Positions 1 to 64,000 of a stretch of DNA of 64,000 nucleotides are shown piece after piece (the first letter of the stretch is position 1; the number at the start of each line of letters is the position of its first letter). The position numbers were made by a program, and so were the translations under genes. The DNA comes from Chitiniphilus shinanonensis DSM 23277. GTDB taxonomy: Bacteria; Pseudomonadota; Gammaproteobacteria; Burkholderiales; Chitinibacteraceae. Below the pieces are notes generated by a model. It searched no databases. It was not told the DNA's origin and saw nothing but the letters and a program-made list of their open reading frames with translations. Location of the stretch: positions 1 to 64,000 of the forward strand of contig NZ_KB895341.1 in NCBI RefSeq assembly GCF_000374805.1, written 5' to 3'.

Positions 1-3000
1 GTAGTCGCCCTGGTTGACGCCGGTGCCGACCACCAGCAGCAGCTTGACGGTGCGCTGCTGCCCCGCCTCGAAGTCGAGGCCGGACCAGGTCAGCGCGCGC
101 CCGGCCACGGTGGGCTCCTGGCGCACGCCGTCCACCGTGGCGCTGTTGCTGCGGTACTTGAAGCCGGGCGGCAGCTGGTCGCGCAGGTCGACGTCGGCCA
201 GGCGCGCCGCCAGCGTGTTCTGCGCCACGATGGTGTACGGCACCAGGTCGCCGATCTGCACATTGGTCAGCGGGCTGGTCTTGCGCACCACCAGCGCGCC
301 GCTGAGGATCGGGTCCACCGGCAGGTGGTTGTTCACCAGGTTGGCCGATTGCCCCGGCGTCAGCGCCAGTTGCAGGTAGTACTGGGTGCTGCCGCGCCCG
401 GTGATCAAGCCGCTGCTGGCAGTGGCGCACGACGACGGTGCGTGGACCGGCGCGGTCAGCAACGGCGGGCTGATGCTCGACTGCACCAGCGCCGGCTTGG
501 GCGCGGACAACACCGTCAGCACGTTGGCGCACGGCGGGATCATGGTCGAGACGCCCGGCGCGTAGCCGGCCGGCGCGCTCAGGCTCAGGGTGTAGACCCC
601 CGCCGGCGCCCCGGACAGCAGCAGGAACTGGTAGATGCCGCTGGCGTCGGTCACCTGGCTCTGGCTGCCCACGCCCCCCGCCAGGTGCGTGGCGGGGTCG
701 AAGCCGGCCGGGCCGTCCAGGCGCACGGTGGCGTCGGCCACCGGCGCGCGGCGCACGCTGTCGTACACCACGCCGGACGGGTCGAGCGGCAGGCTTTGCA
801 GGGTGACGTTGGCCCCGCCCCCCAGGTACAGGCCGGCGATGCCGTCCGGCTGCTCCCGGTCGGAACGCGCCGCCGAGAACAAGGCGAAGTCGGCCTGCCC
901 CGGCGGTTCCGGCGAGACCGGCACGCCGTAGACGTAACCCTTGGGGCTGTAGAAACGGACGCTGAAATAGTCGGAGGTGGCCGAGCTGGGCTGAATTTCG
1001 CGGAAGCGGTAATTCCCCTGGGCATCGGTGACCGTACTGGCCAGGACCGTGCCGGCACGCAGCAGCTCGACGCTCCAGCCGGCGAGCCCGCTGCCGGGGC
1101 GCGCGTCGTTTTCGTCGCGGCTGTGGTCGTAGTCGATCCACACCTTGCCCGACAGCGTGGCCGGCTGATTCGACACTTCGCCGAACAGGTAGTCGGTCGC
1201 CTGGACGCCGGCCGCCAACACGATGCCGCCGATGGTCTCGCCACCGACCGTCCCGCCCGCGCTGCCGGCGGTATTGACGGTGCTGAGGTAGCCCGCCGGC
1301 TGGGTTTCGCTCACGGCATAGGTACCCGCGGCCAGGCTGGCGCAGGCGCCGGTGGCCCCGGGCACGGGGAAGGCATAGCTGCCGTTGGCGTCGGTGACCG
1401 CCGTGCACGACAGTGGCGCGCCCAGCGCATCGACCCCGCTCAGGGTGACGGTCACGCCGGGCAGGCCGGCCTCGCCGCTGTCGCGCACGCCGTTGCGGTT
1501 GAGGTCCAGGTAGACCGCCCCGGCCAGGCCCACCGGCTGGGCGTCGGCGACCCTTTCGCCGAACAGGTAGGGCGAGGCGAGATGAATCGACGACGGCATG
1601 ACGATGTTGCTGATGGTGTCGCCGCTGAGCGTGCCACCGGTGTTGCCCAGGGTGTTGAGGGTGGTGACGTAGCCGCCGGGCTGGGTTTCCTCGAGCACGT
1701 AGGTGCCCGGTGGCAGGTGGGCGCACACGCCGGTGGCACCGATCGCCGGGAAGATATAGGCGCCGATACCATAGGTGACGGTGCTGCAACTGATCGCCGA
1801 GCCGTCGAGCGCGCTGGTGCCGGTCAGGGTGATGGTCACGCCGTTGATGCCGTTCTCGCCGGGCTCCCACAGGCCGTTGGCGTTGGCGTCTTCGTAGACC
1901 CCGCCGGAGAACATCACCGATTGCGATTCGCCGAACAGGTAGCCGCTGCCGCCGCTGGCGGTCAGCACGATATTGCTGATCACGTCACCGCTGACCGTGC
2001 CGCCCGCCGTGCCGGCGGCGTTGCTGCCGTTGAAGAAATTGGCCGGCTGGGTCTCGGTCAGGGTGTAACTGCCGGGGGGGATATTGGCGCAGGCGCCGCT
2101 GGCCCCGGCATCCGGAAAGGCGAAGGCGCCGTTGATGTCGGTGGTGGTGGTGCAGCTCAACCCGGCGCCATCGCTCAGCGTGAGTGTCACGCCGGAGATG
2201 CCGGGCTCGCCGCCATCCCAGGCGCCGTTGCGGTTGGCGTCCAGGTAGACCGTGCCGGTCAGGCCGGTGGTCTGGATGTCGCCGAACAGGTAGCCGGTGG
2301 CCTGGCTGCCGCTGGCCAGCACGATGCCGCCGATGCTGTCGCCACTGACCGTGCCGCCGGCGCTGCCCGCGGCGTTGCTGCCGTTGAGGTAGCCCGCCGG
2401 CTGGGTCTCGGTCAGGGTGTAGGTGCCGGGCGGGATGGCGGCGCAGGCGCCGCTGGCCCCGGCGGCCGGAAAGACATAGTCGCCGTTGCTGTCGGTCACG
2501 GTGCTGCAACTGACCGCGCCGCCCCCGCCGCTGGTCCCCGCCAGGGTGAGCGTCACGCCGGCGATGCCGGGCTCGCCGCCCTCGCGGGCGCCGCTGTGGT
2601 TGGCGTCGAGGTAGACACTGCCGCTCAGGCTGGCCGCCTCGATTTCGCCGAACCAGTACGCCAAGCCAGTCGTACCGGGCGTGAGCACGATACCGCTGAT
2701 GACGTCACCGCTGACGCTGCCGCCGTTGGTGCCGACGTTGTTGACCGTGCTGGCATAGCCGGCCGGTTGGGTTTCGGTCAGGGTGTAGGTGCCGGGCGGC
2801 AGGTGGGCGCAGGTGCCGCTGGCGTCGGCTGCCGGGAAGAAGAACGCGCCCATGATGAACGTGAGCTGGCTGCAACTGACCGCCGAGCCGTCGATGGCGC
2901 TGATGCCGGTCAGGGTGATGGTTACGCCGTTGATGCCGGTCTCGCCGGGATCCCAGATGCCGTTCCAGTTGGGGTCGAGCAGCACACCGCCGTTGATGCC

Positions 3001-6000
3001 GACGGTCTGGATTTCGCCGAAACGGTAGCCGGTGGCGCTGGCATTCGCGGCGAGTACGATGCCGCTGATCACGTCGCCGCTGACCGTACCGCCCGCGCTG
3101 CCGGCGCTGTTGATCACGTTGATGAAATCGGTGGGAATGCCACCCAGGCTGGTGGGCTGGGTTTCGGTCAGGCTGTAGGTCCCCGCCGGGATGACGGCAC
3201 AGGCGCCGGTGGCGCCCGGTGCGGGGAATACATAATCGCCGTTGGCGTCGGTCACGGTGGTGCAGTGGATCGTGGCGCCGCCGCTGCTGGTGCCGGCCAG
3301 GGTGATGGTGGTGCCGGGAATGCCGCCTTCGCCGCCGTCGCGCACGCCGTTGTAGTTGGCATCGATGTAGACCGTGCCGGCGATGCCGCTGCCCAGGCCC
3401 TCGCCGAACAGGTAGCCGCTGGCGTCGGTGCCGGCCGCCAGCGCGATGCCGCCGATGGTGTCGCCGCTGACCGTGCCGCCGGCGCTGCCGGCGGTGTTGG
3501 CCACGCTGGCATAGCCGCCGGGCTGCGTTTCCACGAGGGTGTAGCCGCTGGCATTGGCCGGCGGCAGGTTGCCGAAGCTGAACGCGCCGCTGGCATCGGT
3601 GGTGGTGGACAAGTCGATGACGTTGCCCCACGGGTCGGTGCCGCTCAATTGCACGGTGACGCCACCGATGCCGCTGTCGGTCCCGCTGTCGAGCACGCCG
3701 TTGGCGGCCTGGTCCAGGTACACCATGCCGGACAGCGACGAGCGCACGATGTCGATCGAGCCGCTGGCGATGTAGTCGCCGTCAGCCGGATCCAGCTTGT
3801 TGGAAGTAAGCACAACACCGTTGGTGACGGTCGGCCCGGTCCAGCCCACCTGCCGTACCCGGGCGGTGACAGTGACCGAGGCGCCGTTGCTCACGGTGCC
3901 GAGGTTGCAGTTGCACTGGCTGCCGCTCACGCTGCAACTGCCCTGGCTGGTGGTCACCGGGGTGGCACCGACGAAGACCATGCCGCTGGGCAGGGTGTCG
4001 GCCAGCGTGGTGTTCAGGCTGTCGCCCTCGCGGTTGTTGAGCACCATCACCCAGTTGAACGGCTCGTTCAGGCTGGCGCTGGCGGCGGAAGCGGTCTTGG
4101 TCAGTTCCAGGCCGCCACGGAAGCGGACCGTCGTTTCTTCCTCAGCCGTATTGTTAAGGGGTTTGGAATCGCTCTCGTCGCTGCTGGCGACGACCTTCAA
4201 CCTGTAGAGATCTCCAGTTCCATTGGGCGAGGCATCGACGCGGAATCGCAGATAACGCACGTACGAGGCGCCATTGGCCAAGCCACTCGGCGCGGTGCAG
4301 GTGATGACGGCACTGGCACCGCCGGTGAACGAGGTGTCGGCGTTGTCGCATTCGGCCAGACAGGCGCCCCCGGGCGTGGCACTGCCGCAAAGGAAGGTGA
4401 ACGACTTGCCCGCCGGCGGCGTCAGCGTGTTGACCAGCTTGACGCCGTTGGCGTAGGAGGGTCCGCCGTTGGTGGCGGTGACCTGGTAGGTGATGACGTT
4501 GCCGGCGGGATTCGCCGGGTTGAAGCTCAGCGGGTCCGGGCCGGCGGAGACGCTGTCGGCGTCCGTGGCATTGGCCAGCAGGTCCGCATCCGACGGCAAC
4601 ACCGTCAATGTGGTCACCGTGGTAGCCGCATTGTTGGTGGTGACGGATTCGTATGTGGGCGTCGATACCGCCGCGCCAAAGGGCATCGTGCGTGGATTGG
4701 GTGGCGAGGTCATCGAGTTCGGACGCACCACCAGCGTGACCGTGTAGTAGCCGCCGGACGCCCAGTCCGTGCTCCAGGTGCAACTGATCTGCGGCGAGCC
4801 GGTGTAGGTGACGCCTGGCGTCATGCCAGTGCAGGCGGCGGTGCCGTTGCCGGGGGTTGCCGAGACCAAGGTAAAACCGCTATCGCCCGCCGCCAGGTTG
4901 AAGGTGCTGGTGATGGTGGGCGTGACGCCGAGCGAGGGGCCGGCGTTGCGGAACATCACCACATAAGTGACGTCGACCCCGGCCGGCGTGGTATTGGGCG
5001 TTGCGATGATGCTGACCGCCTGCAAATCGGCGACCGGTTGCACCGTGGAACTGATGGTGGAGCTGTTGTTGCTACGATCCGGGTCGCCGACGTCGATGGA
5101 ATCCACCAGCGCGGTGTTGGCGAGCACGCCGTCCTTGAGCGGCCGCTTCAGCGTGATATCGACGTAGCCGCTGGCGCCGTCGGCCAAGGTGCCGCCTGAG
5201 CAGGACACGTTCAGGGTGGCGATGACGCAACTCAGGTCCGGAATGGTATTGGCGGTAATGGAGGCGCCAGTGGTACCGACCAACGTACTGCTGAAATAGC
5301 CCGGCAGGTCGTCGCTCAAGGTGATGCCGGTGGCGGTATCGGGGCCGCGATTGGTCACGGCCAGGCGATAGGTCAGTTGGTTATCGGCAGGTTGCAGCGG
5401 GTCATCGGCCGGGTCGGGAATCGACTTGACCAGCGCCAGATCCGCCTGTTGCGCGGTGGGGTCGCTACTGGCGGAAGCCGTATCGTTGCTCGGGTCGTCA
5501 TCGCATTGGCTGAGCGTGGCGGGACAGGTGGTGGCCGCGATCAGGCGCACGGTATTGACCGCGGGGCCAAGCCCGGTGGCCTGGGTCTGGATGCTCAGGG
5601 TGGAGGACTTGCCGGCATTGGCCAGCGCCTTGGAGTAGGTACAGGTGACGGTCTGCGGCGGGGTGGCCACCGTCAGCGCGCACGACCAGTCGGTTCCGCT
5701 GCTGCCGACGTAGACCTCGTTTGCGCCCAGCGACTCAGTCACCACGATGGGCGGATTGCGCGTCGCGGGGCCGTTGTTGGTCACCACGATCTGCGACGTC
5801 ATCTGCCCACCCACCACCACCTTGTTCGGTGTCTTGGTCTTGGCGATGCCGAGATTGGACTGGTTCGCCTGGATGGTATTGGTGTTGGTGCCGGTGTTGT
5901 TGGCGGGATAGCCGTCCGGCGTATCGCTACTGATGGTCGCGGTATTGGTGAAGGTGCCGCCCGCCGGCACCGTCGCGTAAATGTTGATGTCGGCGGCGCC

Positions 6001-7062
6001 GCCCGCCACGAAACTGTCCCGCGAGCAGGTGACTATTTGCCCGGCAGTGCTGCATGACCAGCCGGTGCCGCTGGTCGAAGTGACGACATAGCCGGGGGGC
6101 ATGGTATCCACGACGACGACGTTCGCGGCGTCCATTGGCCCCAGGTTGCGGGGTCTGAGTACATAACGTACGGAGCTGCCCGCGATATGGGTGCCGATGG
6201 TGGTTTTGGTGATTTCCAGGTCGGTCCCTGCGGAAATCGCCGTGTCGAAAGTTGCCGTGTTGTTGGTGAAATCGCGGTCCGGGGTTTGCGAGGAGGTCGT
6301 AGCGGAAACCGTCGCGATACCCAGAGCCCCCGCGCTCGTCACCTTTCCGGTCAGGGTGACCGGCGGCAAGGTAACGCCGGCCGCCGCGGCGCTGGACATG
6401 TAACGGCAGGTCAGGGTGCCGACCGAGGTGAGGCATGTCCATCCGGTACCGGTCCCGCTGGTGACGGATACACCGGCAGGGGGCGTGAAAACGAATACCG
6501 TGCTCGTCGCGGCATCGGGCCCGTGATTGGTGACATTCACGGTGTAGGACACCGGTCCGCCCGCCACGGCAGTGGTACTGCCGCCGATCACCAGGGACAG
6601 GTCGGCATCGACTACCGCAGTGGTGACCTGGGTCTTGGTGTTGTTGCTGAGGTCATCGTCCGGCGAGGTGCTGGAGATGGTGGTGGTGCTGCTCAGCAGC
6701 GTGCCATCCGGCGTGTTGCTGGCCACCTTGAGATTGATGGTGTAGCTGATGGGGGCGCCGCCACCCGGCCCGGTATCGACCATGGCGCCGAAGTTGCAGA
6801 CCACCTTCCCGCCCGACAGCGCGCAGCGCGCGTCGGATGCCGAAACGAAGGTGGTATAGGTGGGCACGCTGGTGCTGACCACCACCCCGGTCGCCGTCTG
6901 ATCCCCGACGTTTTCGACCTTGATGGTGTAGGTCAGCGTGCCGTTGCGGAAAACCGGGTCCGGCGCATCATCGAAGGTGGTGACCTGAACATTGGCCGCC
7001 GCCTGAGATGTCGAATATAGAAATAAAAAAGAAAGAAATAAGAAAAACCTTACCAAAAACAT
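1..7062 (-). CDS. Giant secreted DUF11 / SdrD-B-like repeat protein (C-terminus beyond window)
   Basis: An uninterrupted reading frame runs from the ATG at 7062 to the left edge, giving 2,354 codons with no stop, so the C-terminus is missing. Residues 1-23 are a very hydrophobic signal peptide (starts MFLVRFFLFLSFLF, ends near SQAAA). Residues ~25-1090 hold at least six DUF11-type beta-sandwich domains, recognisable by phrases such as YTVNVTNHGPDAAT and YRLAVTNRGPDTATG. Residues ~1095-1980 hold eight SdrD-B/Cna-B-like domains of ~120 residues, each with a DxNxNGxxDxGE-like possible Ca2+ loop, a TETQPAGY-like strand and a GGTVSGD turn. Another DUF11-like domain follows near residue 2260. The family is extracellular or surface-attached; a role in adhesion or envelope architecture is inferred. 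The first ~15 codons are strikingly AT-rich. Confidence is high for the gene and family, low for function. Confidence 0.9.
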   Translation of the reverse strand, partial: MFLVRFFLFLSFLFLYSTSQAAANVQVTTFDDAPDPVFRNGTLTYTIKVENVGDQTATGVVVSTSVPTYTTFVSASDARCALSGGKVVCNFGAMVDTGPGGGAPISYTINLKVASNTPDGTLLSSTTTISSTSPDDDLSNNTKTQVTTAVVDADLSLVIGGSTTAVAGGPVSYTVNVTNHGPDAATSTVFVFTPPAGVSVTSGTGTGWTCLTSVGTLTCRYMSSAAAAGVTLPPVTLTGKVTSAGALGIATVSATTSSQTPDRDFTNNTATFDTAISAGTDLEITKTTIGTHIAGSSVRYVLRPRNLGPMDAANVVVVDTMPPGYVVTSTSGTGWSCSTAGQIVTCSRDSFVAGGAADINIYATVPAGGTFTNTATISSDTPDGYPANNTGTNTNTIQANQSNLGIAKTKTPNKVVVGGQMTSQIVVTNNGPATRNPPIVVTESLGANEVYVGSSGTDWSCALTVATPPQTVTCTYSKALANAGKSSTLSIQTQATGLGPAVNTVRLIAATTCPATLSQCDDDPSNDTASASSDPTAQQADLALVKSIPDPADDPLQPADNQLTYRLAVTNRGPDTATGITLSDDLPGYFSSTLVGTTGASITANTIPDLSCVIATLNVSCSGGTLADGASGYVDITLKRPLKDGVLANTALVDSIDVGDPDRSNNSSTISSTVQPVADLQAVSIIATPNTTPAGVDVTYVVMFRNAGPSLGVTPTITSTFNLAAGDSGFTLVSATPGNGTAACTGMTPGVTYTGSPQISCTWSTDWASGGYYTVTLVVRPNSMTSPPNPRTMPFGAAVSTPTYESVTTNNAATTVTTLTVLPSDADLLANATDADSVSAGPDPLSFNPANPAGNVITYQVTATNGGPSYANGVKLVNTLTPPAGKSFTFLCGSATPGGACLAECDNADTSFTGGASAVITCTAPSGLANGASYVRYLRFRVDASPNGTGDLYRLKVVASSDESDSKPLNNTAEEETTVRFRGGLELTKTASAASASLNEPFNWVMVLNNREGDSLNTTLADTLPSGMVFVGATPVTTSQGSCSVSGSQCNCNLGTVSNGASVTVTARVRQVGWTGPTVTNGVVLTSNKLDPADGDYIASGSIDIVRSSLSGMVYLDQAANGVLDSGTDSGIGGVTVQLSGTDPWGNVIDLSTTTDASGAFSFGNLPPANASGYTLVETQPGGYASVANTAGSAGGTVSGDTIGGIALAAGTDASGYLFGEGLGSGIAGTVYIDANYNGVRDGGEGGIPGTTITLAGTSSGGATIHCTTVTDANGDYVFPAPGATGACAVIPAGTYSLTETQPTSLGGIPTDFINVINSAGSAGGTVSGDVISGIVLAANASATGYRFGEIQTVGINGGVLLDPNWNGIWDPGETGINGVTITLTGISAIDGSAVSCSQLTFIMGAFFFPAADASGTCAHLPPGTYTLTETQPAGYASTVNNVGTNGGSVSGDVISGIVLTPGTTGLAYWFGEIEAASLSGSVYLDANHSGAREGGEPGIAGVTLTLAGTSGGGGAVSCSTVTDSNGDYVFPAAGASGACAAIPPGTYTLTETQPAGYLNGSNAAGSAGGTVSGDSIGGIVLASGSQATGYLFGDIQTTGLTGTVYLDANRNGAWDGGEPGISGVTLTLSDGAGLSCTTTTDINGAFAFPDAGASGACANIPPGSYTLTETQPANFFNGSNAAGTAGGTVSGDVISNIVLTASGGSGYLFGESQSVMFSGGVYEDANANGLWEPGENGINGVTITLTGTSALDGSAISCSTVTYGIGAYIFPAIGATGVCAHLPPGTYVLEETQPGGYVTTLNTLGNTGGTLSGDTISNIVMPSSIHLASPYLFGERVADAQPVGLAGAVYLDLNRNGVRDSGEAGLPGVTVTLSGVDALGAPLSCTAVTDANGSYAFPVPGATGACASLAAGTYAVSETQPAGYLSTVNTAGSAGGTVGGETIGGIVLAAGVQATDYLFGEVSNQPATLSGKVWIDYDHSRDENDARPGSGLAGWSVELLRAGTVLASTVTDAQGNYRFREIQPSSATSDYFSVRFYSPKGYVYGVPVSPEPPGQADFALFSAARSDREQPDGIAGLYLGGGANVTLQSLPLDPSGVVYDSVRRAPVADATVRLDGPAGFDPATHLAGGVGSQSQVTDASGIYQFLLLSGAPAGVYTLSLSAPAGYAPGVSTMIPPCANVLTVLSAPKPALVQSSISPPLLTAPVHAPSSCATASSGLITGRGSTQYYLQLALTPGQSANLVNNHLPVDPILSGALVVRKTSPLTNVQIGDLVPYTIVAQNTLAARLADVDLRDQLPPGFKYRSNSATVDGVRQEPTVAGRALTWSGLDFEAGQQRTVKLLLVVGTGVNQGDY
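1130..3790 (-). repeat. Eight tandem ~360-bp SdrD-B-like coding repeats
   Basis: Within the giant protein gene, a unit of about 360 bp recurs eight times. Repeat starts lie near 3770, 3395, 3010, 2640, 2270, 1915, 1530 and 1160, judged from the recurring GxVYLDxNxNG strand. Units share near-identical DNA around the TETQP and GTVSGD segments, so recombinational length variation and assembly collapse are both plausible. Confidence 0.8.
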
Positions 7063-7180
7063 ACCGTTTGGGACTTTTCTTATTCTTTTATATTCAAAAA
7101 CTTCCATATGGCCCACCGACAGCTAAATGATTACAACCGGCGTGACCGGGCGATACTGCGCCATCAAAAAACAAACATGT

Positions 7181-7194
7181 TTGATAACTATCAA
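7181..7194 (-). promoter_or_regulatory. Perfect FNR/ANR-type box TTGATAACTATCAA
   Basis: The sequence matches the consensus TTGAT-N4-ATCAA at all ten conserved positions. It lies 119 bp upstream of the start codon of the giant surface protein. If it acts as a class II site (centred at -41.5), transcription would begin near 7146, leaving an ~85-nt leader. Oxygen control is inferred from the site alone. Confidence 0.45.
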
Positions 7195-7340
7195 TTTGCC
7201 CCTCTTGCCTTCTGGTAATACCGATAAGCGGGGGTGATACCCAGCCAGCCAGGCATTACATGCCCGGGGCAAAGAGACCACCTCAACGAAATTGTTCGCT
7301 TTTTGTGAGGGTGAAAACCGGAGACAAACAAAAGTTGACA

Positions 7341-7368
7341 TTGCCGGCCCGCACCTGGGGTCCGGCAA
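7341..7368. other. GC-rich stem-loop in the leader region
   Basis: The arms TTGCCGG and CCGGCAA pair perfectly and the stem can extend inward with CCC against GGG. No T-run follows on either strand, so it is not a classical terminator. It could be part of a structured leader or an operator; function unknown. Confidence 0.4.
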
Positions 7369-7393
7369 ACGAGGGAACCTTCGCCTGGATCAA

Positions 7394-7427
7394 TTATTTG
7401 TTTAAAAACAAACAGATAAACAAATAA
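7394..7427. promoter_or_regulatory. AT-rich inverted repeat, possible operator
   Basis: TTATTTGTTTA and TAAACAAATAA form perfect 11-bp arms around a 12-nt spacer. The symmetry and AT-richness in a GC-rich genome suggest a protein-binding site, for example for a regulator or nucleoid protein. This is inference. Confidence 0.4.
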
Positions 7428-7699
7428 CAGCACTCAGGGAAAAAGTGGGGAAAAGTCAAACAGGACCAAGGGTTTCCAGGCGATTCAGGCCACGGCGGCG
7501 CGGACGACGACCTCACACCGCTGGTTTTCAATCAGTTGTAGGGAAAAGACCACAAGCGCGGTCGCGGGAAGGCGCGGGCATCCCAATGGCATGGTCCGGG
7601 GGTGCGCCATGGCAATGCCGTTCGCCCCGAAGGCGACAATCCGGGCGTGGGCCGGATCGCTCTTTGGAGTCGGAATGCCCCCATCCGGGAGCCGGTCGA

Positions 7700-8521
7700 C
7701 TACGGCAACAGCAGCTCGGCGCAGCGTGCCTGCTCGGTCAGGCGCAATGCCCGCACCACCCGCTCGCAAGCCTGCCGCGCCGCGTCGGCCACCGATACCC
7801 CGTGCAGCAGGTGGGCGGTCAGGGTGGCGCTGAACAGGTCGCCGGTGCCCTTGGGCGCGATGTCGATATGCGGATGCCGCAGCACTTCCAGGCGTTCGCG
7901 CTCGACCACCGCCACCCACATCTCGCCGGGTGGCCAGCTGTCGGGCGCGGCGCTGGTGACCACCACCCATTCGGTCGGCCCGGTCAGCAGGGTGCGCGCG
8001 GCGGCGGCCACCTGGTCGAGGTCGTCCACCGGCAGCCCGGTCAGTTGCGCCAGTTCGAAACCGTTGGGTGTCAGCCCGTGCGCCAGCGGCAGCAGATGCC
8101 GGCGGTAGGCGGCGATCATGCCGGGGTCGACGTAGATGCCGTGGTCGTGGTCGCCGATCACCGGATCGACGATCAGCCGCAGGCCGGGGCGCGCGGCGAT
8201 GGCCTGCGGCAGCCAGCGCGCCAGCGCCTCGGCCTGGGCCGGACCGCCCAGGTAGCCGGCGAGCACGGCGCGCGCCTGACGCAGGCCGTCGCGCGCCAGC
8301 AGATCGCTCAGATAGCCCTCGAACCAGGCATCGGGCACGGCGCTGCCGTGCAGGCTGGGGTAATGCGGGGTGTTGCTCAGCAGCACCGTCGGCACGGCGG
8401 CGGCCACCAGCCCGAACGCTTGCAGCGTGGGCAATGCCACGTTGTTGCCGACGCTGCCGTACACCACCTGCGATTGCACCGACACCACGTCGATCGGCCA
8501 CGACTTCAGCGGCGCGCTCAT
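7700..8521 (-). CDS. pdxY: Pyridoxal kinase PdxY
   Basis: 273-residue member of the PdxK/PdxY ribokinase-like fold, which phosphorylates pyridoxal (and related B6 vitamers) with ATP to give PLP in the cytoplasm. The N-terminus [18 protein letters not shown] is the classic PdxY substrate-binding segment. [14 protein letters not shown] carries the Mg/ATP-site acidic residues, and [14 protein letters not shown] is the GTGD anion-hole/catalytic-base motif. The start at 8521 overlaps the upstream amidotransferase stop (ATGA), so the two are translationally coupled. The reading frame extends further upstream, but that is overlap with the neighbour. It is the last gene of a yggS-amidotransferase-pdxY unit facing a PtsJ-like B6 regulator, which fits a salvage role. 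Confidence 0.92.
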
Positions 8522-9231
8522 GCCTGCGCTCCGGCGGCCTCGGCGCCGTCCAGCCAGGCGCTGAACACGGCGTGGGCGGCGGCGACCAGCCTGGGGCCGT
8601 GCTCGGCCGCCTGTGCACGCAGGTCGCGCGGGTCCAGCCCGGCCTGCGCCAGTTCGCCGGCGTGGCCGACCAGCCAGCGCTCCAGCAGGCGCGGATCGAC
8701 TTCGGGATGGCATTGCAGCCCCAGCACCCGCTCGCCGACGGCGAACGCCTGGTTGGGGCAGACCGCCGTGCCGGCCAGCCGCACGGCGCCGGGCGGGATG
8801 TCGAACTGGTCGCCGTGCCAGTGCAGCACCGGCGCGTCGCCCACCGCGGCCAGTGCGTGGCGGCGGCCGTGGTCGCTCAACGTCAGCGGCGAGAAGCCGA
8901 TCTCCTTCACCCCCATCGGATAAACAGCGGCACCCAGCGCGCGGGCGATCAGTTGCGCGCCCAGGCAGATGCCCAGCAACGGCCGGCCACTGTCCAGCCG
9001 GCGCCGGATCGCCGCCAGCTCGGGGCGCAGGAAGGGATAGGCGTCGTCGTCACCGGCGCCGATCGGGCCGCCCAGCACCACCATCAGCGCGGGGGTCTGT
9101 ACGTCCAGCGCGGTCAGATCGTCGATGGCGGCGTCGAGATGACGCACGGTGTAGCCGCGCGCCTGGAGCAGCGGTTCCAGCGTGCCGAGGTCTTCGAATT
9201 GCAGGTGGCGCAGGGCGATGGCGGTTTTCAT
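8518..9231 (-). CDS. Class I glutamine amidotransferase of unknown substrate
   Basis: 237 residues with the triad-type GATase fold: the nucleophile elbow is GICLGAQ (Cys ~94) and the catalytic His-Glu pair lies in [25 protein letters not shown] near residue 54 is typical of stand-alone GATase1 proteins related to GuaA's glutaminase domain. There is no synthetase domain. It starts 27 bp after yggS and overlaps pdxY by 4 bp, so it is co-expressed with two B6 genes. It could donate ammonia to an unknown partner or act as a gamma-glutamyl hydrolase (PuuD-like). It does not look like PdxT, which is ~190 residues and travels with pdxS. The family is certain; the substrate is unknown. Confidence 0.85.
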
Positions 9232-9258
9232 GGTGGGGTCGCTCGAAGGTTGGAGGGG

Positions 9259-10026
9259 TCATGCGGCCGGCGTAGGCCAGTAGTGACTGTCGGGCAAGGC
9301 GCGCGCGCCGAAGATGGCCTGGCCCACCCGCACCACGGTGGCGCCCTCCTCGACCGCGATTTCGAAATCGCCCGACATGCCCATCGACAGTTCGTCCAGC
9401 GCGATGCCGGGCGCCGCGTCCTGGCGCAGCCGGTCGCGCAGCGTGCGCAGCCGCGCGAAGCACTGGCGTACCCACGCGGGGTCGCCGGACAGCAGCGCCA
9501 ATGTCATCAGCCCGCGCACCCGCAGTGCGGAAAAGGTCGGCAACACGTGCAGGAACGCCGGGACTTCGTCGGGGTGCAGGCCGTACTTGCTGGCCTCGCC
9601 CGAGGTGTTCACCTGCACCAGCACGTCCAGCGCGCGGCCTTCGGCCTGCAGGCGGCGATCCAGCGCCTCGGCCAGCCGCAGGCTGTCCAGCGCCTGGAAT
9701 TCGCTGGCGAAGCGCGCCACCAGCCGCGCCTTGTTGGTTTGCAGATGACCGATCACCGACCAGCGCAGGTCCGGCAGGTCGGCCAGCGCCTCGGCCTTGC
9801 GCTGCGCCTCCTGCACCTTGTTCTCGCCCAGCTCGCGGCAGCCGGCGGCGTAGGCCAGGCACAGCCGTGCCTCGTCCACGGTCTTGCTCACCGGCAGCAA
9901 CCGCACTCCGGCCGGATCGCGGCCGACGCGGCCACAGGCGGCGGCGATGCGGCCGCGCACCGCGTCCAGGTTGTGGCGCAGGTCGTCGAGCGAGGTGGCG
10001 GTGGGATAAGACGTGAAGGGATGCAT
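9259..10026 (-). CDS. yggS: YggS / PLP homeostasis protein (PLPBP)
   Basis: 255-residue PLP-binding protein of the YggS/PROSC family, an alanine-racemase-like TIM barrel without known catalysis that buffers free PLP. The PLP Lys lies in LLPVSKT (residue ~48). Other hallmarks are ELGENKVQEA, WSVIGHLQTNKAR, LVQVNTSGEASKYG, LSMGMSGDFE and VRVGQAIFG. In many proteobacteria yggS neighbours proC or pilT; here it heads a B6 operon. The 90-bp gap to the divergent PtsJ-like gene should contain both promoters. Confidence 0.93.
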   Translation of the reverse strand: MHPFTSYPTATSLDDLRHNLDAVRGRIAAACGRVGRDPAGVRLLPVSKTVDEARLCLAYAAGCRELGENKVQEAQRKAEALADLPDLRWSVIGHLQTNKARLVARFASEFQALDSLRLAEALDRRLQAEGRALDVLVQVNTSGEASKYGLHPDEVPAFLHVLPTFSALRVRGLMTLALLSGDPAWVRQCFARLRTLRDRLRQDAAPGIALDELSMGMSGDFEIAVEEGATVVRVGQAIFGARALPDSHYWPTPAA

Positions 10027-10116
10027 GGCGAGGTCCGGCTGGCTGCCCCGGCTGCGCGAGGCGCCGCGACGGGTTAAAATTGGCCCGGTCCAAAGTATAT
10101 GTTGTCATAGGTCAAA
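10027..10116. promoter_or_regulatory. Divergent yggS / ptsJ promoter region
   Basis: Short AT-rich spacer in which GGTCCAAA (10087-10094) and GGTCAAAA (10110-10117) form a direct repeat 23 bp apart, flanking TATATGTTGTCAT. MocR-type regulators commonly bind direct repeats, so this is a candidate PtsJ site controlling both directions. The second copy touches the ptsJ start codon, and no strong Shine-Dalgarno precedes that ATG. Confidence 0.4.
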
Positions 10117-11406
10117 ATGAAAATCGTCGGAAAGACCGCCGCGGAAATCTTCGACAGCATCCGTCAACTGGCGCAGTCGCATCGGCTGGCGCCCGGCCAG
10201 GCGCTGCCGCCGGTGCGCGAGCTGGCGCAGACGCTGGCGGTCAACCGCAACACGGTGGCGGCGGCGTACAAGCGGCTGGTCGGCGCCGGCATCGCGGTGA
10301 CGCAGGGGCGACTGGGCACGGTGATCCGCCAGCCGGATGCCCCGGCCGAACAGGAAGGCGGCCAGCCCGATTCGCCGCTGACCGATCTGGCGAGCGGCAA
10401 TCCCGACCCGGCGTGGCTGCCTGATCTGTCGGCCCTGCCGCGTCGGCCCTACCGCCCGCGCCTGTATGGCGAGGCGCCGGTGAATCCGGGTCTGGTCGCC
10501 TACGCGCGGCAATGGTGCGCCAACGCTTGCCCCGACGGCGCCGGGATCGATCTGGCGCACGGCGCGGTCGATGCGGTGGAACGCCTGCTGGCCGCGCACC
10601 TGGTGGCGGGCGACAAGGTGGCGGTGGAACACCCGTGTTTTCTCAGCAGCATCAGCACGCTGCGCGTGGCCGGCCTGCAACCCGTGGGCGTGCCGGTCGA
10701 CGCCGAGGGCATGCGGCCCGACGCCTTGCAGGCCGCGCTGGATCAGGGCGTGCAGGCGGTGATCGTCACGCCGCGCGCGCACAATCCCACCGGCTGCTGC
10801 CTCAGCGCCCGGCGCGCCCGCGCGCTGCGACAATTGCTGGCGCGGCACCCGCACGTGCTGGTGATCGTGGACGACCATTTCGCGATGCTGTCCGACGCGC
10901 CGTACCACGCGGTGATCCCCGCCCAGGCGCGACGCTGGGCGCTGGTGCGCTCGGTGTCGAAGGCGTTGGGGCCGGACCTGCGGCTGGCCTTCGTCGCCAG
11001 CGACGCGCAGACGGCGCAGCGCTTGCGGCTGCGGCTGGCCTGCGGCACGCATTGGGTCAGCCACCTGTTGCAGGACATCGTGGAAGACTGCCTGGTCACG
11101 CCGGACATCCAGGCGCGCATCGCCCAGGCGCGGCAGGTCTACGCGGCACGTCGCGCCATGCTGGCCGACGCGCTGGCCGCTCAGGGCGTCGCCACGCCGC
11201 CGGGCGACGGGCTGAACCTGTGGCTGCCGCTGCCGGGCGACAGCCAGCCGCTGGCCTTCGCACTGGCGCGGCTGGGCTGGCTGGTGCGCGGCGGCGAGGC
11301 ATTCGGCGTGGAACATCCCGCGCATGGCCTGCGCCTGACCAGCGCCAGCCTGGACGCGGCGACGGCGCAACGGCTGGCGGCCGATCTCAAACGTTGTCTG
11401 GGCTGA
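10117..11406 (+). CDS. ptsJ: MocR-family B6 regulator, PtsJ-like
   Basis: 429 residues: an N-terminal GntR winged helix (residues 5-70, with LPPVRELAQTLAVNRNTVAA as recognition helix region) joined to a fold-type I aminotransferase domain. The aminotransferase part shows PRAHNPTGCCLS, VDDHFAMLS and the PLP lysine in VRSVSKALGPDLRLAF. MocR proteins sense PLP or its precursors and control B6 genes. The start KTAAEIFDSIRQ and the overall pattern resemble enterobacterial PtsJ, which regulates pdxK. Its divergence from yggS-GATase-pdxY supports the same job here. The 3' end overlaps nagA by 20 bp, tail to tail. Confidence 0.85.
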   Translation: MKIVGKTAAEIFDSIRQLAQSHRLAPGQALPPVRELAQTLAVNRNTVAAAYKRLVGAGIAVTQGRLGTVIRQPDAPAEQEGGQPDSPLTDLASGNPDPAWLPDLSALPRRPYRPRLYGEAPVNPGLVAYARQWCANACPDGAGIDLAHGAVDAVERLLAAHLVAGDKVAVEHPCFLSSISTLRVAGLQPVGVPVDAEGMRPDALQAALDQGVQAVIVTPRAHNPTGCCLSARRARALRQLLARHPHVLVIVDDHFAMLSDAPYHAVIPAQARRWALVRSVSKALGPDLRLAFVASDAQTAQRLRLRLACGTHWVSHLLQDIVEDCLVTPDIQARIAQARQVYAARRAMLADALAAQGVATPPGDGLNLWLPLPGDSQPLAFALARLGWLVRGGEAFGVEHPAHGLRLTSASLDAATAQRLAADLKRCLG

Positions 11407-12514
11407 CCTCGGCCGGCGCCACCGCTTCGCCCGCCACCCACACGCCGCTCAGGCGCAGGTCGCGCTCGACGCGCACCACGTCGGCCACCAGCCCCGCCGC
11501 CAGCCGGCCGCGCTCCGGCAGGCCCAGGTAGTCGGCCGGATTGCGCGACAGCCGCGCCGAGGCGTCCGCCACGCTCAGCCCCAGTCCAACCAGATTGCGC
11601 AGCGCCTGATCCATGGTCAGCGCGCTGCCGGCCAGGCGGCCGTCGGCCAGCCGCACTCCGCCCAGGCACTTGTGCACCGCGCGCGGCCCGTCGCCGTACT
11701 GGCCGTCGGGCAGGCCGGCCAATGGCGCCGCGTCGGTGACGCAGTACAACCGTGGGATGGCGCGCAACGCCACGCGCATCGCGCCGGGGTGCACGTGGAT
11801 CAGGTCGGGGATCAGCTCGCTGAATTCGGCATGCGCCAGCGCCGCGCCCACCATGCCGGGCGCGCGGTGCTGGAGCGGGCTCATGGCGTTGAACAGGTGG
11901 GTGAAGCCGACGGCGCCCTGCCGCAACGCGGCCAGCGCTTCGTCGTAGCTGGCCTGGCTGTGGCCCAGCTGCACGCGGATGCCGCGCCGCGCCAGTTCGC
12001 CGATCAGCGCGTCGTGGCCGGGCACATCCGGCGCCAGCGTCAGCACCCGCAACGGCGCCAGCGCGCGGTAGCGGTCCACCTCGGCCAGGGCGGCGGCGCG
12101 GGTTTCGTCGGGCAGCGCGCCCAGGCTGTGCGGGCTGACGTAGGGCCCTTCCAGGTGGATGCCCAGCACGTCGGCCGCCCCGGCCGGGCGCTGTCGACAG
12201 ACCTCGGCCAGTTGCGGCAGCAATGCGCTCAGCGTGGCGTCGTCGGCGCAGACGGTGGTCGCCAGCAGCGCGGTGGTGCCGTGGGCGGCGTGCTTGCGCG
12301 CCACCCGCGTCAGCGCCGCGGCGCCGTCCATCACGTCGGCGCCGTCGCCGCCGTGCACGTGCAGGTCGATGAAGCCGGGCAGCAGGTAGGGGTCGTCGTT
12401 GCCGGCCGGATCGGCGGGGCCGGCGTCGAGCGCGGCGATGCGGCCGTTCTCCAGCAACAGCGCGCCATGGCGCCAGCCCTGGTCGGTCAGGATGTTGCCG
12501 TGCAGTCGGGTCAT
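11387..12514 (-). CDS. nagA: N-acetylglucosamine-6-phosphate deacetylase
   Basis: 375 residues of the amidohydrolase superfamily; hydrolyses GlcNAc-6-P to GlcN-6-P plus acetate in amino-sugar (chitin or murein) catabolism. Metal-site and catalytic motifs are PGFIDLHVHGGDGADVMD, GIHLEGPYVSP, VQLGHSQAS, THLFNAMSP and the catalytic Asp in CVTDAAPLAG. The start at 12514 is chosen because GGAG sits 6 nt upstream; an in-frame extension to 12607 has no family similarity. No nagB, nagE or NagC-type regulator lies beside it in this window. It converges on and overlaps the ptsJ 3' end. Confidence 0.92.
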   Translation of the reverse strand: MTRLHGNILTDQGWRHGALLLENGRIAALDAGPADPAGNDDPYLLPGFIDLHVHGGDGADVMDGAAALTRVARKHAAHGTTALLATTVCADDATLSALLPQLAEVCRQRPAGAADVLGIHLEGPYVSPHSLGALPDETRAAALAEVDRYRALAPLRVLTLAPDVPGHDALIGELARRGIRVQLGHSQASYDEALAALRQGAVGFTHLFNAMSPLQHRAPGMVGAALAHAEFSELIPDLIHVHPGAMRVALRAIPRLYCVTDAAPLAGLPDGQYGDGPRAVHKCLGGVRLADGRLAGSALTMDQALRNLVGLGLSVADASARLSRNPADYLGLPERGRLAAGLVADVVRVERDLRLSGVWVAGEAVAPAEVSPDNV

Positions 12515-12673
12515 GCGTGCTCCGCGCCGAGTAAAAACTCGATTATCGGCGAGGCCGCGCCCGGGCGGCGGGCGCGGCGCGGGTGCGGCAAGCGGGGACA
12601 AAAGCATGCCGCGCGGTCTGGGCGATTACGATAAGCTGTCACCCTCCCCGCCCTGCCCCTGGATTGCCATTCG

Positions 12674-14449
12674 ATGAGCCTGACGAGCCAGATCGCCGTG
12701 TTCCTGTGCGCCGCCGTAGTGATGGTGCCGCTGTTCCGTCGCGCCGGCCTCGGCGCCATTCTCGGCTACCTGGCCGGCGGGGTGCTGATCGGGCCGTGGG
12801 GCCTGGGCCTGGTGGCCAATGTGGAGAACATCCTGCATTTCTCCGAGCTGGGCGTGGTGCTGCTGCTGTTCGTGATCGGGCTGGAGCTGCAACCGTCGCG
12901 GCTGTGGGTGCTGCGCCGCGCGGTGTTCGGCCTGGGCGGTGCGCAGGTGTTCGCCACCGCGCTGGTGATCGGCGTGGCGCTGGTGCTGATCGGCACGCCG
13001 CTGGCGGCGGCCATCGTCGCCGGACTGGGGCTGGCGCTGTCGTCCACCGCCTTCGTGTTGCAGATGCTGGCGGAAAAGAAGCAGCTGACCACCCGCCACG
13101 GCCGCGACGCCTTCGCCATCCTGTTGTTCCAGGATTTGGCGGTGATCCCGATGCTGGCCTTCCTGCCGTTGCTGTCCGGCGGCGAGCTGCCGGGCTGGCA
13201 GGGCGTGGTCAAGGCCATCGTGGTGGTGGCGGCGGTGGTGATCGGCGGTCACTGGCTGTTGCGTCCGGCGCTGCGGCTGGTGGCGCGCTCAGGCAGCCAG
13301 GAGGTGTTCGCTGCGGCCGCGCTGCTGCTGGTGCTGGGCACGGCGATGCTGATGGAGAACGTGGGGCTGTCGATGTCGCTGGGCGCCTTCCTGGCCGGCG
13401 TGCTGCTGGCCGATTCTGAATATCGCCACGAGCTGGAAGCCACCATCGAGCCGTTCAAGGGCCTGCTGCTGGGGCTGTTCTTCATCGCGGTGGGCATGTC
13501 GGCCAACCTGGGGCTGGTGCTGAGCATTCCCGGCACGCTGGTGGCGCTGGTGGCGGGGCTGATGGCCATCAAGTTCCTGGTGCTGTTCGGCCTGGGCCGG
13601 CTGACCGGCGCCGGCAACGCCACCTCGCGCCACCTGGGCGTGGCGCTGGCGCAAGGCGGCGAGTTCGCCTTCGTGCTGTTCAGCCTGGCGATCACCCACG
13701 GCGTGATGGCGCGCCCGCTGGCCGATACGCTGGTGCTGGTGGTGACGCTGTCGATGGCGGCCACGCCGCTGGTGTCGCTGCTGCACGAACGCTGGATCGG
13801 GCCGTGGCTGACGCCGCGCGCGGTGCGCGAGTTCGACCGCATCGAGCCGGTGGAAGGCAGCCGCGTCATCATCGCCGGCTTCGGCCGCTTCGGGCAGATC
13901 GTCGGCCGTACGCTGCGCATGCGCAGGATTCCGTTCACCGCGCTGGAAGCCAGCCCGGACCAGGTGGACTTCGTGCGTCGCTTCGGCAACCAGGTGTTCT
14001 ACGGCGACGCCTCGCGGCTGGAATTGCTGCGCGCCGCCCGCGCCGACCAGGCCGAGGTGCTGATCCTGGCGATCGACGACGTGGAAGCATCGGTGCGCAC
14101 CGCCGAGACGGTGCGCATGCACTTTCCCAAGCTGAAGATCTTCGCCCGCGCCCGCAACCGGGCGCATGCCTACCGCCTGATGGAACTGGGCGTCACCGCG
14201 GTCGAACGCGAGACCTACCATTCCAGCCTGCAGATGGCCAAGGGCGCGCTGCACGCGCTGGGCCTGAGCCAGGACGACGCGGCGGCCACGGTCGACGCCT
14301 TCCGCGACTACGACGAGCGCCTGCTGCGCCGCCAGCAGGCCGCGTACCACGACGAAAGCCAGCTGATCCAGACCTCGCAGGAGGCGATGCGCGAGCTGGA
14401 GAACCTGTTCGAGTCGGACAGCAGCCAGGCCGACCGGCCCGCGGCCTGA
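12674..14449 (+). CDS. kefB: KefB-type K+/H+ antiporter (CPA2) with TrkA-N domain
   Basis: 591 residues. Residues 1-375 form the multi-spanning Na+/H+-exchanger fold, with LLLFVIGLELQPSRLW, LSSTAFVLQ, LFQDLAVIPMLAFLP and ALAQGGEFAFVLFS. A Rossmann TrkA-N/RCK domain follows (VIIAGFGRFGQIVGRTL, then GDASRLELLRAA). The closest remembered pattern is E. coli KefB, a glutathione-gated K+ efflux system protecting against electrophiles by cytoplasmic acidification. No KefG/KefF ancillary oxidoreductase gene is adjacent. A charged ~50-residue tail ends the protein. KefC-type function cannot be excluded. Confidence 0.87.
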   Translation: MSLTSQIAVFLCAAVVMVPLFRRAGLGAILGYLAGGVLIGPWGLGLVANVENILHFSELGVVLLLFVIGLELQPSRLWVLRRAVFGLGGAQVFATALVIGVALVLIGTPLAAAIVAGLGLALSSTAFVLQMLAEKKQLTTRHGRDAFAILLFQDLAVIPMLAFLPLLSGGELPGWQGVVKAIVVVAAVVIGGHWLLRPALRLVARSGSQEVFAAAALLLVLGTAMLMENVGLSMSLGAFLAGVLLADSEYRHELEATIEPFKGLLLGLFFIAVGMSANLGLVLSIPGTLVALVAGLMAIKFLVLFGLGRLTGAGNATSRHLGVALAQGGEFAFVLFSLAITHGVMARPLADTLVLVVTLSMAATPLVSLLHERWIGPWLTPRAVREFDRIEPVEGSRVIIAGFGRFGQIVGRTLRMRRIPFTALEASPDQVDFVRRFGNQVFYGDASRLELLRAARADQAEVLILAIDDVEASVRTAETVRMHFPKLKIFARARNRAHAYRLMELGVTAVERETYHSSLQMAKGALHALGLSQDDAAATVDAFRDYDERLLRRQQAAYHDESQLIQTSQEAMRELENLFESDSSQADRPAA

Positions 14450-14533
14450 TCCGGCCGACCCGGAGCGGGTTGGCGACAGCCGGCGGGCGCTGACTACAAT
14501 CAAGGGCGTCCCCCCGGCCACGGCACGCCCACC

Positions 14534-14917
14534 ATGAATCTCGAAAAGATCATCTTCGGCTTTTTCATCCTGCTCGCCTTCACCCTGAATTTCGGGTTCT
14601 TCATCGGCGAGATCGACGTGCCGCACCAGCACGAGGTGTTCGAGCTGTTCGCCGCCATCGTGGTCAACCTGATCGCCACCGTGCTCAAGTTCGGCGACCG
14701 CACCCAGCTGGGCGCGCTGCACCTGGCGACCAGCCTGGTGGCCGACCTGCAACTGATCGCCGCCGCGGTGGTGTGGGGCTACAACCTCTACGTCACCGAG
14801 ATCGGCACCACCCCGGCGGTGATGTCCAGCATCGTGTCGCTGTCCGGCGGTGCGCTGGCGGCCAACGTGGTGTCGGTGGTGCTGCTGATCGGCGAGACGC
14901 TTTCGCCGCGTCGGTGA
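14534..14917 (+). CDS. DUF6394 family small membrane protein
   Basis: 127 residues with about four hydrophobic segments (roughly 5-25, 38-56, 68-85, 97-121). Distinctive text includes NFGFFIGEIDVPHQHEVFEL and VVNLIATVLKFGDRTQLGA. I assign it to DUF6394, a family of unknown function; the family name is from memory. It lies between an antiporter and a K+ channel that both carry TrkA-N domains, so a part in cation transport is a reasonable guess only. Confidence 0.65.
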   Translation: MNLEKIIFGFFILLAFTLNFGFFIGEIDVPHQHEVFELFAAIVVNLIATVLKFGDRTQLGALHLATSLVADLQLIAAAVVWGYNLYVTEIGTTPAVMSSIVSLSGGALAANVVSVVLLIGETLSPRR

Positions 14918-14950
14918 GGTTTGTGTATGTGTGAGCAGCGTGCGTGGGTG

Positions 14951-15070
14951 AGCAAGCCCCCGGCGGAGCCGGGCGCTCAACGATGGTTGAGCGCGAGCAA
15001 CCGACGCTTCCTGATCGAATCCTCCTCCCCCCGCCCTCGCCGCCGCGAGGGAGCCTCGCTGCGCTCGATG
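14951..15070 (+). repeat. Family A element, copy 1
   Basis: Order of parts: a CCCCCGGC/GCCGGGCG-type stem, a variable loop, the segment CGACGCTTCCTGATCGAA, a C-rich tract, the palindrome CCCTCGCCGCCGCGAGGG, then AGCCTCGCTGCGCTCG. This is the most complete copy. Confidence 0.7.
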
Positions 15071-15145
15071 GTGGCTTCGGCGAGCATGGGTGCTCAAAGG
15101 CCGTGGCTGGGGATGGGTTTGCGGAATGCGAGGGTGCGCAGGCTG

Positions 15146-15234
15146 CTGGCGGAGCCGGGCGCTCAACAAGGGTTGAGTGCCAACAACCGACGCTTCTTGA
15201 TTGAACCCTCCTCCCCCCGCCCTCGCCGCCGCGC
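15146..15234 (+). repeat. Family A element, copy 2 (3'-truncated)
   Basis: Shares GGAGCCGGGCGCTCAA, CGACGCTTCTTGATTGAA and CCCCCCGCCCTCGCCGCC with copy 1, then breaks off before the GAGGGAGCCTCG arm. Confidence 0.65.
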
Positions 15235-15270
15235 CTTGCTTCTCTTCCTGCCTACCTCGAGGCCAACATC

Positions 15271-15390
15271 AGCAAGCCCCCGGCCAAGCCGGGCGCGCAT
15301 CGTCCCTGGTCCGCCAACAACGGCGCTTCCTGTTCGATCCCACTCCCCCCGCCCTCGCCGCCGCGAGGGAGCCTCGCTGCGCTCGATGGC
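15271..15390 (+). repeat. Family A element, copy 3
   Basis: Starts AGCAAGCCCCCGGC like copy 1, has a diverged loop, then CGGCGCTTCCTGTTCGATCC, the CCCTCGCCGCCGCGAGGG palindrome and AGCCTCGCTGCGCTCGATGG. It ends ~110 bp before the K+ channel start. Confidence 0.7.
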
Positions 15391-15498
15391 GGCTTCGAAA
15401 AAGGGGGGTTGGGAGTGGCGTGCGGGTGATGGGGTTCGAGTGAGCCGCCTTGATCGCAAGAGTTGGGTCGTCGTGGGAGCGCTGAGGGAGGCCGCGCC

Positions 15499-17250
15499 AT
15501 GACCCCCACCCAGTCGCAGGTGAAGATGGCCCGGCCCAATATCGTGTTCCTGGTGTTGCGGCGGATGCGGGCGCCGTTGATCACGTTGATCCTGATCTAT
15601 TCGCTGTCGGTGCTGGGGCTGGTGTTGATTCCGGGGGTGGACGAGGCCGGCAGGCCTTATCGCATGGATTTCTTCCATGCGTTCTATTTCGTCAGCTACA
15701 CCGCGACCACCATCGGCTTCGGCGAGGTGCCGCATGCCTTCACCTATCCGCAGCGGATGTGGGTGGTGCTGTGCATCTACATGTCGGTGGTCGGCTGGGC
15801 GTACACCATCGGCAGCACCTTCGCCATCGTGCAGGACAAGAGCTTTCTCCAGGCGCTGCAACTGGGGCGCTTCAGCGGGCGGGTGCGACGGCTGAGCGAG
15901 CCGTTCATCCTGGTCTGCGGCTACGGCCAGACCGCGCGGCTGCTGTGCAAGGCGCTGGATCGACAAGGGCTGCGCTTCGTGGTGCTGGATCTGCGCGAGG
16001 AGCGGGCGCTGGACGTGATCTTCGCCGACTACCGCTTCGATATCCCGGCCTATGCCGGCGATGCCTCCAGCCCGCAACTGCTCACCTACGCCGGGCTGCT
16101 GCATCCGTGCTGTCGCGGCATCCTGGCGATCACCGGCGACGAGGAGGCCAACCTGGCCATCGCCATCGCCGCCTACGTGCTGCGGCCGCAGCTGCTGTCG
16201 GTATGCCGCTCCAAGACCAGCGCGGTGGCGGAGAACATGGCGTCGTTCGGCGCCAACCGCGTCATCAACATGTTCGACGCGGTGGGCGCGCAGTTCCGCC
16301 GCGCGCTGCACGCGCCGCACACCAGCCGGCTGTGGGACACGCTGTCCGAGTTCCCCGGCCACCCGCTGCCGCCGTTGATCAAGCCGCCGCGCGGGCACTG
16401 GGTGATCGTCGGCTACGGCCGCTTCGGCCACGCGGTGAAGCAGGCGCTGGACAGCGAGGGCGCCACGGTGTCGGTGATCGACCCCGAGCCGCAGCCCAGC
16501 CTGGATCCGGCGCAATTCACGCTGGCGCTGGGGGTGGATGCCGCGTCGCTGCGCGCGGCCGGCATCGCCGACGCGGTGGGGCTGGTGGCCTGCCACGACC
16601 ACGACGCCAACAACCTGTCGGCCCTCGCCACCGCGCGCAGCCTGCGCCCCGGCCTGTTCGTGGTGGCGCGGCAGAACCTGGCCAACAACAGCCTGCTGTT
16701 CACCGCGTTCCAGCCGGACCTGACCGTGGTGCGCGCGCGGGTGATGTCGCACGAATGCCTGCGCACGCTGAATTCGCCGACGCTGGCGCGCTTTCTGGAG
16801 CTGATCCAGACCCGCAGCGAGATCTGGGCATCGGCGCTGATGCGCGAGCTGGAGCAACTGTGCCGGGGCGAGGTGCCGCGGACCTGGGTGGTGGAACTGA
16901 ACGCGACCAACGAGGCCGCCGTGTACGCCTTGCTGGCCAATCCGACGCCACCGCTGGAGATGCGCCATTTGCAGACCAACCCGCACAACGTGGCACTGCC
17001 GCTGCGTTGCCTGCCATTGCTGTACTACCACGGCGGGCGCGAGATCCTGCTGCCGCCGGCCGAAAGCCAGCTCGCCTTCGGCGACCGCATCCTGTTCGCC
17101 GGCACGCCCGGCTCCTACCTGGCGCAGCAGGCGGCGCTGTCGCACATGGCGACGATGGATTACGTGCGCACCGGCATCGAACAGCCCAACAGCTGGGTGT
17201 TCCGCAAGATCGCGCAATGGCGCAGCGAGCGGCGGCAGACCACCCCCTGA
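15499..17250 (+). CDS. Two-TM K+ channel with two TrkA-N (RCK) domains
   Basis: 583 residues. Two membrane segments (~20-45 and ~80-105) flank a pore helix whose filter reads TATTIGFGE, a K+-channel signature variant. Two tandem Rossmann domains follow: ILVCGYGQTARLL (near residue 140) and WVIVGYGRFGHAVKQAL (near 297), each with a downstream acidic and GD/A-type NAD site. A TrkA-C-like tail ends the protein. The start at 15499 is preceded by GGGAGG 8 nt upstream; a frame extension to 15463 lies in repeat-derived DNA. It probably gates K+ flux in response to a nucleotide. It follows the DUF6394 gene across the repeat cluster. Confidence 0.85.
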   Translation: MTPTQSQVKMARPNIVFLVLRRMRAPLITLILIYSLSVLGLVLIPGVDEAGRPYRMDFFHAFYFVSYTATTIGFGEVPHAFTYPQRMWVVLCIYMSVVGWAYTIGSTFAIVQDKSFLQALQLGRFSGRVRRLSEPFILVCGYGQTARLLCKALDRQGLRFVVLDLREERALDVIFADYRFDIPAYAGDASSPQLLTYAGLLHPCCRGILAITGDEEANLAIAIAAYVLRPQLLSVCRSKTSAVAENMASFGANRVINMFDAVGAQFRRALHAPHTSRLWDTLSEFPGHPLPPLIKPPRGHWVIVGYGRFGHAVKQALDSEGATVSVIDPEPQPSLDPAQFTLALGVDAASLRAAGIADAVGLVACHDHDANNLSALATARSLRPGLFVVARQNLANNSLLFTAFQPDLTVVRARVMSHECLRTLNSPTLARFLELIQTRSEIWASALMRELEQLCRGEVPRTWVVELNATNEAAVYALLANPTPPLEMRHLQTNPHNVALPLRCLPLLYYHGGREILLPPAESQLAFGDRILFAGTPGSYLAQQAALSHMATMDYVRTGIEQPNSWVFRKIAQWRSERRQTTP

Positions 17251-17761
17251 TGGCGATTTGTCCACCGTCGGCGGCTGTCAAGCCGATTAGTGCTTTTCGC
17301 CGAGGGCCCATTGGCGACGGCGCGCTGCGGACAGGCCCGGATATCGCACTTTCGGATTAATCCTAAATAAATTGAGCGATATCCGGGGATTATCACCGCT
17401 CATCCGGGTTGACAGCCCCGACCACATAGCAAATACATGATTTTATTGTTGTATTTTTTCAGACGGGCGCTTTGCCATGTCGCTTTCATATAAAATGGCG
17501 TTTTCCCGGACTTTGACCCAGGTCATGCTCAGGGCATGCGGAAACAAGTCCAATGTTCCTATTCCCATCGCGATCAAATCAGGCCCACGTCACCAGATTG
17601 CCTTGACGAAATCCTGCCCTGCCCCGGATGGCAATACCCCTATCCGCGGCGGGCAATCCATCGCCAGGCACGGCAATTCAACTCGACCCACCCGATCCTG
17701 ATCGCAACGGAATGGCGCGCCGCGCATGCGGCGATCCGATGACGAGATCGAGGAGGTCGAC
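17251..17761. other. Intergenic region before the uspA pair
   Basis: About 510 bp without a supportable gene; a 74-codon frame at 17477 lacks codon bias and a ribosome site. The middle part is AT-rich. A perfect -35 hexamer TTGACA (17409-17414) is followed, after 17 bp, by AATACA (17432-17437), a plausible sigma-70 promoter with a long leader to the first usp gene. Confidence 0.4.
17409..17437 (+). promoter_or_regulatory. Candidate sigma-70 promoter upstream of the usp genes
   Basis: TTGACA, 17-bp spacer, AATACA, in an AT-rich stretch. The -35 is perfect, the -10 weak. It would give a leader of about 320 nt to the GTG at 17762. Confidence 0.3.
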
Positions 17762-18181
17762 GTGAGAAAGGTACTGATCCCGGTGGATGGCTCTCCCCAA
17801 TCCGCCCGCGCGGTGGAAACCATGCTGGACTTCGTCCAGTACGAACAGATCGGTCAGGTCTGCCTGCTCAACGTGCAGCCGGATCTGCGGCCGGGCTACC
17901 GCTCGTTGAGCGCCCTGGAAATCGACAAGCTGACCCAGCAACAAGGCGAGCGTGCGCTGTACGACGCGGTGCGCCGGGTCGAGGCTGCCGGCCTGCCGTT
18001 CGACACGCGCATCGAAACCGGCGCCCCCGCCCCCACCATCGCCCGTGTGGCCGAGGAGATCGGCGCCGACCAGATCTTCATGGGCAGCCAGGGGCACGGT
18101 GCCATCGCCGCCTTCGTGCTCGGCTCGGTGGCGGTGAAGACCCTGAGCCTGACCACGTTGCCGGTGACCCTGGTGCGCTGA
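17762..18181 (+). CDS. Universal stress protein UspA family (first copy)
   Basis: 139 residues starting at a GTG (17762) placed 7 nt after a strong GAGGAG site; the frame is open upstream to 17726 but that would bypass this site. The fold is a Usp Rossmann-like domain: RKVLIPVDGSPQSARAVE at the start and the ATP-binding G-x2-G-x9-G-S motif as GSQGHGAIAAFVLGS. It ends TTLPVTLVR. It is followed 22 bp later by a second usp gene and then a P-type ATPase. Cytoplasmic stress protein, likely ATP-binding. Confidence 0.88.
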   Translation: MRKVLIPVDGSPQSARAVETMLDFVQYEQIGQVCLLNVQPDLRPGYRSLSALEIDKLTQQQGERALYDAVRRVEAAGLPFDTRIETGAPAPTIARVAEEIGADQIFMGSQGHGAIAAFVLGSVAVKTLSLTTLPVTLVR

Positions 18182-18203
18182 TGGCGCGGCAAAGGAGCAT
18201 GCC

Positions 18204-18632
18204 ATGTTGAACATCCTGGTTCCCGTAGACGGTTCCGAAAACGCCAGGCGCGCGCTGGAACACGTGATCGGGCTCAAAGAGAGCGGCCAGCCGATCTTCG
18301 TGCGGCTGCTGAACGTGCAGTCGCCACTGCAAAGCAAGGTCAGCCTGAACGCCATCGCGTCGCAGGCCACGCTCGACGCCTATTTCCGCGAGATGGGCGA
18401 AGAAGCGCTGGCGGCATCGCTGGCGCTGCTGCACCGGGCGCAGGTGCCGTGCGAGCACGCGGTGGAATTCGGCCCGCCGGCCAAGACCATCGCCGACTAC
18501 GCCCAGAAACACGGCTGCCACCGCATCGTGATGGGCACGCGTGGCATGGGCGTGGTCTCCAACCTGGTGGTGGGCTCGATCGCCTACCAGGTGGTGCACC
18601 TGACCCAGCTGCCGGTAACGCTGGTGCAATAG
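18204..18632 (+). CDS. Universal stress protein UspA family (second copy)
   Basis: 142 residues, preceded by AAAGGAG. MLNILVPVDGSENARRALEH opens the fold, and the ATP motif is GTRGMGVVSNLVVGS near the C-terminus. It clearly parallels the first copy but is diverged, so the pair is an old duplication likely to act as homo- or heterodimers. Co-transcription with the upstream copy is expected from the 22-bp gap. Confidence 0.88.
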   Translation: MLNILVPVDGSENARRALEHVIGLKESGQPIFVRLLNVQSPLQSKVSLNAIASQATLDAYFREMGEEALAASLALLHRAQVPCEHAVEFGPPAKTIADYAQKHGCHRIVMGTRGMGVVSNLVVGSIAYQVVHLTQLPVTLVQ

Positions 18633-18751
18633 GTGGAGCGTCTGACAAAACCCTTCCGGCTGCGTTGTGCTTGCTTGCCGTACGCCTTGTCCTGCCTGCA
18701 CTTCGCACGCCTTGCCGGAACCGCTGCGCGGGGTTTTGTCAGCCGCTCTTA
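18633..18751. repeat. Family C terminal-inverted-repeat element, copy 1
   Basis: Left end GAGCGTCTGACAAAACCC and right end GGGTTTTGTCAGCCGCTC are near-perfect inverted copies around a ~80-bp core rich in GCGTTGTGCTTGCTTGCC-like text. The element starts directly after the second usp stop codon. Related ends occur at 53.2, 54.5 and 59.3 kb. Confidence 0.65.
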
Positions 18752-18964
18752 GTGATCCACGGTGGCGCCGCCCCGATCCGGTGGCGCCACAACGCGGTGC
18801 GATCCGCGCCGGGCCCGTGCCCGGCCTTCGCCTCGCCCGCCGTCCCACCCGCCCGTGCCGCACGGGCCCACGCAACACCAGGTGACGGCCGCCGCGCCAC
18901 CCGCGCGGCCCGCCCCGGCGCTCTGACCGTCGGACTTCATCCATCCCCAATGAGGCCCCCCGTC
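18752..18964. other. GC-rich leader before the P-type ATPase
   Basis: About 210 bp with no gene or clear motif. Together with the preceding element it separates the usp pair from the ATPase by 332 bp, so the ATPase may have its own promoter. Confidence 0.35.
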
Positions 18965-21679
18965 ATGACACAACCTGTTCCTCCCCAAAGCGCTCCGCCA
19001 ACCTGGCACCAGCTGGAAGTCGCCTCCACGCTGGATGCGCTCGATACCACCGCCCGCGGCCTGACCGCCGCCGAGGCCGAGGCCCGCCTGCGCGCCCACG
19101 GCCCCAATGTACTGCCCGAAGCCCCGCGCCGCCCCGGCTGGCTGCGCTTCCTGCTGCACTTCAACGACGTGCTGATCTACATCCTGCTCGCCGCCTGCGT
19201 GGTGACGGGCGCCATGGGCCACTGGGTCGATACCGCGGTCATCCTCGGCGTGGCGGTCATCAACGCGCTGATCGGCTTCGTGCAGGAGAACAGCGCCGAG
19301 AAATCGCTGCAAAGCATCCGCGGCATGTTGTCCAGCCAGACCCTGGCGCTGCGCGACGGCAAGAAGACGCCGCTGCCCACCGCCGACCTGGTGCCCGGCG
19401 ACGTGGTGTCGCTACGCCCCGGCGACAAGATCCCGGCCGACCTGCGCCTGCTGGAAACCCACAGCCTGCGGGTGGAGGAAGCCATCCTCACCGGCGAATC
19501 GACGGTGGTGGACAAGCATATCGCCGCCATCCCGGGCAACGCGCTGCTGGGCGATCGCCGCAATATGGCGTTCTCCGGCACCACCGTCAGCGCCGGCACC
19601 GCGCGCGGCGTGGTGGTCGCCACCGCCGGCGACACCGAGCTGGGCCACATCAACCGCATGATCTCGAATGTCGATCCGATCCAGACGCCGCTGTTGCAGC
19701 AGATGAAGCGGCTGGGCCAGGGCATCTTCCTGCTGATCCTGGTGATGATGGCGGTGCTGTTCGCCTGGGGCTGGCTGATGTTCGACATGGAGTTGGGCGA
19801 GCTGTCGCTGTCGCTGATCAGCCTGGCGGTGGCGGCGGTGCCCGAGGGCCTGCCGGCGGTGATTTCCATCATCCTGTCGCTGGGCGTGCAGAAGATGGCG
19901 CGCAACAAGGCCATCATCCGCAAGCTGCCCACGGTGGAAACGCTGGGCGCGATGACCATCGTCTGCTCCGACAAGACCGGCACGCTGACCCGCAACGAGA
20001 TGACCGTGAAGTCGGTGGTGCTGGGCGACCGCGCCTTTACCGTGAGCGGCGAAAGCTACGAGCCGGTGGGCGAGATCCGCGAAGTGGGCGGCAGCGGCGA
20101 CATCGGCGGCATCGATCCGGCCACGCCGCTGGGCCTGTTCATCACCGCCGTGGACCTGTGCAACGACACCCGGCTGCTGCGCGACGAGAACGGCCACTGG
20201 CAGGTGGCGGGCGCCCCCACCGCCGGCGCGCTCAAGGTGCTGGCGGCCAAGGCCGGCGTACGCCACGACGATGCCAGGCGCCACGGCAAGATCCCGTTCG
20301 ATTCCGCCTACAAGTACCAGGCCACCCACCACGAGGTGGAGGGCCGCCACTACCTGTTCATGATCGGCGCGCCCGACGTGATCGCCGCACGCTGCGCCAC
20401 CGAGCTGCACGACAACGGCCAGCGCCCGTTCGACGCGGCCTACTGGGACGACGCGATGACGCGCCAGTCCGAGAACGGGCTGCGCATGCTGGCCGCCGCC
20501 TACCGCGAAATCCCGCCGCACTATCCCGCGCTGGAGCACCGCCACCTGGAGCATGGCATGGTGTTCCTCGGCTTTGCCGGGATGATGGACCCGCCGCGCC
20601 CCGAGGCCATCGAGGCCATCGCCCAGTGCCGCGACGCCGGCATCCGGGTGAAGATGATCACCGGCGACCATCCCGGCACCGCGATGGCCATCGGCGCGAT
20701 GATGGGCATCGGCAACGGCCACGATGTGGTGACCGGGCAGCAGCTCGAAGCGCTGGACGACGAGGCGCTGGTGGACGTGGCCGACCGCTGCGACATCTTT
20801 GCGCGCACCAGTCCCGAGCACAAACTGCGGCTGGTGCGCGCCCTGCAACGCCGCCGCAACGTGGTCGGGATGACGGGCGACGGCGTCAACGACGCCCCGG
20901 CGCTGAAGCAGGCCGACGTCGGCATCGCCATGGGCATCAAGGGCACCGAGGTCACCCGCGAGGCCGCCGACATGGTGCTGGCCGACGACAATTTCGCCTC
21001 GATCGCCCGCGCGGTGAAGGAAGGCCGCCGCGTCTACGACAACCTGAAGAAGACCATCCTGTTCATCCTGCCCACCAACCTGGCGCAGGGCCTGTTGATC
21101 GTGATCGCCATCCTGGCGGGCGCCATGATCCCGCTGACGCCGCTGCAAGTGCTGTGGATGAACATGGCGACCTCGATCACCCTGTCGTTCGGCCTGGCGT
21201 TCGAGCCGGCCGAGCCCGGGCTGATGCAGCGGCGCCCGCGCGATCCGTCGCGCTCGATCCTCGACGGCTACGCCATCTGGCGCGTGGGCCTGGTGGGGCT
21301 GCTGCTGGCCGGCAGCGCCTTCGCGCTGGAAGCCCAACTGCTGTCGCACATCGACAACCCGGCCTTCGTGCGCACGGTGCTGCTGCAAACGCTGGTCACG
21401 GCGCAGTGGGCATACATGTTCAACTGCCGCATCCAGGACAGCTTCTCGCTGGATTGGGCGATGTTCCGCAGCAAGGGCCTGTGGCTGGCCAGCAGCGTGC
21501 TGCTGGTGCTGCAACTGTCCATCGTCCACCTGCCGTTCATGAACGAGATCTTCGGCACCGCGCCGCTGCCGCTGTTCTACTGGTTGATCAGTCTGAAGAT
21601 CGGCGTCGCCATCTTCCTGGTGATCGAGCTGGAGAAATGGCTGGTACGCCGGCTGCGCGCCTGGCGCGCCGCGCGCTGA
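18965..21679 (+). CDS. P2-type cation-transporting ATPase
   Basis: 904 residues. An N-terminal cation-ATPase domain (GLTAAEAEARLRAHGPNVLP) precedes M1-M4 and the actuator loop with LTGEST. M4 carries PEGLPA, the phosphorylation motif is CSDKTGTLTRNEM, the hinge motifs are MITGDHP and MTGDGVNDAPALKQADVGIA, and a C-terminal cation-ATPase domain adds M5-M10. This is the Ca2+/Na+-ATPase-like class II layout, not heavy-metal P1B; the transported ion cannot be read from sequence alone. The ATG at 18965 is chosen because homology starts just after it; the upstream open frame runs into the repeat and usp gene. Likely inner-membrane efflux pump. Confidence 0.88.
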   Translation: MTQPVPPQSAPPTWHQLEVASTLDALDTTARGLTAAEAEARLRAHGPNVLPEAPRRPGWLRFLLHFNDVLIYILLAACVVTGAMGHWVDTAVILGVAVINALIGFVQENSAEKSLQSIRGMLSSQTLALRDGKKTPLPTADLVPGDVVSLRPGDKIPADLRLLETHSLRVEEAILTGESTVVDKHIAAIPGNALLGDRRNMAFSGTTVSAGTARGVVVATAGDTELGHINRMISNVDPIQTPLLQQMKRLGQGIFLLILVMMAVLFAWGWLMFDMELGELSLSLISLAVAAVPEGLPAVISIILSLGVQKMARNKAIIRKLPTVETLGAMTIVCSDKTGTLTRNEMTVKSVVLGDRAFTVSGESYEPVGEIREVGGSGDIGGIDPATPLGLFITAVDLCNDTRLLRDENGHWQVAGAPTAGALKVLAAKAGVRHDDARRHGKIPFDSAYKYQATHHEVEGRHYLFMIGAPDVIAARCATELHDNGQRPFDAAYWDDAMTRQSENGLRMLAAAYREIPPHYPALEHRHLEHGMVFLGFAGMMDPPRPEAIEAIAQCRDAGIRVKMITGDHPGTAMAIGAMMGIGNGHDVVTGQQLEALDDEALVDVADRCDIFARTSPEHKLRLVRALQRRRNVVGMTGDGVNDAPALKQADVGIAMGIKGTEVTREAADMVLADDNFASIARAVKEGRRVYDNLKKTILFILPTNLAQGLLIVIAILAGAMIPLTPLQVLWMNMATSITLSFGLAFEPAEPGLMQRRPRDPSRSILDGYAIWRVGLVGLLLAGSAFALEAQLLSHIDNPAFVRTVLLQTLVTAQWAYMFNCRIQDSFSLDWAMFRSKGLWLASSVLLVLQLSIVHLPFMNEIFGTAPLPLFYWLISLKIGVAIFLVIELEKWLVRRLRAWRAAR

Positions 21680-21726
21680 ACCGGGTGGCGTCGGGCGCCC
21701 TGCCCGATCCAGCCCAATTGCATTGC

Positions 21727-21766
21727 TCAAAAAAAGAATGCCGGAATATCCCGGCATTCTTTTTCT
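21727..21766. terminator. Bidirectional rho-independent terminator
   Basis: GAATGCCGG and CCCGGCATTC-type arms around AATAT, flanked by A-run and T-run. It serves the ATPase from the left and the YfaZ-like gene from the right, which converge here. Confidence 0.9.
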
Positions 21767-21776
21767 TTATGCTGTT

Positions 21777-22319
21777 TCAGAACGAAAACGTGACGCCGCC
21801 ATAAACCCCGTTGGCCAATTCGGTGGCGGGCCGGTCGTCGTCGCTTTCCACCTTCACGTACTTGTAACCCAATTCGGCGCCGACCAGCCTGGTCAGATTG
21901 AAGCGCACCCCTGCGCTGGCCTCGGTATAGGCGCCGATGCCGCTCGCCAGCGATTCGGGCGCATACCAGGCGCCACCCAGCAATTTGAAATGCTCGCCCA
22001 ACGGCCATTGCACGGTGCCGCCGACCGCCAGCGCGCCGCCGTTGTCGCGGTCGTCCAGATCGACGTACATCGCCTTGCCGCCCAGCGTCACCAGTGCCGA
22101 CCCCAGCGGCACGCCCAGGCCCAGCCCAAGGCCGGCGGTATAGCCCAGGTCGTCGTTGTACAGCCAGTCGGCGGTCAGGCCGATGCCGCCCGCATTGAGG
22201 GCGCCATTGGCGGCAACGAAATCGCTGCCGGCGGACGCCGACAGATCCATCGCGGAAGCGGCCAAGGCCGACAACGACAATACGGCGGCCATTACGGCGG
22301 AATATGTTTTTTTCATCAT
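21777..22319 (-). CDS. YfaZ-like outer-membrane protein
   Basis: 180 residues. MMKKTYSAVMAAVLSLSALAASAMD is a clean type I signal peptide (cut near ASA-MD). The mature part is a run of amphipathic beta-strands with alternating Gly/aromatic residues, ending GVYGGVTFSF with a terminal Phe as in beta-barrels. The pattern matches the YfaZ family of small barrels of unknown function. Two consecutive ATGs (22319, 22316) are possible starts, and the ribosome site is weak. It converges on the P-type ATPase gene. Confidence 0.75.
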   Translation of the reverse strand: MMKKTYSAVMAAVLSLSALAASAMDLSASAGSDFVAANGALNAGGIGLTADWLYNDDLGYTAGLGLGLGVPLGSALVTLGGKAMYVDLDDRDNGGALAVGGTVQWPLGEHFKLLGGAWYAPESLASGIGAYTEASAGVRFNLTRLVGAELGYKYVKVESDDDRPATELANGVYGGVTFSF

Positions 22320-22524
22320 GGGGCAATCGATCGGTCCGGGGAAAAGTGCCCGGCATCTAATCACCAAAGCCCGATGCATTGCCACCAATACAATTCACGC
22401 GCCAATTCGGCAATCCGCCGGCATGGATGCGCCCCCGACCGGCGTAAAACGCCGCAATGTGGGGAATTGCGTGCACCCCTCGACTTGTTTAGCAATTCGC
22501 GGCGATTCGCTAAACACGTGCCAT

Positions 22525-22553
22525 GAAAAACGGCGCGAATCACATCGCGCCGT
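22525..22553 (-). terminator. Terminator downstream of rlmB
   Basis: CGGCGCGA and TCGCGCCG arms around ATCACA, with a T-run on the minus strand (A-run at 22526-22530). It lies 34 bp beyond the rlmB stop. Confidence 0.8.
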
Positions 22554-22586
22554 CATCAGGAAAAGGAAAGCAATCGTGCGTGAAAC

Positions 22587-23330
22587 TCAGCCTGCCAGGG
22601 TGCGCTGGCGGCGGGTTTCGGACAGCACGATGCCGGCCGCCACCGAGGCGTTCAGGCTTTCCACCGCGCCGAACATCGGGATCGACACCAGCACGTCGCA
22701 GTGCTCGCGCGTCAGGCGGCGCATGCCCTCGCCTTCGCTGCCCAGCACCCAGGCGATGGCGCCGGTGCCGCCGCTGAAATGATGCAGGTCCACGTCGGCG
22801 TCGGCGGCGGTGCCGGCGATCCAGATCTCGCGGTCCTTCAGTTCGCGCAGGGTGCGCGCCAGGTTGGTGACCATCACGTAGGGCACGGTCTCGGCCGCGC
22901 CGCACGCCACTTTGGACACGGTGGCGGTCAGGCCCACCGACTTGTCCTTGGGCGCGATCACCGCGTGCACGCCCATGGCGTCGGCCACGCGCAGGCAGGC
23001 GCCCAGGTTGTGCGGATCGGTGATGCCGTCGAGCACCAGCAGGAACGCGGGCTCGGTCAGGTCGTCCAGCACGTCCTCCAGCGTCACGTAGGACTTGCCG
23101 GCGTCGATCAGCGCGGCGACGCCCTGGTGGCGCGCGTCGCCGGTCAGGCCGGACAGGCGCTTGTCGTCCACGTGCAGCACCTTCACGCCGTGGGCCTGCG
23201 CCAGTTGGGTCAGGTCGCGGGCACGGGCATCGTGGCGCGCGGCGTCGAGGTAGATCTCGAGCACGCTGTCGGGAAAGCGCTTGAGGCGCGCGGCGACGGC
23301 ATGGAAGCCGTGAAGGGTCTTTTTCTGCAT
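22587..23330 (-). CDS. rlmB: 23S rRNA (guanosine-2'-O)-methyltransferase RlmB
   Basis: 247-residue SPOUT-class enzyme that 2'-O-methylates a conserved guanosine (G2251) of 23S rRNA using SAM. Residues 1-80 are the SpoU substrate-binding domain. The trefoil-knot catalytic part shows [16 protein letters not shown] (motif 1), [13 protein letters not shown] (motif 2) and [18 protein letters not shown] (motif 3). Length equals the family norm. Often neighbours rnr, which is not seen here. Confidence 0.93.
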
Positions 23331-23464
23331 GGGAACCGGGAATTCGAGAGGGGAAGCAATCCGGCAAGGTGCCGGGGCGCGGACTGCGTGTCAGTGAGCG
23401 GCTGCAAAACCCAGCGTGGCGGTTTTTCGGCCCAGCGCTGCCGCGAAACCATCGATGACACGCC

Positions 23465-26047
23465 CTAGGCCGGGCTGGCGTCCACCGGGCCGGCCGCCGC
23501 ATAGCCTTCGCGCGCAAGGTAGCGCAGCAGGGCATCGGCGTCCAGCGGCATGGCGTAGAGGTAGCCCTGCACCGCGTGGCAGCCGCTGCGGCGCATGAAC
23601 AGCATCTGCTGGATGGTCTCCACGCCCTCGGCCACCACCTTGAGCCGCAGCTTCTTGGCCATGGCGACGATGGCCTCGGCGATGGCGGCGCTGTCTTCGT
23701 CCTCGGGCACGCCGACGATGAACGAACGGTCGATCTTCAGGGTATCGAGCGGGAAGTGCTTGAGGTTGGACAGCGACGAATAGCCGGTGCCGAAGTCGTC
23801 GATCGCCAGCTTCACCCCCATCGCGCGCAATTCGCCCAGCACGCTCACCGCGCGCTGCGGGTTCTGCATGATCATGCTTTCGGTGATCTCCAGCTCCAGC
23901 CGCTGCGGCGGGATGTCGTAGCTGGCCAGCGTGGCCGCCACCTGCTGCGGCAACTGCTCGCGCAGGAACTGGCGCGCCGACAGGTTGATCGCCAGCCGCG
24001 GGATGGCGTAGCCCGCCACCTGCCACAGCTTGAGCATGCGACAGGCTTCTTGGAGCACCCAGTCGCCGATCGGCACGATCAAGCCGTTCTCCTCGGCCAG
24101 CGGGATGAAGCTGCTGGGCGGGATCAGCCCCAGCTCGGGGTGCTCCCAGCGGATCAGCGCCTCCACGCCTTCCAGTTCGCCCGACACGATGTCGATCTGC
24201 GGCTGGAAGTGCAGGATCAGCTCGCGCCGTTCCAGCGCGTAGCGCAGGCTGTTCTCCAGCACCAGGTGTTCGAAGGCGCGCGCGTTCATGTCCGGCGAGA
24301 AGAACTGGTAGTTGTTCTTGCCCAGCTCCTTGGCGCGGTACATCGCCACGTCGGCGTTCTTCAGCAGTTGCGCCGGTTGCAGGCCGTCGCCGGGATACAG
24401 GCTGATGCCGATGGAACAGGTGACGAACAGCTCCTGCCCCTGGATCACGATGGGACGGCACAGCTCGGTCAGCAGCCGTTCGCCGATGTGCGCCACGTCG
24501 TCCACCTGGTGCACGTTGTCCAGCAATACGGTGAATTCGTCGCCGCCCAGCCGCGCGATCAGGTCGCTGTCCTTGAGGCTGGATTTCAGGCGCTGCGCGA
24601 TCACCTTGAGCAGTTCGTCGCCGACGTCGTGGCCCAGGGTGTCGTTGATCGCCTTGAAGCGATCCAGGTCGATGAACAGCACCGCCAGCTGGCGTTTTTC
24701 GTCGCTGGCGCGCGCCACCGCCTGCCCCAGGGATTCGTGCATCGCGGTGCGGTTGTACAGTTTGGTCAGCGCGTCGTGGTTGGCCAGGAAGTGCAGTCGC
24801 TGCTCGGCTTCCTTGCGGTTGGTGTAGTCGGAGAACACGCCGACGTAGTTGGAGATCTCGCCGTTCTCGTCGCGCACCGCGCTGATCGACAGCCAAGCCG
24901 GATACGCCTCGCCGTTCTTGCGGCGGTCCAGCATCTCGCCCTGCCAGTAGCTTTCCTGCGCCAGCTTTTCCAGCATCTCGCGGTTGGCCACGCGCTGCCG
25001 GCCGCGGCTGCCGAACATGCGCGACACGCGGCCGATGGCCTCGGAGCGCGGGTAGCCGGTGATGCGGGTGAACGCCGGGTTCACCGCCACCACCCGGGCG
25101 TCGGCGTCGGTGATCAGGATGCCTTCGGACGCGTTCTGGAACACCTGCCCCGCCAGACGCGATTCGCGCGCGGCGGCGGCGCTCTCGCGATTGGACAACG
25201 ACAGCAAAAGTCCGGTGATCGACACCGCCACCAGCAGCGTCACCATCGGCACCGCGGCGACGGCGGGCGTCTGCGCCAGGTGCAGCATCACGGCGGCGGC
25301 CAGCGTGGTGATCAACCCGGCCAGCCCCACGCCGAACAGGCGCAACCGCAGCGCGGCCCACACCATCAGCGGGAACAGCAGGAATTGCAGATCGCCCAGC
25401 CCGGGCCACGGCGGAAAGTAGACCAGCATCGACACGCCGAGCGCGGCGACCACCAGCAACCCCAGCTCCACCCCGGCGCGGGCGTCTCGGCGGCGGTAGG
25501 CCAGGCCGAAGTACACCGCCAGCGCCACCAGCATGGCCTGGGCGTCGGACCACCACCACAGCAGCCATTGCGCCCACAGCGGCGCGTCGCCCGCGGCCTG
25601 GAACAGGTAGAGCACCAGCACGCCCAGGCTGGAGGTCACGCCGGCGCCCACCAGCGGCCCGACCGCCAGGAAGCGCAGGCCATCGTGAACCCGCAATTCG
25701 CCGCCCTGGCCGAACTGCGGCAGGAAGCGCGCCACCACCACCGCCTGCGCCAGGTGCAGCGCGGCCAGCGGCAGCAGCATCGACCAGCCCACATTGGACA
25801 GCAGCGGCCACAGACAGGCGCCCAGCGCCGCGCCGAACCAGGCGCCGCGGCCATAGCGCAGCAGCAGTATCAGCATCACGCCGGTGCCCAGCGCCGGCAT
25901 GGCCGCGTACTGGCCGGGCAGACGCAACGTCCAGGCGAACGCCTGCGCCGCACAACAGGCAAAGGCGGTCGGCCAGAAGCCGGGCAGGGTGCGCTTCATC
26001 ATCGATGTCGTCGGAAGAGGTGTGCCGTGCAGACGGCTTCTTTTCAT
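23465..26047 (-). CDS. MASE1-PAS-GGDEF-EAL c-di-GMP enzyme
   Basis: 860 residues. Residues ~17-290 are a multi-pass MASE1-like sensor. A PAS domain (~310-425) has GILITDADARVVAVNPAFTR and ends with the PAC text YVGVFSDYTNRKEAE. The GGDEF domain has an intact active site, ARLGGDEFTVLL, but the inhibitory I-site position reads KDSD instead of RxxD. The EAL domain looks complete: EALIRWEHPE, LAINLSARQF, LEITES, IDDFGTGYSSL, LKIDRSFI, VAEGVET. It should make and/or break c-di-GMP at the inner membrane. The start is uncertain: ATG at 26047 or the ATGs at 26002/25999, neither with a clear ribosome site. It diverges from mfd. Confidence 0.85.
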   Translation of the reverse strand: MKRSRLHGTPLPTTSMMKRTLPGFWPTAFACCAAQAFAWTLRLPGQYAAMPALGTGVMLILLLRYGRGAWFGAALGACLWPLLSNVGWSMLLPLAALHLAQAVVVARFLPQFGQGGELRVHDGLRFLAVGPLVGAGVTSSLGVLVLYLFQAAGDAPLWAQWLLWWWSDAQAMLVALAVYFGLAYRRRDARAGVELGLLVVAALGVSMLVYFPPWPGLGDLQFLLFPLMVWAALRLRLFGVGLAGLITTLAAAVMLHLAQTPAVAAVPMVTLLVAVSITGLLLSLSNRESAAAARESRLAGQVFQNASEGILITDADARVVAVNPAFTRITGYPRSEAIGRVSRMFGSRGRQRVANREMLEKLAQESYWQGEMLDRRKNGEAYPAWLSISAVRDENGEISNYVGVFSDYTNRKEAEQRLHFLANHDALTKLYNRTAMHESLGQAVARASDEKRQLAVLFIDLDRFKAINDTLGHDVGDELLKVIAQRLKSSLKDSDLIARLGGDEFTVLLDNVHQVDDVAHIGERLLTELCRPIVIQGQELFVTCSIGISLYPGDGLQPAQLLKNADVAMYRAKELGKNNYQFFSPDMNARAFEHLVLENSLRYALERRELILHFQPQIDIVSGELEGVEALIRWEHPELGLIPPSSFIPLAEENGLIVPIGDWVLQEACRMLKLWQVAGYAIPRLAINLSARQFLREQLPQQVAATLASYDIPPQRLELEITESMIMQNPQRAVSVLGELRAMGVKLAIDDFGTGYSSLSNLKHFPLDTLKIDRSFIVGVPEDEDSAAIAEAIVAMAKKLRLKVVAEGVETIQQMLFMRRSGCHAVQGYLYAMPLDADALLRYLAREGYAAAGPVDASPA

Positions 26048-26136
26048 ACGTCGTCAGGGGGTGACTGACAACGGAAGGTGTGCAGAATCATTCGGCATGC
26101 CCCACCAAAAAGCAAGTCGGCATGGCCGTCCGGCAC

Positions 26137-26148
26137 GGATCGGTATAA
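26137..26148 (+). promoter_or_regulatory. Candidate -10 element overlapping the mfd start region
   Basis: CGGTATAATGG contains a perfect TATAAT at 26144-26149 whose last two bases are part of the first possible mfd ATG. If this is the promoter, transcription starts near 26155 and translation must begin later, for example at the in-frame GTG at 26175. Confidence 0.4.
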
Positions 26149-29100
26149 TGGCGCTTTTGCCGCCGCGTCCCACCGTGTCCAGCCTGCCCCGCCCCGGCGA
26201 GCGCCTCCCGCTCCCCACTCCCCATGGTTCCGCCGACAGTCTGTTGCTTGCCCGCTACGCCGCCCAGTCGCACCCGCTGGTGGTGCTGGCGGACAGCGCC
26301 GCCACCGCCGGGCGCCTCAAGGACGAGCTGGCCTTCTGGCTGCCGCAGGCGCGCATCGTGCTGCTGCCGGATTGGGAAACGCTGCCCTACGATCATTTCA
26401 GCCCGCACCAGGACCTGATCTCCGAGCGCCTGGCCACGCTGTGGCAGATCCGCCAGGATCAGGCCGACGTGGTGATCGTGCCGATGCAGACCGCGCTGGG
26501 CCGGCTGGCCCCGGTGGAATACCTGGCCGGCTATACCTTCATGTTGCAGAAGGGCCGGAAGTTCGACGTCGACAAGGTGCGCGCCGACCTCGCCTTCGCC
26601 GGCTACAGCCATGTCACCCAGGTGTACAGCCCCGGCGAATACTCGATCCGCGGCGGGCTGATCGACCTCTATCCGATGGGCTCGCCGCTGCCGTACCGGC
26701 TCGACCTGTTCGACGACGAGATCGAGACCATCCGCACCTTCGACGTCGATACCCAGCGCAGCCTGTACCCGGTGCCCGAGATCCGCCTGCTGCCGGCGCG
26801 CGAGTTCCCGCTGGACGAGCACGGCCGCACCAAATTCCGCCAGCGCTTCCGCGAAGTATTCGAGGGCGACCCGAGCAAGAGCCGGCTGTACAAGGACATC
26901 AGCAGCGGCGTCACCCCGGCCGGCATCGAGTACTACCTGCCGCTGTTCTTCGACGCCACCGCCACCGTGTTCGACTACCTGCCGGCGGGCGCGCTGCTGG
27001 CGCTGCACGGCGACGTGCACGGCGCGGCCGACCGCTTCTGGGCCGACACCCAGGATCGCTACCGCAACCTGTCCGGCGAGAAGGACCGGCCCATCCTGGC
27101 GCCCAAGGCGCTGTACCTGCCACCCGACGAGTTCTTCGCCCAGGTCAAGGCCTATCCCCGACTGGCCCTGACCGCCGAGCCGGGCGGCCTGGCGCGCGCG
27201 TTGCCACCGCTGGACGTGGATCGCCGCGCCGACAACCCGATCGCCCGCCTGACCGCCTTCGTCGACAGCCATCCGGGGCGTATCCTCATCACCGCCGAGA
27301 GCCTGGGCCGCCGCGAGACCATGGCGCAGTTCTTCGCCGAGTACGGGCTGAAGCCGGCGCTGGCCGACAGCTGGCAGGCATTCCTGGACGCGCCGGAGCG
27401 GGTGATGCTGGCCGCCGCGCCGCTGCATACCGGCTTCCTGCTGGACGACCCGGCGGTGGCCGTCGTCACCGAGGCCAACCTGTACGTGGCGGTGGCGCAG
27501 TCGCGCGGCAAGAAGCAGCAGAAGCGCAGCAACACCGACGCCATGCTGCGCGACCTGTCCGAACTCAAGGTGGGCGACGCCGTGGTGCACGAGGCGCACG
27601 GCATCGGCCGCTACCAGGGCCTGGTGTCGATGGACCTGGGCGAAGGCGAGACCGAGCTGCTGCTGCTGGAATACGCCGGCGGCGACAAACTCTACGTGCC
27701 GGTCAGCCAGTTGCACGTGATCAGCCGCTATTCCGGCGGCGCCGCCGACGCCGCGCCGATGCACAAGCTGGGCTCCGGCGCCTGGGAGAAGGCCAAGCGC
27801 CGCGCCGCCGAACAGGTGCGCGACACCGCGGCCGAGCTGCTCAACCTGTACGCCCGCCGCGCCGCGCGCGAAGGCCACGCCTTCGACTGGAGCCACCACG
27901 ACTACGAAGCCTTCGCCGCCGGCTTCGGCTTCGACGAGACCGCCGACCAGGCCGCCGCCATCGAGGCGGTGCTGGTGGACATGCGCATCGGCCGCCCGAT
28001 GGATCGGCTGGTGTGCGGCGACGTGGGCTTCGGCAAGACCGAGGTCGCACTGCGCGCCGCCTTCGCCGCCGTGGCCGGCGGCAAGCAGGTGGCCGTGCTG
28101 GTGCCGACCACGCTGCTGGCCGAACAGCATTTCCAGACCTTCTCCGACCGCTTTTCCGACTGGCCGGTCAAGCTGGCCGAGCTGAGCCGCTTCCGCTCCA
28201 CCAAGGAAGTGGGCGTGGCGATCAAGGGCCTGGCCGAAGGCAGCATCGACATCGTGATCGGCACCCACAAGCTGGTGCAGCCCGACGTGCAGTTCAAGAA
28301 CCTGGGGCTGGTGATCATCGACGAGGAACACCGCTTCGGCGTGCGGCAGAAGGAACAGCTCAAGGCGCTGCGCGCCAACGTCGACGTGCTGACGCTGACC
28401 GCCACCCCGATCCCGCGCACCCTGGCGATGAGCCTGGAAGGCATCCGCGACTTCTCGGTGATCGCCACCGCGCCGTCCAAGCGGCTGTCGGTGAAGACCT
28501 TCGTCGCCAAGTATTCCGACGGTGTGATCCGCGAAGCGGTGCTGCGCGAACTGAAGCGCGGCGGCCAGGTGTTCTTCCTGCACAACGAAGTCGACACCAT
28601 CGAGAACATGCGCGAGAAGCTGACCGCGCTGTTGCCCGAGGCGCGCATCGGCGTGGCGCACGGCCAGATGCGCGAGCGCGAGCTGGAACACGTGATGCGC
28701 GATTTTCATGCCCAGCGCTTCAACCTGCTGCTGTGCACCACCATCATCGAGACCGGCATCGACATCCCCAACGCCAACACCATCGTGATGAACCGGGCCG
28801 ACAAGTTCGGCCTGGCCCAGTTGCACCAGATGCGCGGCCGGGTCGGCCGCAGCCACCACCAGGCGTATGCCTACCTGCTGGTGCCCGACGTGGAGGGCCT
28901 GACCGCCGACGCCCGCAAGCGGCTGGAGGCGATCCAGGCGATGGAGGAACTGGGCAGCGGCTTCTACCTGGCGATGCACGACCTGGAGATCCGCGGCGCC
29001 GGCGAGGTGCTGGGCGAATCGCAATCGGGCGAGATGCAGGAGATCGGCTTTTCGCTGTACAGCCAGATGCTGAACGAAGCGGTCAAGGCGTTGAGGAAGG

Positions 29101-29567
29101 GCGTCGAGCCCGACCTGAGCCAGCCGCTGGGCGTCACCACCGAGATCAACCTGCACGCCCCCGCCCTGCTGCCCAATGACTATTGCCCGGATGTGCACGA
29201 GCGCCTCAGCCTGTACAAGCGCCTGGCCAACTGCGAAACCGCGGACGACCTCGACGCGCTGATGCAGGAGCTGATCGACCGCTTCGGCCTGCTGCCGGAC
29301 GCCGCCCGCGTGCTGCTCGAATGCCACCGCCTGCGCATGCTGGCCAAGCCGATGGGCATCCAGAAGATCGACGCCGCCGACACCGCCGTGGTCGTCACCT
29401 TCGCCCGCAACACCGTGGTCGAGCCGTTCCGCATCATCCAGCTGGTGCAGAGCAAGAAGCACTACAAGATGGTGCCGCCCGACCGCCTGCGCATCGAGGG
29501 CAACTGGCCCGAAGCCATGCTGCGCGCGGTGCGGGTGAAGGAGCTGCTGGGGGAGTTGAAGCAGTGA
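26148..29567 (+). CDS. mfd: Transcription-repair coupling factor Mfd
   Basis: Up to 1,139 residues (1,130 if the GTG at 26175 is used). Mfd removes RNA polymerase stalled at lesions and recruits UvrA. Order: UvrB-homology region (LPDWETLPYDHFSPHQDLISERL; SPGEYSIRGGLIDLYPMGS), CarD-like RNAP-interaction domain (KVGDAVVHEAHGIGRYQGLV), RecG-type translocase with Walker A CGDVGFGKTEVALRA and DEEH box IIDEEHRFGVRQKEQ, motif TATPIPRTLAMS, helicase-C GRVGRSHHQAYAYLL, and the TRCF C-terminal domain. The frame is open upstream to 25884, over the divergent gene, but no family homology lies there. Confidence 0.95.
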   Translation: MALLPPRPTVSSLPRPGERLPLPTPHGSADSLLLARYAAQSHPLVVLADSAATAGRLKDELAFWLPQARIVLLPDWETLPYDHFSPHQDLISERLATLWQIRQDQADVVIVPMQTALGRLAPVEYLAGYTFMLQKGRKFDVDKVRADLAFAGYSHVTQVYSPGEYSIRGGLIDLYPMGSPLPYRLDLFDDEIETIRTFDVDTQRSLYPVPEIRLLPAREFPLDEHGRTKFRQRFREVFEGDPSKSRLYKDISSGVTPAGIEYYLPLFFDATATVFDYLPAGALLALHGDVHGAADRFWADTQDRYRNLSGEKDRPILAPKALYLPPDEFFAQVKAYPRLALTAEPGGLARALPPLDVDRRADNPIARLTAFVDSHPGRILITAESLGRRETMAQFFAEYGLKPALADSWQAFLDAPERVMLAAAPLHTGFLLDDPAVAVVTEANLYVAVAQSRGKKQQKRSNTDAMLRDLSELKVGDAVVHEAHGIGRYQGLVSMDLGEGETELLLLEYAGGDKLYVPVSQLHVISRYSGGAADAAPMHKLGSGAWEKAKRRAAEQVRDTAAELLNLYARRAAREGHAFDWSHHDYEAFAAGFGFDETADQAAAIEAVLVDMRIGRPMDRLVCGDVGFGKTEVALRAAFAAVAGGKQVAVLVPTTLLAEQHFQTFSDRFSDWPVKLAELSRFRSTKEVGVAIKGLAEGSIDIVIGTHKLVQPDVQFKNLGLVIIDEEHRFGVRQKEQLKALRANVDVLTLTATPIPRTLAMSLEGIRDFSVIATAPSKRLSVKTFVAKYSDGVIREAVLRELKRGGQVFFLHNEVDTIENMREKLTALLPEARIGVAHGQMRERELEHVMRDFHAQRFNLLLCTTIIETGIDIPNANTIVMNRADKFGLAQLHQMRGRVGRSHHQAYAYLLVPDVEGLTADARKRLEAIQAMEELGSGFYLAMHDLEIRGAGEVLGESQSGEMQEIGFSLYSQMLNEAVKALRKGVEPDLSQPLGVTTEINLHAPALLPNDYCPDVHERLSLYKRLANCETADDLDALMQELIDRFGLLPDAARVLLECHRLRMLAKPMGIQKIDAADTAVVVTFARNTVVEPFRIIQLVQSKKHYKMVPPDRLRIEGNWPEAMLRAVRVKELLGELKQ

Positions 29568-29580
29568 GGCCCTTGGCGCG

Positions 29581-29615
29581 ATGCGCATGAATCATGCGCA
29601 TAGTACGTGCATAAT
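29581..29615 (+). promoter_or_regulatory. ccdAB promoter with 21-bp palindromic operator
   Basis: A perfect palindrome ATGCGCATGA-A-TCATGCGCAT (29581-29601) is followed by the -10-like hexamer CATAAT (29610-29615). The palindrome covers the expected -35 position, as for an autorepressed toxin-antitoxin promoter. Binding by the CcdA-CcdB complex is inferred. Confidence 0.5.
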
Positions 29616-29643
29616 CTGTCTGTTCCGTCGGGAGCACTACGCC

Positions 29644-29889
29644 ATGCCCAGCATCACGCAACGCCCTACGCACAAGAAATCCGCCAACCTGTCGGTCAAC
29701 GCCGAGTTGCTCAACCAGGCCCGCGCGCTGGACATCAACCTTTCCGCCACGCTGGAAGCCGCGTTGATCCAGGCGATCCAGCAAAAGCGCCGCGCGCGCT
29801 GGCTGGAGGAAAACCGCGAGGCCATCGCGCAATACAACCAGGACGTGACGGAGCACGGGGTGTTCAGCGATGGAGTGCGCGGCTTCTGA
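29644..29889 (+). CDS. ccdA: CcdA-family antitoxin
   Basis: 81 residues; the ATG at 29644 follows GGGAGC. The N-terminal half (KKSANLSVNAELLNQARALD) is the ribbon-helix-helix DNA-binding dimer. The C-terminal half (WLEENREAIAQYNQDVTEHG) is the CcdB-neutralising tail ending FSDGVRGF, typical of CcdA. The stop overlaps the toxin start (TGATG), coupling translation. Chromosomal ccd systems are known in many proteobacteria. Confidence 0.9.
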   Translation: MPSITQRPTHKKSANLSVNAELLNQARALDINLSATLEAALIQAIQQKRRARWLEENREAIAQYNQDVTEHGVFSDGVRGF

Positions 29890-30206
29890 TGCGACGCTAT
29901 CTGGTCCATCGCAACCGCAACGCCGCGACCCGCGACAGCGTGCCCTACCTGCTCGATGTCCAGAGCGACCTGCTCGCGGGGCTGGAAACCCGCGTGGTGG
30001 TGCCGCTGCGGCCACTCCCGGACGCACCCGGCCGCCGGATCGAGGGACTGATGCCGCAATTCGAGGTGGAAGGCCGGCCGGTGATCGCCGTCTTTCCGCA
30101 AATGGCCGGCATTCCCAACGCGGCGCTCGGCCCCGTCGTCACCGACCTTTCCCACGAGCACGGCCGGATCATCGCCGCGCTCGACCTGTTATTCACCGGA
30201 ATCTGA
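29889..30206 (+). CDS. ccdB: CcdB-family toxin
   Basis: 105 residues. [22 protein letters not shown] and [20 protein letters not shown] match the CcdB fold, which poisons DNA gyrase by binding GyrA. The C-terminus reads FTGI where plasmid F CcdB has FWGI. Trp99 of the F protein is a key gyrase-contact and toxicity residue, and here it is Thr, so toxicity or target binding may be altered. Gly and Ile of the terminal triplet are kept. Confidence 0.9.
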
Positions 30207-30219
30207 TTCAAGGACCCAC

Positions 30220-30921
<702 letters not shown>

Positions 30922-30939
30922 GCCGGCGGGCGCGACGCC

Positions 30940-30987
30940 TGGGGCGAACCGTCCTTCGCCCCCGCGTTTGAAGATCGATTCGCCCTG
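30940..30987. repeat. Family B 48-bp terminal-inverted-repeat element, copy 1
   Basis: Ends TGGGGCGAACCG and CGATTCGCCCTGG surround GTCCTTCGCCCCCGCGTTTG. This is the inverse orientation of the copies at 33.5, 34.75 and 46.75 kb. It lies between the UPF0149 and GIY-YIG genes. Confidence 0.65.
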
Positions 30988-30995
30988 GGCCATGC

Positions 30996-31304
30996 ATGAG
31001 CTGGTTTCTCTACGTGATCGAATGCCGCGACGGCAGCCTGTACACCGGCGTCGCCACCGACGTGGCACGCCGCTGGGCCGAGCACGCCAGCGGCCGCGGC
31101 GCGCGCTACACCCGCGCCCATCCGCCCCTGCGCCTGCTGGCCGTCGCCGCCCACCCCGACCGCTCCAGCGCCCAGAAGGCCGAAGCCGCGCTCAAGCGCC
31201 TCAAGCCCCTCGCCAAGCGTGGCTTCTGCCAGGCCAACCCGGCGCCGGCGGCACTGCTGGCGATGCTAGCGGTGAGCGAGGCGCAGCTAAACCCTACACC
31301 TTGA
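30996..31304 (+). CDS. GIY-YIG nuclease-superfamily protein (UPF0213 / YhbQ type)
   Basis: 102 residues. The fold-defining strands are FLYVIECRDGSLYTGVATDV, in place of GIY...YIG, followed by RRWAEH, as in UPF0213/YhbQ-like stand-alone domains. A Lys-rich helix (AQKAEAALKRLKPLAK) follows. Cellular role is not established; nucleic-acid nicking is plausible. Its stop codon TGA is formed by the left end of the inserted element at 31300-31441, so the native C-terminus may have been longer. Confidence 0.8.
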   Translation: MSWFLYVIECRDGSLYTGVATDVARRWAEHASGRGARYTRAHPPLRLLAVAAHPDRSSAQKAEAALKRLKPLAKRGFCQANPAPAALLAMLAVSEAQLNPTP

Positions 31305-31441
31305 ACCACAGAGGACACGAAGGACACGGAGGGGTCACTGAGAAAAGCTGGCGGGAAGGTCCGGATGTATCCGCTCGGCGCCCGGCCGTTCAGGTCTTCC
31401 TCTGTGAATCTCCGTGCTCTCACCGTCCTCTGTGGTTCAAG
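31300..31441. repeat. 142-bp terminal-inverted-repeat element (CTTGAACCACAGAGGAC ends)
   Basis: Perfect 17-bp inverted ends, CTTGAACCACAGAGGAC (31300-31316) and its complement (31425-31441), enclose ~108 bp. The TGA inside each TTGAAC end is the stop codon of one flanking gene: GIY-YIG at 31302-31304 (plus) and MscS-like at 31439-31437 (minus). Similar 'accacagaggac' repeats are common in environmental bacteria. Confidence 0.85.
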
Positions 31442-32552
31442 ACTTGGGGTTCCCCTCAGCACGCCCCCCACTTCCCACCTCATCGTCCCGCAGCAACCGC
31501 GTGGTCGGGCGGGCCAGTTGGGCGCCGTGGCGGGCGATGATCTCCAGCACCTGGAACAGCACCCGCTCCTTCACCGCGTGGTATTCCACCCAGACGGTGG
31601 TGCGGGTGAAGGTGTAGACGAAGAAATCCAGCGACGACGGGCCGACGCCGTTGAAGTTCACGATCAGCGTCTGCGTGGCGTCGAGCTCGGGATGCGCCTG
31701 CAACATCGCGCGCACCTCGGCGACGATGGCCGGCAGCCTGTCGGCGTCCTCGATGCGCAGCCCCAGGGTTTCGAAGATGCGGCGGTTGCTCATGCGCGAC
31801 GGGTTCTCCACCGAGATGGTGGCGAACGCCGAGTTCGGCACGTACAGCGGGCGCCGGTCGAAGGTGCGGATGGTGGTCAGGCGCCAGCCGATGTGTTCCA
31901 CCGTGCCCTCGATGTTGCGATCCGGCGAGCGGATCCACTCGCCCACCACGAACGGACGGTCCAGGTAGATCATCAGCCCGCCGAAGAAGTTGGCCAGCAG
32001 ATCCTTGGCGGCGAAGCCCACCGCGATGCCGCCGACGCCGCCGAAGGCCAGCACGCCGGAGATCGAGAAACCCAGCGACTGCGCCGCCACCAGCGTGGCG
32101 GTGATGATCACCGAGATGCGCAGCAGCCGGCTGATCGCGGTGGCGGTGGTCACGTCCACGGGCGTGTGGCCTTCGCGCGGCTGCACCAGCGCGTGGGCCA
32201 CGTTGTTGATGAAGCGCACCAGGAACCACACCACCAGCCCGATGATCGCCAGCCGCCGCGCCGGATCGACGAAGTCGAACAGCTCCGAGCGCGCGTCGGG
32301 CGCCACCAGCTCCGCCGCCACCGACAGCCCGACCACCCACACCAGCCACGCCAGCGGCCGCCGCGCCGCGTCGATCAAGGCGTCGTCCCAATAGGTGGCG
32401 GTGCGCGCCAGTTGCGCCGCCAGGCGCTTGAGCAGGTAACGCACCAGCGCGTTGGCGAACACGGTGAACAACACCACCAGGAACACCTGGTAGATCCAGG
32501 CGTCGGTGCGGTAGAGCGATTGGAACCAGGCGGTCAATTGGCTAACGGACAT
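31437..32552 (-). CDS. MscS-family mechanosensitive channel (first)
   Basis: 371 residues; the start at 32552 has AAGGAG just upstream, whereas the 15-codon longer frame lacks one. About four membrane helices precede the MscS pore region: VLAFGGVGGIAVGFAAKDLLANFFGGLMI is the Gly/Ala-rich TM3-like helix. The beta domain follows (DRPFVVGEWI, then VEHIGWRLTTIRT and PLYVPNSAF). YnaI/YbdG-like size. Releases solutes on hypo-osmotic shock. Its stop codon is supplied by the neighbouring inverted-repeat element. Confidence 0.87.
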   Translation of the reverse strand: MSVSQLTAWFQSLYRTDAWIYQVFLVVLFTVFANALVRYLLKRLAAQLARTATYWDDALIDAARRPLAWLVWVVGLSVAAELVAPDARSELFDFVDPARRLAIIGLVVWFLVRFINNVAHALVQPREGHTPVDVTTATAISRLLRISVIITATLVAAQSLGFSISGVLAFGGVGGIAVGFAAKDLLANFFGGLMIYLDRPFVVGEWIRSPDRNIEGTVEHIGWRLTTIRTFDRRPLYVPNSAFATISVENPSRMSNRRIFETLGLRIEDADRLPAIVAEVRAMLQAHPELDATQTLIVNFNGVGPSSLDFFVYTFTRTTVWVEYHAVKERVLFQVLEIIARHGAQLARPTTRLLRDDEVGSGGRAEGNPKS

Positions 32553-32769
32553 GGCCTCTCCTTGGACTGATTGGCGCCACGCGCCCGGGAAACGCATCGG
32601 GGACGATCAGCGGGCGCCATGGCGAGGGCGCGACGGACGACGTGGCGGAGGCAATTTGCAATGACGCGGCCAGCCGCCGTGCAGCGGCCCGCATCCGGGA
32701 GGCGGCATGTTAAACCAGCCGCCGCGACGGCAAAACCGCAATCCTGCCGCCGCGCCCGTGTCGTGCCGC

Positions 32770-33375
32770 TCAGATCGCGCCGTGCCGCGACAGGCTGTCG
32801 CGCAGCGCTTCGGCCAGCGCGCGGTAGCCGGCGGCGTTGGGGTGGACGGTGTCGCTCTTCAGCGAGCGCTGGGCCAGGATGTCGCTCAGCGCCTCGTCCT
32901 CCAGCGGCACGTCGAACTCCTTGGCCAGTTCGCCGTAGAGCGGTGCGGTATTCAGCCGCAACCCCAGTTGCGGCACGCCGACCAGCAGCACCGGCAGCTG
33001 GCGCCGGCGCAGCTCGCTCAGCATCGCCGCCAGGTTGGCGCGGGTTTCGGCAGGCGACAGCCGTTGCAGGAAATCGTTGCCCCCCAGGCACAGGATCACC
33101 AGCGCCGGACGGGTATCGTCCAGCGCCTGCGCCAGTCGCTCTCGCCCTTGTGCGGTGGTTTCGCCGGGCACGCCTTCGTTGACCACGTTGCGGCCGATCA
33201 TGCCGGCCAGGATCGCCGGGTACGCCTGTTCGGCGGTGGCGCCGGTGCCGTAGGTGAGGCTGTCGCCGAACGCCAGCACGGTGGCGTCGGGCGCCAGGCG
33301 CGGCAAGGTGGGCCGCGAGCAGGCGACGCACAGCAGGATCAACAGGCAAGGCAGCCAGGCGGGCAGACGGCGCAT
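32770..33375 (-). CDS. GDSL/SGNH esterase lipoprotein (TesA-like)
   Basis: 201 residues from the ATG at 33375 (GGAG 6 nt upstream). The signal ends in a lipobox, LLCVAC, so the enzyme is probably a periplasm-facing lipoprotein, unlike soluble TesA. SGNH blocks: LAFGDSLTYGTG (Ser), NEGVPGETT (Gly), LGGNDFLQ (Asn) and SDTVHPNAAGY (Asp/His). Family members hydrolyse acyl-CoA, lysophospholipid or aryl esters. A longer upstream frame is unlikely because of the lipobox position. Confidence 0.87.
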   Translation of the reverse strand: MRRLPAWLPCLLILLCVACSRPTLPRLAPDATVLAFGDSLTYGTGATAEQAYPAILAGMIGRNVVNEGVPGETTAQGRERLAQALDDTRPALVILCLGGNDFLQRLSPAETRANLAAMLSELRRRQLPVLLVGVPQLGLRLNTAPLYGELAKEFDVPLEDEALSDILAQRSLKSDTVHPNAAGYRALAEALRDSLSRHGAI

Positions 33376-33543
33376 GGAGGACTCCGGTTCGACAGATGGG
33401 GCGGCGGGCTCGCGGCGCGGAGCGGGTCCGATCCGGGGAAGCGATGCGGCCGCAACGGTTGGCGAGGGTCGATCCGGCAAGCCTATCGCATGCGGGCATG
33501 GCGACGGAACTTTCGTCCGGCTGCCGCCACGAAGCCGCCTGCC

Positions 33544-33591
33544 GGGGCGAATCGACCTTCAAAGGTGGGTGCGCCGGCCGATTCACCCTAG
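33544..33591. repeat. Family B element, copy 2
   Basis: GGGCGAATCGACCTTCAAAG ... CGGCCGATTCACCCTAG; the ends are inverted repeats of each other. It sits in the divergent gap between the esterase and the second MscS-like gene, close to a TAGAAT sequence that could be a -10. Confidence 0.6.
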
Positions 33592-33622
33592 AATTGCCCC
33601 ATTCCATCGTCTTCGAGTGCTC

Positions 33623-34507
33623 ATGCTGCCCGCCTGGCTTCCCAATTTCATCGACAAGGTCTTCCTGCGCGACCTCGCCGCGTCGCTGGTATTCATCGTC
33701 ATCCTGCTGGTGCTGCGCTCGCTGATCCGCCACGGCATCCTCAAGCGGGACGACTTCGGCCCCGACGTGAAGCGCCGCTGGCTGGTCAACCTGCGCAACG
33801 TGGTGCTGGTGCTGTTCATGGTCGGCATGGCGCTGATCTGGGCCAACGAGATCGAGACGCTGGCGGTGTCGCTGGTGGCCATCGCCGCCGCCATCGTGCT
33901 GGCCACCAAGGAAATGATCCTGTGCATGATGGGCGCGATCTACCGCACCAGCACGCATGCCTATTCGGTCGGCGACCGGGTGGAGATCGCCGGGCTCAAG
34001 GGCCAGGTGATCGACATCAACCTGTTGTCGACCACGCTGCTGGAATCGAGCCAGGCGGTGGCGCGCAAGGGCACGGTCGGACGCGGCATCACCTTCCCGA
34101 ACAGCCTGATCCTGTCGCAGCCGGTGTTCAACGAGACCATGCTCGGCAGCTACGTGCTGCACACGGTGCACGTCAGCATCAATCGCGGTGAGGACTGGCA
34201 GGCCGGCGAAGCGGCGATGCTGGCCGAGGCGCGCGAGATCGTCGAGGAATACGCCGACGACCTGGCCAAGCATGCGCGCGAGCTGCAACGCGGCCAGGCG
34301 CTGGAAAGCGCCGCGCTGGAGCCGCGCCTGCGCCTGTCGTTGGACGACCGCGAATCGGTCGGCCTGCATCTGCAACTGCCGGTGCCGCTGGGCCAGCGCG
34401 CCCGCATCGAGCAACGCATCCTGCGCGCCTTCCTCGGCGCGGTGCCCTGTGGCCCCGCCGTCGAGGCCACCGCCGCACCGGCCGCCGAACCGTCGCCCGC
34501 GCCCTGA
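33623..34507 (+). CDS. MscS-family mechanosensitive channel (second, short)
   Basis: 294 residues with three N-terminal membrane helices (~18-35, 58-78, 83-105). The pore helix is shorter than usual (LVAIAAAIVLATKEMILCMMGAIY), followed by the beta domain (YSVGDRVEIAGLKGQVIDIN, FPNSLILSQPVFNET). The C-terminal part has a long charged helix (EEYADDLAKHARELQRG) and an Ala/Pro-rich tail. Start at 33623 chosen at the first in-frame Met before the first membrane helix. It diverges from the esterase gene. Confidence 0.82.
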   Translation: MLPAWLPNFIDKVFLRDLAASLVFIVILLVLRSLIRHGILKRDDFGPDVKRRWLVNLRNVVLVLFMVGMALIWANEIETLAVSLVAIAAAIVLATKEMILCMMGAIYRTSTHAYSVGDRVEIAGLKGQVIDINLLSTTLLESSQAVARKGTVGRGITFPNSLILSQPVFNETMLGSYVLHTVHVSINRGEDWQAGEAAMLAEAREIVEEYADDLAKHARELQRGQALESAALEPRLRLSLDDRESVGLHLQLPVPLGQRARIEQRILRAFLGAVPCGPAVEATAAPAAEPSPAP

Positions 34508-34552
34508 GCGACGGTCTACAATGCGCGCCCACCCTCTTCCCGGAACCGCAAC

Positions 34553-34753
34553 ATGACCCTTCCGCCCGACCACGCTCCCCTGCTTCCCAAGCCGTGCAGC
34601 AAGTGCGGCTCGCCCGGCGAAGTGACCAAGTCCGGCTCCAACCGCTATTGGGTGCAGTGCGCCAAGTTCGGCCGCAACGGCAACTGCAACGCCATCGGCC
34701 AGCAGGCCGCCAGCCGCAAGGAGGCGATCCGCAACTGGAACACGCGGCACTAA
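34553..34753 (+). CDS. Lar-like restriction-alleviation zinc-ribbon protein
   Basis: 66 residues. KPCSKCGSPG gives one CxxC knuckle; YWVQCAKFGRNGNC supplies the second metal pair, and the C-terminus KEAIRNWNTRH is the Lar-family signature (EAI-x-x-WN). Lar proteins of prophages modulate type I restriction. Stand-alone chromosomal versions like this are common and uncharacterised. A TACAAT -10-like hexamer lies at 34516-34521. Confidence 0.7.
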   Translation: MTLPPDHAPLLPKPCSKCGSPGEVTKSGSNRYWVQCAKFGRNGNCNAIGQQAASRKEAIRNWNTRH

Positions 34754-34804
34754 GTGAATCGACCTTCAAACGTGGGTGCGAAGGGCGCGGGTGCGAAGGG
34801 CGAA
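34751..34804. repeat. Family B element, copy 3 (degenerate)
   Basis: TGAATCGACCTTCAAACG follows the Lar-like stop codon immediately; the right half carries a short internal duplication of GGGTGCGAAGGGCG. The DNA to ~34873 then resembles the core of family C (CAAGGCGTAC and GCGCAACGCAG). Confidence 0.5.
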
Positions 34805-34875
34805 GGCCGGGATGCAGGGCAAGGCGTACCGAGTGCCGCGGGGTAATCCCCGTACGCGAGGCGCAACGCAGACAT

Positions 34876-34904
34876 GAAAAAACCGCCCCTCGGGGCGGTT
34901 TTTT
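34876..34904. terminator. Bidirectional terminator after tyrS
   Basis: ACCGCCCC and GGGGCGGT arms around TC, with A-run and T-run flanks. It lies just downstream of the tyrS stop and also faces plus-strand transcripts from the Lar-like gene. Confidence 0.9.
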
Positions 34905-34921
34905 GTCGGGCGCGGCGAAGA

Positions 34922-36160
34922 TCAGGCGACGGTCACGCGGGCGAACTTGCGCTTGCCCACCTGGAGCACCACCGTGTCGCCCTTGGCGATCAGCAGGCCC
35001 TTGTCGGCCACCTTCTCGCCGTTCAGGCGCACCGCGCCGGCCTGGATGTCGCGCATCGCCTGGCTGGTGGACGGCGCCAGCTGCGCCTCCTTGAGCACGG
35101 CGGTGACCGGCATGCCGTCGCCGTCGGCGGACAAGGTGAACTCGGGCATCTCGTCCGGCATCGCGCCCTTCTGGAAGCGCGCCTCGAAGTCGGCCAGCGC
35201 CGCCTCGGCCGCCGCCTGGCCGTGGAAGCGCGCCACCAGTTCCTGCGCCAGCAGCACCTTGACGTCGCGCGGGTTGCGGCCGCCCTCGATGTCGCGCTGG
35301 AACTGCCCGATCTCGCTCATCGGGCGGAACGACAGCAGTTCGTAGTAGCGCCACATCAGCGTGTCGGACACGCTCATCACCTTGCCGAAGATCTCGGTCG
35401 CCGGCTCGTCGATGCCGATGTAGTTGCCCAGCGACTTGGACATCTTGTTGACGCCGTCCAGCCCTTCGAGCAGCGGCATCATCAGCACCACCTGCGGCGC
35501 CTGACCGTGCTGCTGCTGCAACATGCGGCCCATCAGCAGGTTGAATTTCTGGTCGGTGCCGCCCAGTTCCATGTCGCAGCCCATCGCCACCGAGTCGTAG
35601 CCTTGCAGCAGCGGATACATGAATTCGTGCACGGCGATCGGCTGGTTGCCGGCGAAGCGCTTGGCGAAGTCGTCGCGCTCCAGCATGCGCGCCACGGTGA
35701 TGCTGGCGGCCAGCTTGAGCATGCCAGCGGCGCCCAGTTCGGTGAGCCACTTGCTGTTGAACAGCACCTGGGTGCGCTCGCGGTCCAGGATCTTGAACAC
35801 CTGGCGCTCGTAGGTCTCGGCGTTGCGCTTGACGTCGTCCTCGGTCAGCGGTGGACGGGTGGCGTTCTTGCCGGTCGGATCCCCGATTCGACCGGTGAAA
35901 TCGCCGATGAGGAACTGAGCCGTATGACCGAGGTCCTGCAGTTGCCGCATCTTGTTGATCAGGACGGTGTGGCCCAGGTGCAGATCCGGCGCGGTCGGAT
36001 CGAAGCCGGCCTTGATCTTCAGCGGCACCCCGGTGGTGCGGCTCTTCTCAAGCTTACGGATCAGTTCTTCTTCCGGGATCAGTTCCTCCACGCCACGCTT
36101 GATGATTTCGAGCGCGGCGAGGGTATCCGGGTGCAGCGGGGTTTGTTCTTGTTCGGCCAT
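34922..36160 (-). CDS. tyrS: Tyrosyl-tRNA synthetase
   Basis: 412-residue class Ic synthetase of the TyrZ-like bacterial subtype. HIGH motif as HLGHT in [19 protein letters not shown] motif intact in [13 protein letters not shown]; tyrosine-pocket text [17 protein letters not shown]-terminal S4 RNA-binding domain ([20 protein letters not shown]) binds tRNA-Tyr. Starts 116 bp from the divergent M23 peptidase gene. Confidence 0.96.
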
Positions 36161-36276
36161 GGGAGATCAGCGGCTGGTAAGCCTATGGAAATTAAGGGTT
36201 TTATGATGAAGTCGATTTGGCAGGCACTACGACTTTTTGTTACGCTTGCCGCGCACCAGGAAGCCTGAATAACACG

Positions 36277-37584
36277 ATGTACGAAAAGCAAATTCTATCC
36301 GAAAAGCCCGCCCCCTCCCAAGGCAGCGCCCGCGCTGGCTGGCTGGCGGCGGCCGTGGCGCTGCCATTGCTGATCACTTTCGGCGCCTATGGCGTCGCCG
36401 AATTCGGCCCCCGGGAAGCCATCCACGTCACCCCCGTCACCACCTCGCTGCAAGCGCCGGAACTGGTCTCGCGCATCGCCGACACGCCGTTCTGGCGCGA
36501 GGAGATCATCCGTTCGGGCGATACCCTGGGCGCGCTGGTGGCCCGCCTGGGCATCGACGACGATGCCGCCAAGGATTTCATCCGGACCGATCCGGCCGCC
36601 AAGCCGCTGTACGAACTGCATCCCGGCCGGGTGATCCGCGCGCAGACCACGGTCGACGGCCGCCTGCTGCAACTGAGCTACGTCACCGCCGGCGGCAACG
36701 AGATCACGGTGCGCCCGCTGGGCGCCAGCTTCCGGGTGAACCAGGCGCCGGCCGAGATGGCGCGCGGCACCTCGTTCAAGGCCGGCGTGATCAACAGTTC
36801 GCTGTTCGCCGCCACCGACCGCGCCGAACTGCCGGACGAAGTGACCCGGCAACTGATCGCCATCTTCGAGGGCGAGATCGACTTCCACCGCCGCCTGCAA
36901 AAGGGCGACCGCTTCGGGGTGGTGTACGAGACCTACACCATCGACGGCCAGATCCAGAAGACCGGCCGCATCCTGGCCGCCGAATTCGTCAATGCCGGGC
37001 GCAAGCTGACCGCGGTGTGGTACGAATCGCGCCCCGGCGACGGCGCCTACTACTCGCTCAGGGGCGAAAGCCTGAAGAAGAGCTTCCTGCAGACGCCGGT
37101 GGAGTTCTCGCGGGTGTCGTCGGGCTTCTCGATGCGTTTCCACCCCATCCTCAAGGAATGGCGCGCCCACAAGGGCATCGACTACGCCGCCCCCACCGGC
37201 ACGCGGGTGCGCGCCGCGTCGGACGGCACCGTCACCTTCGTCGGCCGCAAGGGCGCCTACGGCAATGCCATCGAGATCAAGCACCAGGGCGCCTACAGCA
37301 CGCTGTACGGCCACTTGAACGGCTTCGCCAGCGGCCTCAGGGCCGGCCAGCGCGTCAGCCAGGGCGACATCATCGGCTTCGTCGGCAGCACCGGCCGCGC
37401 CACCGGCCCGCACCTGCACTACGAGTTCAAGATTGCCGGCCAGCAGGTCGATCCGTCCAAGCTCAACCTGCCCAAGTCGCGCACGCTGGATGTACGCGAG
37501 TTCGCCCGCTTCCGGCCGTACTCGAACCAGATGCAGGCCCAGCTCGCCTTGCTGGAGCGGGTGGAGATGGCGCGCGCCGACTGA
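36277..37584 (+). CDS. M23 murein endopeptidase (MepM-like)
   Basis: 435 residues from ATG 36277. One N-terminal membrane anchor (~18-40) is followed by a LysM/OapA-like region (IIRSGDTLGALVARLGI). The LytM/M23 Zn domain is complete: MRFHPILKEWRAHKGIDYAAPTG gives the first His and Asp, and GPHLHYEFKI gives the second pair. Cleaves D-Ala-mDAP cross-links to let peptidoglycan grow, or activates amidases. Divergent from tyrS and upstream of anmK, a cell-wall recycling gene, a pairing common in betaproteobacteria. Confidence 0.9.
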   Translation: MYEKQILSEKPAPSQGSARAGWLAAAVALPLLITFGAYGVAEFGPREAIHVTPVTTSLQAPELVSRIADTPFWREEIIRSGDTLGALVARLGIDDDAAKDFIRTDPAAKPLYELHPGRVIRAQTTVDGRLLQLSYVTAGGNEITVRPLGASFRVNQAPAEMARGTSFKAGVINSSLFAATDRAELPDEVTRQLIAIFEGEIDFHRRLQKGDRFGVVYETYTIDGQIQKTGRILAAEFVNAGRKLTAVWYESRPGDGAYYSLRGESLKKSFLQTPVEFSRVSSGFSMRFHPILKEWRAHKGIDYAAPTGTRVRAASDGTVTFVGRKGAYGNAIEIKHQGAYSTLYGHLNGFASGLRAGQRVSQGDIIGFVGSTGRATGPHLHYEFKIAGQQVDPSKLNLPKSRTLDVREFARFRPYSNQMQAQLALLERVEMARAD

Positions 37585-37737
37585 CGCCGCCACTTTGCCG
37601 AGCCTGCCCGGCCGCGTTTCACCCCACCGACCCCGTCGCCCATCGACGGGGTCGGCGCTTCTGGCGGCGAAAGGCTTCCCGCCGCTTTCTTACAGCCGCT
37701 ACACTGGCCTGCCCTTCCCTACCCGCGTGCCGCCGCC

Positions 37738-38841
37738 ATGATCGAGCAACCCTACTTCATCGGCCTGATGACCGGAACCAGCCTGGACGGCGTCGACGCC
37801 GTGCTGGTGGATGTCTCCGGCGCCACGCCGATCCTGGTCGCCGCGCAAGGGCAGCCGCTGCCCGCCGCGCTGCGCGAGACGCTGTTGTCGCTCCAGGCCA
37901 GCGGGCCCGACGAGATCGATCGCGCCTGGCGCGCCGGGGTGCAGCTCGCCGAGTGCTACGCCGAAGCCGTGCTGGCGCTGCTGCTGCGCGCCGCCGTGCC
38001 CGCGGAACAAGTGGCCGCCATCGGCAACCATGGCCAGACGGTGCGCCATCGCCCGGAGCGCGGCTACACGGTGCAGTTGGGCGATCAGGCGCGGCTGGCC
38101 GAATTGACCGGCATCACCGTGGTCGGCGACTTCCGCTCTCGCGACGTGGCCGCGGGCGGCCAGGGCGCGCCGCTGGTGCCGGCCTTCCACCAGGCGATGT
38201 TCGCCGACGCGCGCCGCCATCGCGTGGTGGTCAACATCGGCGGCATCGCCAACCTGACCGATCTGCCGCCAGGCGGCGAGGTCACCGGCTTCGACACCGG
38301 ACCGGGCAACGTGCTGCTCGACGCCTGGATCGCCCGCCACCAGCCCGGCCAGCGCTACGACGCCAACGGGCAATGGGCCGCCGGCGGCAAGGTATTGCCC
38401 GACCTGCTGGACCTGCTGCTGGCCGAGGCGTACTTCGCCCTGCCCGCGCCCAAGAGCACCGGGCGCGACCTGTTCCACGACGGCTGGCTGACCCGGCGCC
38501 TGACCGGGCGCAGCGACGCGCCGCAGGACGTGCAGGCCACGCTGGCGGCGCTGACCGCGCAAAGCATCGCCGACGCCATCCTGCTCCAGGCACCGGGGGT
38601 GGACGAGGTCTATGTCTGCGGCGGCGGCGCCCACAACGCGCACCTGATGCACGCGCTCGGCCACGCGCTGCCCGGCGTGGGCCTGGCCAGCACGGCGGAA
38701 CTGGGCATCGATCCCGACTGGGTGGAAGCTTATGCCTTCGCCTGGCTGGCGCAGCGCTGCCTGGCGCGCCAGCCGGGCAACCTGCCGCAGGTGACCGGCG
38801 CCAAGGGCCCGCGCGTGCTCGGCGCCATCTGGCCGGCCTGA
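37738..38841 (+). CDS. anmK: Anhydro-N-acetylmuramic acid kinase
   Basis: 367 residues of the ASKHA fold. AnmK converts 1,6-anhydroMurNAc plus ATP to MurNAc-6-P during peptidoglycan recycling. Signature segments: YFIGLMTGTSLDGVDAVLVD, IGNHGQTVRHRP, VVGDFRSRDVAAGGQGAPLVPAFH, NIGGIANLTDL, GFDTGPGNVLLDAW and VCGGGAHNAHLM. Separated by ~150 bp from the M23 gene; a TACACT -10-like hexamer at 37700-37705 suggests its own promoter. Confidence 0.95.
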   Translation: MIEQPYFIGLMTGTSLDGVDAVLVDVSGATPILVAAQGQPLPAALRETLLSLQASGPDEIDRAWRAGVQLAECYAEAVLALLLRAAVPAEQVAAIGNHGQTVRHRPERGYTVQLGDQARLAELTGITVVGDFRSRDVAAGGQGAPLVPAFHQAMFADARRHRVVVNIGGIANLTDLPPGGEVTGFDTGPGNVLLDAWIARHQPGQRYDANGQWAAGGKVLPDLLDLLLAEAYFALPAPKSTGRDLFHDGWLTRRLTGRSDAPQDVQATLAALTAQSIADAILLQAPGVDEVYVCGGGAHNAHLMHALGHALPGVGLASTAELGIDPDWVEAYAFAWLAQRCLARQPGNLPQVTGAKGPRVLGAIWPA

Positions 38842-38855
38842 GCCGGCCCGCTCAA

Positions 38856-38889
38856 CCGCCGCCGCGCAGCGATGCCGGCGGCTTTTTTT
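38856..38889 (+). terminator. Terminator after anmK
   Basis: GCCGCCG...CGGCGGC stem followed by seven Ts, 15 bp beyond the stop. Confidence 0.8.
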
Positions 38890-39277
38890 GGCTGTCGCAC
38901 GCGGCAACAGACAACCAAAGTCGATCACTCAAACGGCAGCAGGGTTTTCGGATGGGGCAGTAGGAGCTTTCCTAGGCCGTGGCATGGCCCACCACTTATT
39001 ACCAATGTCATGCAGGGTATGGCTTCCGGCTTTCACCTTGCCCGCCTCGCGGTCGCCCCAACCGTTGCCGCCCGCATCCGGCACGCTCAAATTTCAAATA
39101 ATACAATCACTTAATTCGCCCACCCACCATGTCCAGGGCATGCCGTGACGCCCCCCCGCCATCCGTCAATCGGGCCGTTCGAGGCTGCGTTTTACGCCGT
39201 CTGTCGGGCCACTTTTTGCATGTCGCTGACGTATAAAGAGGTTCTGAATTCCGCTCCCGGCCCAAGGAGAGTTCCTC
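38890..39277. other. Intergenic region before the first chemoreceptor
   Basis: About 390 bp. An 80-codon plus-strand frame has no ribosome site or codon bias. An AT-rich patch at 39090-39115 includes ATACAAT, a possible -10. No sigma-28 promoter was recognised. Confidence 0.4.
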
Positions 39278-41317
39278 ATGAAATTTCAGCAACGCCCGAT
39301 TGGACAGCAAATCCTCATACTGGGGGTTATCGTCTGTGTGCTGGTGTTCGGCACGCTGATCGTGTTCACCAGCTACACGGTGCAGAGCACCGCATTGCGC
39401 CTGGCCACCCAGGAGCTGGACAGCCAGATCAACCTGGTGAAGAACAGCCTGCAAGTGGCCTACAACGGCGCGCTGGCGCGCTCGCAGGGCACCATCGACC
39501 TGTTCCCGCGTCATCTGCCGGGCGACCTGACAGTCAGCAACGACACGATGCAGACCGGCGACACCATGGCGCCGGTGGTACTGGCCGGCACCACGCCGAT
39601 CAACGGGCGCACCGATCTGCTCGAAGCCTACAAGCACCAGACCAACGCCGAACCCGCGATCATCGCCCGCGACGCCAAGGGCCGCTGGCTGCGGGTGAAC
39701 ACCCTGCTCAAGGGCAAGGACGGCAAGATCCAGCTGGGCTCCGAGGTGAAGCCGGACGAGCCGGTCACCCAGGCCATCGCCGCCGGCAAGCCGTACACCG
39801 GCCTGCTGCTGCGCAACGGCGAATATTTCCTGACCCGCGCCCAGCCGATTAAGAACGCCGCCGGCCAGGTGGCGGGCTGGTATCAGGTGCGGATCGGCCT
39901 GCGCGACGAGATCCAGGGCCTGCGCGACATGCTCAAGACCATCGTGGTCGGCAAGACCGGCTACCTGTACGTGCTGGCCCCCACCCACGACGACAAGATC
40001 GCCCAGTTCATCGTCCACCCCAAGCACGAGGGCCAGTTGGCCGGCGAGTCGCTGCAAGGCAAGGAACGCGAAGTGATCGCGCACCTGGTGGAAAAACGCA
40101 ACGGCACCATGGAATACGAATGGCCGGACGCGGACGGCAACATGCGGATGAAGACCGTGGCCTTCGCCGAGGTGCCCTCGTGGGGCTGGATCGTCGGCAC
40201 CGGCAGCTACATCGACGAGTTCACCGCCGAAGGCATCGCCCTGCGCAACCGCCTGGTGATCCTGAGCGTGGTGCTGGCAGTGGTGATGCTGGCCCTGCTG
40301 CACCTGGGTCTGCGCCGCCAGCTCGATCCGCTCAAGCACCTGACCGAGATGGTGGCCCGCTTCGGCGCCGGCGACCTGACGGTGCGCATGAACGGCACCA
40401 CCGATCCGCGCAGCCGCAACGAGATCGACCAGGTGGCGGTGAGCTTCAACACCGCGGTGGCCAAGCTGGAGGAGATGGTGGGCGAAACGCTGCGCACCGC
40501 CGCTCGGCTGGAGAACACCGCGACCGAATTGCAGACCTCCAGCGATCTGATGAGCGATGCCAGCTCGCGGCAGAGCAATGCGGCCTCGACGATGGCAGCC
40601 ACGGTGCAGCAGATTTCCACCGGCATTTCGCATATTGCCGACAATGCGCAGGAAGCCACCAACGCCAGCCAGTCCACCATGACCGTAGTCGACAGCGGCC
40701 GCAAGAAGGTGGCGCAGATGCTGAACGAGATGCGCGACATCGCCAGCGCCACCCAGCAGGCGGCGCAACGCATCACCGAGTTGGGCGAGCGCTCGGGCGA
40801 GATCCGCCAGATCGTCGCTGTGATCAAGGAGATCGCCGAGCAGACCAACCTGCTGGCGCTCAACGCCGCGATCGAAGCCGCGCGGGCCGGCGAAATGGGC
40901 CGCGGCTTCGCCGTGGTGGCCGACGAAGTGCGCAAGCTGGCCGAACGCACCACCCACTCCACCCAGGAGATCGGCGAGCTGATCGGCAACATCGTCAACG
41001 AAACGCAGCAGATGGCCGGCGAGATCGTCACCGTCTCCACCCGGATGGACGGCGGCGTCAAGGTGGCGTCGGACACCGACAGCATGCTGGACACCATCCA
41101 CGTGCACGCCGGCCAGGTGACCGCCGCGGTGAACGACATCGCCTATGCCACGCGCGAACAATCCCAGGCCGGCCAGCAACTGGCGCAGGGCGTGGAAAGC
41201 GTGGCGCAGATGGCCGAGGAGAACAACCAGATCGCCGGCACCAACCGCCATGCCACGCACGACCTGCACGAGCAATCGGCGACCATGCGCAACAAGCTGT
41301 CGGTGTTCCGCATCTGA
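39278..41317 (+). CDS. Methyl-accepting chemotaxis protein (first)
   Basis: 679 residues; AAGGAG precedes the ATG. N-terminal TM (~12-34), a periplasmic Cache-type sensor (residues ~35-325; [20 protein letters not shown] and [13 protein letters not shown] are Cache_3-Cache_2-like), a second TM (~328-345), HAMP, and the cytoplasmic signalling coil. The hairpin tip reads [20 protein letters not shown], near-universal for CheA/CheW contact. No C-terminal pentapeptide tether is obvious. Ligand unknown; small acids are common for this Cache type. A paralogue follows 580 bp downstream. Confidence 0.92.
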
Positions 41318-41333
41318 CGCCCACAACGCCTGC

Positions 41334-41362
41334 CGAGGCCGGCCCAGCGCCGGCCTTTTTTT
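41334..41362 (+). terminator. Terminator after the first chemoreceptor gene
   Basis: AGGCCGGC-CCA-GCGCCGGCCT stem and seven Ts, starting 17 bp after the stop. Confidence 0.8.
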
Positions 41363-41896
41363 GCGTGTGGTCGTGCGCAGTGGGTAACGCCCATCACTGG
41401 TCCGCGTCGCCCGCGGGCCCAGGGAAAACGCCGGGCGCGGCATGCTGGCGCTCCCGACAGCAATGGTGTCGCGCCGGCGCAGCCCCTCCGGGAGGGCCCA
41501 TCCCTGGACGGGCGGCCTGGCTTTCAGCGCCGCCCGCCGCCGCGCCGGCGAGCAGTCGCCGGTGGCGGGCGGCAATGCTGTGTCCGACAGGCCACCCGGC
41601 TATCCGACGGAACCGGCCGCACCTGTCGCCGTGCAGTCGATCAGCCAACGGCCCAGTCATTCTGTCGAACCTATTTTGCCCATCCTGCCTTCAGGCAGAT
41701 GGAGGGCCATGCCGAGCCAGCCTCGCCGCCAACGCACAAACCGGCCTGCCCACACCCGCTTCCTTACTGGCCTGGGACACTGCCTGCCGCCAGCGATCAC
41801 CAAAGCATTCCGGCCGCAAACCAGTAGTTAACTCCCGCATCCTTACATCCTCGTGCTTACTTGAAAGAACCGGACATCGATTCAGGGAGAGCGGCG
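41363..41896. other. Intergenic region between the chemoreceptor genes
   Basis: About 530 bp with no convincing coding content; the frames present lack ribosome sites. No repeat from the dispersed families was recognised here. Confidence 0.4.
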
Positions 41897-43945
41897 ATGA
41901 ACAAATTCCGACAACTAGCGATCGGCCAGCAGATCCTGATTCTGGCTCTGGTCACCTGTGTGGCGATCTTCGGCGCACTGATCGGCTACACCCACGTCAG
42001 TATCCAGCGCGACGCGATGGAGCGGGTCCGACAGGACCTGTCCGCGCAGGTGAACCTCGTCCGCGGCACCATGGAAATGGCGTATAGCAGCGCCGCGCGC
42101 GAGGTCGAGGAAGACCTGGCGGTGTTCAGCCGAACGCTGTCCGGTGTTCCGCGCGTCGAAGCCGGCACCATCGAGGTCAACGGCATGGCGCTGCCGCGCG
42201 TGACGGCGGGCGGCGAGGAACTCACCGGCCGCAACGACCTGCTGGAACGCTTCCGGCAACAGGCGGGCAGCGAAGGCAGCGTGGTCGCACGCGATGCCCA
42301 GGGGCGCTGGGTACGCGTCGCCACCCTGCTCACCGACGACAGCGGCAAGTCGATGCTCGGCACCGTGGTGCCGGACAACGACCCGGTGGCCGTCGCCATC
42401 GCCACCGGCAAACCCTATACCGGCGTGGCGATCCGCGCCGGCAACTACGCCATGATCGGCGCAGTGCCGATGCTGGGGAACGACGGCAAGGTGATGGGCT
42501 GGATGCAGATGCGCATCAGCCTGAAGGAAGAGATCGCGCGCCTGGCCGCCACCCTGGGTGAAGTCCCGGTCGGCAAGACCGGCTACATCTACGTGATCGC
42601 TCCCACCGGCGATGCCAACATCGCGCGCATCGTCATCCACGGCAACCCGGAACTGGTCGGCAAGCTGGCGGGCGAGGCGGTGCAAGGCCGGGCACTGGAT
42701 GTCTTCAAGCATCTGGCCGAACAGCGCAAGGGCGAATACCAATACCTGTGGCCCGACAGCAGCGGCACCGAGCGCATGAAGATCGCCACCTTCACCGAAG
42801 CGCCGGGCTGGAACTGGGTGATCGCCAGCGGCAGCTTCATCGACGAATACACCGAGCACAGCGTGGCAATGAGCCGCCGGCTGGTGGGCGTCAGCATCGG
42901 CCTGTGCGTGATGCTGCTGGGCGTGCTCTACCTGGCGCTGCGCTTCCAGCTCAAGCCGCTGGGCATGCTGGTGGACCTGATGGACCGCTTCGGCGGTGGT
43001 GACCTCACCGCGCAGATCGGGCGCGACGGCGGCCATGACAGCCGCAACGAGATCGACCGCGTGGCGCGCAGCTTCAATAGCGCGGCCTCGCGTCTGCGGC
43101 AGGTGGTTGGCCGCATCCGCGGCACCGCCGGCGAGGTGGACGGCACCGCCGCCAGCCTGGAGGAAGCCAGCAACCAGATGTTCGACGCCAGCCGCACCCA
43201 GAGCGAATCGGCCTCGGCGATGGCGGCCACCGTGGAGCAGATCTCGGTCAGCATCGGCCAGATCGCCGACAACGCCAACGAAGCCGAACGGCGCTGCCAG
43301 CAGGCCACCGCCAGCGCGCGCGAAGGTCGCGACAAGGTGCAGCGCATGGTGGAGGAACTCCAGGTCATCGCCGGCACCACCAAGCATGCGGCCGAGCGCA
43401 TCGCCAGCCTGGGCGAACGCTCCAGCGAGATCACCAAGATCGTCGGCGTGATCAAGGAGATCGCCGAGCAGACCAACCTGCTGGCGCTGAACGCCGCCAT
43501 CGAGGCCGCCCGCGCCGGCGAACAGGGCCGCGGCTTCGCCGTGGTGGCCGACGAGGTGCGCAAGCTGGCCGAGCGCACCACCCACGCCACCCAGGAGATC
43601 GGCGGGCTGCTCGGCGGCATCGTGCAGGAAACCCAGCAGATGGCGGGCGAAATCGTGGGCGTGTCGCAGCGGATGGGCGACGGCGTGGAACGCGCCGCCG
43701 CCACCAACAGCATGCTCGACACCATCCACCAGCAGACCGAGCGCGTCACCCACGCGGTCACCGACATCGCGGGCGCGACCCGCGAGCAATCGATCGCCAG
43801 CACCCAGTTGGCACAAGGCGTGGAAAACGTGGCGCAGCTGGCCGAGGAGAACAGCAGTATCGTCGCCAGCAACCGCGAATCCACGCTGGCGCTGCGCGAC
43901 AAGGCCACGGTAATGCGTGATGAGGTGGCGGCCTTCCGTACCTGA
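41897..43945 (+). CDS. Methyl-accepting chemotaxis protein (second)
   Basis: 682 residues from ATG 41897 (GGGAG upstream); a 12-codon longer frame has no ribosome site. Same plan as the upstream paralogue: TM (~11-32), Cache-type periplasmic domain ([38 protein letters not shown]), TM, HAMP ([15 protein letters not shown]), signalling tip [20 protein letters not shown]. The sensor domains differ much more than the signalling domains, so the ligands probably differ. Its stop abuts a small inverted-repeat element. Confidence 0.92.
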
Positions 43946-43946
43946 G

Positions 43947-44027
43947 AGCCTGTTCAAACCCTTTTCACGGCAGCACCGGGCCGGCACCGCCCAGAACGCT
44001 GTCGCGAAAAGATCTTGAACAGGCTTT
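43947..44027. repeat. Family D inverted-repeat element (AGCCTGTTCAA ends)
   Basis: Left end AGCCTGTTCAAACCCTTTTC and right end GAAAAGATCTTGAACAGGCT are inverted copies with one short mismatched block, around a ~40-bp core. It is wedged between the chemoreceptor stop codon and that gene's terminator. Confidence 0.7.
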
Positions 44028-44045
44028 GAGGCAACCACCCTTGCA

Positions 44046-44080
44046 GGGCGCGATCACCCCACGTGGTCGCGCCTTTTTTG
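44046..44080 (+). terminator. Terminator after the second chemoreceptor gene
   Basis: GGCGCGATCAC and GTGGTCGCGCC arms around CCCAC, then six Ts. It lies 100 bp after the stop because the family D element intervenes. Confidence 0.85.
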
Positions 44081-44141
44081 CGCACGCCGGCCGGTGGCTT
44101 TCCGCTAGACTAGCCGCCGACCCAATGCCGCGACTGCCGTC

Positions 44142-46025
44142 ATGCACAAGCCCAACCAGTTCGACCTGTTCGCCAGCCGGCGCTTCCTGCCGCTGTTCGT
44201 CACCCAGTTCTTCGGCGCCTTCAACGACAACCTGTTCAAGAACGCCTTCCTGGTGCTGATCACCTTCTACGGTCTATCCACCGCGGGGCTGGACGCCAAG
44301 ACCCTGGTCAACGCCGCCGCCGGCATCTTCATCCTGCCGTTCTTCCTGTTCTCCGCCCTGGCCGGGCAACTGGCCGAGAAGTACGACAAGGCGCGGCTGG
44401 CGCAATGGATCAAGCTGCTGGAGATCGGCATCATGCTGCTGGCGGGGCTGGGCTTCTACCAGAAGAACGCCACCGTCCTGTTCGTCTGCCTGTTCCTGAT
44501 GGGGGTGCATTCCACGCTGTTCGGCCCGCTGAAGTACTCGGTGCTGCCGCAGTACCTCAAGGAAGAAGAACTGCTGGGCGGCAACGGCCTGATCGAAGCC
44601 GGCACCTTCATCGCCATCCTGGTCGGCCAGATCGCCGGCACCCTGATCGTGCAGCACCAGCCGCACGGCGAGACGCTGATCATCTACGCCTGCGTCGGCG
44701 TCGCGGTGCTGGGCTTCCTGTCCAGCCGCGCCATGCCGCGCGCCGCGCCGCCCGCGCCCGATCTCAAGATCAACTGGAACATCCTCGGCGAGACCTGGCA
44801 CATCATCCGCCATGTGAGCCACAACCGCACCGTGTTCCACAGCCTGATGGGCATCTCGTGGTTCTGGTTCTTCGGCTCGGTCTACCTCACCCAACTGCCC
44901 GACCTCAGCCGCAACGTGCTCAACGGCGATCCGGGCGTCTACACGCTGTTGATCACGCTGTTCTCGGCCGGCGTCGGCCTCGGCTCCACCCTGTGCGAGC
45001 GCCTGTCCGGCCGCCGCGTCGAACTGGGGCTGGTGCCATTCGGTTCCATCGGCATGAGCGTGTTCGGCACCGATCTCTACTTCGCGCTGAACGCCGCGCC
45101 GGCCGCCGCCCACTACGACGCCTGGGGCTTCATCGCCGATCCGGCCCACTGGCGGGTGATGTTCGACATCGCCGCCATGGGCGCCTTCGGTGGCCTGTTC
45201 ATCGTGCCGCTGTACGCGCTGGTGCAGACGCGCACCGAAAAGGCGTTCGTATCGCGCGCCATCGCCGCCAACAACATCCTCAATTCGCTGTTCATGGTGG
45301 TGGCGGCGCTGATGAGCATCGCCCTGCTCAAGGCCGGCCTGACCGTGCCCGGGCTGCTGCTGACCGTGGCGCTGATGAACATCGCCGTAGCGCTGTACAT
45401 CTACACGCTGATCCCCGAATTCCTGATGCGCTTCCTGGTGTGGATCGGCGTGCACACCCTGTACCGGGTGCGCTGCGAGGGTCTGGAGCACATCCCCGAG
45501 GAAGGCCCGTGCGTACTGGTGTGCAACCACGTCAGCTTCATGGACGCGCTGATCCTGGCCGGAATGATCCGGCGGCCGATCCGCTTCGTGATGGACCACC
45601 GCATCTTCAAGGTGCCGGTGCTCAACTTCATCTTCCGCACCGCCGGCGCCATCCCCATCGCCCCGGCGCGCGAGGATGCCGCGCTCAAGGATCGCGCCTT
45701 CGACCGCGTGGCCGAATACCTGGAAGCCGGCGAAGTGGTGTGCATCTTCCCCGAGGGCGCCATCACCCGCGACGGCGAAATCAAGACATTCCGCCCCGGC
45801 ATCGAGGACATCGTGCGCCGCACCCCGGTGCCGGTGATCCCGCTGGCGTTGCGCGGGCTGTGGGGCAGCTTCTTCAGCCGCAAGGACGGCGCCGCGATGA
45901 TGAAGTTGCCGCGCCGTATCTGGTCGAAGATCGGCCTGGTGGCCGGCGCACCGGTGCCGGCCGCGCAGGCGGACCGCGACCTGCTGGAACAGCAGGTGCG
46001 CGCACTGCGCGGCGACTGGCGCTGA
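44142..46025 (+). CDS. LplT-like MFS lysophospholipid flippase fused to PlsC acyltransferase
   Basis: 627 residues. Residues 1-420 form an MFS transporter with the LplT-type opening (FFGAFNDNLFKNAFLVLI) and FGPLKYSVLPQYLKEEELLGGNGL. Residues 430-627 are a PlsC/LPLAT domain: VCNHVSFMDALIL gives the HX4D catalytic motif, and FPEGAITRDGEIKTFRPG the substrate motif. It should import lysophospholipid across the inner membrane and re-acylate it. Enterobacteria use separate lplT and aas genes; the AMP-ligase (acyl-ACP synthetase) domain of Aas is absent here, so acyl donor supply must differ. Confidence 0.88.
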   Translation: MHKPNQFDLFASRRFLPLFVTQFFGAFNDNLFKNAFLVLITFYGLSTAGLDAKTLVNAAAGIFILPFFLFSALAGQLAEKYDKARLAQWIKLLEIGIMLLAGLGFYQKNATVLFVCLFLMGVHSTLFGPLKYSVLPQYLKEEELLGGNGLIEAGTFIAILVGQIAGTLIVQHQPHGETLIIYACVGVAVLGFLSSRAMPRAAPPAPDLKINWNILGETWHIIRHVSHNRTVFHSLMGISWFWFFGSVYLTQLPDLSRNVLNGDPGVYTLLITLFSAGVGLGSTLCERLSGRRVELGLVPFGSIGMSVFGTDLYFALNAAPAAAHYDAWGFIADPAHWRVMFDIAAMGAFGGLFIVPLYALVQTRTEKAFVSRAIAANNILNSLFMVVAALMSIALLKAGLTVPGLLLTVALMNIAVALYIYTLIPEFLMRFLVWIGVHTLYRVRCEGLEHIPEEGPCVLVCNHVSFMDALILAGMIRRPIRFVMDHRIFKVPVLNFIFRTAGAIPIAPAREDAALKDRAFDRVAEYLEAGEVVCIFPEGAITRDGEIKTFRPGIEDIVRRTPVPVIPLALRGLWGSFFSRKDGAAMMKLPRRIWSKIGLVAGAPVPAAQADRDLLEQQVRALRGDWR

Positions 46026-46128
46026 ACTGCGCCCGCCGCGCCACACGGCGCGGGGCGCTGTTTGACCCCGAATCCGTTCCGGCCATAGGGTAAAACCAAC
46101 GTCGTCACACCGCCGCCAGGGGACAAAC

Positions 46129-46752
46129 ATGGACAACACATCCGGCCAGGGCCCGCACGCCGCCGTGCCGCCCGAGATCGACCGCTGGAACTGGGGCGCC
46201 TTCCTGCTCAACTGGATCTGGGGCCTCGGCAACAACACGCCGCTGGCGCTGTTGATGTTCGTGCCCTTCGTCAACCTGGTGATGCCCTTCGTGCTCGGGG
46301 TGAAAGGCAGCGCCTGGGCGTGGCGCCACAAACGCTGGGACAGCATCGAGGCGTTCCGCGCCACCCAGCGGCGCTGGGCCTGGTGGGGCCTGGGCGTGCT
46401 GCTGGCCACGGTGATCGTGGTCGGCAGCGGCATCGCGTTGATGGTGTGGAGCATCAGCGCCGCTTTCGCCCAGACCGACGCCTACCGCCTGGGCGTGGCG
46501 CGCGTCACCAGCCATCCGGCGGCGGTCTCCGCGCTGGGCCAGCCCATCGTGGCCGCCAAGCCCAGCGGCAGCTTCGTCTCCACCGACGAGGCAGGCTCGG
46601 CCGAATTCACCTTCGAAGTGCGCGGCAGCAAGCAGCGCGGCGTGGTCTACCTGGAGGCCAGCCGCGTCGGCCGACACTGGATGCTGGATCACATCGAGCT
46701 GGACGTGGATCAGAGCGGCGAGCGCATCGACCTGGATCGGGTCGAGCTGTAG
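46129..46752 (+). CDS. Coa1-like membrane protein
   Basis: 207 residues. RWNWGAFLLNWIWGLGNNT and the following hydrophobic helix form an N-terminal membrane segment, and a second TM lies at ~85-108. The soluble C-terminal part (SALGQPIVAAKPSGSF, GSAEFTFEVRGSKQRG) resembles the Coa1/Tim21 domain of cytochrome oxidase assembly factor 1-like proteins. An AGGGGAC site lies 6 nt before the ATG. Function in bacteria is not settled. The stop TAG is the first triplet of the family B element at 46750. Confidence 0.65.
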   Translation: MDNTSGQGPHAAVPPEIDRWNWGAFLLNWIWGLGNNTPLALLMFVPFVNLVMPFVLGVKGSAWAWRHKRWDSIEAFRATQRRWAWWGLGVLLATVIVVGSGIALMVWSISAAFAQTDAYRLGVARVTSHPAAVSALGQPIVAAKPSGSFVSTDEAGSAEFTFEVRGSKQRGVVYLEASRVGRHWMLDHIELDVDQSGERIDLDRVEL

Positions 46753-46797
46753 GACGAATCGACTTTCAAACGCGGGTGCGAAGGACGATTCGCCCTA
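46750..46797. repeat. Family B element, copy 4 (best preserved)
   Basis: Perfectly symmetrical ends TAGGACGAATCG and CGATTCGCCCTA (one mismatch) around a 24-bp core. TAG at the left end is the stop of the Coa1-like gene; the complementary TAG at the right end is the stop of the DUF72 gene. Confidence 0.8.
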
Positions 46798-47664
46798 CGG
46801 CGCGAGCAATTCGATCAGCCGCGCCGCGTCGAACGGCGCCTTCACCTTGATGTCGTTATCAAAGTAACAGAACACGTCGCGCGATTTGCGCCGGGGCGGC
46901 GCCCGTTCGACGATGCGCTGCGCGTCGTCCGGCTGCCCGCCGCGGCGCCACGCGTCGATCCGCGCCGCCCAGCGCCGCAACGCAGCCTCGTTGTAGCCGC
47001 TGGCGTACAGCTCCTTGTCGCCGTGCAGCCGCAGGTAGACGAAATCAGCGGTGAGTTCCTCGCAATACGGCCATTTGCCGGCGGTATCAGCCACCACCAG
47101 CGCCACCCGGTACTGTCGCAGCAGATCGGCGAACTCGCGGGTGACGAAGCTGGGATGGCGGATTTCCACCGCGTGGCGCAGCGGCCCCGCGTAGTCGCCG
47201 CCGAATCCCACCCGCCCCGCCATCCGCTCCTCGTGCCGCCGCGCCAGCGACCGGCCGGCCGCGAAGTCGTGCGGCAGCAGCTTGAAGAACGCCTCGAACA
47301 GCGCTGCATCGAAACGCATGCTGGGCGGAAACTGCCACAACAACGGCCCCAGCTTGTCGCGCAACGCCAGCACGCCCGACGCCAGGAAGTTGGCGATCGG
47401 CCCTTCCACCTCGCGCAGGCGGAGGATGTGCGTCACATAGCGCGGCGCCTTCACGCTGAACACGAAGTCGTCGGGCGTGTCGGCATACCAGCCGGCGTAA
47501 CGCTCGGGCATCTGCAAGGCATAGAACGAGCCGTTGATCTCGATGCTGGGCAAGGCGCGCGAGGCGTAGTGCAGCTCCTGCTTCTGCGGCAGCCCCTTGG
47601 GGTAGAACACGCCGCGCCACGGCGCGTAGCGCCAGCCCGAAATCCCGATCCGTACCTCGCCCAT
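46795..47664 (-). CDS. DUF72 family protein
   Basis: 289 residues from ATG 47664 (AGGAG 6 nt upstream); the longer upstream frame is non-homologous. DUF72 is a TIM-barrel family of unknown function: IGISGWRYAPWRGVFYPKGL, IEINGSFYALQMPERYAGW, LWQFPPSMRFD, HAVEIRHPSF, VYLRLHGDKELYASGY and DVFCYFDNDIKVKAP are its standard blocks. Links with DNA repair or nucleotide metabolism have been suggested but are unproven. It converges on the Coa1-like gene, separated only by a family B element. Confidence 0.9.
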   Translation of the reverse strand: MGEVRIGISGWRYAPWRGVFYPKGLPQKQELHYASRALPSIEINGSFYALQMPERYAGWYADTPDDFVFSVKAPRYVTHILRLREVEGPIANFLASGVLALRDKLGPLLWQFPPSMRFDAALFEAFFKLLPHDFAAGRSLARRHEERMAGRVGFGGDYAGPLRHAVEIRHPSFVTREFADLLRQYRVALVVADTAGKWPYCEELTADFVYLRLHGDKELYASGYNEAALRRWAARIDAWRRGGQPDDAQRIVERAPPRRKSRDVFCYFDNDIKVKAPFDAARLIELLAP

Positions 47665-47833
47665 GCCTGCTCCTGGTCGCGTTTTTACAGGTGCGGTGCA
47701 GCCCTTACATCGCGGACCGCCCGTTCGGGGGCCGAATCGCCGGCTTTTCATTCCAATGTCCTGGGCACGCGGCTTGCAATCACCGCGCTGGTCGCCGCCA
47801 TTCCGGCTGCGTGCTTCCTCCAGGAGATCCACC

Positions 47834-48061
47834 ATGCGTCCCTTCGTCACCCTGCTCGCCTCCACCGCCCTCGCCCTGTCGGCCTCCGCCTTCGCCGGCA
47901 ACGCCGGCGATTCGCACAGCGATCCGGCCAACGCCGCCGCCAGCGCGCCGAATGCCAAGCATCACTCAAGCAAGAAGAGCACCACCGGCAAGACCGACGT
48001 CCGCAAGAAAGGCGCCGATACCGATGCCGGCGGCACCACGGACGGCGGGGCGGGCAAATAG
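47834..48061 (+). CDS. Small secreted Ser/Lys/Ala-rich protein
   Basis: 75 residues with AGGAG before the ATG. MRPFVTLLASTALALSASAFA is a signal peptide (cut near AFA-GN). The ~53-residue mature part is low complexity, rich in Ala, Ser, Lys, His and Gly (KHHSSKKSTTGKTDVRKKG), and probably disordered in the periplasm. Not recognised as a named family. Confidence 0.6.
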   Translation: MRPFVTLLASTALALSASAFAGNAGDSHSDPANAAASAPNAKHHSSKKSTTGKTDVRKKGADTDAGGTTDGGAGK

Positions 48062-48087
48062 CAGGCCCGTAGCCGGCCCGGTCCGAC

Positions 48088-48110
48088 AGCCCGCCGCTTG
48101 GCGGGCTTTG
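48088..48110 (+). terminator. Possible terminator after the small secreted protein gene
   Basis: AGCCCGCC-GCTT-GGCGGGCT stem followed by TTG; the T-run is short. Confidence 0.45.
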
Positions 48111-48160
48111 TCATCTGCGCCACACTGCGACAACCATCAGGACAGGGCGAGAACCCATCG

Positions 48161-48424
48161 GTGTGCAAGACAACGCTGAGACACGTGGCAATGCTGCTTC
48201 TGCTCATGGCAGTAGCCATATGCCTGTTTGCCCTCATGAATGGGGGTTATGCATTGCGTGAAATGGACTGGAATGAGGACGGCACCACCGATCTCGCGGA
48301 AGTGCTTGCCAGCCTCGACATCGGCAAACGCGAAATTGTCTACCGGGGAAAACACTGCCTTGAGTACTACTCGCTGAAAGACGGCCTGACTTTGAAAACG
48401 CGTTGTGGTCAGTCAGCAAGGTGA
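48161..48424 (+). CDS. Small single-TM protein with EF-hand-like loop
   Basis: About 87 residues if the GTG at 48161 is used, or 77 from the ATG at 48191. A short basic N-terminus precedes one membrane helix (MLLLLMAVAICLFALMNGG). Then comes MDWNEDGTTDLAEVL, a DxNxDGxxxxxE Ca2+-loop, and HCLEYYSLKDGLTLKTRC with two Cys. Similar MDWNxDG small proteins recur in proteobacteria without known function. Local GC is lower than its neighbours. Confidence 0.6.
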   Translation: MCKTTLRHVAMLLLLMAVAICLFALMNGGYALREMDWNEDGTTDLAEVLASLDIGKREIVYRGKHCLEYYSLKDGLTLKTRCGQSAR

Positions 48425-48516
48425 GCCCTCGCCGCATCCGTCTCCCATCGCTCCGAGCAAACGATGGCCACCGGCATACCAACGAAACACCGTCACCTGT
48501 CCTCTCTGGCTACAAA

Positions 48517-48546
48517 GAAAAACCCCGCCTTGAAGGCGGGGGTTTT
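48517..48546. terminator. Terminator after the RND efflux operon
   Basis: AACCCCGCC-TTGA-GGCGGGGGTT stem with A-run on the left and T-run on the right, 22 bp from the outer-membrane factor stop; works on both strands. Confidence 0.85.
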
Positions 48547-48568
48547 CATGGGCGGCACTACCGGAAGA

Positions 48569-49963
48569 TCACTCTTCCAACGGCTTCTGCTCATCCCCGC
48601 CCAGGGCCTTGAATGCTTCCGCCGTGACCGCGAGGCGGGCGCGGGCGGCGTCGATCAGGGCCTGTTGCGACAGGTACTGCGAGCGCTGGGCGTCGAGCAC
48701 GTCCAGGTAGCCGACCAGCCCGGCGTCGTAGCGCGATTGCGCCACTTCCAGGCGTTCGGTCTGGCGCGCCACGGCGCGTTCCAGCGCTTCGACGTATTCC
48801 TGCTGGCCCTGCTGGTCCGACAGCACGTCCGACACTTCGCGGAACGCGGTCTGCACGGTGCGTTCGTACTCGGCGACGGCGATCACCTTGCGCGCTTCGG
48901 CCAGGTCGAGGTTGGCCTTGTTGCGGCCGCTGTCGAAGATCGGCAGCGTGATCTGGGGCATGAAGCTCCAGGCACCGCTGCCGCTACCGAACAGGTCGGA
49001 CAACTGGGCGCTGGCGCTGCCGGCGTTGGCGGTCAGGGTGATGGTCGGGAAGAACGCGGCGCGCGCGGCGCCGATGTCGGCGTTGGCGGCGCGCAGCGCG
49101 TACTCGGCCTGGCGCACGTCCGGCCGCACCAGCAGCACGTCCGACGCCAGCCCTTCCGGCACGCGGGTGTTGGGCAGGGTGTCGACCAGCAGTGTGTCGG
49201 TGTCGGGCACGGCGACGGCGGCGCCCACCAACAGTTGCAGCGCGTTGCGGGCGTTGCGGGCCTGGCGCTCCAGGTTGGCCTGGCTGGCGCGCGCCTCTTC
49301 CACCGCGGCGGTGGCTTGCAGCGCGTCCAGCTTGTTGGCCAGCCCGGTTTCCAGGCGGCGGCCGATCACGCGGTCGCTTTCGGACAGGCTCTGCACGGTC
49401 TTGCGCGCCAGTTCGGCGCGTTCGTCGAACGAGCGCAGGTTCCAGTAGGCGTTGGCCACTTCGGCGATCAGCGAGATGCGCACCGAGCGCTGCGCTTCCT
49501 CGGTGGCGAGGTAGCGGCTGCGCGCGGCGTCGGACAGGCTCTTCACGCGCCCCCAGAAATCCAGCTCGAAGGCGGTGAAGCCGAGGTTGGCGTCGTAGCG
49601 CCGGCCGACGGTGGCTTCGCCGCCGGTCACGGTGCGCGGGGTGCGCGCGGCCTGCTCGCCGCCACCCAGCGCCAGCGTCGGCAGGCGGTCGGCGTTGGTG
49701 ATGCCGTACAGCGCGCGCGCCTCCTGGATGCGGGCGACGGCGATGCGCAGGTCGCGGTTGTTGTCGAGCGCCTGGGCGATCAGCGCCTTGAGCGCCGGGT
49801 CGGCGAAGTAGTCCTGCCAGCCGGGAAGCGCGGCCTGGGTGTTGGCCTGCCCCGCGCTGAGCTGCACCGGCACCGGCGATGCCGGCCGCTCGTAGCGGGG
49901 CGCCATCGAGCACGCCCCGAGCAGCGCCACCAGGGGCAGCAGGGTAAAGATGCGTTGTTGCAT
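48569..49963 (-). CDS. RND efflux outer-membrane factor (OprM/TolC-type lipoprotein)
   Basis: 464 residues from ATG 49963 (AAGGAT upstream). The signal peptide ends in lipobox LLGAC. Two repeats of the OEP coiled-coil/beta-barrel fold follow: YRRYDANLGFTAFELDFWGRV-like text near residue 120 marks the first, and VRPDVRQAEYALRAANADIG the second, both typical of the NodT/OprM subgroup. It is the exit duct for the upstream AcrAB-like pump. Third gene of acrA-acrB-oprM. Confidence 0.92.
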   Translation of the reverse strand: MQQRIFTLLPLVALLGACSMAPRYERPASPVPVQLSAGQANTQAALPGWQDYFADPALKALIAQALDNNRDLRIAVARIQEARALYGITNADRLPTLALGGGEQAARTPRTVTGGEATVGRRYDANLGFTAFELDFWGRVKSLSDAARSRYLATEEAQRSVRISLIAEVANAYWNLRSFDERAELARKTVQSLSESDRVIGRRLETGLANKLDALQATAAVEEARASQANLERQARNARNALQLLVGAAVAVPDTDTLLVDTLPNTRVPEGLASDVLLVRPDVRQAEYALRAANADIGAARAAFFPTITLTANAGSASAQLSDLFGSGSGAWSFMPQITLPIFDSGRNKANLDLAEARKVIAVAEYERTVQTAFREVSDVLSDQQGQQEYVEALERAVARQTERLEVAQSRYDAGLVGYLDVLDAQRSQYLSQQALIDAARARLAVTAEAFKALGGDEQKPLEE

Positions 49964-49981
49964 GGCAAATCCTTGTCGAGT

Positions 49982-50042
49982 GCCGCGCGGGCCACCAGGG
50001 CCGCGCGGCGCGATATCAGCGGGGCCGCCGCGAGGGCGGCCC
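49982..50042 (-). other. Two tandem GC-rich hairpins between the pump and duct genes
   Basis: GCCGCGCGG/CCGCGCGGC (49982-50009) and GGGCCGCC/GGCGGCCC (50022-50042) are perfect stems filling the acrB-oprM gap. No T-run follows. They may stabilise or process the operon mRNA. Confidence 0.45.
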
Positions 50043-50051
50043 GAAACCGGG

Positions 50052-53000
50052 CTACCTGTGGTCATCGGCCGGCTGGTCATCGGTACCGGCCAACGGCCCA
50101 CTCTTGTCCGGGAAGAACCGCCGCACCACCACGAAGAACACCGGCACCAGGAACACCGCCAGCACCGTGGCCGCGATCATGCCGCCGACCACGCCGGTGC
50201 CCAGCGCGTGCCGGCTGGCCGCGCCGGCGCCCGAGCTGATCGCCAGCGGCATCACGCCGGCGATGAAGGCGATCGAGGTCATCAGGATCGGGCGGAAGCG
50301 CAGGCGGCACGCTTCGAGCGTGGCATCGACCACGTTCATGCCGTGGCGCTGCATCTCGCGGGCGAATTCGATGATCAGGATGGCGTTCTTGGCGGATAGA
50401 CCAATGATGGCGATCAGGCCCACCTTGAAGTAGACGTCGTTCGGCAGCCCGCGCAGCGTCATCGCCACCACGGCGCCGAAGATGCCCAGCGGCACTACCC
50501 ACAGCACGGCGAACGGGATGGACCAGCTTTCGTACAGCGCGGCCAGGCACAGGAACACCACCAGGATCGACAGCGCGAACAGCATCGGCGCCTGGGTGCC
50601 GGACAACCGCTCCTCGTACGAGGTGCCGGACCATTCGAAGCCGACGCCCGGCGGCAGCTTGGCGGCCATGTCTTCCATGGCGTCCATCGCGTCGCCCGAG
50701 CTCTTGCCCGGCGCGGGGCCGCCGGCGATCTTGTACGACGGCACGCCGTTGTAGCGATCGAGCTTGGCCTCGCCCACCACCCAGCGGGTGGTTGCGATCT
50801 CGGAGAACGGCACCAGCGAGCCGTCGCGCTTCTTCAGCTGCAGCCGCAGGATGTCCTCAGGCTGGGTGCGGGCGTCCGGCGCGGCCTGCATCAGCACGCG
50901 CAGCACGCGACCTTCGCGCACGAAGTCGTTGGCGTAGGCGGAACCCAGCGCGATGGCCAGGGTGCTGTTCAGCTCGGCCATGTCGATGCCCAGCTGGCTG
51001 GCCTTCACCTTGTCCACGTCCAGGTAGAGCTGCGGTCCGGGCTCCTGACCTTCGGGGCGCACGCCCGCCAGGTTGGGGTTCTGCCCGGCCATGCCCAGCA
51101 ACATGTTGCGGGCCTGGAGCAACTGCTCGCGACCGATGCCGCCCCGGTCCTGCAGACGGAAGTCGAAGCCGCCCACCGATGCCAGTTCGGGAATCGGCGG
51201 TACGTTGGTGGAGAAGATGAACGCCTGCTTGATGCGGAACAGCATCATGTTGGCCTGCCCCACCAGCGAATCCAGCTGCGATTCAGCGGTATGGCGCTCG
51301 TCCCAATCCTTCAGGGTGACGAAGGCCAGCGCGGCGTTCTGGCCGCGACCGAAGAAGCTGAAGCCCACCACCGACACCACGCGCGCCACGGCCGGCTGCG
51401 CGATGAAGTGCTGCTCCACCTGCTTGACCACTTCCAGCGTGCGCTCGCGGGTGGCGCCCGCCGGCAGTTGCACGATGTTGATGAAGTAGCCCTGGTCCTC
51501 TTCCGGCAGGAACGAGGTCGGCAGCTTGGTGAACAGCCAGCCGGTGGCCGCCAGGATCAGCGCGAAGAACACCAGCGACAGGCCGGTGCGGCGCAGGATG
51601 CGCGCCACCCAGCCCTGGTAGCCGTGGCTCACGCTGGCGAACTTGCGGTTGAACCAGCCGAAGAAGCCCTTGGTGCCGTGGCCGTCCTCGCCCTTCTTCA
51701 CCGGCTTGAGCAGCGTGGCGCACAGCGCGGGCGTCAGGGTCAGCGCCATCAGTGCCGAAAAGAACATGGTCAGCACCAGCGTGACCGAGAACTGGCGGTA
51801 GATCGCCCCCACCGAGCCGGTGAAGAACGCCATCGGGATGAACACCGCGGTCAGCACCAGCGTGATGGCGATGATGGCGCTGACGATCTGGCCCATCGCC
51901 TTCTGCGTGGCTTCGCGCGGGGCCAGGCCCTCTTCGCTCATGATCCGCTCGACGTTCTCGATCACCACGATGGCGTCGTCCACCAGGATACCGATGGCCA
52001 GCACCATGGCGAACATGGTCAGCACGTTGATCGAGTAGTCGAACAGGTACAGGCCCAGCAACGCGCCGGTCAGCGCGATCGGCACCACGATGGTGGGGAT
52101 CAGCGTGGCCCGCAGGTTGCCCAGGAACAGGTACATCACGATGAACACCAGCACGATGGCTTCGGCCAGGGTCTTCAGCACTTCCTTGATCGAGATGTCG
52201 ATGAACTTGGAAGTGTCGTAGGGGATCTCCCAGTCAACCTGGTTCTTCGGGAAGTACTTCGCCAGCTCGGCCATCTTGGCGCGGATGGCGGCCGAGGTCT
52301 GCACCGCGTTGCCGTCGGGCGACAGCTTCATACCGATGGCGGCGATGGGCTTGCCGTTCAGGCGCGCCTCGACGTCGTAGGCGGCGGCGCCCAGCTCGAC
52401 CCGCGCCACGTCCTTGAGCCGCACCAGCGCGCCGTTGTCGCCTTCGCGCAGGGCGATGTTGCCGAACTCCTCGGGCGTGACGAAGCGACCCTGGGTGACC
52501 ACGGTGGCGGTGAACTGCTGGCCCTTGGGCGCCGGCAGCTGGCCGATCTCGCCGGTGGCGAGCTGCACGTTCTGCGCGCGCACGGCGGCCAGCGCCTCGG
52601 ACGGGCTCATGTGGTAGCCCGCCAGCTTGGCCGGGTCCAGCCAGATGCGCATGGCGTATTCCGAGCCGAACAACTGCGCCTCGCCCACGCCCGGCACGCG
52701 CCGCAGCGCGTCGATGACGTTGGCGTTGACGTAGCTGCCCAGCGCGGTTTCGTCGTACGAACCGTCGGGCGAGAACAGGGTGATGAACAGCAGGTAGTTG
52801 TCGCGCGACTTCAGCACCTGCACGCCCTGCTGGCGCACTTCCTCGGGCAGGCGCGCCTCGACGCGCTTGACCCGGTTCTGCGCCTCCACCGAGGCGATGT
52901 CGAGGTTGGTGCCGGTCTGGAAGGTGAGCGAGATGCTCATGTTGCCGGAGCTGTCGCTCTCGGACGACATGTACAGCAGGTTCTCGATCCCGTTCATTTC

Positions 53001-53204
53001 CTGCTCGATGAGCGAGGTGACGGTTTCCTCGACCACCTTGGCGCTGGCGCCGGGATAGCTGGTACTGATCGTGAGTCCGGGCGGCGCCACTTCAGGGTAC
53101 TGCGCGACCGGCAGCCCCCGCAGCGCCAGCACCCCGGCCAGCACGATGATGATGGCGATCACCCAGGCGAAGATCGGGCGATCGATAAAGAAACGGGCAA
53201 ACAT
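50052..53204 (-). CDS. RND multidrug efflux pump, HAE1 family (AcrB-like)
   Basis: 1,050 residues, full HAE1 length with 12 TM helices. FIDRPIFAWVIAIIIVLAGV opens TM1; the proton-relay Asp pair is in GILVDDAIVVIENVER of TM4. Large periplasmic loops hold the porter and docking domains. The switch-loop region reads FSFFGRGQNAALAFV, and GLSAKNAILIIEFA lies in TM10. AGGAG precedes the ATG. Exports diverse drugs by proton antiport; substrates are not predictable. Confidence 0.95.
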   Translation of the reverse strand: MFARFFIDRPIFAWVIAIIIVLAGVLALRGLPVAQYPEVAPPGLTISTSYPGASAKVVEETVTSLIEQEMNGIENLLYMSSESDSSGNMSISLTFQTGTNLDIASVEAQNRVKRVEARLPEEVRQQGVQVLKSRDNYLLFITLFSPDGSYDETALGSYVNANVIDALRRVPGVGEAQLFGSEYAMRIWLDPAKLAGYHMSPSEALAAVRAQNVQLATGEIGQLPAPKGQQFTATVVTQGRFVTPEEFGNIALREGDNGALVRLKDVARVELGAAAYDVEARLNGKPIAAIGMKLSPDGNAVQTSAAIRAKMAELAKYFPKNQVDWEIPYDTSKFIDISIKEVLKTLAEAIVLVFIVMYLFLGNLRATLIPTIVVPIALTGALLGLYLFDYSINVLTMFAMVLAIGILVDDAIVVIENVERIMSEEGLAPREATQKAMGQIVSAIIAITLVLTAVFIPMAFFTGSVGAIYRQFSVTLVLTMFFSALMALTLTPALCATLLKPVKKGEDGHGTKGFFGWFNRKFASVSHGYQGWVARILRRTGLSLVFFALILAATGWLFTKLPTSFLPEEDQGYFINIVQLPAGATRERTLEVVKQVEQHFIAQPAVARVVSVVGFSFFGRGQNAALAFVTLKDWDERHTAESQLDSLVGQANMMLFRIKQAFIFSTNVPPIPELASVGGFDFRLQDRGGIGREQLLQARNMLLGMAGQNPNLAGVRPEGQEPGPQLYLDVDKVKASQLGIDMAELNSTLAIALGSAYANDFVREGRVLRVLMQAAPDARTQPEDILRLQLKKRDGSLVPFSEIATTRWVVGEAKLDRYNGVPSYKIAGGPAPGKSSGDAMDAMEDMAAKLPPGVGFEWSGTSYEERLSGTQAPMLFALSILVVFLCLAALYESWSIPFAVLWVVPLGIFGAVVAMTLRGLPNDVYFKVGLIAIIGLSAKNAILIIEFAREMQRHGMNVVDATLEACRLRFRPILMTSIAFIAGVMPLAISSGAGAASRHALGTGVVGGMIAATVLAVFLVPVFFVVVRRFFPDKSGPLAGTDDQPADDHR

Positions 53205-53221
53205 GTGCTCGTGCTCCTGGT

Positions 53222-53276
53222 TATGAAGCGGCTGACAACCCCAGCGAAGCTGGTTCGGTTTGTCGGGCGGCTCTTA
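53222..53276. repeat. Family C short element between acrA- and acrB-like genes
   Basis: GAAGCGGCTGACAACCCC at the left and its counterpart GGTTTGTCGGGCGGCTCTTA at the right pair imperfectly, making a ~50-bp hairpin in the intercistronic mRNA. The adaptor gene's TAA stop lies at its edge. Confidence 0.55.
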
Positions 53277-54464
53277 TTGTTTGGCGGCGCTGGCGACCTT
53301 CTTGGCCTCGGGCTTGGGCGCGGCCGGGGCGGCGCCCTCCTCGACCGGCGTCACCGGCGCGCCGGGGCCCACCTTCTGCAGGCCGTCGACGATCACCTGT
53401 TCGCCCGCCTTGAGGCCGTTGGTGACGATCCAGTCCTGGCCGGAGAAGCCGCCGGTCTTGACCGGGCGTATCGCCACCTTCTTGTCGGCGGCCACCACGT
53501 AGACGAACTGGCCCTGCGGGTTGGCCATCACCGCGCGCTGCGGCACCTTGATCGCGCCGCCGAGCGAGCCCTGGGCCAGGCGCACGGTGGCGAACATGCC
53601 GGGCAGCAGCAGGCGGTCGGGATTGCTGAACTCGGCGCGCAGCGTGACCGCGCCGGTGGACGGGTCGACCGTCTGCTCGGAGAACAGCAGCTTGCCCTTC
53701 TGCGCATAGGTGCTGCCGTCTTCCAGCACGATCTCGACCGGCACGTCGGCAGGCTTCATCTTGCCTTCGAGCAACGCCTTCTTCAGGCGCAGCAGGTCGG
53801 CCCCGGACTGGGTGAAGTCGACGTAGATCGGATCGAGTTGCTCGATGGTCGCCAGGTGCGTGGCCTCGCCCTTGCCCACCAGCGCGCCCTCGGTGACGAA
53901 GGCGCGACCGATGCGGCCGGAGATCGGCGCGTAGACCGCGGCGTGCGCCAGGTCGATGTCGGCCTGCCTGAGGGCGGCCTGCGCGCTGGCCACGTCGGCC
54001 TGCGCCTGCTTGAGCGTGGCTTCGGCCTGGTCCAGCTCCTGCTTGGACACGCCCTGGTCGTTGATCAACTGGCGGTAGCGCTGCGCGGTCTGCTGCGCGA
54101 TCACCACGTTGGCGTTGGCCTTGGCGAGACCGGCCTGCGCGGCGGCCGCGGCGGCCTCCAGCGTGGCGTGGTCGATCTGGAACAGCGATTGCCCGGAACG
54201 CACTTCGCCGCCTTCGGTGAAGAGGCGCTTCTCCAGGATGCCTTCCACCCGCGCCCGGACTTCGGCGGTGCGGTAAGCGGTGACGCGACCGGTCAGGTCG
54301 CGGGTGACGGCGGCGTCGCCGGAACGGGCGGTGGCGACCACCACTTCGGCGGGCGGCATCTGCCCGCCGGGGCCGCCGGCCTGCTGCTGCCCGGCCTTGC
54401 CGCAGGCGCTCAGTGCCAGGACGACGCCCAGCAGGGGACCCAGCTTTCGGGAAAGCGTATGCAT
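53274..54464 (-). CDS. RND efflux periplasmic adaptor (AcrA/MexA-like lipoprotein)
   Basis: 396 residues; AGGAG upstream. Lipobox LALSAC for membrane anchoring. Order: barrel-sandwich halves (VRARVEGILEKRLFTEGGEV; APISGRIGRAFVTEGALVG), an alpha-hairpin (residues ~100-165, AQAGLAKANANVVIAQQ), a beta-barrel (TVDPSTGAVTLRAEFSNPD; LLPGMFATVRL) and the membrane-proximal domain. An Ala/Pro/Lys-rich tail closes it. First gene of the pump operon. Confidence 0.94.
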   Translation of the reverse strand: MHTLSRKLGPLLGVVLALSACGKAGQQQAGGPGGQMPPAEVVVATARSGDAAVTRDLTGRVTAYRTAEVRARVEGILEKRLFTEGGEVRSGQSLFQIDHATLEAAAAAAQAGLAKANANVVIAQQTAQRYRQLINDQGVSKQELDQAEATLKQAQADVASAQAALRQADIDLAHAAVYAPISGRIGRAFVTEGALVGKGEATHLATIEQLDPIYVDFTQSGADLLRLKKALLEGKMKPADVPVEIVLEDGSTYAQKGKLLFSEQTVDPSTGAVTLRAEFSNPDRLLLPGMFATVRLAQGSLGGAIKVPQRAVMANPQGQFVYVVAADKKVAIRPVKTGGFSGQDWIVTNGLKAGEQVIVDGLQKVGPGAPVTPVEEGAAPAAPKPEAKKVASAAKQ

Positions 54465-54856
54465 CGTGTAACTCCTGTCTCTCTGTGATTTGAATTCTTA
54501 GAGCCGCTAACACAATCCTCCTGGCATATCCCGCACGCCCCGTCCCGCCCCGAAGTCGGGGATTCGGCCCGGACCATCGTGCGACGGTGCGCAAGTCCTG
54601 CCAGGACTGCTGGGTATGGATTGTGTTAGCGGCCCGGAACGCCGGGCTCGCCGACCCGGTCGCTTGAAACCTGCGCGGCCGGCCCACCCGCCGATCGCGC
54701 AAAAAACCCGACTACTTTATTGCCGCGCCCTCCCCACCCGGAGATCGCGCGTGTGATCCATCTTGCTCATCCGACAGCCGTGGGCCTCGCTACGGCCCAG
54801 GATTGACGCCCGTCCCGACGGACACTTGGCGCGAGATACGGCAATCAGGCGGGTCG
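54465..54856. other. Intergenic region between the TetR gene and the pump operon
   Basis: About 390 bp holding a family C element (54498-54634) immediately upstream of the adaptor gene and otherwise no gene. The pump promoter must lie here or in the TetR gene's promoter; the element may have displaced or created it. Confidence 0.45.
54498..54634. repeat. Family C element, long copy upstream of the pump operon
   Basis: Ends TTAGAGCCGCTAACACAATCC and GGATTGTGTTAGCGGC pair over 16 perfect bases around a ~100-bp core. Confidence 0.7.
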
Positions 54857-55462
54857 CTACGCCGCCGCCGGCGCATAGATGCGCAGGAACAACTCCAGCG
54901 AACGGTTGACCTTCCGTTCCTCCTCGGCCGGATCCAGCTCGGTACAGCCGAACACCAGCAAGGTGTGGTCATGGCTGACCAGCATGTCCATCAGGATGTG
55001 GGCGGCTTCCATCGGGTCTTCCCGACGCAGCACGCCCTTGTCCATCGCGCTTTGCAGCACCGCCGCCATCTGCCGGCGGCTGTAGACGAAACAGCTTTCG
55101 TACAGGCTCTTGGCCAGTTCGGGGAAGCGCGAGGCTTCGCTGATCAAGAGCTTGTGCATGTTGATCGCATCCGGCGCCAGCACGCGCTGACGGAACCGCA
55201 TTCCGAAATTGAACAGCCGTGCGCGATAATCGCCATCGTCGGTGGCCAGCGCGGTGAACACTTCCTTCACCGCACGGGTCAGCGCCACGCAGAACAGCGC
55301 CTCCTTGTTGCCGAAGTGGTTGTAGATGGTTTGCCGCGCCACCTGCGCGCGCGCCGCCACCGCGTCGATGCTGCTGCGGTAGCCGCTTTCGCAAAACACT
55401 TCGAGCGCCGCGTCGAGAACCCGGGCGGCGCAATCGCCATGGCAGGATGGAGCGGGAGACAT
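54857..55462 (-). CDS. TetR-family transcriptional repressor
   Basis: 201 residues. N-terminal TetR helix-turn-helix: ARVLDAALEVFCESGYRSSIDAVAARAQVARQTIYNHFGNKEALF (recognition helix VARQTIYNHF). The C-terminal ligand domain resembles the AcrR/TetR C-terminal type found beside RND pumps. Same strand as, and upstream of, the adaptor gene, so it probably represses the pump and itself. A 23-bp palindrome lies 18 bp before the start. Confidence 0.88.
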   Translation of the reverse strand: MSPAPSCHGDCAARVLDAALEVFCESGYRSSIDAVAARAQVARQTIYNHFGNKEALFCVALTRAVKEVFTALATDDGDYRARLFNFGMRFRQRVLAPDAINMHKLLISEASRFPELAKSLYESCFVYSRRQMAAVLQSAMDKGVLRREDPMEAAHILMDMLVSHDHTLLVFGCTELDPAEEERKVNRSLELFLRIYAPAAA

Positions 55463-55479
55463 GGGGATGGAAGGCCGTT

Positions 55480-55502
55480 TTAGACTGGACGGTACAGTCT
55501 AA
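55480..55502 (-). promoter_or_regulatory. Candidate TetR operator
   Basis: TTAGACTG-N7-CAGTCTAA, a perfect 8-bp inverted repeat. On the minus strand it overlaps a possible -10 (TAGACT) with TTTACG 18 bp upstream as -35, which fits autorepression. Confidence 0.55.
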
Positions 55503-55598
55503 TCCTAAATGCGAATCGACGTAAATCCTCACATCGCCAACAGGACAAGGCCGGCATCGGTGCCGCCTGGTACACAGAAAAACATTCAATCAAGCATG

Positions 55599-55623
55599 AA
55601 AAACGGCCGCCCGCAGGCGGCCG
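55599..55623 (-). terminator. Terminator for the cstA-ybdD transcript
   Basis: CGGCCGCC-CGCA-GGCGGCCG stem; the minus strand ends in TTTTT. It lies ~370 bp beyond the YbdD stop, with repeats in between. Confidence 0.75.
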
Positions 55624-55696
55624 TCGGCCAGATAAACATCGATTCGGTCTCCGCCCCTCCACCACACCCCGCCTCAACGGACGCTCAACAAGAACG

Positions 55697-55806
55697 CCCC
55701 GAGCAAAGCGAGGCCCCCTCGCGGCGGCGAGGGCGGGGGGAGTGGGATCTAGTAGAAAGCGCCGTGGCTGGCAGACAAACAGTGCGACGCGCCTGGCTGT
55801 GCCAGG
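55697..55806 (-). repeat. Family A element, copy 4 (inverted)
   Basis: Read on the minus strand it has the same order as the 15-kb copies: a stem, a diverged loop, CACTCCCCCCGCCCTCGCC, the GCGAGGG palindrome arm, GCCTCGCTTTGCTCG. Confidence 0.65.
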
Positions 55807-55851
55807 GGCATGCAGTCGTGGGCTTGGCGGCAATGCCGGATAAAAGGCCAA

Positions 55852-55945
55852 GGCGCGGCGGCGAGGGCGGGGGGAGTCGGATTGAATCAGGGAGTGCCGC
55901 TCCAGGCGCCCCACTTCTCGCGAGCACCCGGCTTAGCCGGGTGCC
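55852..55945 (-). repeat. Family A element, copy 5 (inverted, truncated)
   Basis: Minus strand: perfect stem GCACCCGGC-TAA-GCCGGGTGC, a diverged loop, CCTGATTCAATCCGACTCC, CCCCGCCCTCGCCGCCGC, ending like copy 2. Confidence 0.65.
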
Positions 55946-55991
55946 TGCTTCTGTCGATGCACCTGTATCAGCACCCAATTTCACCAGGCAC

Positions 55992-56363
55992 TCAACACGG
56001 GCAGCGCCCACCCGCCGCGCCATCGGCGCTGGGAAAACGCGCCTCCAGGCAATGCCGGTAGAACTCCGCCCGGCTCATCGGCTGGGCATCCGGATGGCGC
56101 TCGCGCATGTGCGCCAGGTAGTACTCGTAGTCGTGGATGCCCACCATCAGCCGGCAGGTCTGCACCACCTTGCGCGCGGCGTCCTTCAGGCCGCCCAGCC
56201 AGTCGGAGCCCAGGCTGTAGCGCTCGAACGCCTCGCGGCTCATCGGCGCGCCGCCGCGATGCTGCGCGTGGTGCTCGGCGAGATAGCGCGCGTAGGCGTC
56301 GTCATCGTCCGGCGCGGGCGGCGGCGCGCTGCGCTCGCCCTTGAGGTAGGACAGGTCAAGCAT
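55992..56363 (-). CDS. YbdD/YjiX-family (DUF466) CstA-associated protein, with duplicated motif
   Basis: 123 residues. The C-terminal ~65 residues are the YbdD/YjiX domain (VVQTCRLMVGIHDYEYYLAH, then HPDAQPMSRAEFYRH). The N-terminal extension carries a second diverged copy of the end motif (YARYLAEHHAQHRGGAPMSR), absent from the ~65-residue enterobacterial YbdD. Overlaps the cstA stop by 8 bp, so translation is coupled. YbdD/YjiX are needed for CstA/BtsT pyruvate or peptide uptake in E. coli; the same is inferred here. Confidence 0.8.
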   Translation of the reverse strand: MLDLSYLKGERSAPPPAPDDDDAYARYLAEHHAQHRGGAPMSREAFERYSLGSDWLGGLKDAARKVVQTCRLMVGIHDYEYYLAHMRERHPDAQPMSRAEFYRHCLEARFPSADGAAGGRCPC

Positions 56364-58419
56364 GGGCCGGCGCCTCGCGCAACTGGATGGCGCTTTCCTG
56401 GGCGGTGGCCTCGCGGCTGGCCAGCGCGCGGCGGATGGCGAAGAACGCCGCCACCAGCATCACCACCGCCACCAGCATGAAGAAGCCGCACAGCACGGCG
56501 TTCACCTGGTTGTTGAAGGCGATGCGCTGCATGTCGGCGATGCTCTTGGCCGGTGCCAGCAGCGTGCCTTCGGCCGCGGCGGCGTTGAACTTGTCGGCGA
56601 TGGCCAGGAAGCCGATCTTCGGGTTCTCGTGGAAGATCTTCTGCCAGCCGGCGGTCATCGAGGTGATGAACAGCCATGCCGTCGGCAGCACCGTCACCCA
56701 GGCGTAGCGCTCCTTCTTCATCTTGAACAGCACCACGGTGCCGAGGATCAGCGCCATCGACGCCAGCATCTGGTTGCCGATGCCGAACAGCGGCCACAGC
56801 GTGTTGATGCCGCCCAGCGGGTCGGTCACGCCCTGGTAGACGAAGTAGCCCCAGCCGGCGACCGCCACGCTGGTACCGACCAGATTGCCGAACCAGCTGC
56901 GGCTGCGCGCCAGCGCGGGAATCGCCACCCCCGCCAGATCCTGCACCATGAAGCGGCAGGCGCGGGTGCCGGCATCGACGGCGGTCAGGATGAACAGCGC
57001 TTCGAACAGGATGGCGAAGTGGTACCAGAACGCCATCATCGCGCGGCTGTTGAAGATCTCCGAGATGATGTGCGCCATGCCGACCGCGAAGGTGGGCGCG
57101 CCGCCGGCGCGGGACAGGATGGAATGCTCGCCCACGTCGCGCGCGATCTGGGTCAGCACGTCCGGACCGACCGCGAAGCCCCAGCCGTTGATCGCGGCGG
57201 ACGCCGATTCCACGGTGGTGCCGATCAGCGCGGCCGGCGAGTTCATCGCGAAATACACGCCGGGGTCGAGCACGCTGGCGCAGATCAGCGCCATGATGGC
57301 GACGAACGATTCCATCAGCATGCCGCCGTAGCCGATCATGCGCATGTGGCTTTCGCGCTCGACCAGCTTGGGCGTGGTGCCCGACGCCACCAGCGCATGA
57401 AAGCCCGAGATCGCGCCGCAGGCGATGGTGATGAACAGGAACGGGAACAGCGCGCCGGAGAACACCGGGCCGCTGCCGTCGATGAAGCGCGACACCGCCG
57501 GCATCTTCAGGTCGGGCGCGGCGAACACGATGCCGACCGCCAGGCCGGCGATGACGCCGATCTTGAGGAAGGTGGACAGATAATCGCGCGGCGCCAGCAG
57601 CAGCCAGACCGGCAGCACCGAGGCGACGAAGCCGTAGCCCACCAGCACCAGCGTCAGCTGCGGGCCGGTCAGCGTGAACAGCGGTCCCCAGGTGGGGCTG
57701 TGGGCAATGTTCTCGCCGTAGACGATGGCCAGCATCATCAGCACGAAGCCGACCACCGAAATCTCGCCGATGCGCCCCGGGCGGATGTAGCGCATGTACA
57801 CGCCCATGAACAGCGCGATGGGAATGGTGGCGGCGATGGTGAAGGTGCCCCACGGGCTTTCCGCCAGCGCCTTGACCACCACCAGCGCCAGCGCGGACAG
57901 GATGATGATCATCACCCCGAGCGCGCCCAGCATCACGATCACCCCGGCGAAGGGGCCGAGTTCCTGCTTGGCCATCTCGCCCAGCGAGCGGCCGTCGCGG
58001 CGGGTGGAGATGAACAGCACCAGGAAATCCTGCACCGCGCCGGCCAGCATCACGCCGACCAGGATCCACAGCGTGCCGGGTAGGTAACCCATCTGCGCGG
58101 CCAGGATCGGCCCCACCAGCGGCCCGGCGCCGGCGATCGCGGCGAAGTGGTGGCCGAACAGCACCCACTTGTTGGTGGGCACGTAGTCGAGCCCGTCGTT
58201 GCGGCGCTCGGCCGGCGTCAGGCGCCGGTCGTCCAGCTCGAACACCTTGCTGGCGATGAAGCGACTGTAGAAGCGGTAGGCGATGCAGTAGCAGGCCACC
58301 GCCGCCACCACCAGCCACACCGCGTTGACGTGCTCGCCCCGGCTGAGCGCGAGCATGGCGAAGGCAAAAGCCCCCACCAAGGCCACGACCAGCCATGTCA
58401 GCCCCGATTTCAGATTCAT
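56356..58419 (-). CDS. cstA: Carbon starvation protein CstA (pyruvate/peptide transporter)
   Basis: 687 residues, ~17 hydrophobic segments. Family text: YRFYSRFIASKVFELDDRR, FGHHFAAIAGAGPLVGPI, GYLPGTLWILVGVMLAGAVQ, GAISGFHALVASGTTPK, RMIGYGGMLMESFVA and FGIGNQMLASMAL. GGGGAG lies 5 nt before the ATG. CstA takes up pyruvate and possibly peptides during carbon limitation. Followed by its YbdD partner. Confidence 0.94.
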   Translation of the reverse strand: MNLKSGLTWLVVALVGAFAFAMLALSRGEHVNAVWLVVAAVACYCIAYRFYSRFIASKVFELDDRRLTPAERRNDGLDYVPTNKWVLFGHHFAAIAGAGPLVGPILAAQMGYLPGTLWILVGVMLAGAVQDFLVLFISTRRDGRSLGEMAKQELGPFAGVIVMLGALGVMIIILSALALVVVKALAESPWGTFTIAATIPIALFMGVYMRYIRPGRIGEISVVGFVLMMLAIVYGENIAHSPTWGPLFTLTGPQLTLVLVGYGFVASVLPVWLLLAPRDYLSTFLKIGVIAGLAVGIVFAAPDLKMPAVSRFIDGSGPVFSGALFPFLFITIACGAISGFHALVASGTTPKLVERESHMRMIGYGGMLMESFVAIMALICASVLDPGVYFAMNSPAALIGTTVESASAAINGWGFAVGPDVLTQIARDVGEHSILSRAGGAPTFAVGMAHIISEIFNSRAMMAFWYHFAILFEALFILTAVDAGTRACRFMVQDLAGVAIPALARSRSWFGNLVGTSVAVAGWGYFVYQGVTDPLGGINTLWPLFGIGNQMLASMALILGTVVLFKMKKERYAWVTVLPTAWLFITSMTAGWQKIFHENPKIGFLAIADKFNAAAAEGTLLAPAKSIADMQRIAFNNQVNAVLCGFFMLVAVVMLVAAFFAIRRALASREATAQESAIQLREAPAHA

Positions 58420-58443
58420 GCTGCTCCCCTATATGCGTTGATA

Positions 58444-58467
58444 CGTAGTCGCATTTGAAATACTACG
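58444..58467 (-). promoter_or_regulatory. Palindromic site upstream of cstA
   Basis: CGTAGT-CGC-ATTT-G-AAAT-ACTACG, nested inverted repeats 25 bp before the cstA start. Position suits a repressor operator or a processing hairpin; the cognate protein is unknown. Confidence 0.4.
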
Positions 58468-58559
58468 AACGGGCGAATGATCCGCCGCTGCGGCTGCAAT
58501 CAGGATAGGGTTTTTCCCCAAGCTGACAGGGAGATTTATCTATTCGGCATCAAACCCAG

Positions 58560-58583
58560 GAAAAACGCCGCCGAAAGGCGGCG
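58560..58583 (-). terminator. Second terminator downstream of gdx/sugE
   Basis: CGCCGCC-GAAA-GGCGGCG stem with an A-run on the left, i.e. T-run for minus-strand transcripts; 170 bp beyond the gdx stop. Confidence 0.65.
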
Positions 58584-58689
58584 GCGGCGCGTTGGAAGGC
58601 ACGAGCAGCGTGACGACAAAACGACACTCTTCCGCGAGAGGAATGAGGCGTGGCGCGCCATGCACGCGAATCGCGCAGCCGTTGAAGCA

Positions 58690-58716
58690 AGGCCCGATAC
58701 GCAACACGTATCGGGC
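58690..58716 (-). terminator. Terminator after gdx/sugE
   Basis: AGGCCCGATACG and CGTATCGGGCCT arms around CAACA, a 12-bp perfect stem about 37 bp after the gdx stop. Confidence 0.75.
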
Positions 58717-58752
58717 CTTGTTACTTACGGCAACACGCGAAGGTCGGTGGGA

Positions 58753-59079
58753 TCAGGCGAGCTTGAGGCCGATGATGCCGGCCAGGATCAGCGCCACCGA
58801 GCCCAGGCGCCACGCCGTGGCGGGCTCGCCCAGCCAGAGGATGCCGAGGATCACGGTGCCGACCGCGCCGATGCCGGTCCAGATGGCGTAGGCGGTACCG
58901 ATCGGCAGCGCCTTCATCGCCAGCGCGAGGAAATACATGCTGGCCAGCGCGGACACACCGAACACCAGCGAAGGGGTCAGGCGGCTGAAACCGTGGGAGG
59001 ACTTGAGAGCGAGCGCCCAGACCACTTCCAGCAGTCCGGCGATCAACAGGTAGAACCAGGGGAGGATATTGGGGCTCAT
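58753..59079 (-). CDS. sugE: Guanidinium exporter Gdx (SugE), SMR family
   Basis: 108 residues, four TM helices. [20 protein letters not shown] contains the essential membrane Glu (~13-18 region); HGFSRLTPS and [17 protein letters not shown] are SugE/Gdx-specific, unlike drug-pumping EmrE. Ends GIIGLKLA like E. coli SugE. Exports guanidinium by proton antiport as an antiparallel dimer. GGAG sits 8 nt before the ATG at 59079; the longer frame to 59298 runs through the riboswitch. The guanidine-II-like leader confirms the assignment. Confidence 0.93.
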
Positions 59080-59104
59080 GGCCGTGCTCCGTTTCGTTGT
59101 CGAA

Positions 59105-59155
59105 TGGATGGGGCCGTCCCCGATGAACCGGGATGTGCGGTCGTCCGCACACCCT
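59105..59155 (-). promoter_or_regulatory. Guanidine-II (mini-ykkC) riboswitch
   Basis: On the minus strand, two hairpins with ACGR loops: P1 GTGCGG-ACGA-CCGCAC (59150-59135) and P2 GGGG-ACGG-CCCC (59121-59110), joined by a 13-nt linker. This is the defining layout of guanidine-II riboswitches, whose ACGR loops bind guanidinium. P2 ends 30 nt before the gdx ATG, consistent with control of ribosome access. A possible -10 (TATGCT) lies ~50 nt upstream. Confidence 0.85.
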
Positions 59156-59262
59156 GCGCCGAATGGCGACAAAAAAACGCTGCCAGCATACCGATTCGCA
59201 CGGCTGCCGGCCAGGCAGGAAGTCACACGCGGGGCGTGTGTACTCCCTGCCGAAACAGTTTG

Positions 59263-59352
59263 GAGCGGCCGACAAACCCGGCGCAGCGATCCCGGCAAGC
59301 CGCGCGCAACGCCGACGAGCGCGGCGCGCCCAGGAAGGTTTTGCCAGCTGCG
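59263..59352. repeat. Family C element, degenerate copy after metZ
   Basis: GAGCGGCCGACAAACCC at one end and GGTTTTGCCAGCTGCGC at the other are imperfect inverted copies of the family C ends. It abuts the metZ stop codon at 59354. Confidence 0.5.
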
Positions 59353-59353
59353 C

Positions 59354-60529
59354 TCAGGCGAGGCCGCGTTGCAGATCGCCGATCAGGTCCTCGGCATTCT
59401 CCAGGCCGACCGAGATGCGGATCAGCCCTTCGCGGATGCCGGCGGCGGCACGCGCCTCGGGCGTGATGCGGCCATGGGTGGTGCTGGCCGGATGGGTGAT
59501 GGTGCTGCGCACGTCGCCCAGGTTGGCGGTGCGGCTGATCAGCTGCACGGCATCCACCACCCGCCACGCCGCCTCGCGACCGCCCTTGACCTCGAACGAG
59601 ACGATGCCGCCGCCGCCCTGCTGCTGTCGCGTCGCCAACGCATGCTGCGGATGCGACGACAAGCCGGGGTAGAACACGCGCTCGACCTGCGGTTGCCGCT
59701 CCAGCCATTGCGCCAGCTTGAGCGCGTTGTCGCAGTGGGCGCGCATGCGGATCGGCAGCGTTTCCAGGCCCTTGAGCAGCACCCAGGCGTTGAACGGGCT
59801 GAGGCTGGGGCCGGCGGTGCGCAGGAACAGGTAGACCGGCTCCAGCAGCGCCTTGCTGCCGACCACCGCGCCGCCGAGCACCCTGCCCTGGCCGTCGAGA
59901 TACTTGGTGGCCGAATGCACCACCAGGTCGGCGCCCAGCTTCAGCGGCTGTTGCAGGATCGGGGTGCAGAAGCAGTTGTCCACCGCCAGCAGCGCACCGT
60001 GCGCGTGGGCGATCTCGGCGATGGCGGCGATGTCGGCCACCTCGGTCAGCGGGTTGGACGGGGTTTCCAGGAAGAACAGTTTGGTGTTCGGCTTGACCGC
60101 CGCCGCCCACGCGGCCGGGTCGGTCGGCGCGGCGTAGCTGATCTCGACGCCGAAACGCGCGAAATAGGTGTTGAACAACTGGATGGTGGCGCCGAACAGG
60201 CCGTTCGACGCGACCACGTGGTCGCCGGCCTTGAGGTGCGCCATGCCCAGCGCCAGGATGGCGCTCATGCCGCTGGCGGTGGCCACCGCGCGCTCGGCGC
60301 CTTCCAGCGCGGCGAGGCGGGTTTCGAACGCTTCCACCGTCGGGTTGGTGAAGCGCGAATAGATGTGGCCCGGAATCTGGTTGGTGAACTTGAGCGAGGC
60401 TTCCTCGGCACTGCCGACACAGAAACTGGAAGTCAGGTACATCGCGTCCGAATGCTCGCCGAACTCGGTGCGCAGGGTACCGGCGCGGATCGCCAGCGTA
60501 TCGGGATGCCACTCGTCGAAGTCGTGCAT
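59354..60529 (-). CDS. metZ: O-succinylhomoserine sulfhydrylase
   Basis: 391 residues, Cys/Met-metabolism PLP enzyme family, making homocysteine from O-succinylhomoserine and sulfide. Motifs: [53 protein letters not shown] and the PLP lysine in [18 protein letters not shown]. The GQGRVLGG after the lysine is typical of MetZ rather than MetB/MetC. In betaproteobacteria metZ commonly follows purF, as here. Confidence 0.93.
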
Positions 60530-60542
60530 GATGCCTCGATGG

Positions 60543-60573
60543 ATAAAAAAACAGGGGGTAAGAACCCCCTGTT
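60543..60573 (-). terminator. Terminator between purF and metZ
   Basis: ACAGGGGGT-AAG-AACCCCCTGT stem with TTTTTTT on the minus strand. It ends the purF transcript, so metZ needs read-through or its own promoter. Confidence 0.85.
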
Positions 60574-60617
60574 ATATCGCAATTCGCTGCGGTTGGATGG
60601 TAACAGTTCTCGCCTGG

Positions 60618-62162
60618 TCAGATCAGGTTCTGTTCCGCCACGCCGATGTTGAGATCGAGCACGCGCGAATCGCTGTCGCTGTCCTTGAACTTGGTGGATA
60701 GCGGCGACAGGCGCTTGGCCTCCAGTTCGTCCAGATAGGCGTCGCTGATGTCGCCGGTGATGTAGTTGCCGTCGAAGCACGATGTTTCGAACTCGACGAT
60801 GCGCCCGCCGCTGGCCTCGCTGCACGCGGCCTTCAGCGCGTCCAGCTCCTGGTAGATCACGGCGTCGGCGCCGATCTCCTCCGCGATCTCGTCGTCGCTG
60901 CGCCCGGTGGCGATCAGCTCGGCCCGCGTCGGCATGTCGATGCCGTAGACGTGCGGGAACTTGACCGGCGGCGCGGCCGAGGCCAGGTACACCTTGCGCG
61001 CGCCGCAGTCGCGCACCATCTGCACGATCTGCTGCGAGGTGGTGCCGCGCACGATGGAATCGTCCACCAGCAGCACGTTCTTGCCGCGGAATTCCACCGC
61101 GATCGGGTTCAGCTTCTGCCGCACCGATTTCTTGCGGCTGGCCTGCCCCGGCATGATGAAGGTGCGGCCGATGTAGCGGTTCTTGATGAAGCCTTCGCGG
61201 TACGGCAGGCCCAGCACATTGGCCAGCTCCAGCGCGGCGTCGCGGCTGGTGTCGGGAATCGGGATCACCACGTCGATGTCGAGTGCCGGCACCATGCTGC
61301 GTACCTTGTCGGCCAGGCGCACGCCCATCTTCAGGCGCGCCTCGTGCACCGAGATGCCGTCGATCACGCTGTCGGGCCGCGCGAAATACACGTGCTCGAA
61401 GATACAGGGCACGAGCTTGGGGTTCGGATGGCACTGGCGGCTGTGGAATTCGCCCTCGAACGAGACGAAGATCGCCTCGCCCGGCGCCACGTCGCGCTCC
61501 AGCTTGAAACCCATGGTGTCGACCACCACCGATTCGCTGGCGACCAGGTACTCGGTGCCTTCGGCGGTCTGGTGGGTGCCCAGCGACAGCGGGCGGATAC
61601 CGTGCGGATCGCGGAACGCCACCAGGCCGAAGCCGGCGATCATCGCCACCACAGCGTAGGCGCCACGCACCCGCTGGTGCACGGCGGTGACGGCGTCGAA
61701 TACGATCTCCGGCGTCAGGCGCGGCCCCTGCACCCGGCGGCTCAGCTCGTGGGCCAGTACATTGAGCAGCGCTTCGGAATCGCTGTTGGTGTTGATGTGC
61801 CGCAGGTCGGTGCGGTACATCTCGTCCTTCAGCTGCTTGTCGTTGGTCAGGTTGCCGTTGTGCGCCAGCACGATGCCGAACGGGCTGTTGACGTAGAACG
61901 GCTGCGATTCGGCCAGGCTGGTCGCCGAGCCGGCGGTGGGATAGCGCACGTGACCGATGCCGGCATTGCCCAGCAGCGAGCGCATGTTGCGGGTGCGGAA
62001 CACGTCCCGCACCAGCCCCTGTCCCTTGTGCATGTGGAACACCGAGCCTTCGCCGGTGACGATGCCTGCGGCATCCTGGCCACGATGTTGCAGGACCAGC
62101 AGCCCATCGTAGAGCAGTTGGTTAACGGGGGTTTTGGCGACAACGCCGACAATGCCACACAT
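60618..62162 (-). CDS. purF: Amidophosphoribosyltransferase
   Basis: 514 residues; first step of purine synthesis, PRPP + Gln to phosphoribosylamine. The N-terminal Ntn glutaminase starts MCGIVGVVA with nucleophile Cys2; [10 protein letters not shown] follows. The PRTase domain has the PRPP loop [18 protein letters not shown] and [12 protein letters not shown]. Length matches E. coli PurF. Last gene of folC-SPOR-cvpA-purF, 43 bp after cvpA. Confidence 0.96.
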
Positions 62163-62205
62163 CGAAGCTAGCCTCTCGACTCAGAACATCAACAAAGACA
62201 AACCA

Positions 62206-62697
62206 TCACTCGTAGCGCACGCGCTCGGCCAGCGGCTTGGGCAGCCACGGCAGCACCAGCCGCGCGGAGGCCTCGAACAGCGGGCTGAACATGGCATCCT
62301 GCCAGGCGCGGCTCTTGGGCACCGGGGTCAGCCCGGCGCCGATCACGATCAACATCACGAACAACAGCCCCCGCACCAGACCAAAGGCGCCGCCCAGCGC
62401 GCGGTCCAGGGGCTTGAGGCCGGTGGCTTTCAGGAATTGGTTCAAGGTGATGCGCAGCAACGTGGCCAGCAGCCACACCGCGAAAAACAGGCCGGCGAAC
62501 CCGGCAAGGTAGCGCAGCTCTGCGCTGGGCAGGCCATCGGGAACCCAGGCGGCGGCCTCGTCGGCATAGCTCAGCGCCACCCACGCCGCCGCCACCCACG
62601 CGGCCAGCGCCATCAGTTCCTGGACCAGCCCGCGCATCACCGACAGCAACACCGACAACCCCAGTATCGCCAGCACTACGTAGTCGAATACCGTCAC
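62206..62697 (-). CDS. cvpA: CvpA family membrane protein
   Basis: 163 residues with four TM helices. FDYVVLAILGLSVLLSVMRG and RALGGAFGLVRGLLFVML are family hallmarks. Start is GTG 62697, overlapping the SPOR gene stop (GTGA). CvpA affects colicin V export and envelope stress; it is almost always next to purF. Confidence 0.92.
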   Translation of the reverse strand: MTVFDYVVLAILGLSVLLSVMRGLVQELMALAAWVAAAWVALSYADEAAAWVPDGLPSAELRYLAGFAGLFFAVWLLATLLRITLNQFLKATGLKPLDRALGGAFGLVRGLLFVMLIVIGAGLTPVPKSRAWQDAMFSPLFEASARLVLPWLPKPLAERVRYE

Positions 62698-63407
62698 TTG
62701 CTCACCAGTTGCGGCGCGTAGCCCAACTCGGCGGCCTTCTTGCGCACGGTCTGCGCCTGCCCTTCGGACATGGGGCCGATGCGCACGCGGGTCAAGGCCA
62801 CGCCTTTCACGTTCACCGGCTCGCCGTGCGCGGCAAGACCGGCGCCCTTGAGCTTGGCCACGATCTCGGCCGCCTTGGCGGCGTCGCCGTAGGCGCCGAT
62901 CTGGACGAACACCTGGCGATTGGCCGGTGCGGCCGCAGCCGCGGGCTCGGCTTCGTCCAGGCCTTCCAGGATGCGCTTGGGATCGGGCGTCGGCTTGGGC
63001 TTCGGGGTAGGCGTGGGGCGCGGCGTAGGGGTCGGACGCGGCGCGGCGGTCGGCTCGGGCCGGGCTTCCGGATCGGGCACGGCGGCCTGCTCGTGCGCGG
63101 GAGTCGGCGCCGAGGCCGGGCGCTCCACCTGCTGGTTGACCAGCTTGCCCGGCAAGGCGGCGAGCGCGGCGCTGGCCGTGGTGGGGAATGGCGTCGGGCT
63201 GGGCTTGGCGGCCAGGCTGGGCGCGCTGGCCTCGATCACCACCGGCTGGCTGGCCTGCACCAGGTTCTGCGGCGGTGCCGCGTCCATCACCGTCCAGAGA
63301 ACGATGAGCGCGAACAGGACCAATGCGATGGCCCCCACCAGGCGGCGCCGCGCGCGTTTACGCAGCTCCAGCAATTCTTCGCTGACGTTGTCTCGTGCCA
63401 TGCTCAC
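62694..63407 (-). CDS. SPOR-domain protein (DedD-like)
   Basis: 237 residues from GTG 63407 (235 from ATG 63401). A short basic cytoplasmic N-terminus, one TM (~24-43), a long Pro/Thr-rich linker (PRPTPTPRPTPTPKPKPTP) and a C-terminal SPOR domain (QVFVQIGAYGDAAKAAEIVAKL, then LTRVRIGPMSEGQAQ). SPOR domains bind denuded peptidoglycan at the septum. Equivalent in position to dedD between folC and cvpA. Overlaps both neighbours by a few bases. Confidence 0.9.
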   Translation of the reverse strand: MSMARDNVSEELLELRKRARRRLVGAIALVLFALIVLWTVMDAAPPQNLVQASQPVVIEASAPSLAAKPSPTPFPTTASAALAALPGKLVNQQVERPASAPTPAHEQAAVPDPEARPEPTAAPRPTPTPRPTPTPKPKPTPDPKRILEGLDEAEPAAAAAPANRQVFVQIGAYGDAAKAAEIVAKLKGAGLAAHGEPVNVKGVALTRVRIGPMSEGQAQTVRKKAAELGYAPQLVSK

Positions 63408-64000
63408 CGTTCACGCGCAGCCATGACCTCGGCCACGGTGTAGAAGGATCCGAAGACGAGGATTCTATCAGCTTCGCCCGCAGCCTCACAGGCGGCGGCG
63501 TAGGCTTCCCCGATCGATTGGTATTGTGTCACCCGCGCACGCGGGGCGTGTTGCCGTACCAGTCCGGCCAGCACCTCGGCGCCAGCCGCACGCGCGATAT
63601 CGGGCGCGGCGACGTGCCAGTGGTCGATGCGGTCGGCCAGGATGCCGACCACGCCGGCGATGTCCTTGTCGGCCATCGCGCCGAACACCGCATGGGTGTC
63701 GGCGGCATAGCCCATGCCGTCCAGCGCCAGGCGCAGCGCATGGGCGGCGTGCGGATTGTGCGCCACATCCAGCACCGTCTGCGGCCGCCCGGGCAGCACC
63801 TGGCAGCGCGCCGGCCATTCCACTTCGAGCAGGCCGCGCTTGATGTGGCCCAGCCCCACCGGCAGGCGGTCACGCACGCTGTCGAGGATGGCAATCGCCA
63901 GGGCGGCATTGCCCAACTGGTATGGGCCGCGCAGTGCCGGCAACGGCAGCGCGTGATGCTTGCCGGCGCGGGTGGCGCACATCCACTGGTTGCCCTCGCC
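63404..64000 (-). CDS. folC: Folylpolyglutamate/dihydrofolate synthase FolC (C-terminal part)
   Basis: The last 198 residues; the N-terminus with the ATP loop lies beyond the right edge. Mur-ligase-like C-terminal domain: YQLGNAALAIAIL, VEWPARCQVLPGRPQTVLDVAHNPHAA (substrate motif DVAHNP), FGAMADKDIAGVVGIL and ILVFGSFYTVAEVMA. Adds glutamate to folates. Its TGA overlaps the SPOR gene's GTG start. Confidence 0.93.
   Translation of the reverse strand, partial: GEGNQWMCATRAGKHHALPLPALRGPYQLGNAALAIAILDSVRDRLPVGLGHIKRGLLEVEWPARCQVLPGRPQTVLDVAHNPHAAHALRLALDGMGYAADTHAVFGAMADKDIAGVVGILADRIDHWHVAAPDIARAAGAEVLAGLVRQHAPRARVTQYQSIGEAYAAACEAAGEADRILVFGSFYTVAEVMAARER

Follow-up and report, generated by a model that had tools for sequence, protein, structure and literature searches.

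The leader of gdx (sugE) in Chitiniphilus shinanonensis DSM 23277 almost certainly carries a guanidine-II (mini-ykkC) riboswitch. We analysed a window of 64,000 nucleotides from this genome, and the model of the Guanidine-II family, RF01068, matches it end to end at 59152..59110 of the minus strand, with 40.4 bits for a cut-off of 32. When the whole window was compared with the 4227 families of Rfam, this match (E = 1.4e-4) was the only one to reach the gathering threshold, and RF01068 was found just once in the 4.15 Mb genome, at this very copy. Such a covariance search had been suggested by the earlier note, a reading of the bare sequence, and it bears out the class named there. From 59152 to 59110, the minus strand reads GTGTGCGG-ACGA-CCGCACAT, the linker CCCGGTTCATC, and GGGG-ACGG-CCCC (Table 1). 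The two GC-rich stems are each capped by an ACGR loop (ACGA and ACGG), which is how guanidine-II is defined in PMC5486947. The linker falls within the range of 7 to 40 nt given for the class in PMC7544219, and the element precedes a guanidine gene of the exporter or carboxylase kind, here gdx.

These data also refine the anatomy proposed by the earlier note. Both minus-strand hairpins exist as described, one with an ACGA and the other with an ACGG loop. Both stems had been called perfect, which is right for the four pairs of P2 but not quite for P1, whose outer pair is a G-U wobble. The hairpins had been placed 13 nt apart, whereas only 11 nt separate the full arms. The distance of 30 nt between the end of P2 and the ATG of gdx (59079) is as measured before. 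The interval originally delimited, 59080-59155, does contain the aptamer, but the core spans 59110-59152 and the remainder is leader.

Table 1. Coordinates of the riboswitch, of gdx and of the flanking features in the window.
Feature	Position	Strand	Description and evidence
metZ	59354..60529	-	O-succinylhomoserine sulfhydrylase; upstream neighbour, outside the switch
Hairpin P1	59133..59152	-	8 pairs, outer pair G-U; loop ACGA at 59144-59141
P1-P2 linker	59122..59132	-	CCCGGTTCATC, 11 nt; sequence and RF01068 match
Hairpin P2	59110..59121	-	GGGG-ACGG-CCCC, 4 pairs; loop at 59117-59114
Probable Shine-Dalgarno	59087..59090	-	GGAG, 7 nt before the ATG; best anti-Shine-Dalgarno duplex of the scored positions before the ATG
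gdx (sugE)	58753..59079	-	108 aa, SMR family, Gdx subtype, predicted guanidinium exporter; family models, structure match, residues
Intrinsic-terminator-like hairpin and T run	58565..58590	-	3' of gdx; 2 overlapping sites (shuffles: mean 0.5, sd 0.8)

By themselves, the loops carry little weight, because the simple pattern GGACGRCC-N5..30-GGACGRCC, which occurs once in the window, was also matched once in 3 of 100 dinucleotide shuffles (mean 0.03). A fortuitous pair of hairpins without function is nevertheless extremely improbable, given the covariance score, the site before gdx, the recurrence before orthologues, and the compensatory changes in relatives. To quantify the latter, we followed the 12 pairs of P1 and P2 in 16 gdx leaders of the GTDB family, with 500 shuffles and slid partners as controls. 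The cells of the two stems are paired in 97.9% of cases, and this falls to 41-60% when the partner is slid by up to 3 columns. Changes on both sides affect 26 cells, against 7.8 in shuffles; none of the 500 shuffles reached this number, which also exceeds all slid controls. The pairs showing such changes are 7 of 12, against 4.9 in shuffles, a count reached by 38 of the 500 and thus less strong than that of the cells. These counts by themselves already contradict the chance explanation. Most of the signal comes from P1 (both-side changes at 6 of 8 pairs), as P2 has them at one pair of 4 and is paired in 100% of cells. The two pairs adjoining each loop are invariant, the loops vary only in their last letter (A or G), and the linker varies in both length and letters. 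The stems of the RF01068 element therefore covary, P1 showing compensatory changes among relatives. In summary, this is an ordinary, well-supported further member of a known riboswitch class, located before one of its usual target genes.

The product of gdx is matched by Pfam PF00893 and by the NCBIfam SugE equivalog (136.8 bits, cut-off 126). Its best alignment in the PDB is with Gdx-Clo (6wk5, E = 1.3e-30), an SMR protein of another bacterium, with 59 identities in 101 aligned residues. All five substrate-site residues that we inspected are kept: E18, W21, S47, Y64, and W67 correspond to E13, W16, S42, Y59, and W62 of Gdx-Clo. The roles of E13, S42, Y59, W62, and the Gdx-specific W16 are described in PMC7695847, where W16 is given as conserved in Gdx and replaced by glycine or alanine in Qac proteins. 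By the SugE model, the resemblance to Gdx-Clo, and these five residues, the protein classes with the Gdx subtype of SMR transporters, as had been proposed. Guanidinium/proton antiport is the predicted activity of the present protein, strongly suggested by the riboswitch class together with the gene family. The claim that this combination identifies the substrate without any assay thus stands as a strong inference and not as proof. The closest named relative is a protein of Chitiniphilus eburneus (92% identity). A second SMR gene lies outside the window in the same genome (L088, G000:C9:16898-17197); its product is 47% identical to that of gdx and still has the signature E and W of Gdx (TEIVWALSLK), but its SugE score of 86 falls short of the cut-off of 126, and the RF01068 search of the genome gave no guanidine-II match for this gene.

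The association between riboswitch and exporter recurs in relatives. We found 22 matches of RF01068 in 17 of the 43 genomes of the GTDB family, 16 of them before a gdx orthologue and 6 before a urea-carboxylase-type (biotin carboxylase) gene, in line with the pairing of riboswitch and exporter on which the earlier note relied. Among the 26 genomes without a match, one (G026) has a clear guanidine-II motif when its sugE leader is read (L039; gdx 53% identical). It was missed by the family scan, which uses a stricter filter, so counts obtained by scans of this kind are to be read as minimum values. When G026 is included, the motif precedes all 17 family gdx copies with an identity of 53% or higher; those of at most 52% were checked through the RF01068 search only. 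In a sample of 300 genomes of the order, 49 match RF01068 (44 over the cut-off). From the 45 matches outside the family, we examined 25 new loci, where the downstream gene is sugE in 16 and the carboxylase in 9.

The six carboxylase-type genes of the family begin MF.KVLIANRG, and one carboxylase-type member (L084) combines biotin carboxylase and carboxyltransferase domains. For the 493-aa part, the highest-scoring model is urea carboxylase (818 bits, under the full-length cut-off). The models call these proteins urea carboxylase-like, and we take the riboswitch-linked ones to be probable guanidine carboxylases following PMC12186494. Guanidine-I riboswitches match in 6 of the 43 family genomes, the same six that have guanidine-II before the carboxylase, and lie ~4.3 to 4.4 kb before this guanidine-II element on the same strand (L053-L058 with L008, L009, L016, L018, L021, and L022). 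These six genomes thus have two different guanidine sensors at one carboxylase locus.

Nothing of the kind was detected in the present genome, where searches for guanidine-I and guanidine-III gave no match. A tblastn search of the window with a 127-aa biotin carboxylase piece found nothing, which agrees, for the riboswitch-linked type, with the earlier statement that the window has no carboxylase. This type was not found in the rest of the genome either: the best hit is a biotin-carboxylase-sized frame of 46% identity, and the same comparison gave frames of about 1200 codons with 61-100% identity in seven genomes. Given the results for guanidine-I, guanidine-III, and this carboxylase, export looks like the only recognisable guanidine response here, within a scope of guanidine-I, -II, and -III and the carboxylase. 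That the organism meets free guanidine, as was suggested, is plausible, but guanidine made inside the cell is equally possible according to PMC12186494.

With metZ on the upstream and cstA on the downstream side of gdx, both neighbours are shared with relatives: within 1.5 kb on each side, metZ is beside the gdx unit in 12 of the 16 family loci and cstA as well in 8. We therefore judge it unlikely that gdx is a recently moved resistance gene. Among the best 5000 records of a plasmid collection, the protein identity is 60-80% in 15 and lower in 4985, and no plasmid record covers 80% of the 448-base stretch of leader and gene. Phages gave a protein match in 34 records, 3 of them at 60-80%. After cstA, a small gene (55992-56363, minus strand) matches the KCU-star selenoprotein family below the cut-off (62.1 vs 85 bits); its product ends in Cys-Pro-Cys and is possibly, to judge from this match and ending, a cysteine version of that family.

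Several transcription signals were sought between metZ and gdx. No terminator-like site was found in this interval, in keeping with control of translation and not of transcription; regulation by a leader terminator is rejected on this ground, despite a T7 run at 59177-59171. This run lies between the riboswitch and a long inverted repeat able to fold into a hairpin, ggcagggagtacacacgc-ccc-gcgtgtgacttcctgcc, present once in the genome, at 59214-59251 on the minus strand. The repeat, which follows metZ, is possibly its terminator, without a close T tract. A repeated or mobile hairpin at 59195-59265 was also considered and rejected, as a search of the genome returned only its own copy. The search for sigma-70-like promoters between metZ and gdx gave no match. 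Upstream of P1, 9 of the 16 leaders have a -10-like hexamer with 4 of 6 positions matching, where shuffling predicts 4.6; three leaders have none, and the hexamer is unconvincing as a promoter.

We take the ligand, the ON direction, and the translational control from the published class, which is described as a translational ON switch in PMC12186494, PMC9094411, PMC9561414, and PMC9300104. By this analogy, the element at 59110-59152 would have guanidinium as its ligand, bound by both ACGR loops, and P1 and P2 would be joined by loop-loop pairing. P2 would thereby be kept folded and the ribosome-binding site of gdx left free, such that rising guanidinium would lead to more of the exporter. We accordingly read the element as a probable translational ON switch, by which accumulating guanidinium would increase Gdx. 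What the sequence data themselves establish is the class of the RNA, the family of the gene, the association of the two in relatives, and the conserved pairing of the stems. We are confident of the mechanism at the level of the class but hold the detail of the platform loosely, the least certain point being which bases hide the Shine-Dalgarno without ligand.

Two well-described systems help to frame this point. The guanidine-II element of gdx/sugE in Escherichia coli (RF01068) has the same two GC-rich ACGR hairpins, ACGA in P1 and ACGG in P2, a short linker, and gdx downstream. It differs from ours by its linker (13 nt vs 11 nt) and neighbours (ecnB and blc vs metZ upstream and cstA downstream) and belongs to a distinct genus; here P2 ends 30 nt before the ATG. 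The element of Pseudomonas aeruginosa, of the same class, precedes a gene for a multidrug-resistance-type transporter, and its translational response to guanidine was measured with a K1/2 of 2.2 mM (PMC9561414).

Which bases would hide the start here? We folded the leaders from P1 to +21 and repeated this with 0, 30, 60, and 90 nt of upstream sequence. The results suggest, as a tentative possibility, that P2 itself does so: its 3' half would pair with the Shine-Dalgarno region and its 5' arm with the first gdx codons, both would be released once the ligand holds P2 together, and the linker would not act as anti-Shine-Dalgarno. In 14 of the 16 family gdx leaders, the 3' half of P2 makes 3.4 to 7.0 expected pairs with the 16 nt before the ATG, with P1 formation of at least 0.81 and P2 formation of at most 0.11. 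In the family carboxylase leaders, on the other hand, this pairing is seen in 0 of 6 and P2 stays formed (0.8 or more) in all six. In 11 of the 16 gdx leaders, no more than 5% of the shuffled downstream regions pair as well, and 11 of the 16 keep at least 3.2 pairs at every upstream length. The pairing is most evident in L005, L006, and L019, where GAGGCCGU is the exact complement of ACGGCCUC and where forcing P2 opens the start region from 0.10-0.20 to 0.40-0.53. For the gdx leader of E. coli K-12, two of the three lengths tried give this topology as well.

The controls support this P2-based hidden state only in part. When downstream regions were swapped between aptamers, pairing fell from 4.45 (native) to 3.68 (between genera), and 660 of 20000 permutations reached the native value. 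Swapped leaders pair nearly as well because the C-rich P2 can pair with many G-rich Shine-Dalgarno regions. Two family leaders are misfits, L015 (linker and flank) and L017 (flank). Others depend on length: L003 loses the pairing with 60 or 90 nt upstream, and L002 and our own locus (L001) weaken at one length. At the latter, P2 formation stays at or below 0.16 for 21 of the 30 lengths chosen, whereas among the others it reaches 0.89, so the fold depends on the transcript start and the extent folded. Moreover, enforcing P1 and P2 leaves the openness of -14 to +3 in the own leader at 0.52 (0.51 when free) and shifts that of the start region by only -0.03 to +0.10 in 13 of the 16 leaders, own included. 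At most loci, then, folding by itself fails to yield a translational switch.

Outside the family, the order set contained 25 leaders, of which 22 were scored (14 gdx and 8 carboxylase); L066, L069, and L082, with no start assigned, were excluded, and P2 was scored in place of P1 in L061 and L081, which have an atypical P1 loop. P2 pairs with the Shine-Dalgarno region in only 7 of these 14 gdx leaders, and 3 show linker pairing instead, one of these (L071) at shuffle level. P2 formation is at least 0.80 in 5 of the 8 carboxylase leaders (L075, L079, L080, L081, and L083); in the remaining L063, L067, and L077, two values are about 0.56 and one is 0.04. A synonymous-recoding test of the start-codon arm gave mean percentiles of 0.21 in the 16 family gdx leaders and 0.38 in all 31, and of 0.27 (6 family) and 0.38 (14 in all) in carboxylase leaders. 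It is therefore favourable in the family and weak over all, and does not single out the gdx leaders.

The platform proposed for E. coli in PMC9300104 and PMC9094411 makes the linker between P1 and P2 the anti-Shine-Dalgarno, pulled away as the loops kiss. Read by eye, UCCCGGUUC of the own linker could face GAAACGGAG, with a bulge and a mismatch. However, linker pairing with the Shine-Dalgarno region is 0.0 at all four upstream lengths in this leader, and 15 of the 16 family gdx leaders have at most 0.1 such pairs without upstream sequence. In the family it is adopted by L015 at all lengths and by L003 at two, and by no other leader; the linker is moreover variable there in length and letters, and we consider this arrangement unlikely here. 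A flanking platform of the P. aeruginosa type, in which the Shine-Dalgarno region is covered by sequence preceding P1 to form the P0 helix, is also improbable at this locus, even if mutations in the proposed P0 strands rendered the P. aeruginosa switch constitutively ON (PMC9561414). The own leader has 3.7 expected pairs of this kind with 60 nt upstream but 0.3 and 1.2 at 30 and 90 nt, respectively, so that such pairing is predicted at one of three lengths. Flank pairing is found in L017 (11.8) and L015 (6.6-6.8) with at least 30 nt upstream, and 9 of the 16 family leaders have at most 0.1 pairs at every length.

If one extends the P2-based state to many gdx-linked leaders, i.e., most of the GTDB family and possibly E. 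coli, then P2 would be half sensor and anti-Shine-Dalgarno, with its 5' arm on the start-codon region, and the carboxylase-linked copies of the family would keep P2 folded and work differently. This generalisation is based on folding models and we regard it as rather doubtful; we make no claim that such a state is unpublished. If P2 does serve both as a half of the sensor and as the anti-Shine-Dalgarno, the switch would need no separate expression platform. Two differing models of the platform are in print, the linker of E. coli and the P0 helix of P. aeruginosa, and comparing leaders of gdx with those of the carboxylase is an inexpensive way to test how this small switch gets to the ribosome site. 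As for the organism, an uncharacterised SMR gene gains a probable substrate and a probable inducer, and a Chitiniphilus-type bacterium joins those in which, among the elements searched, export looks like the only recognisable response to guanidine.
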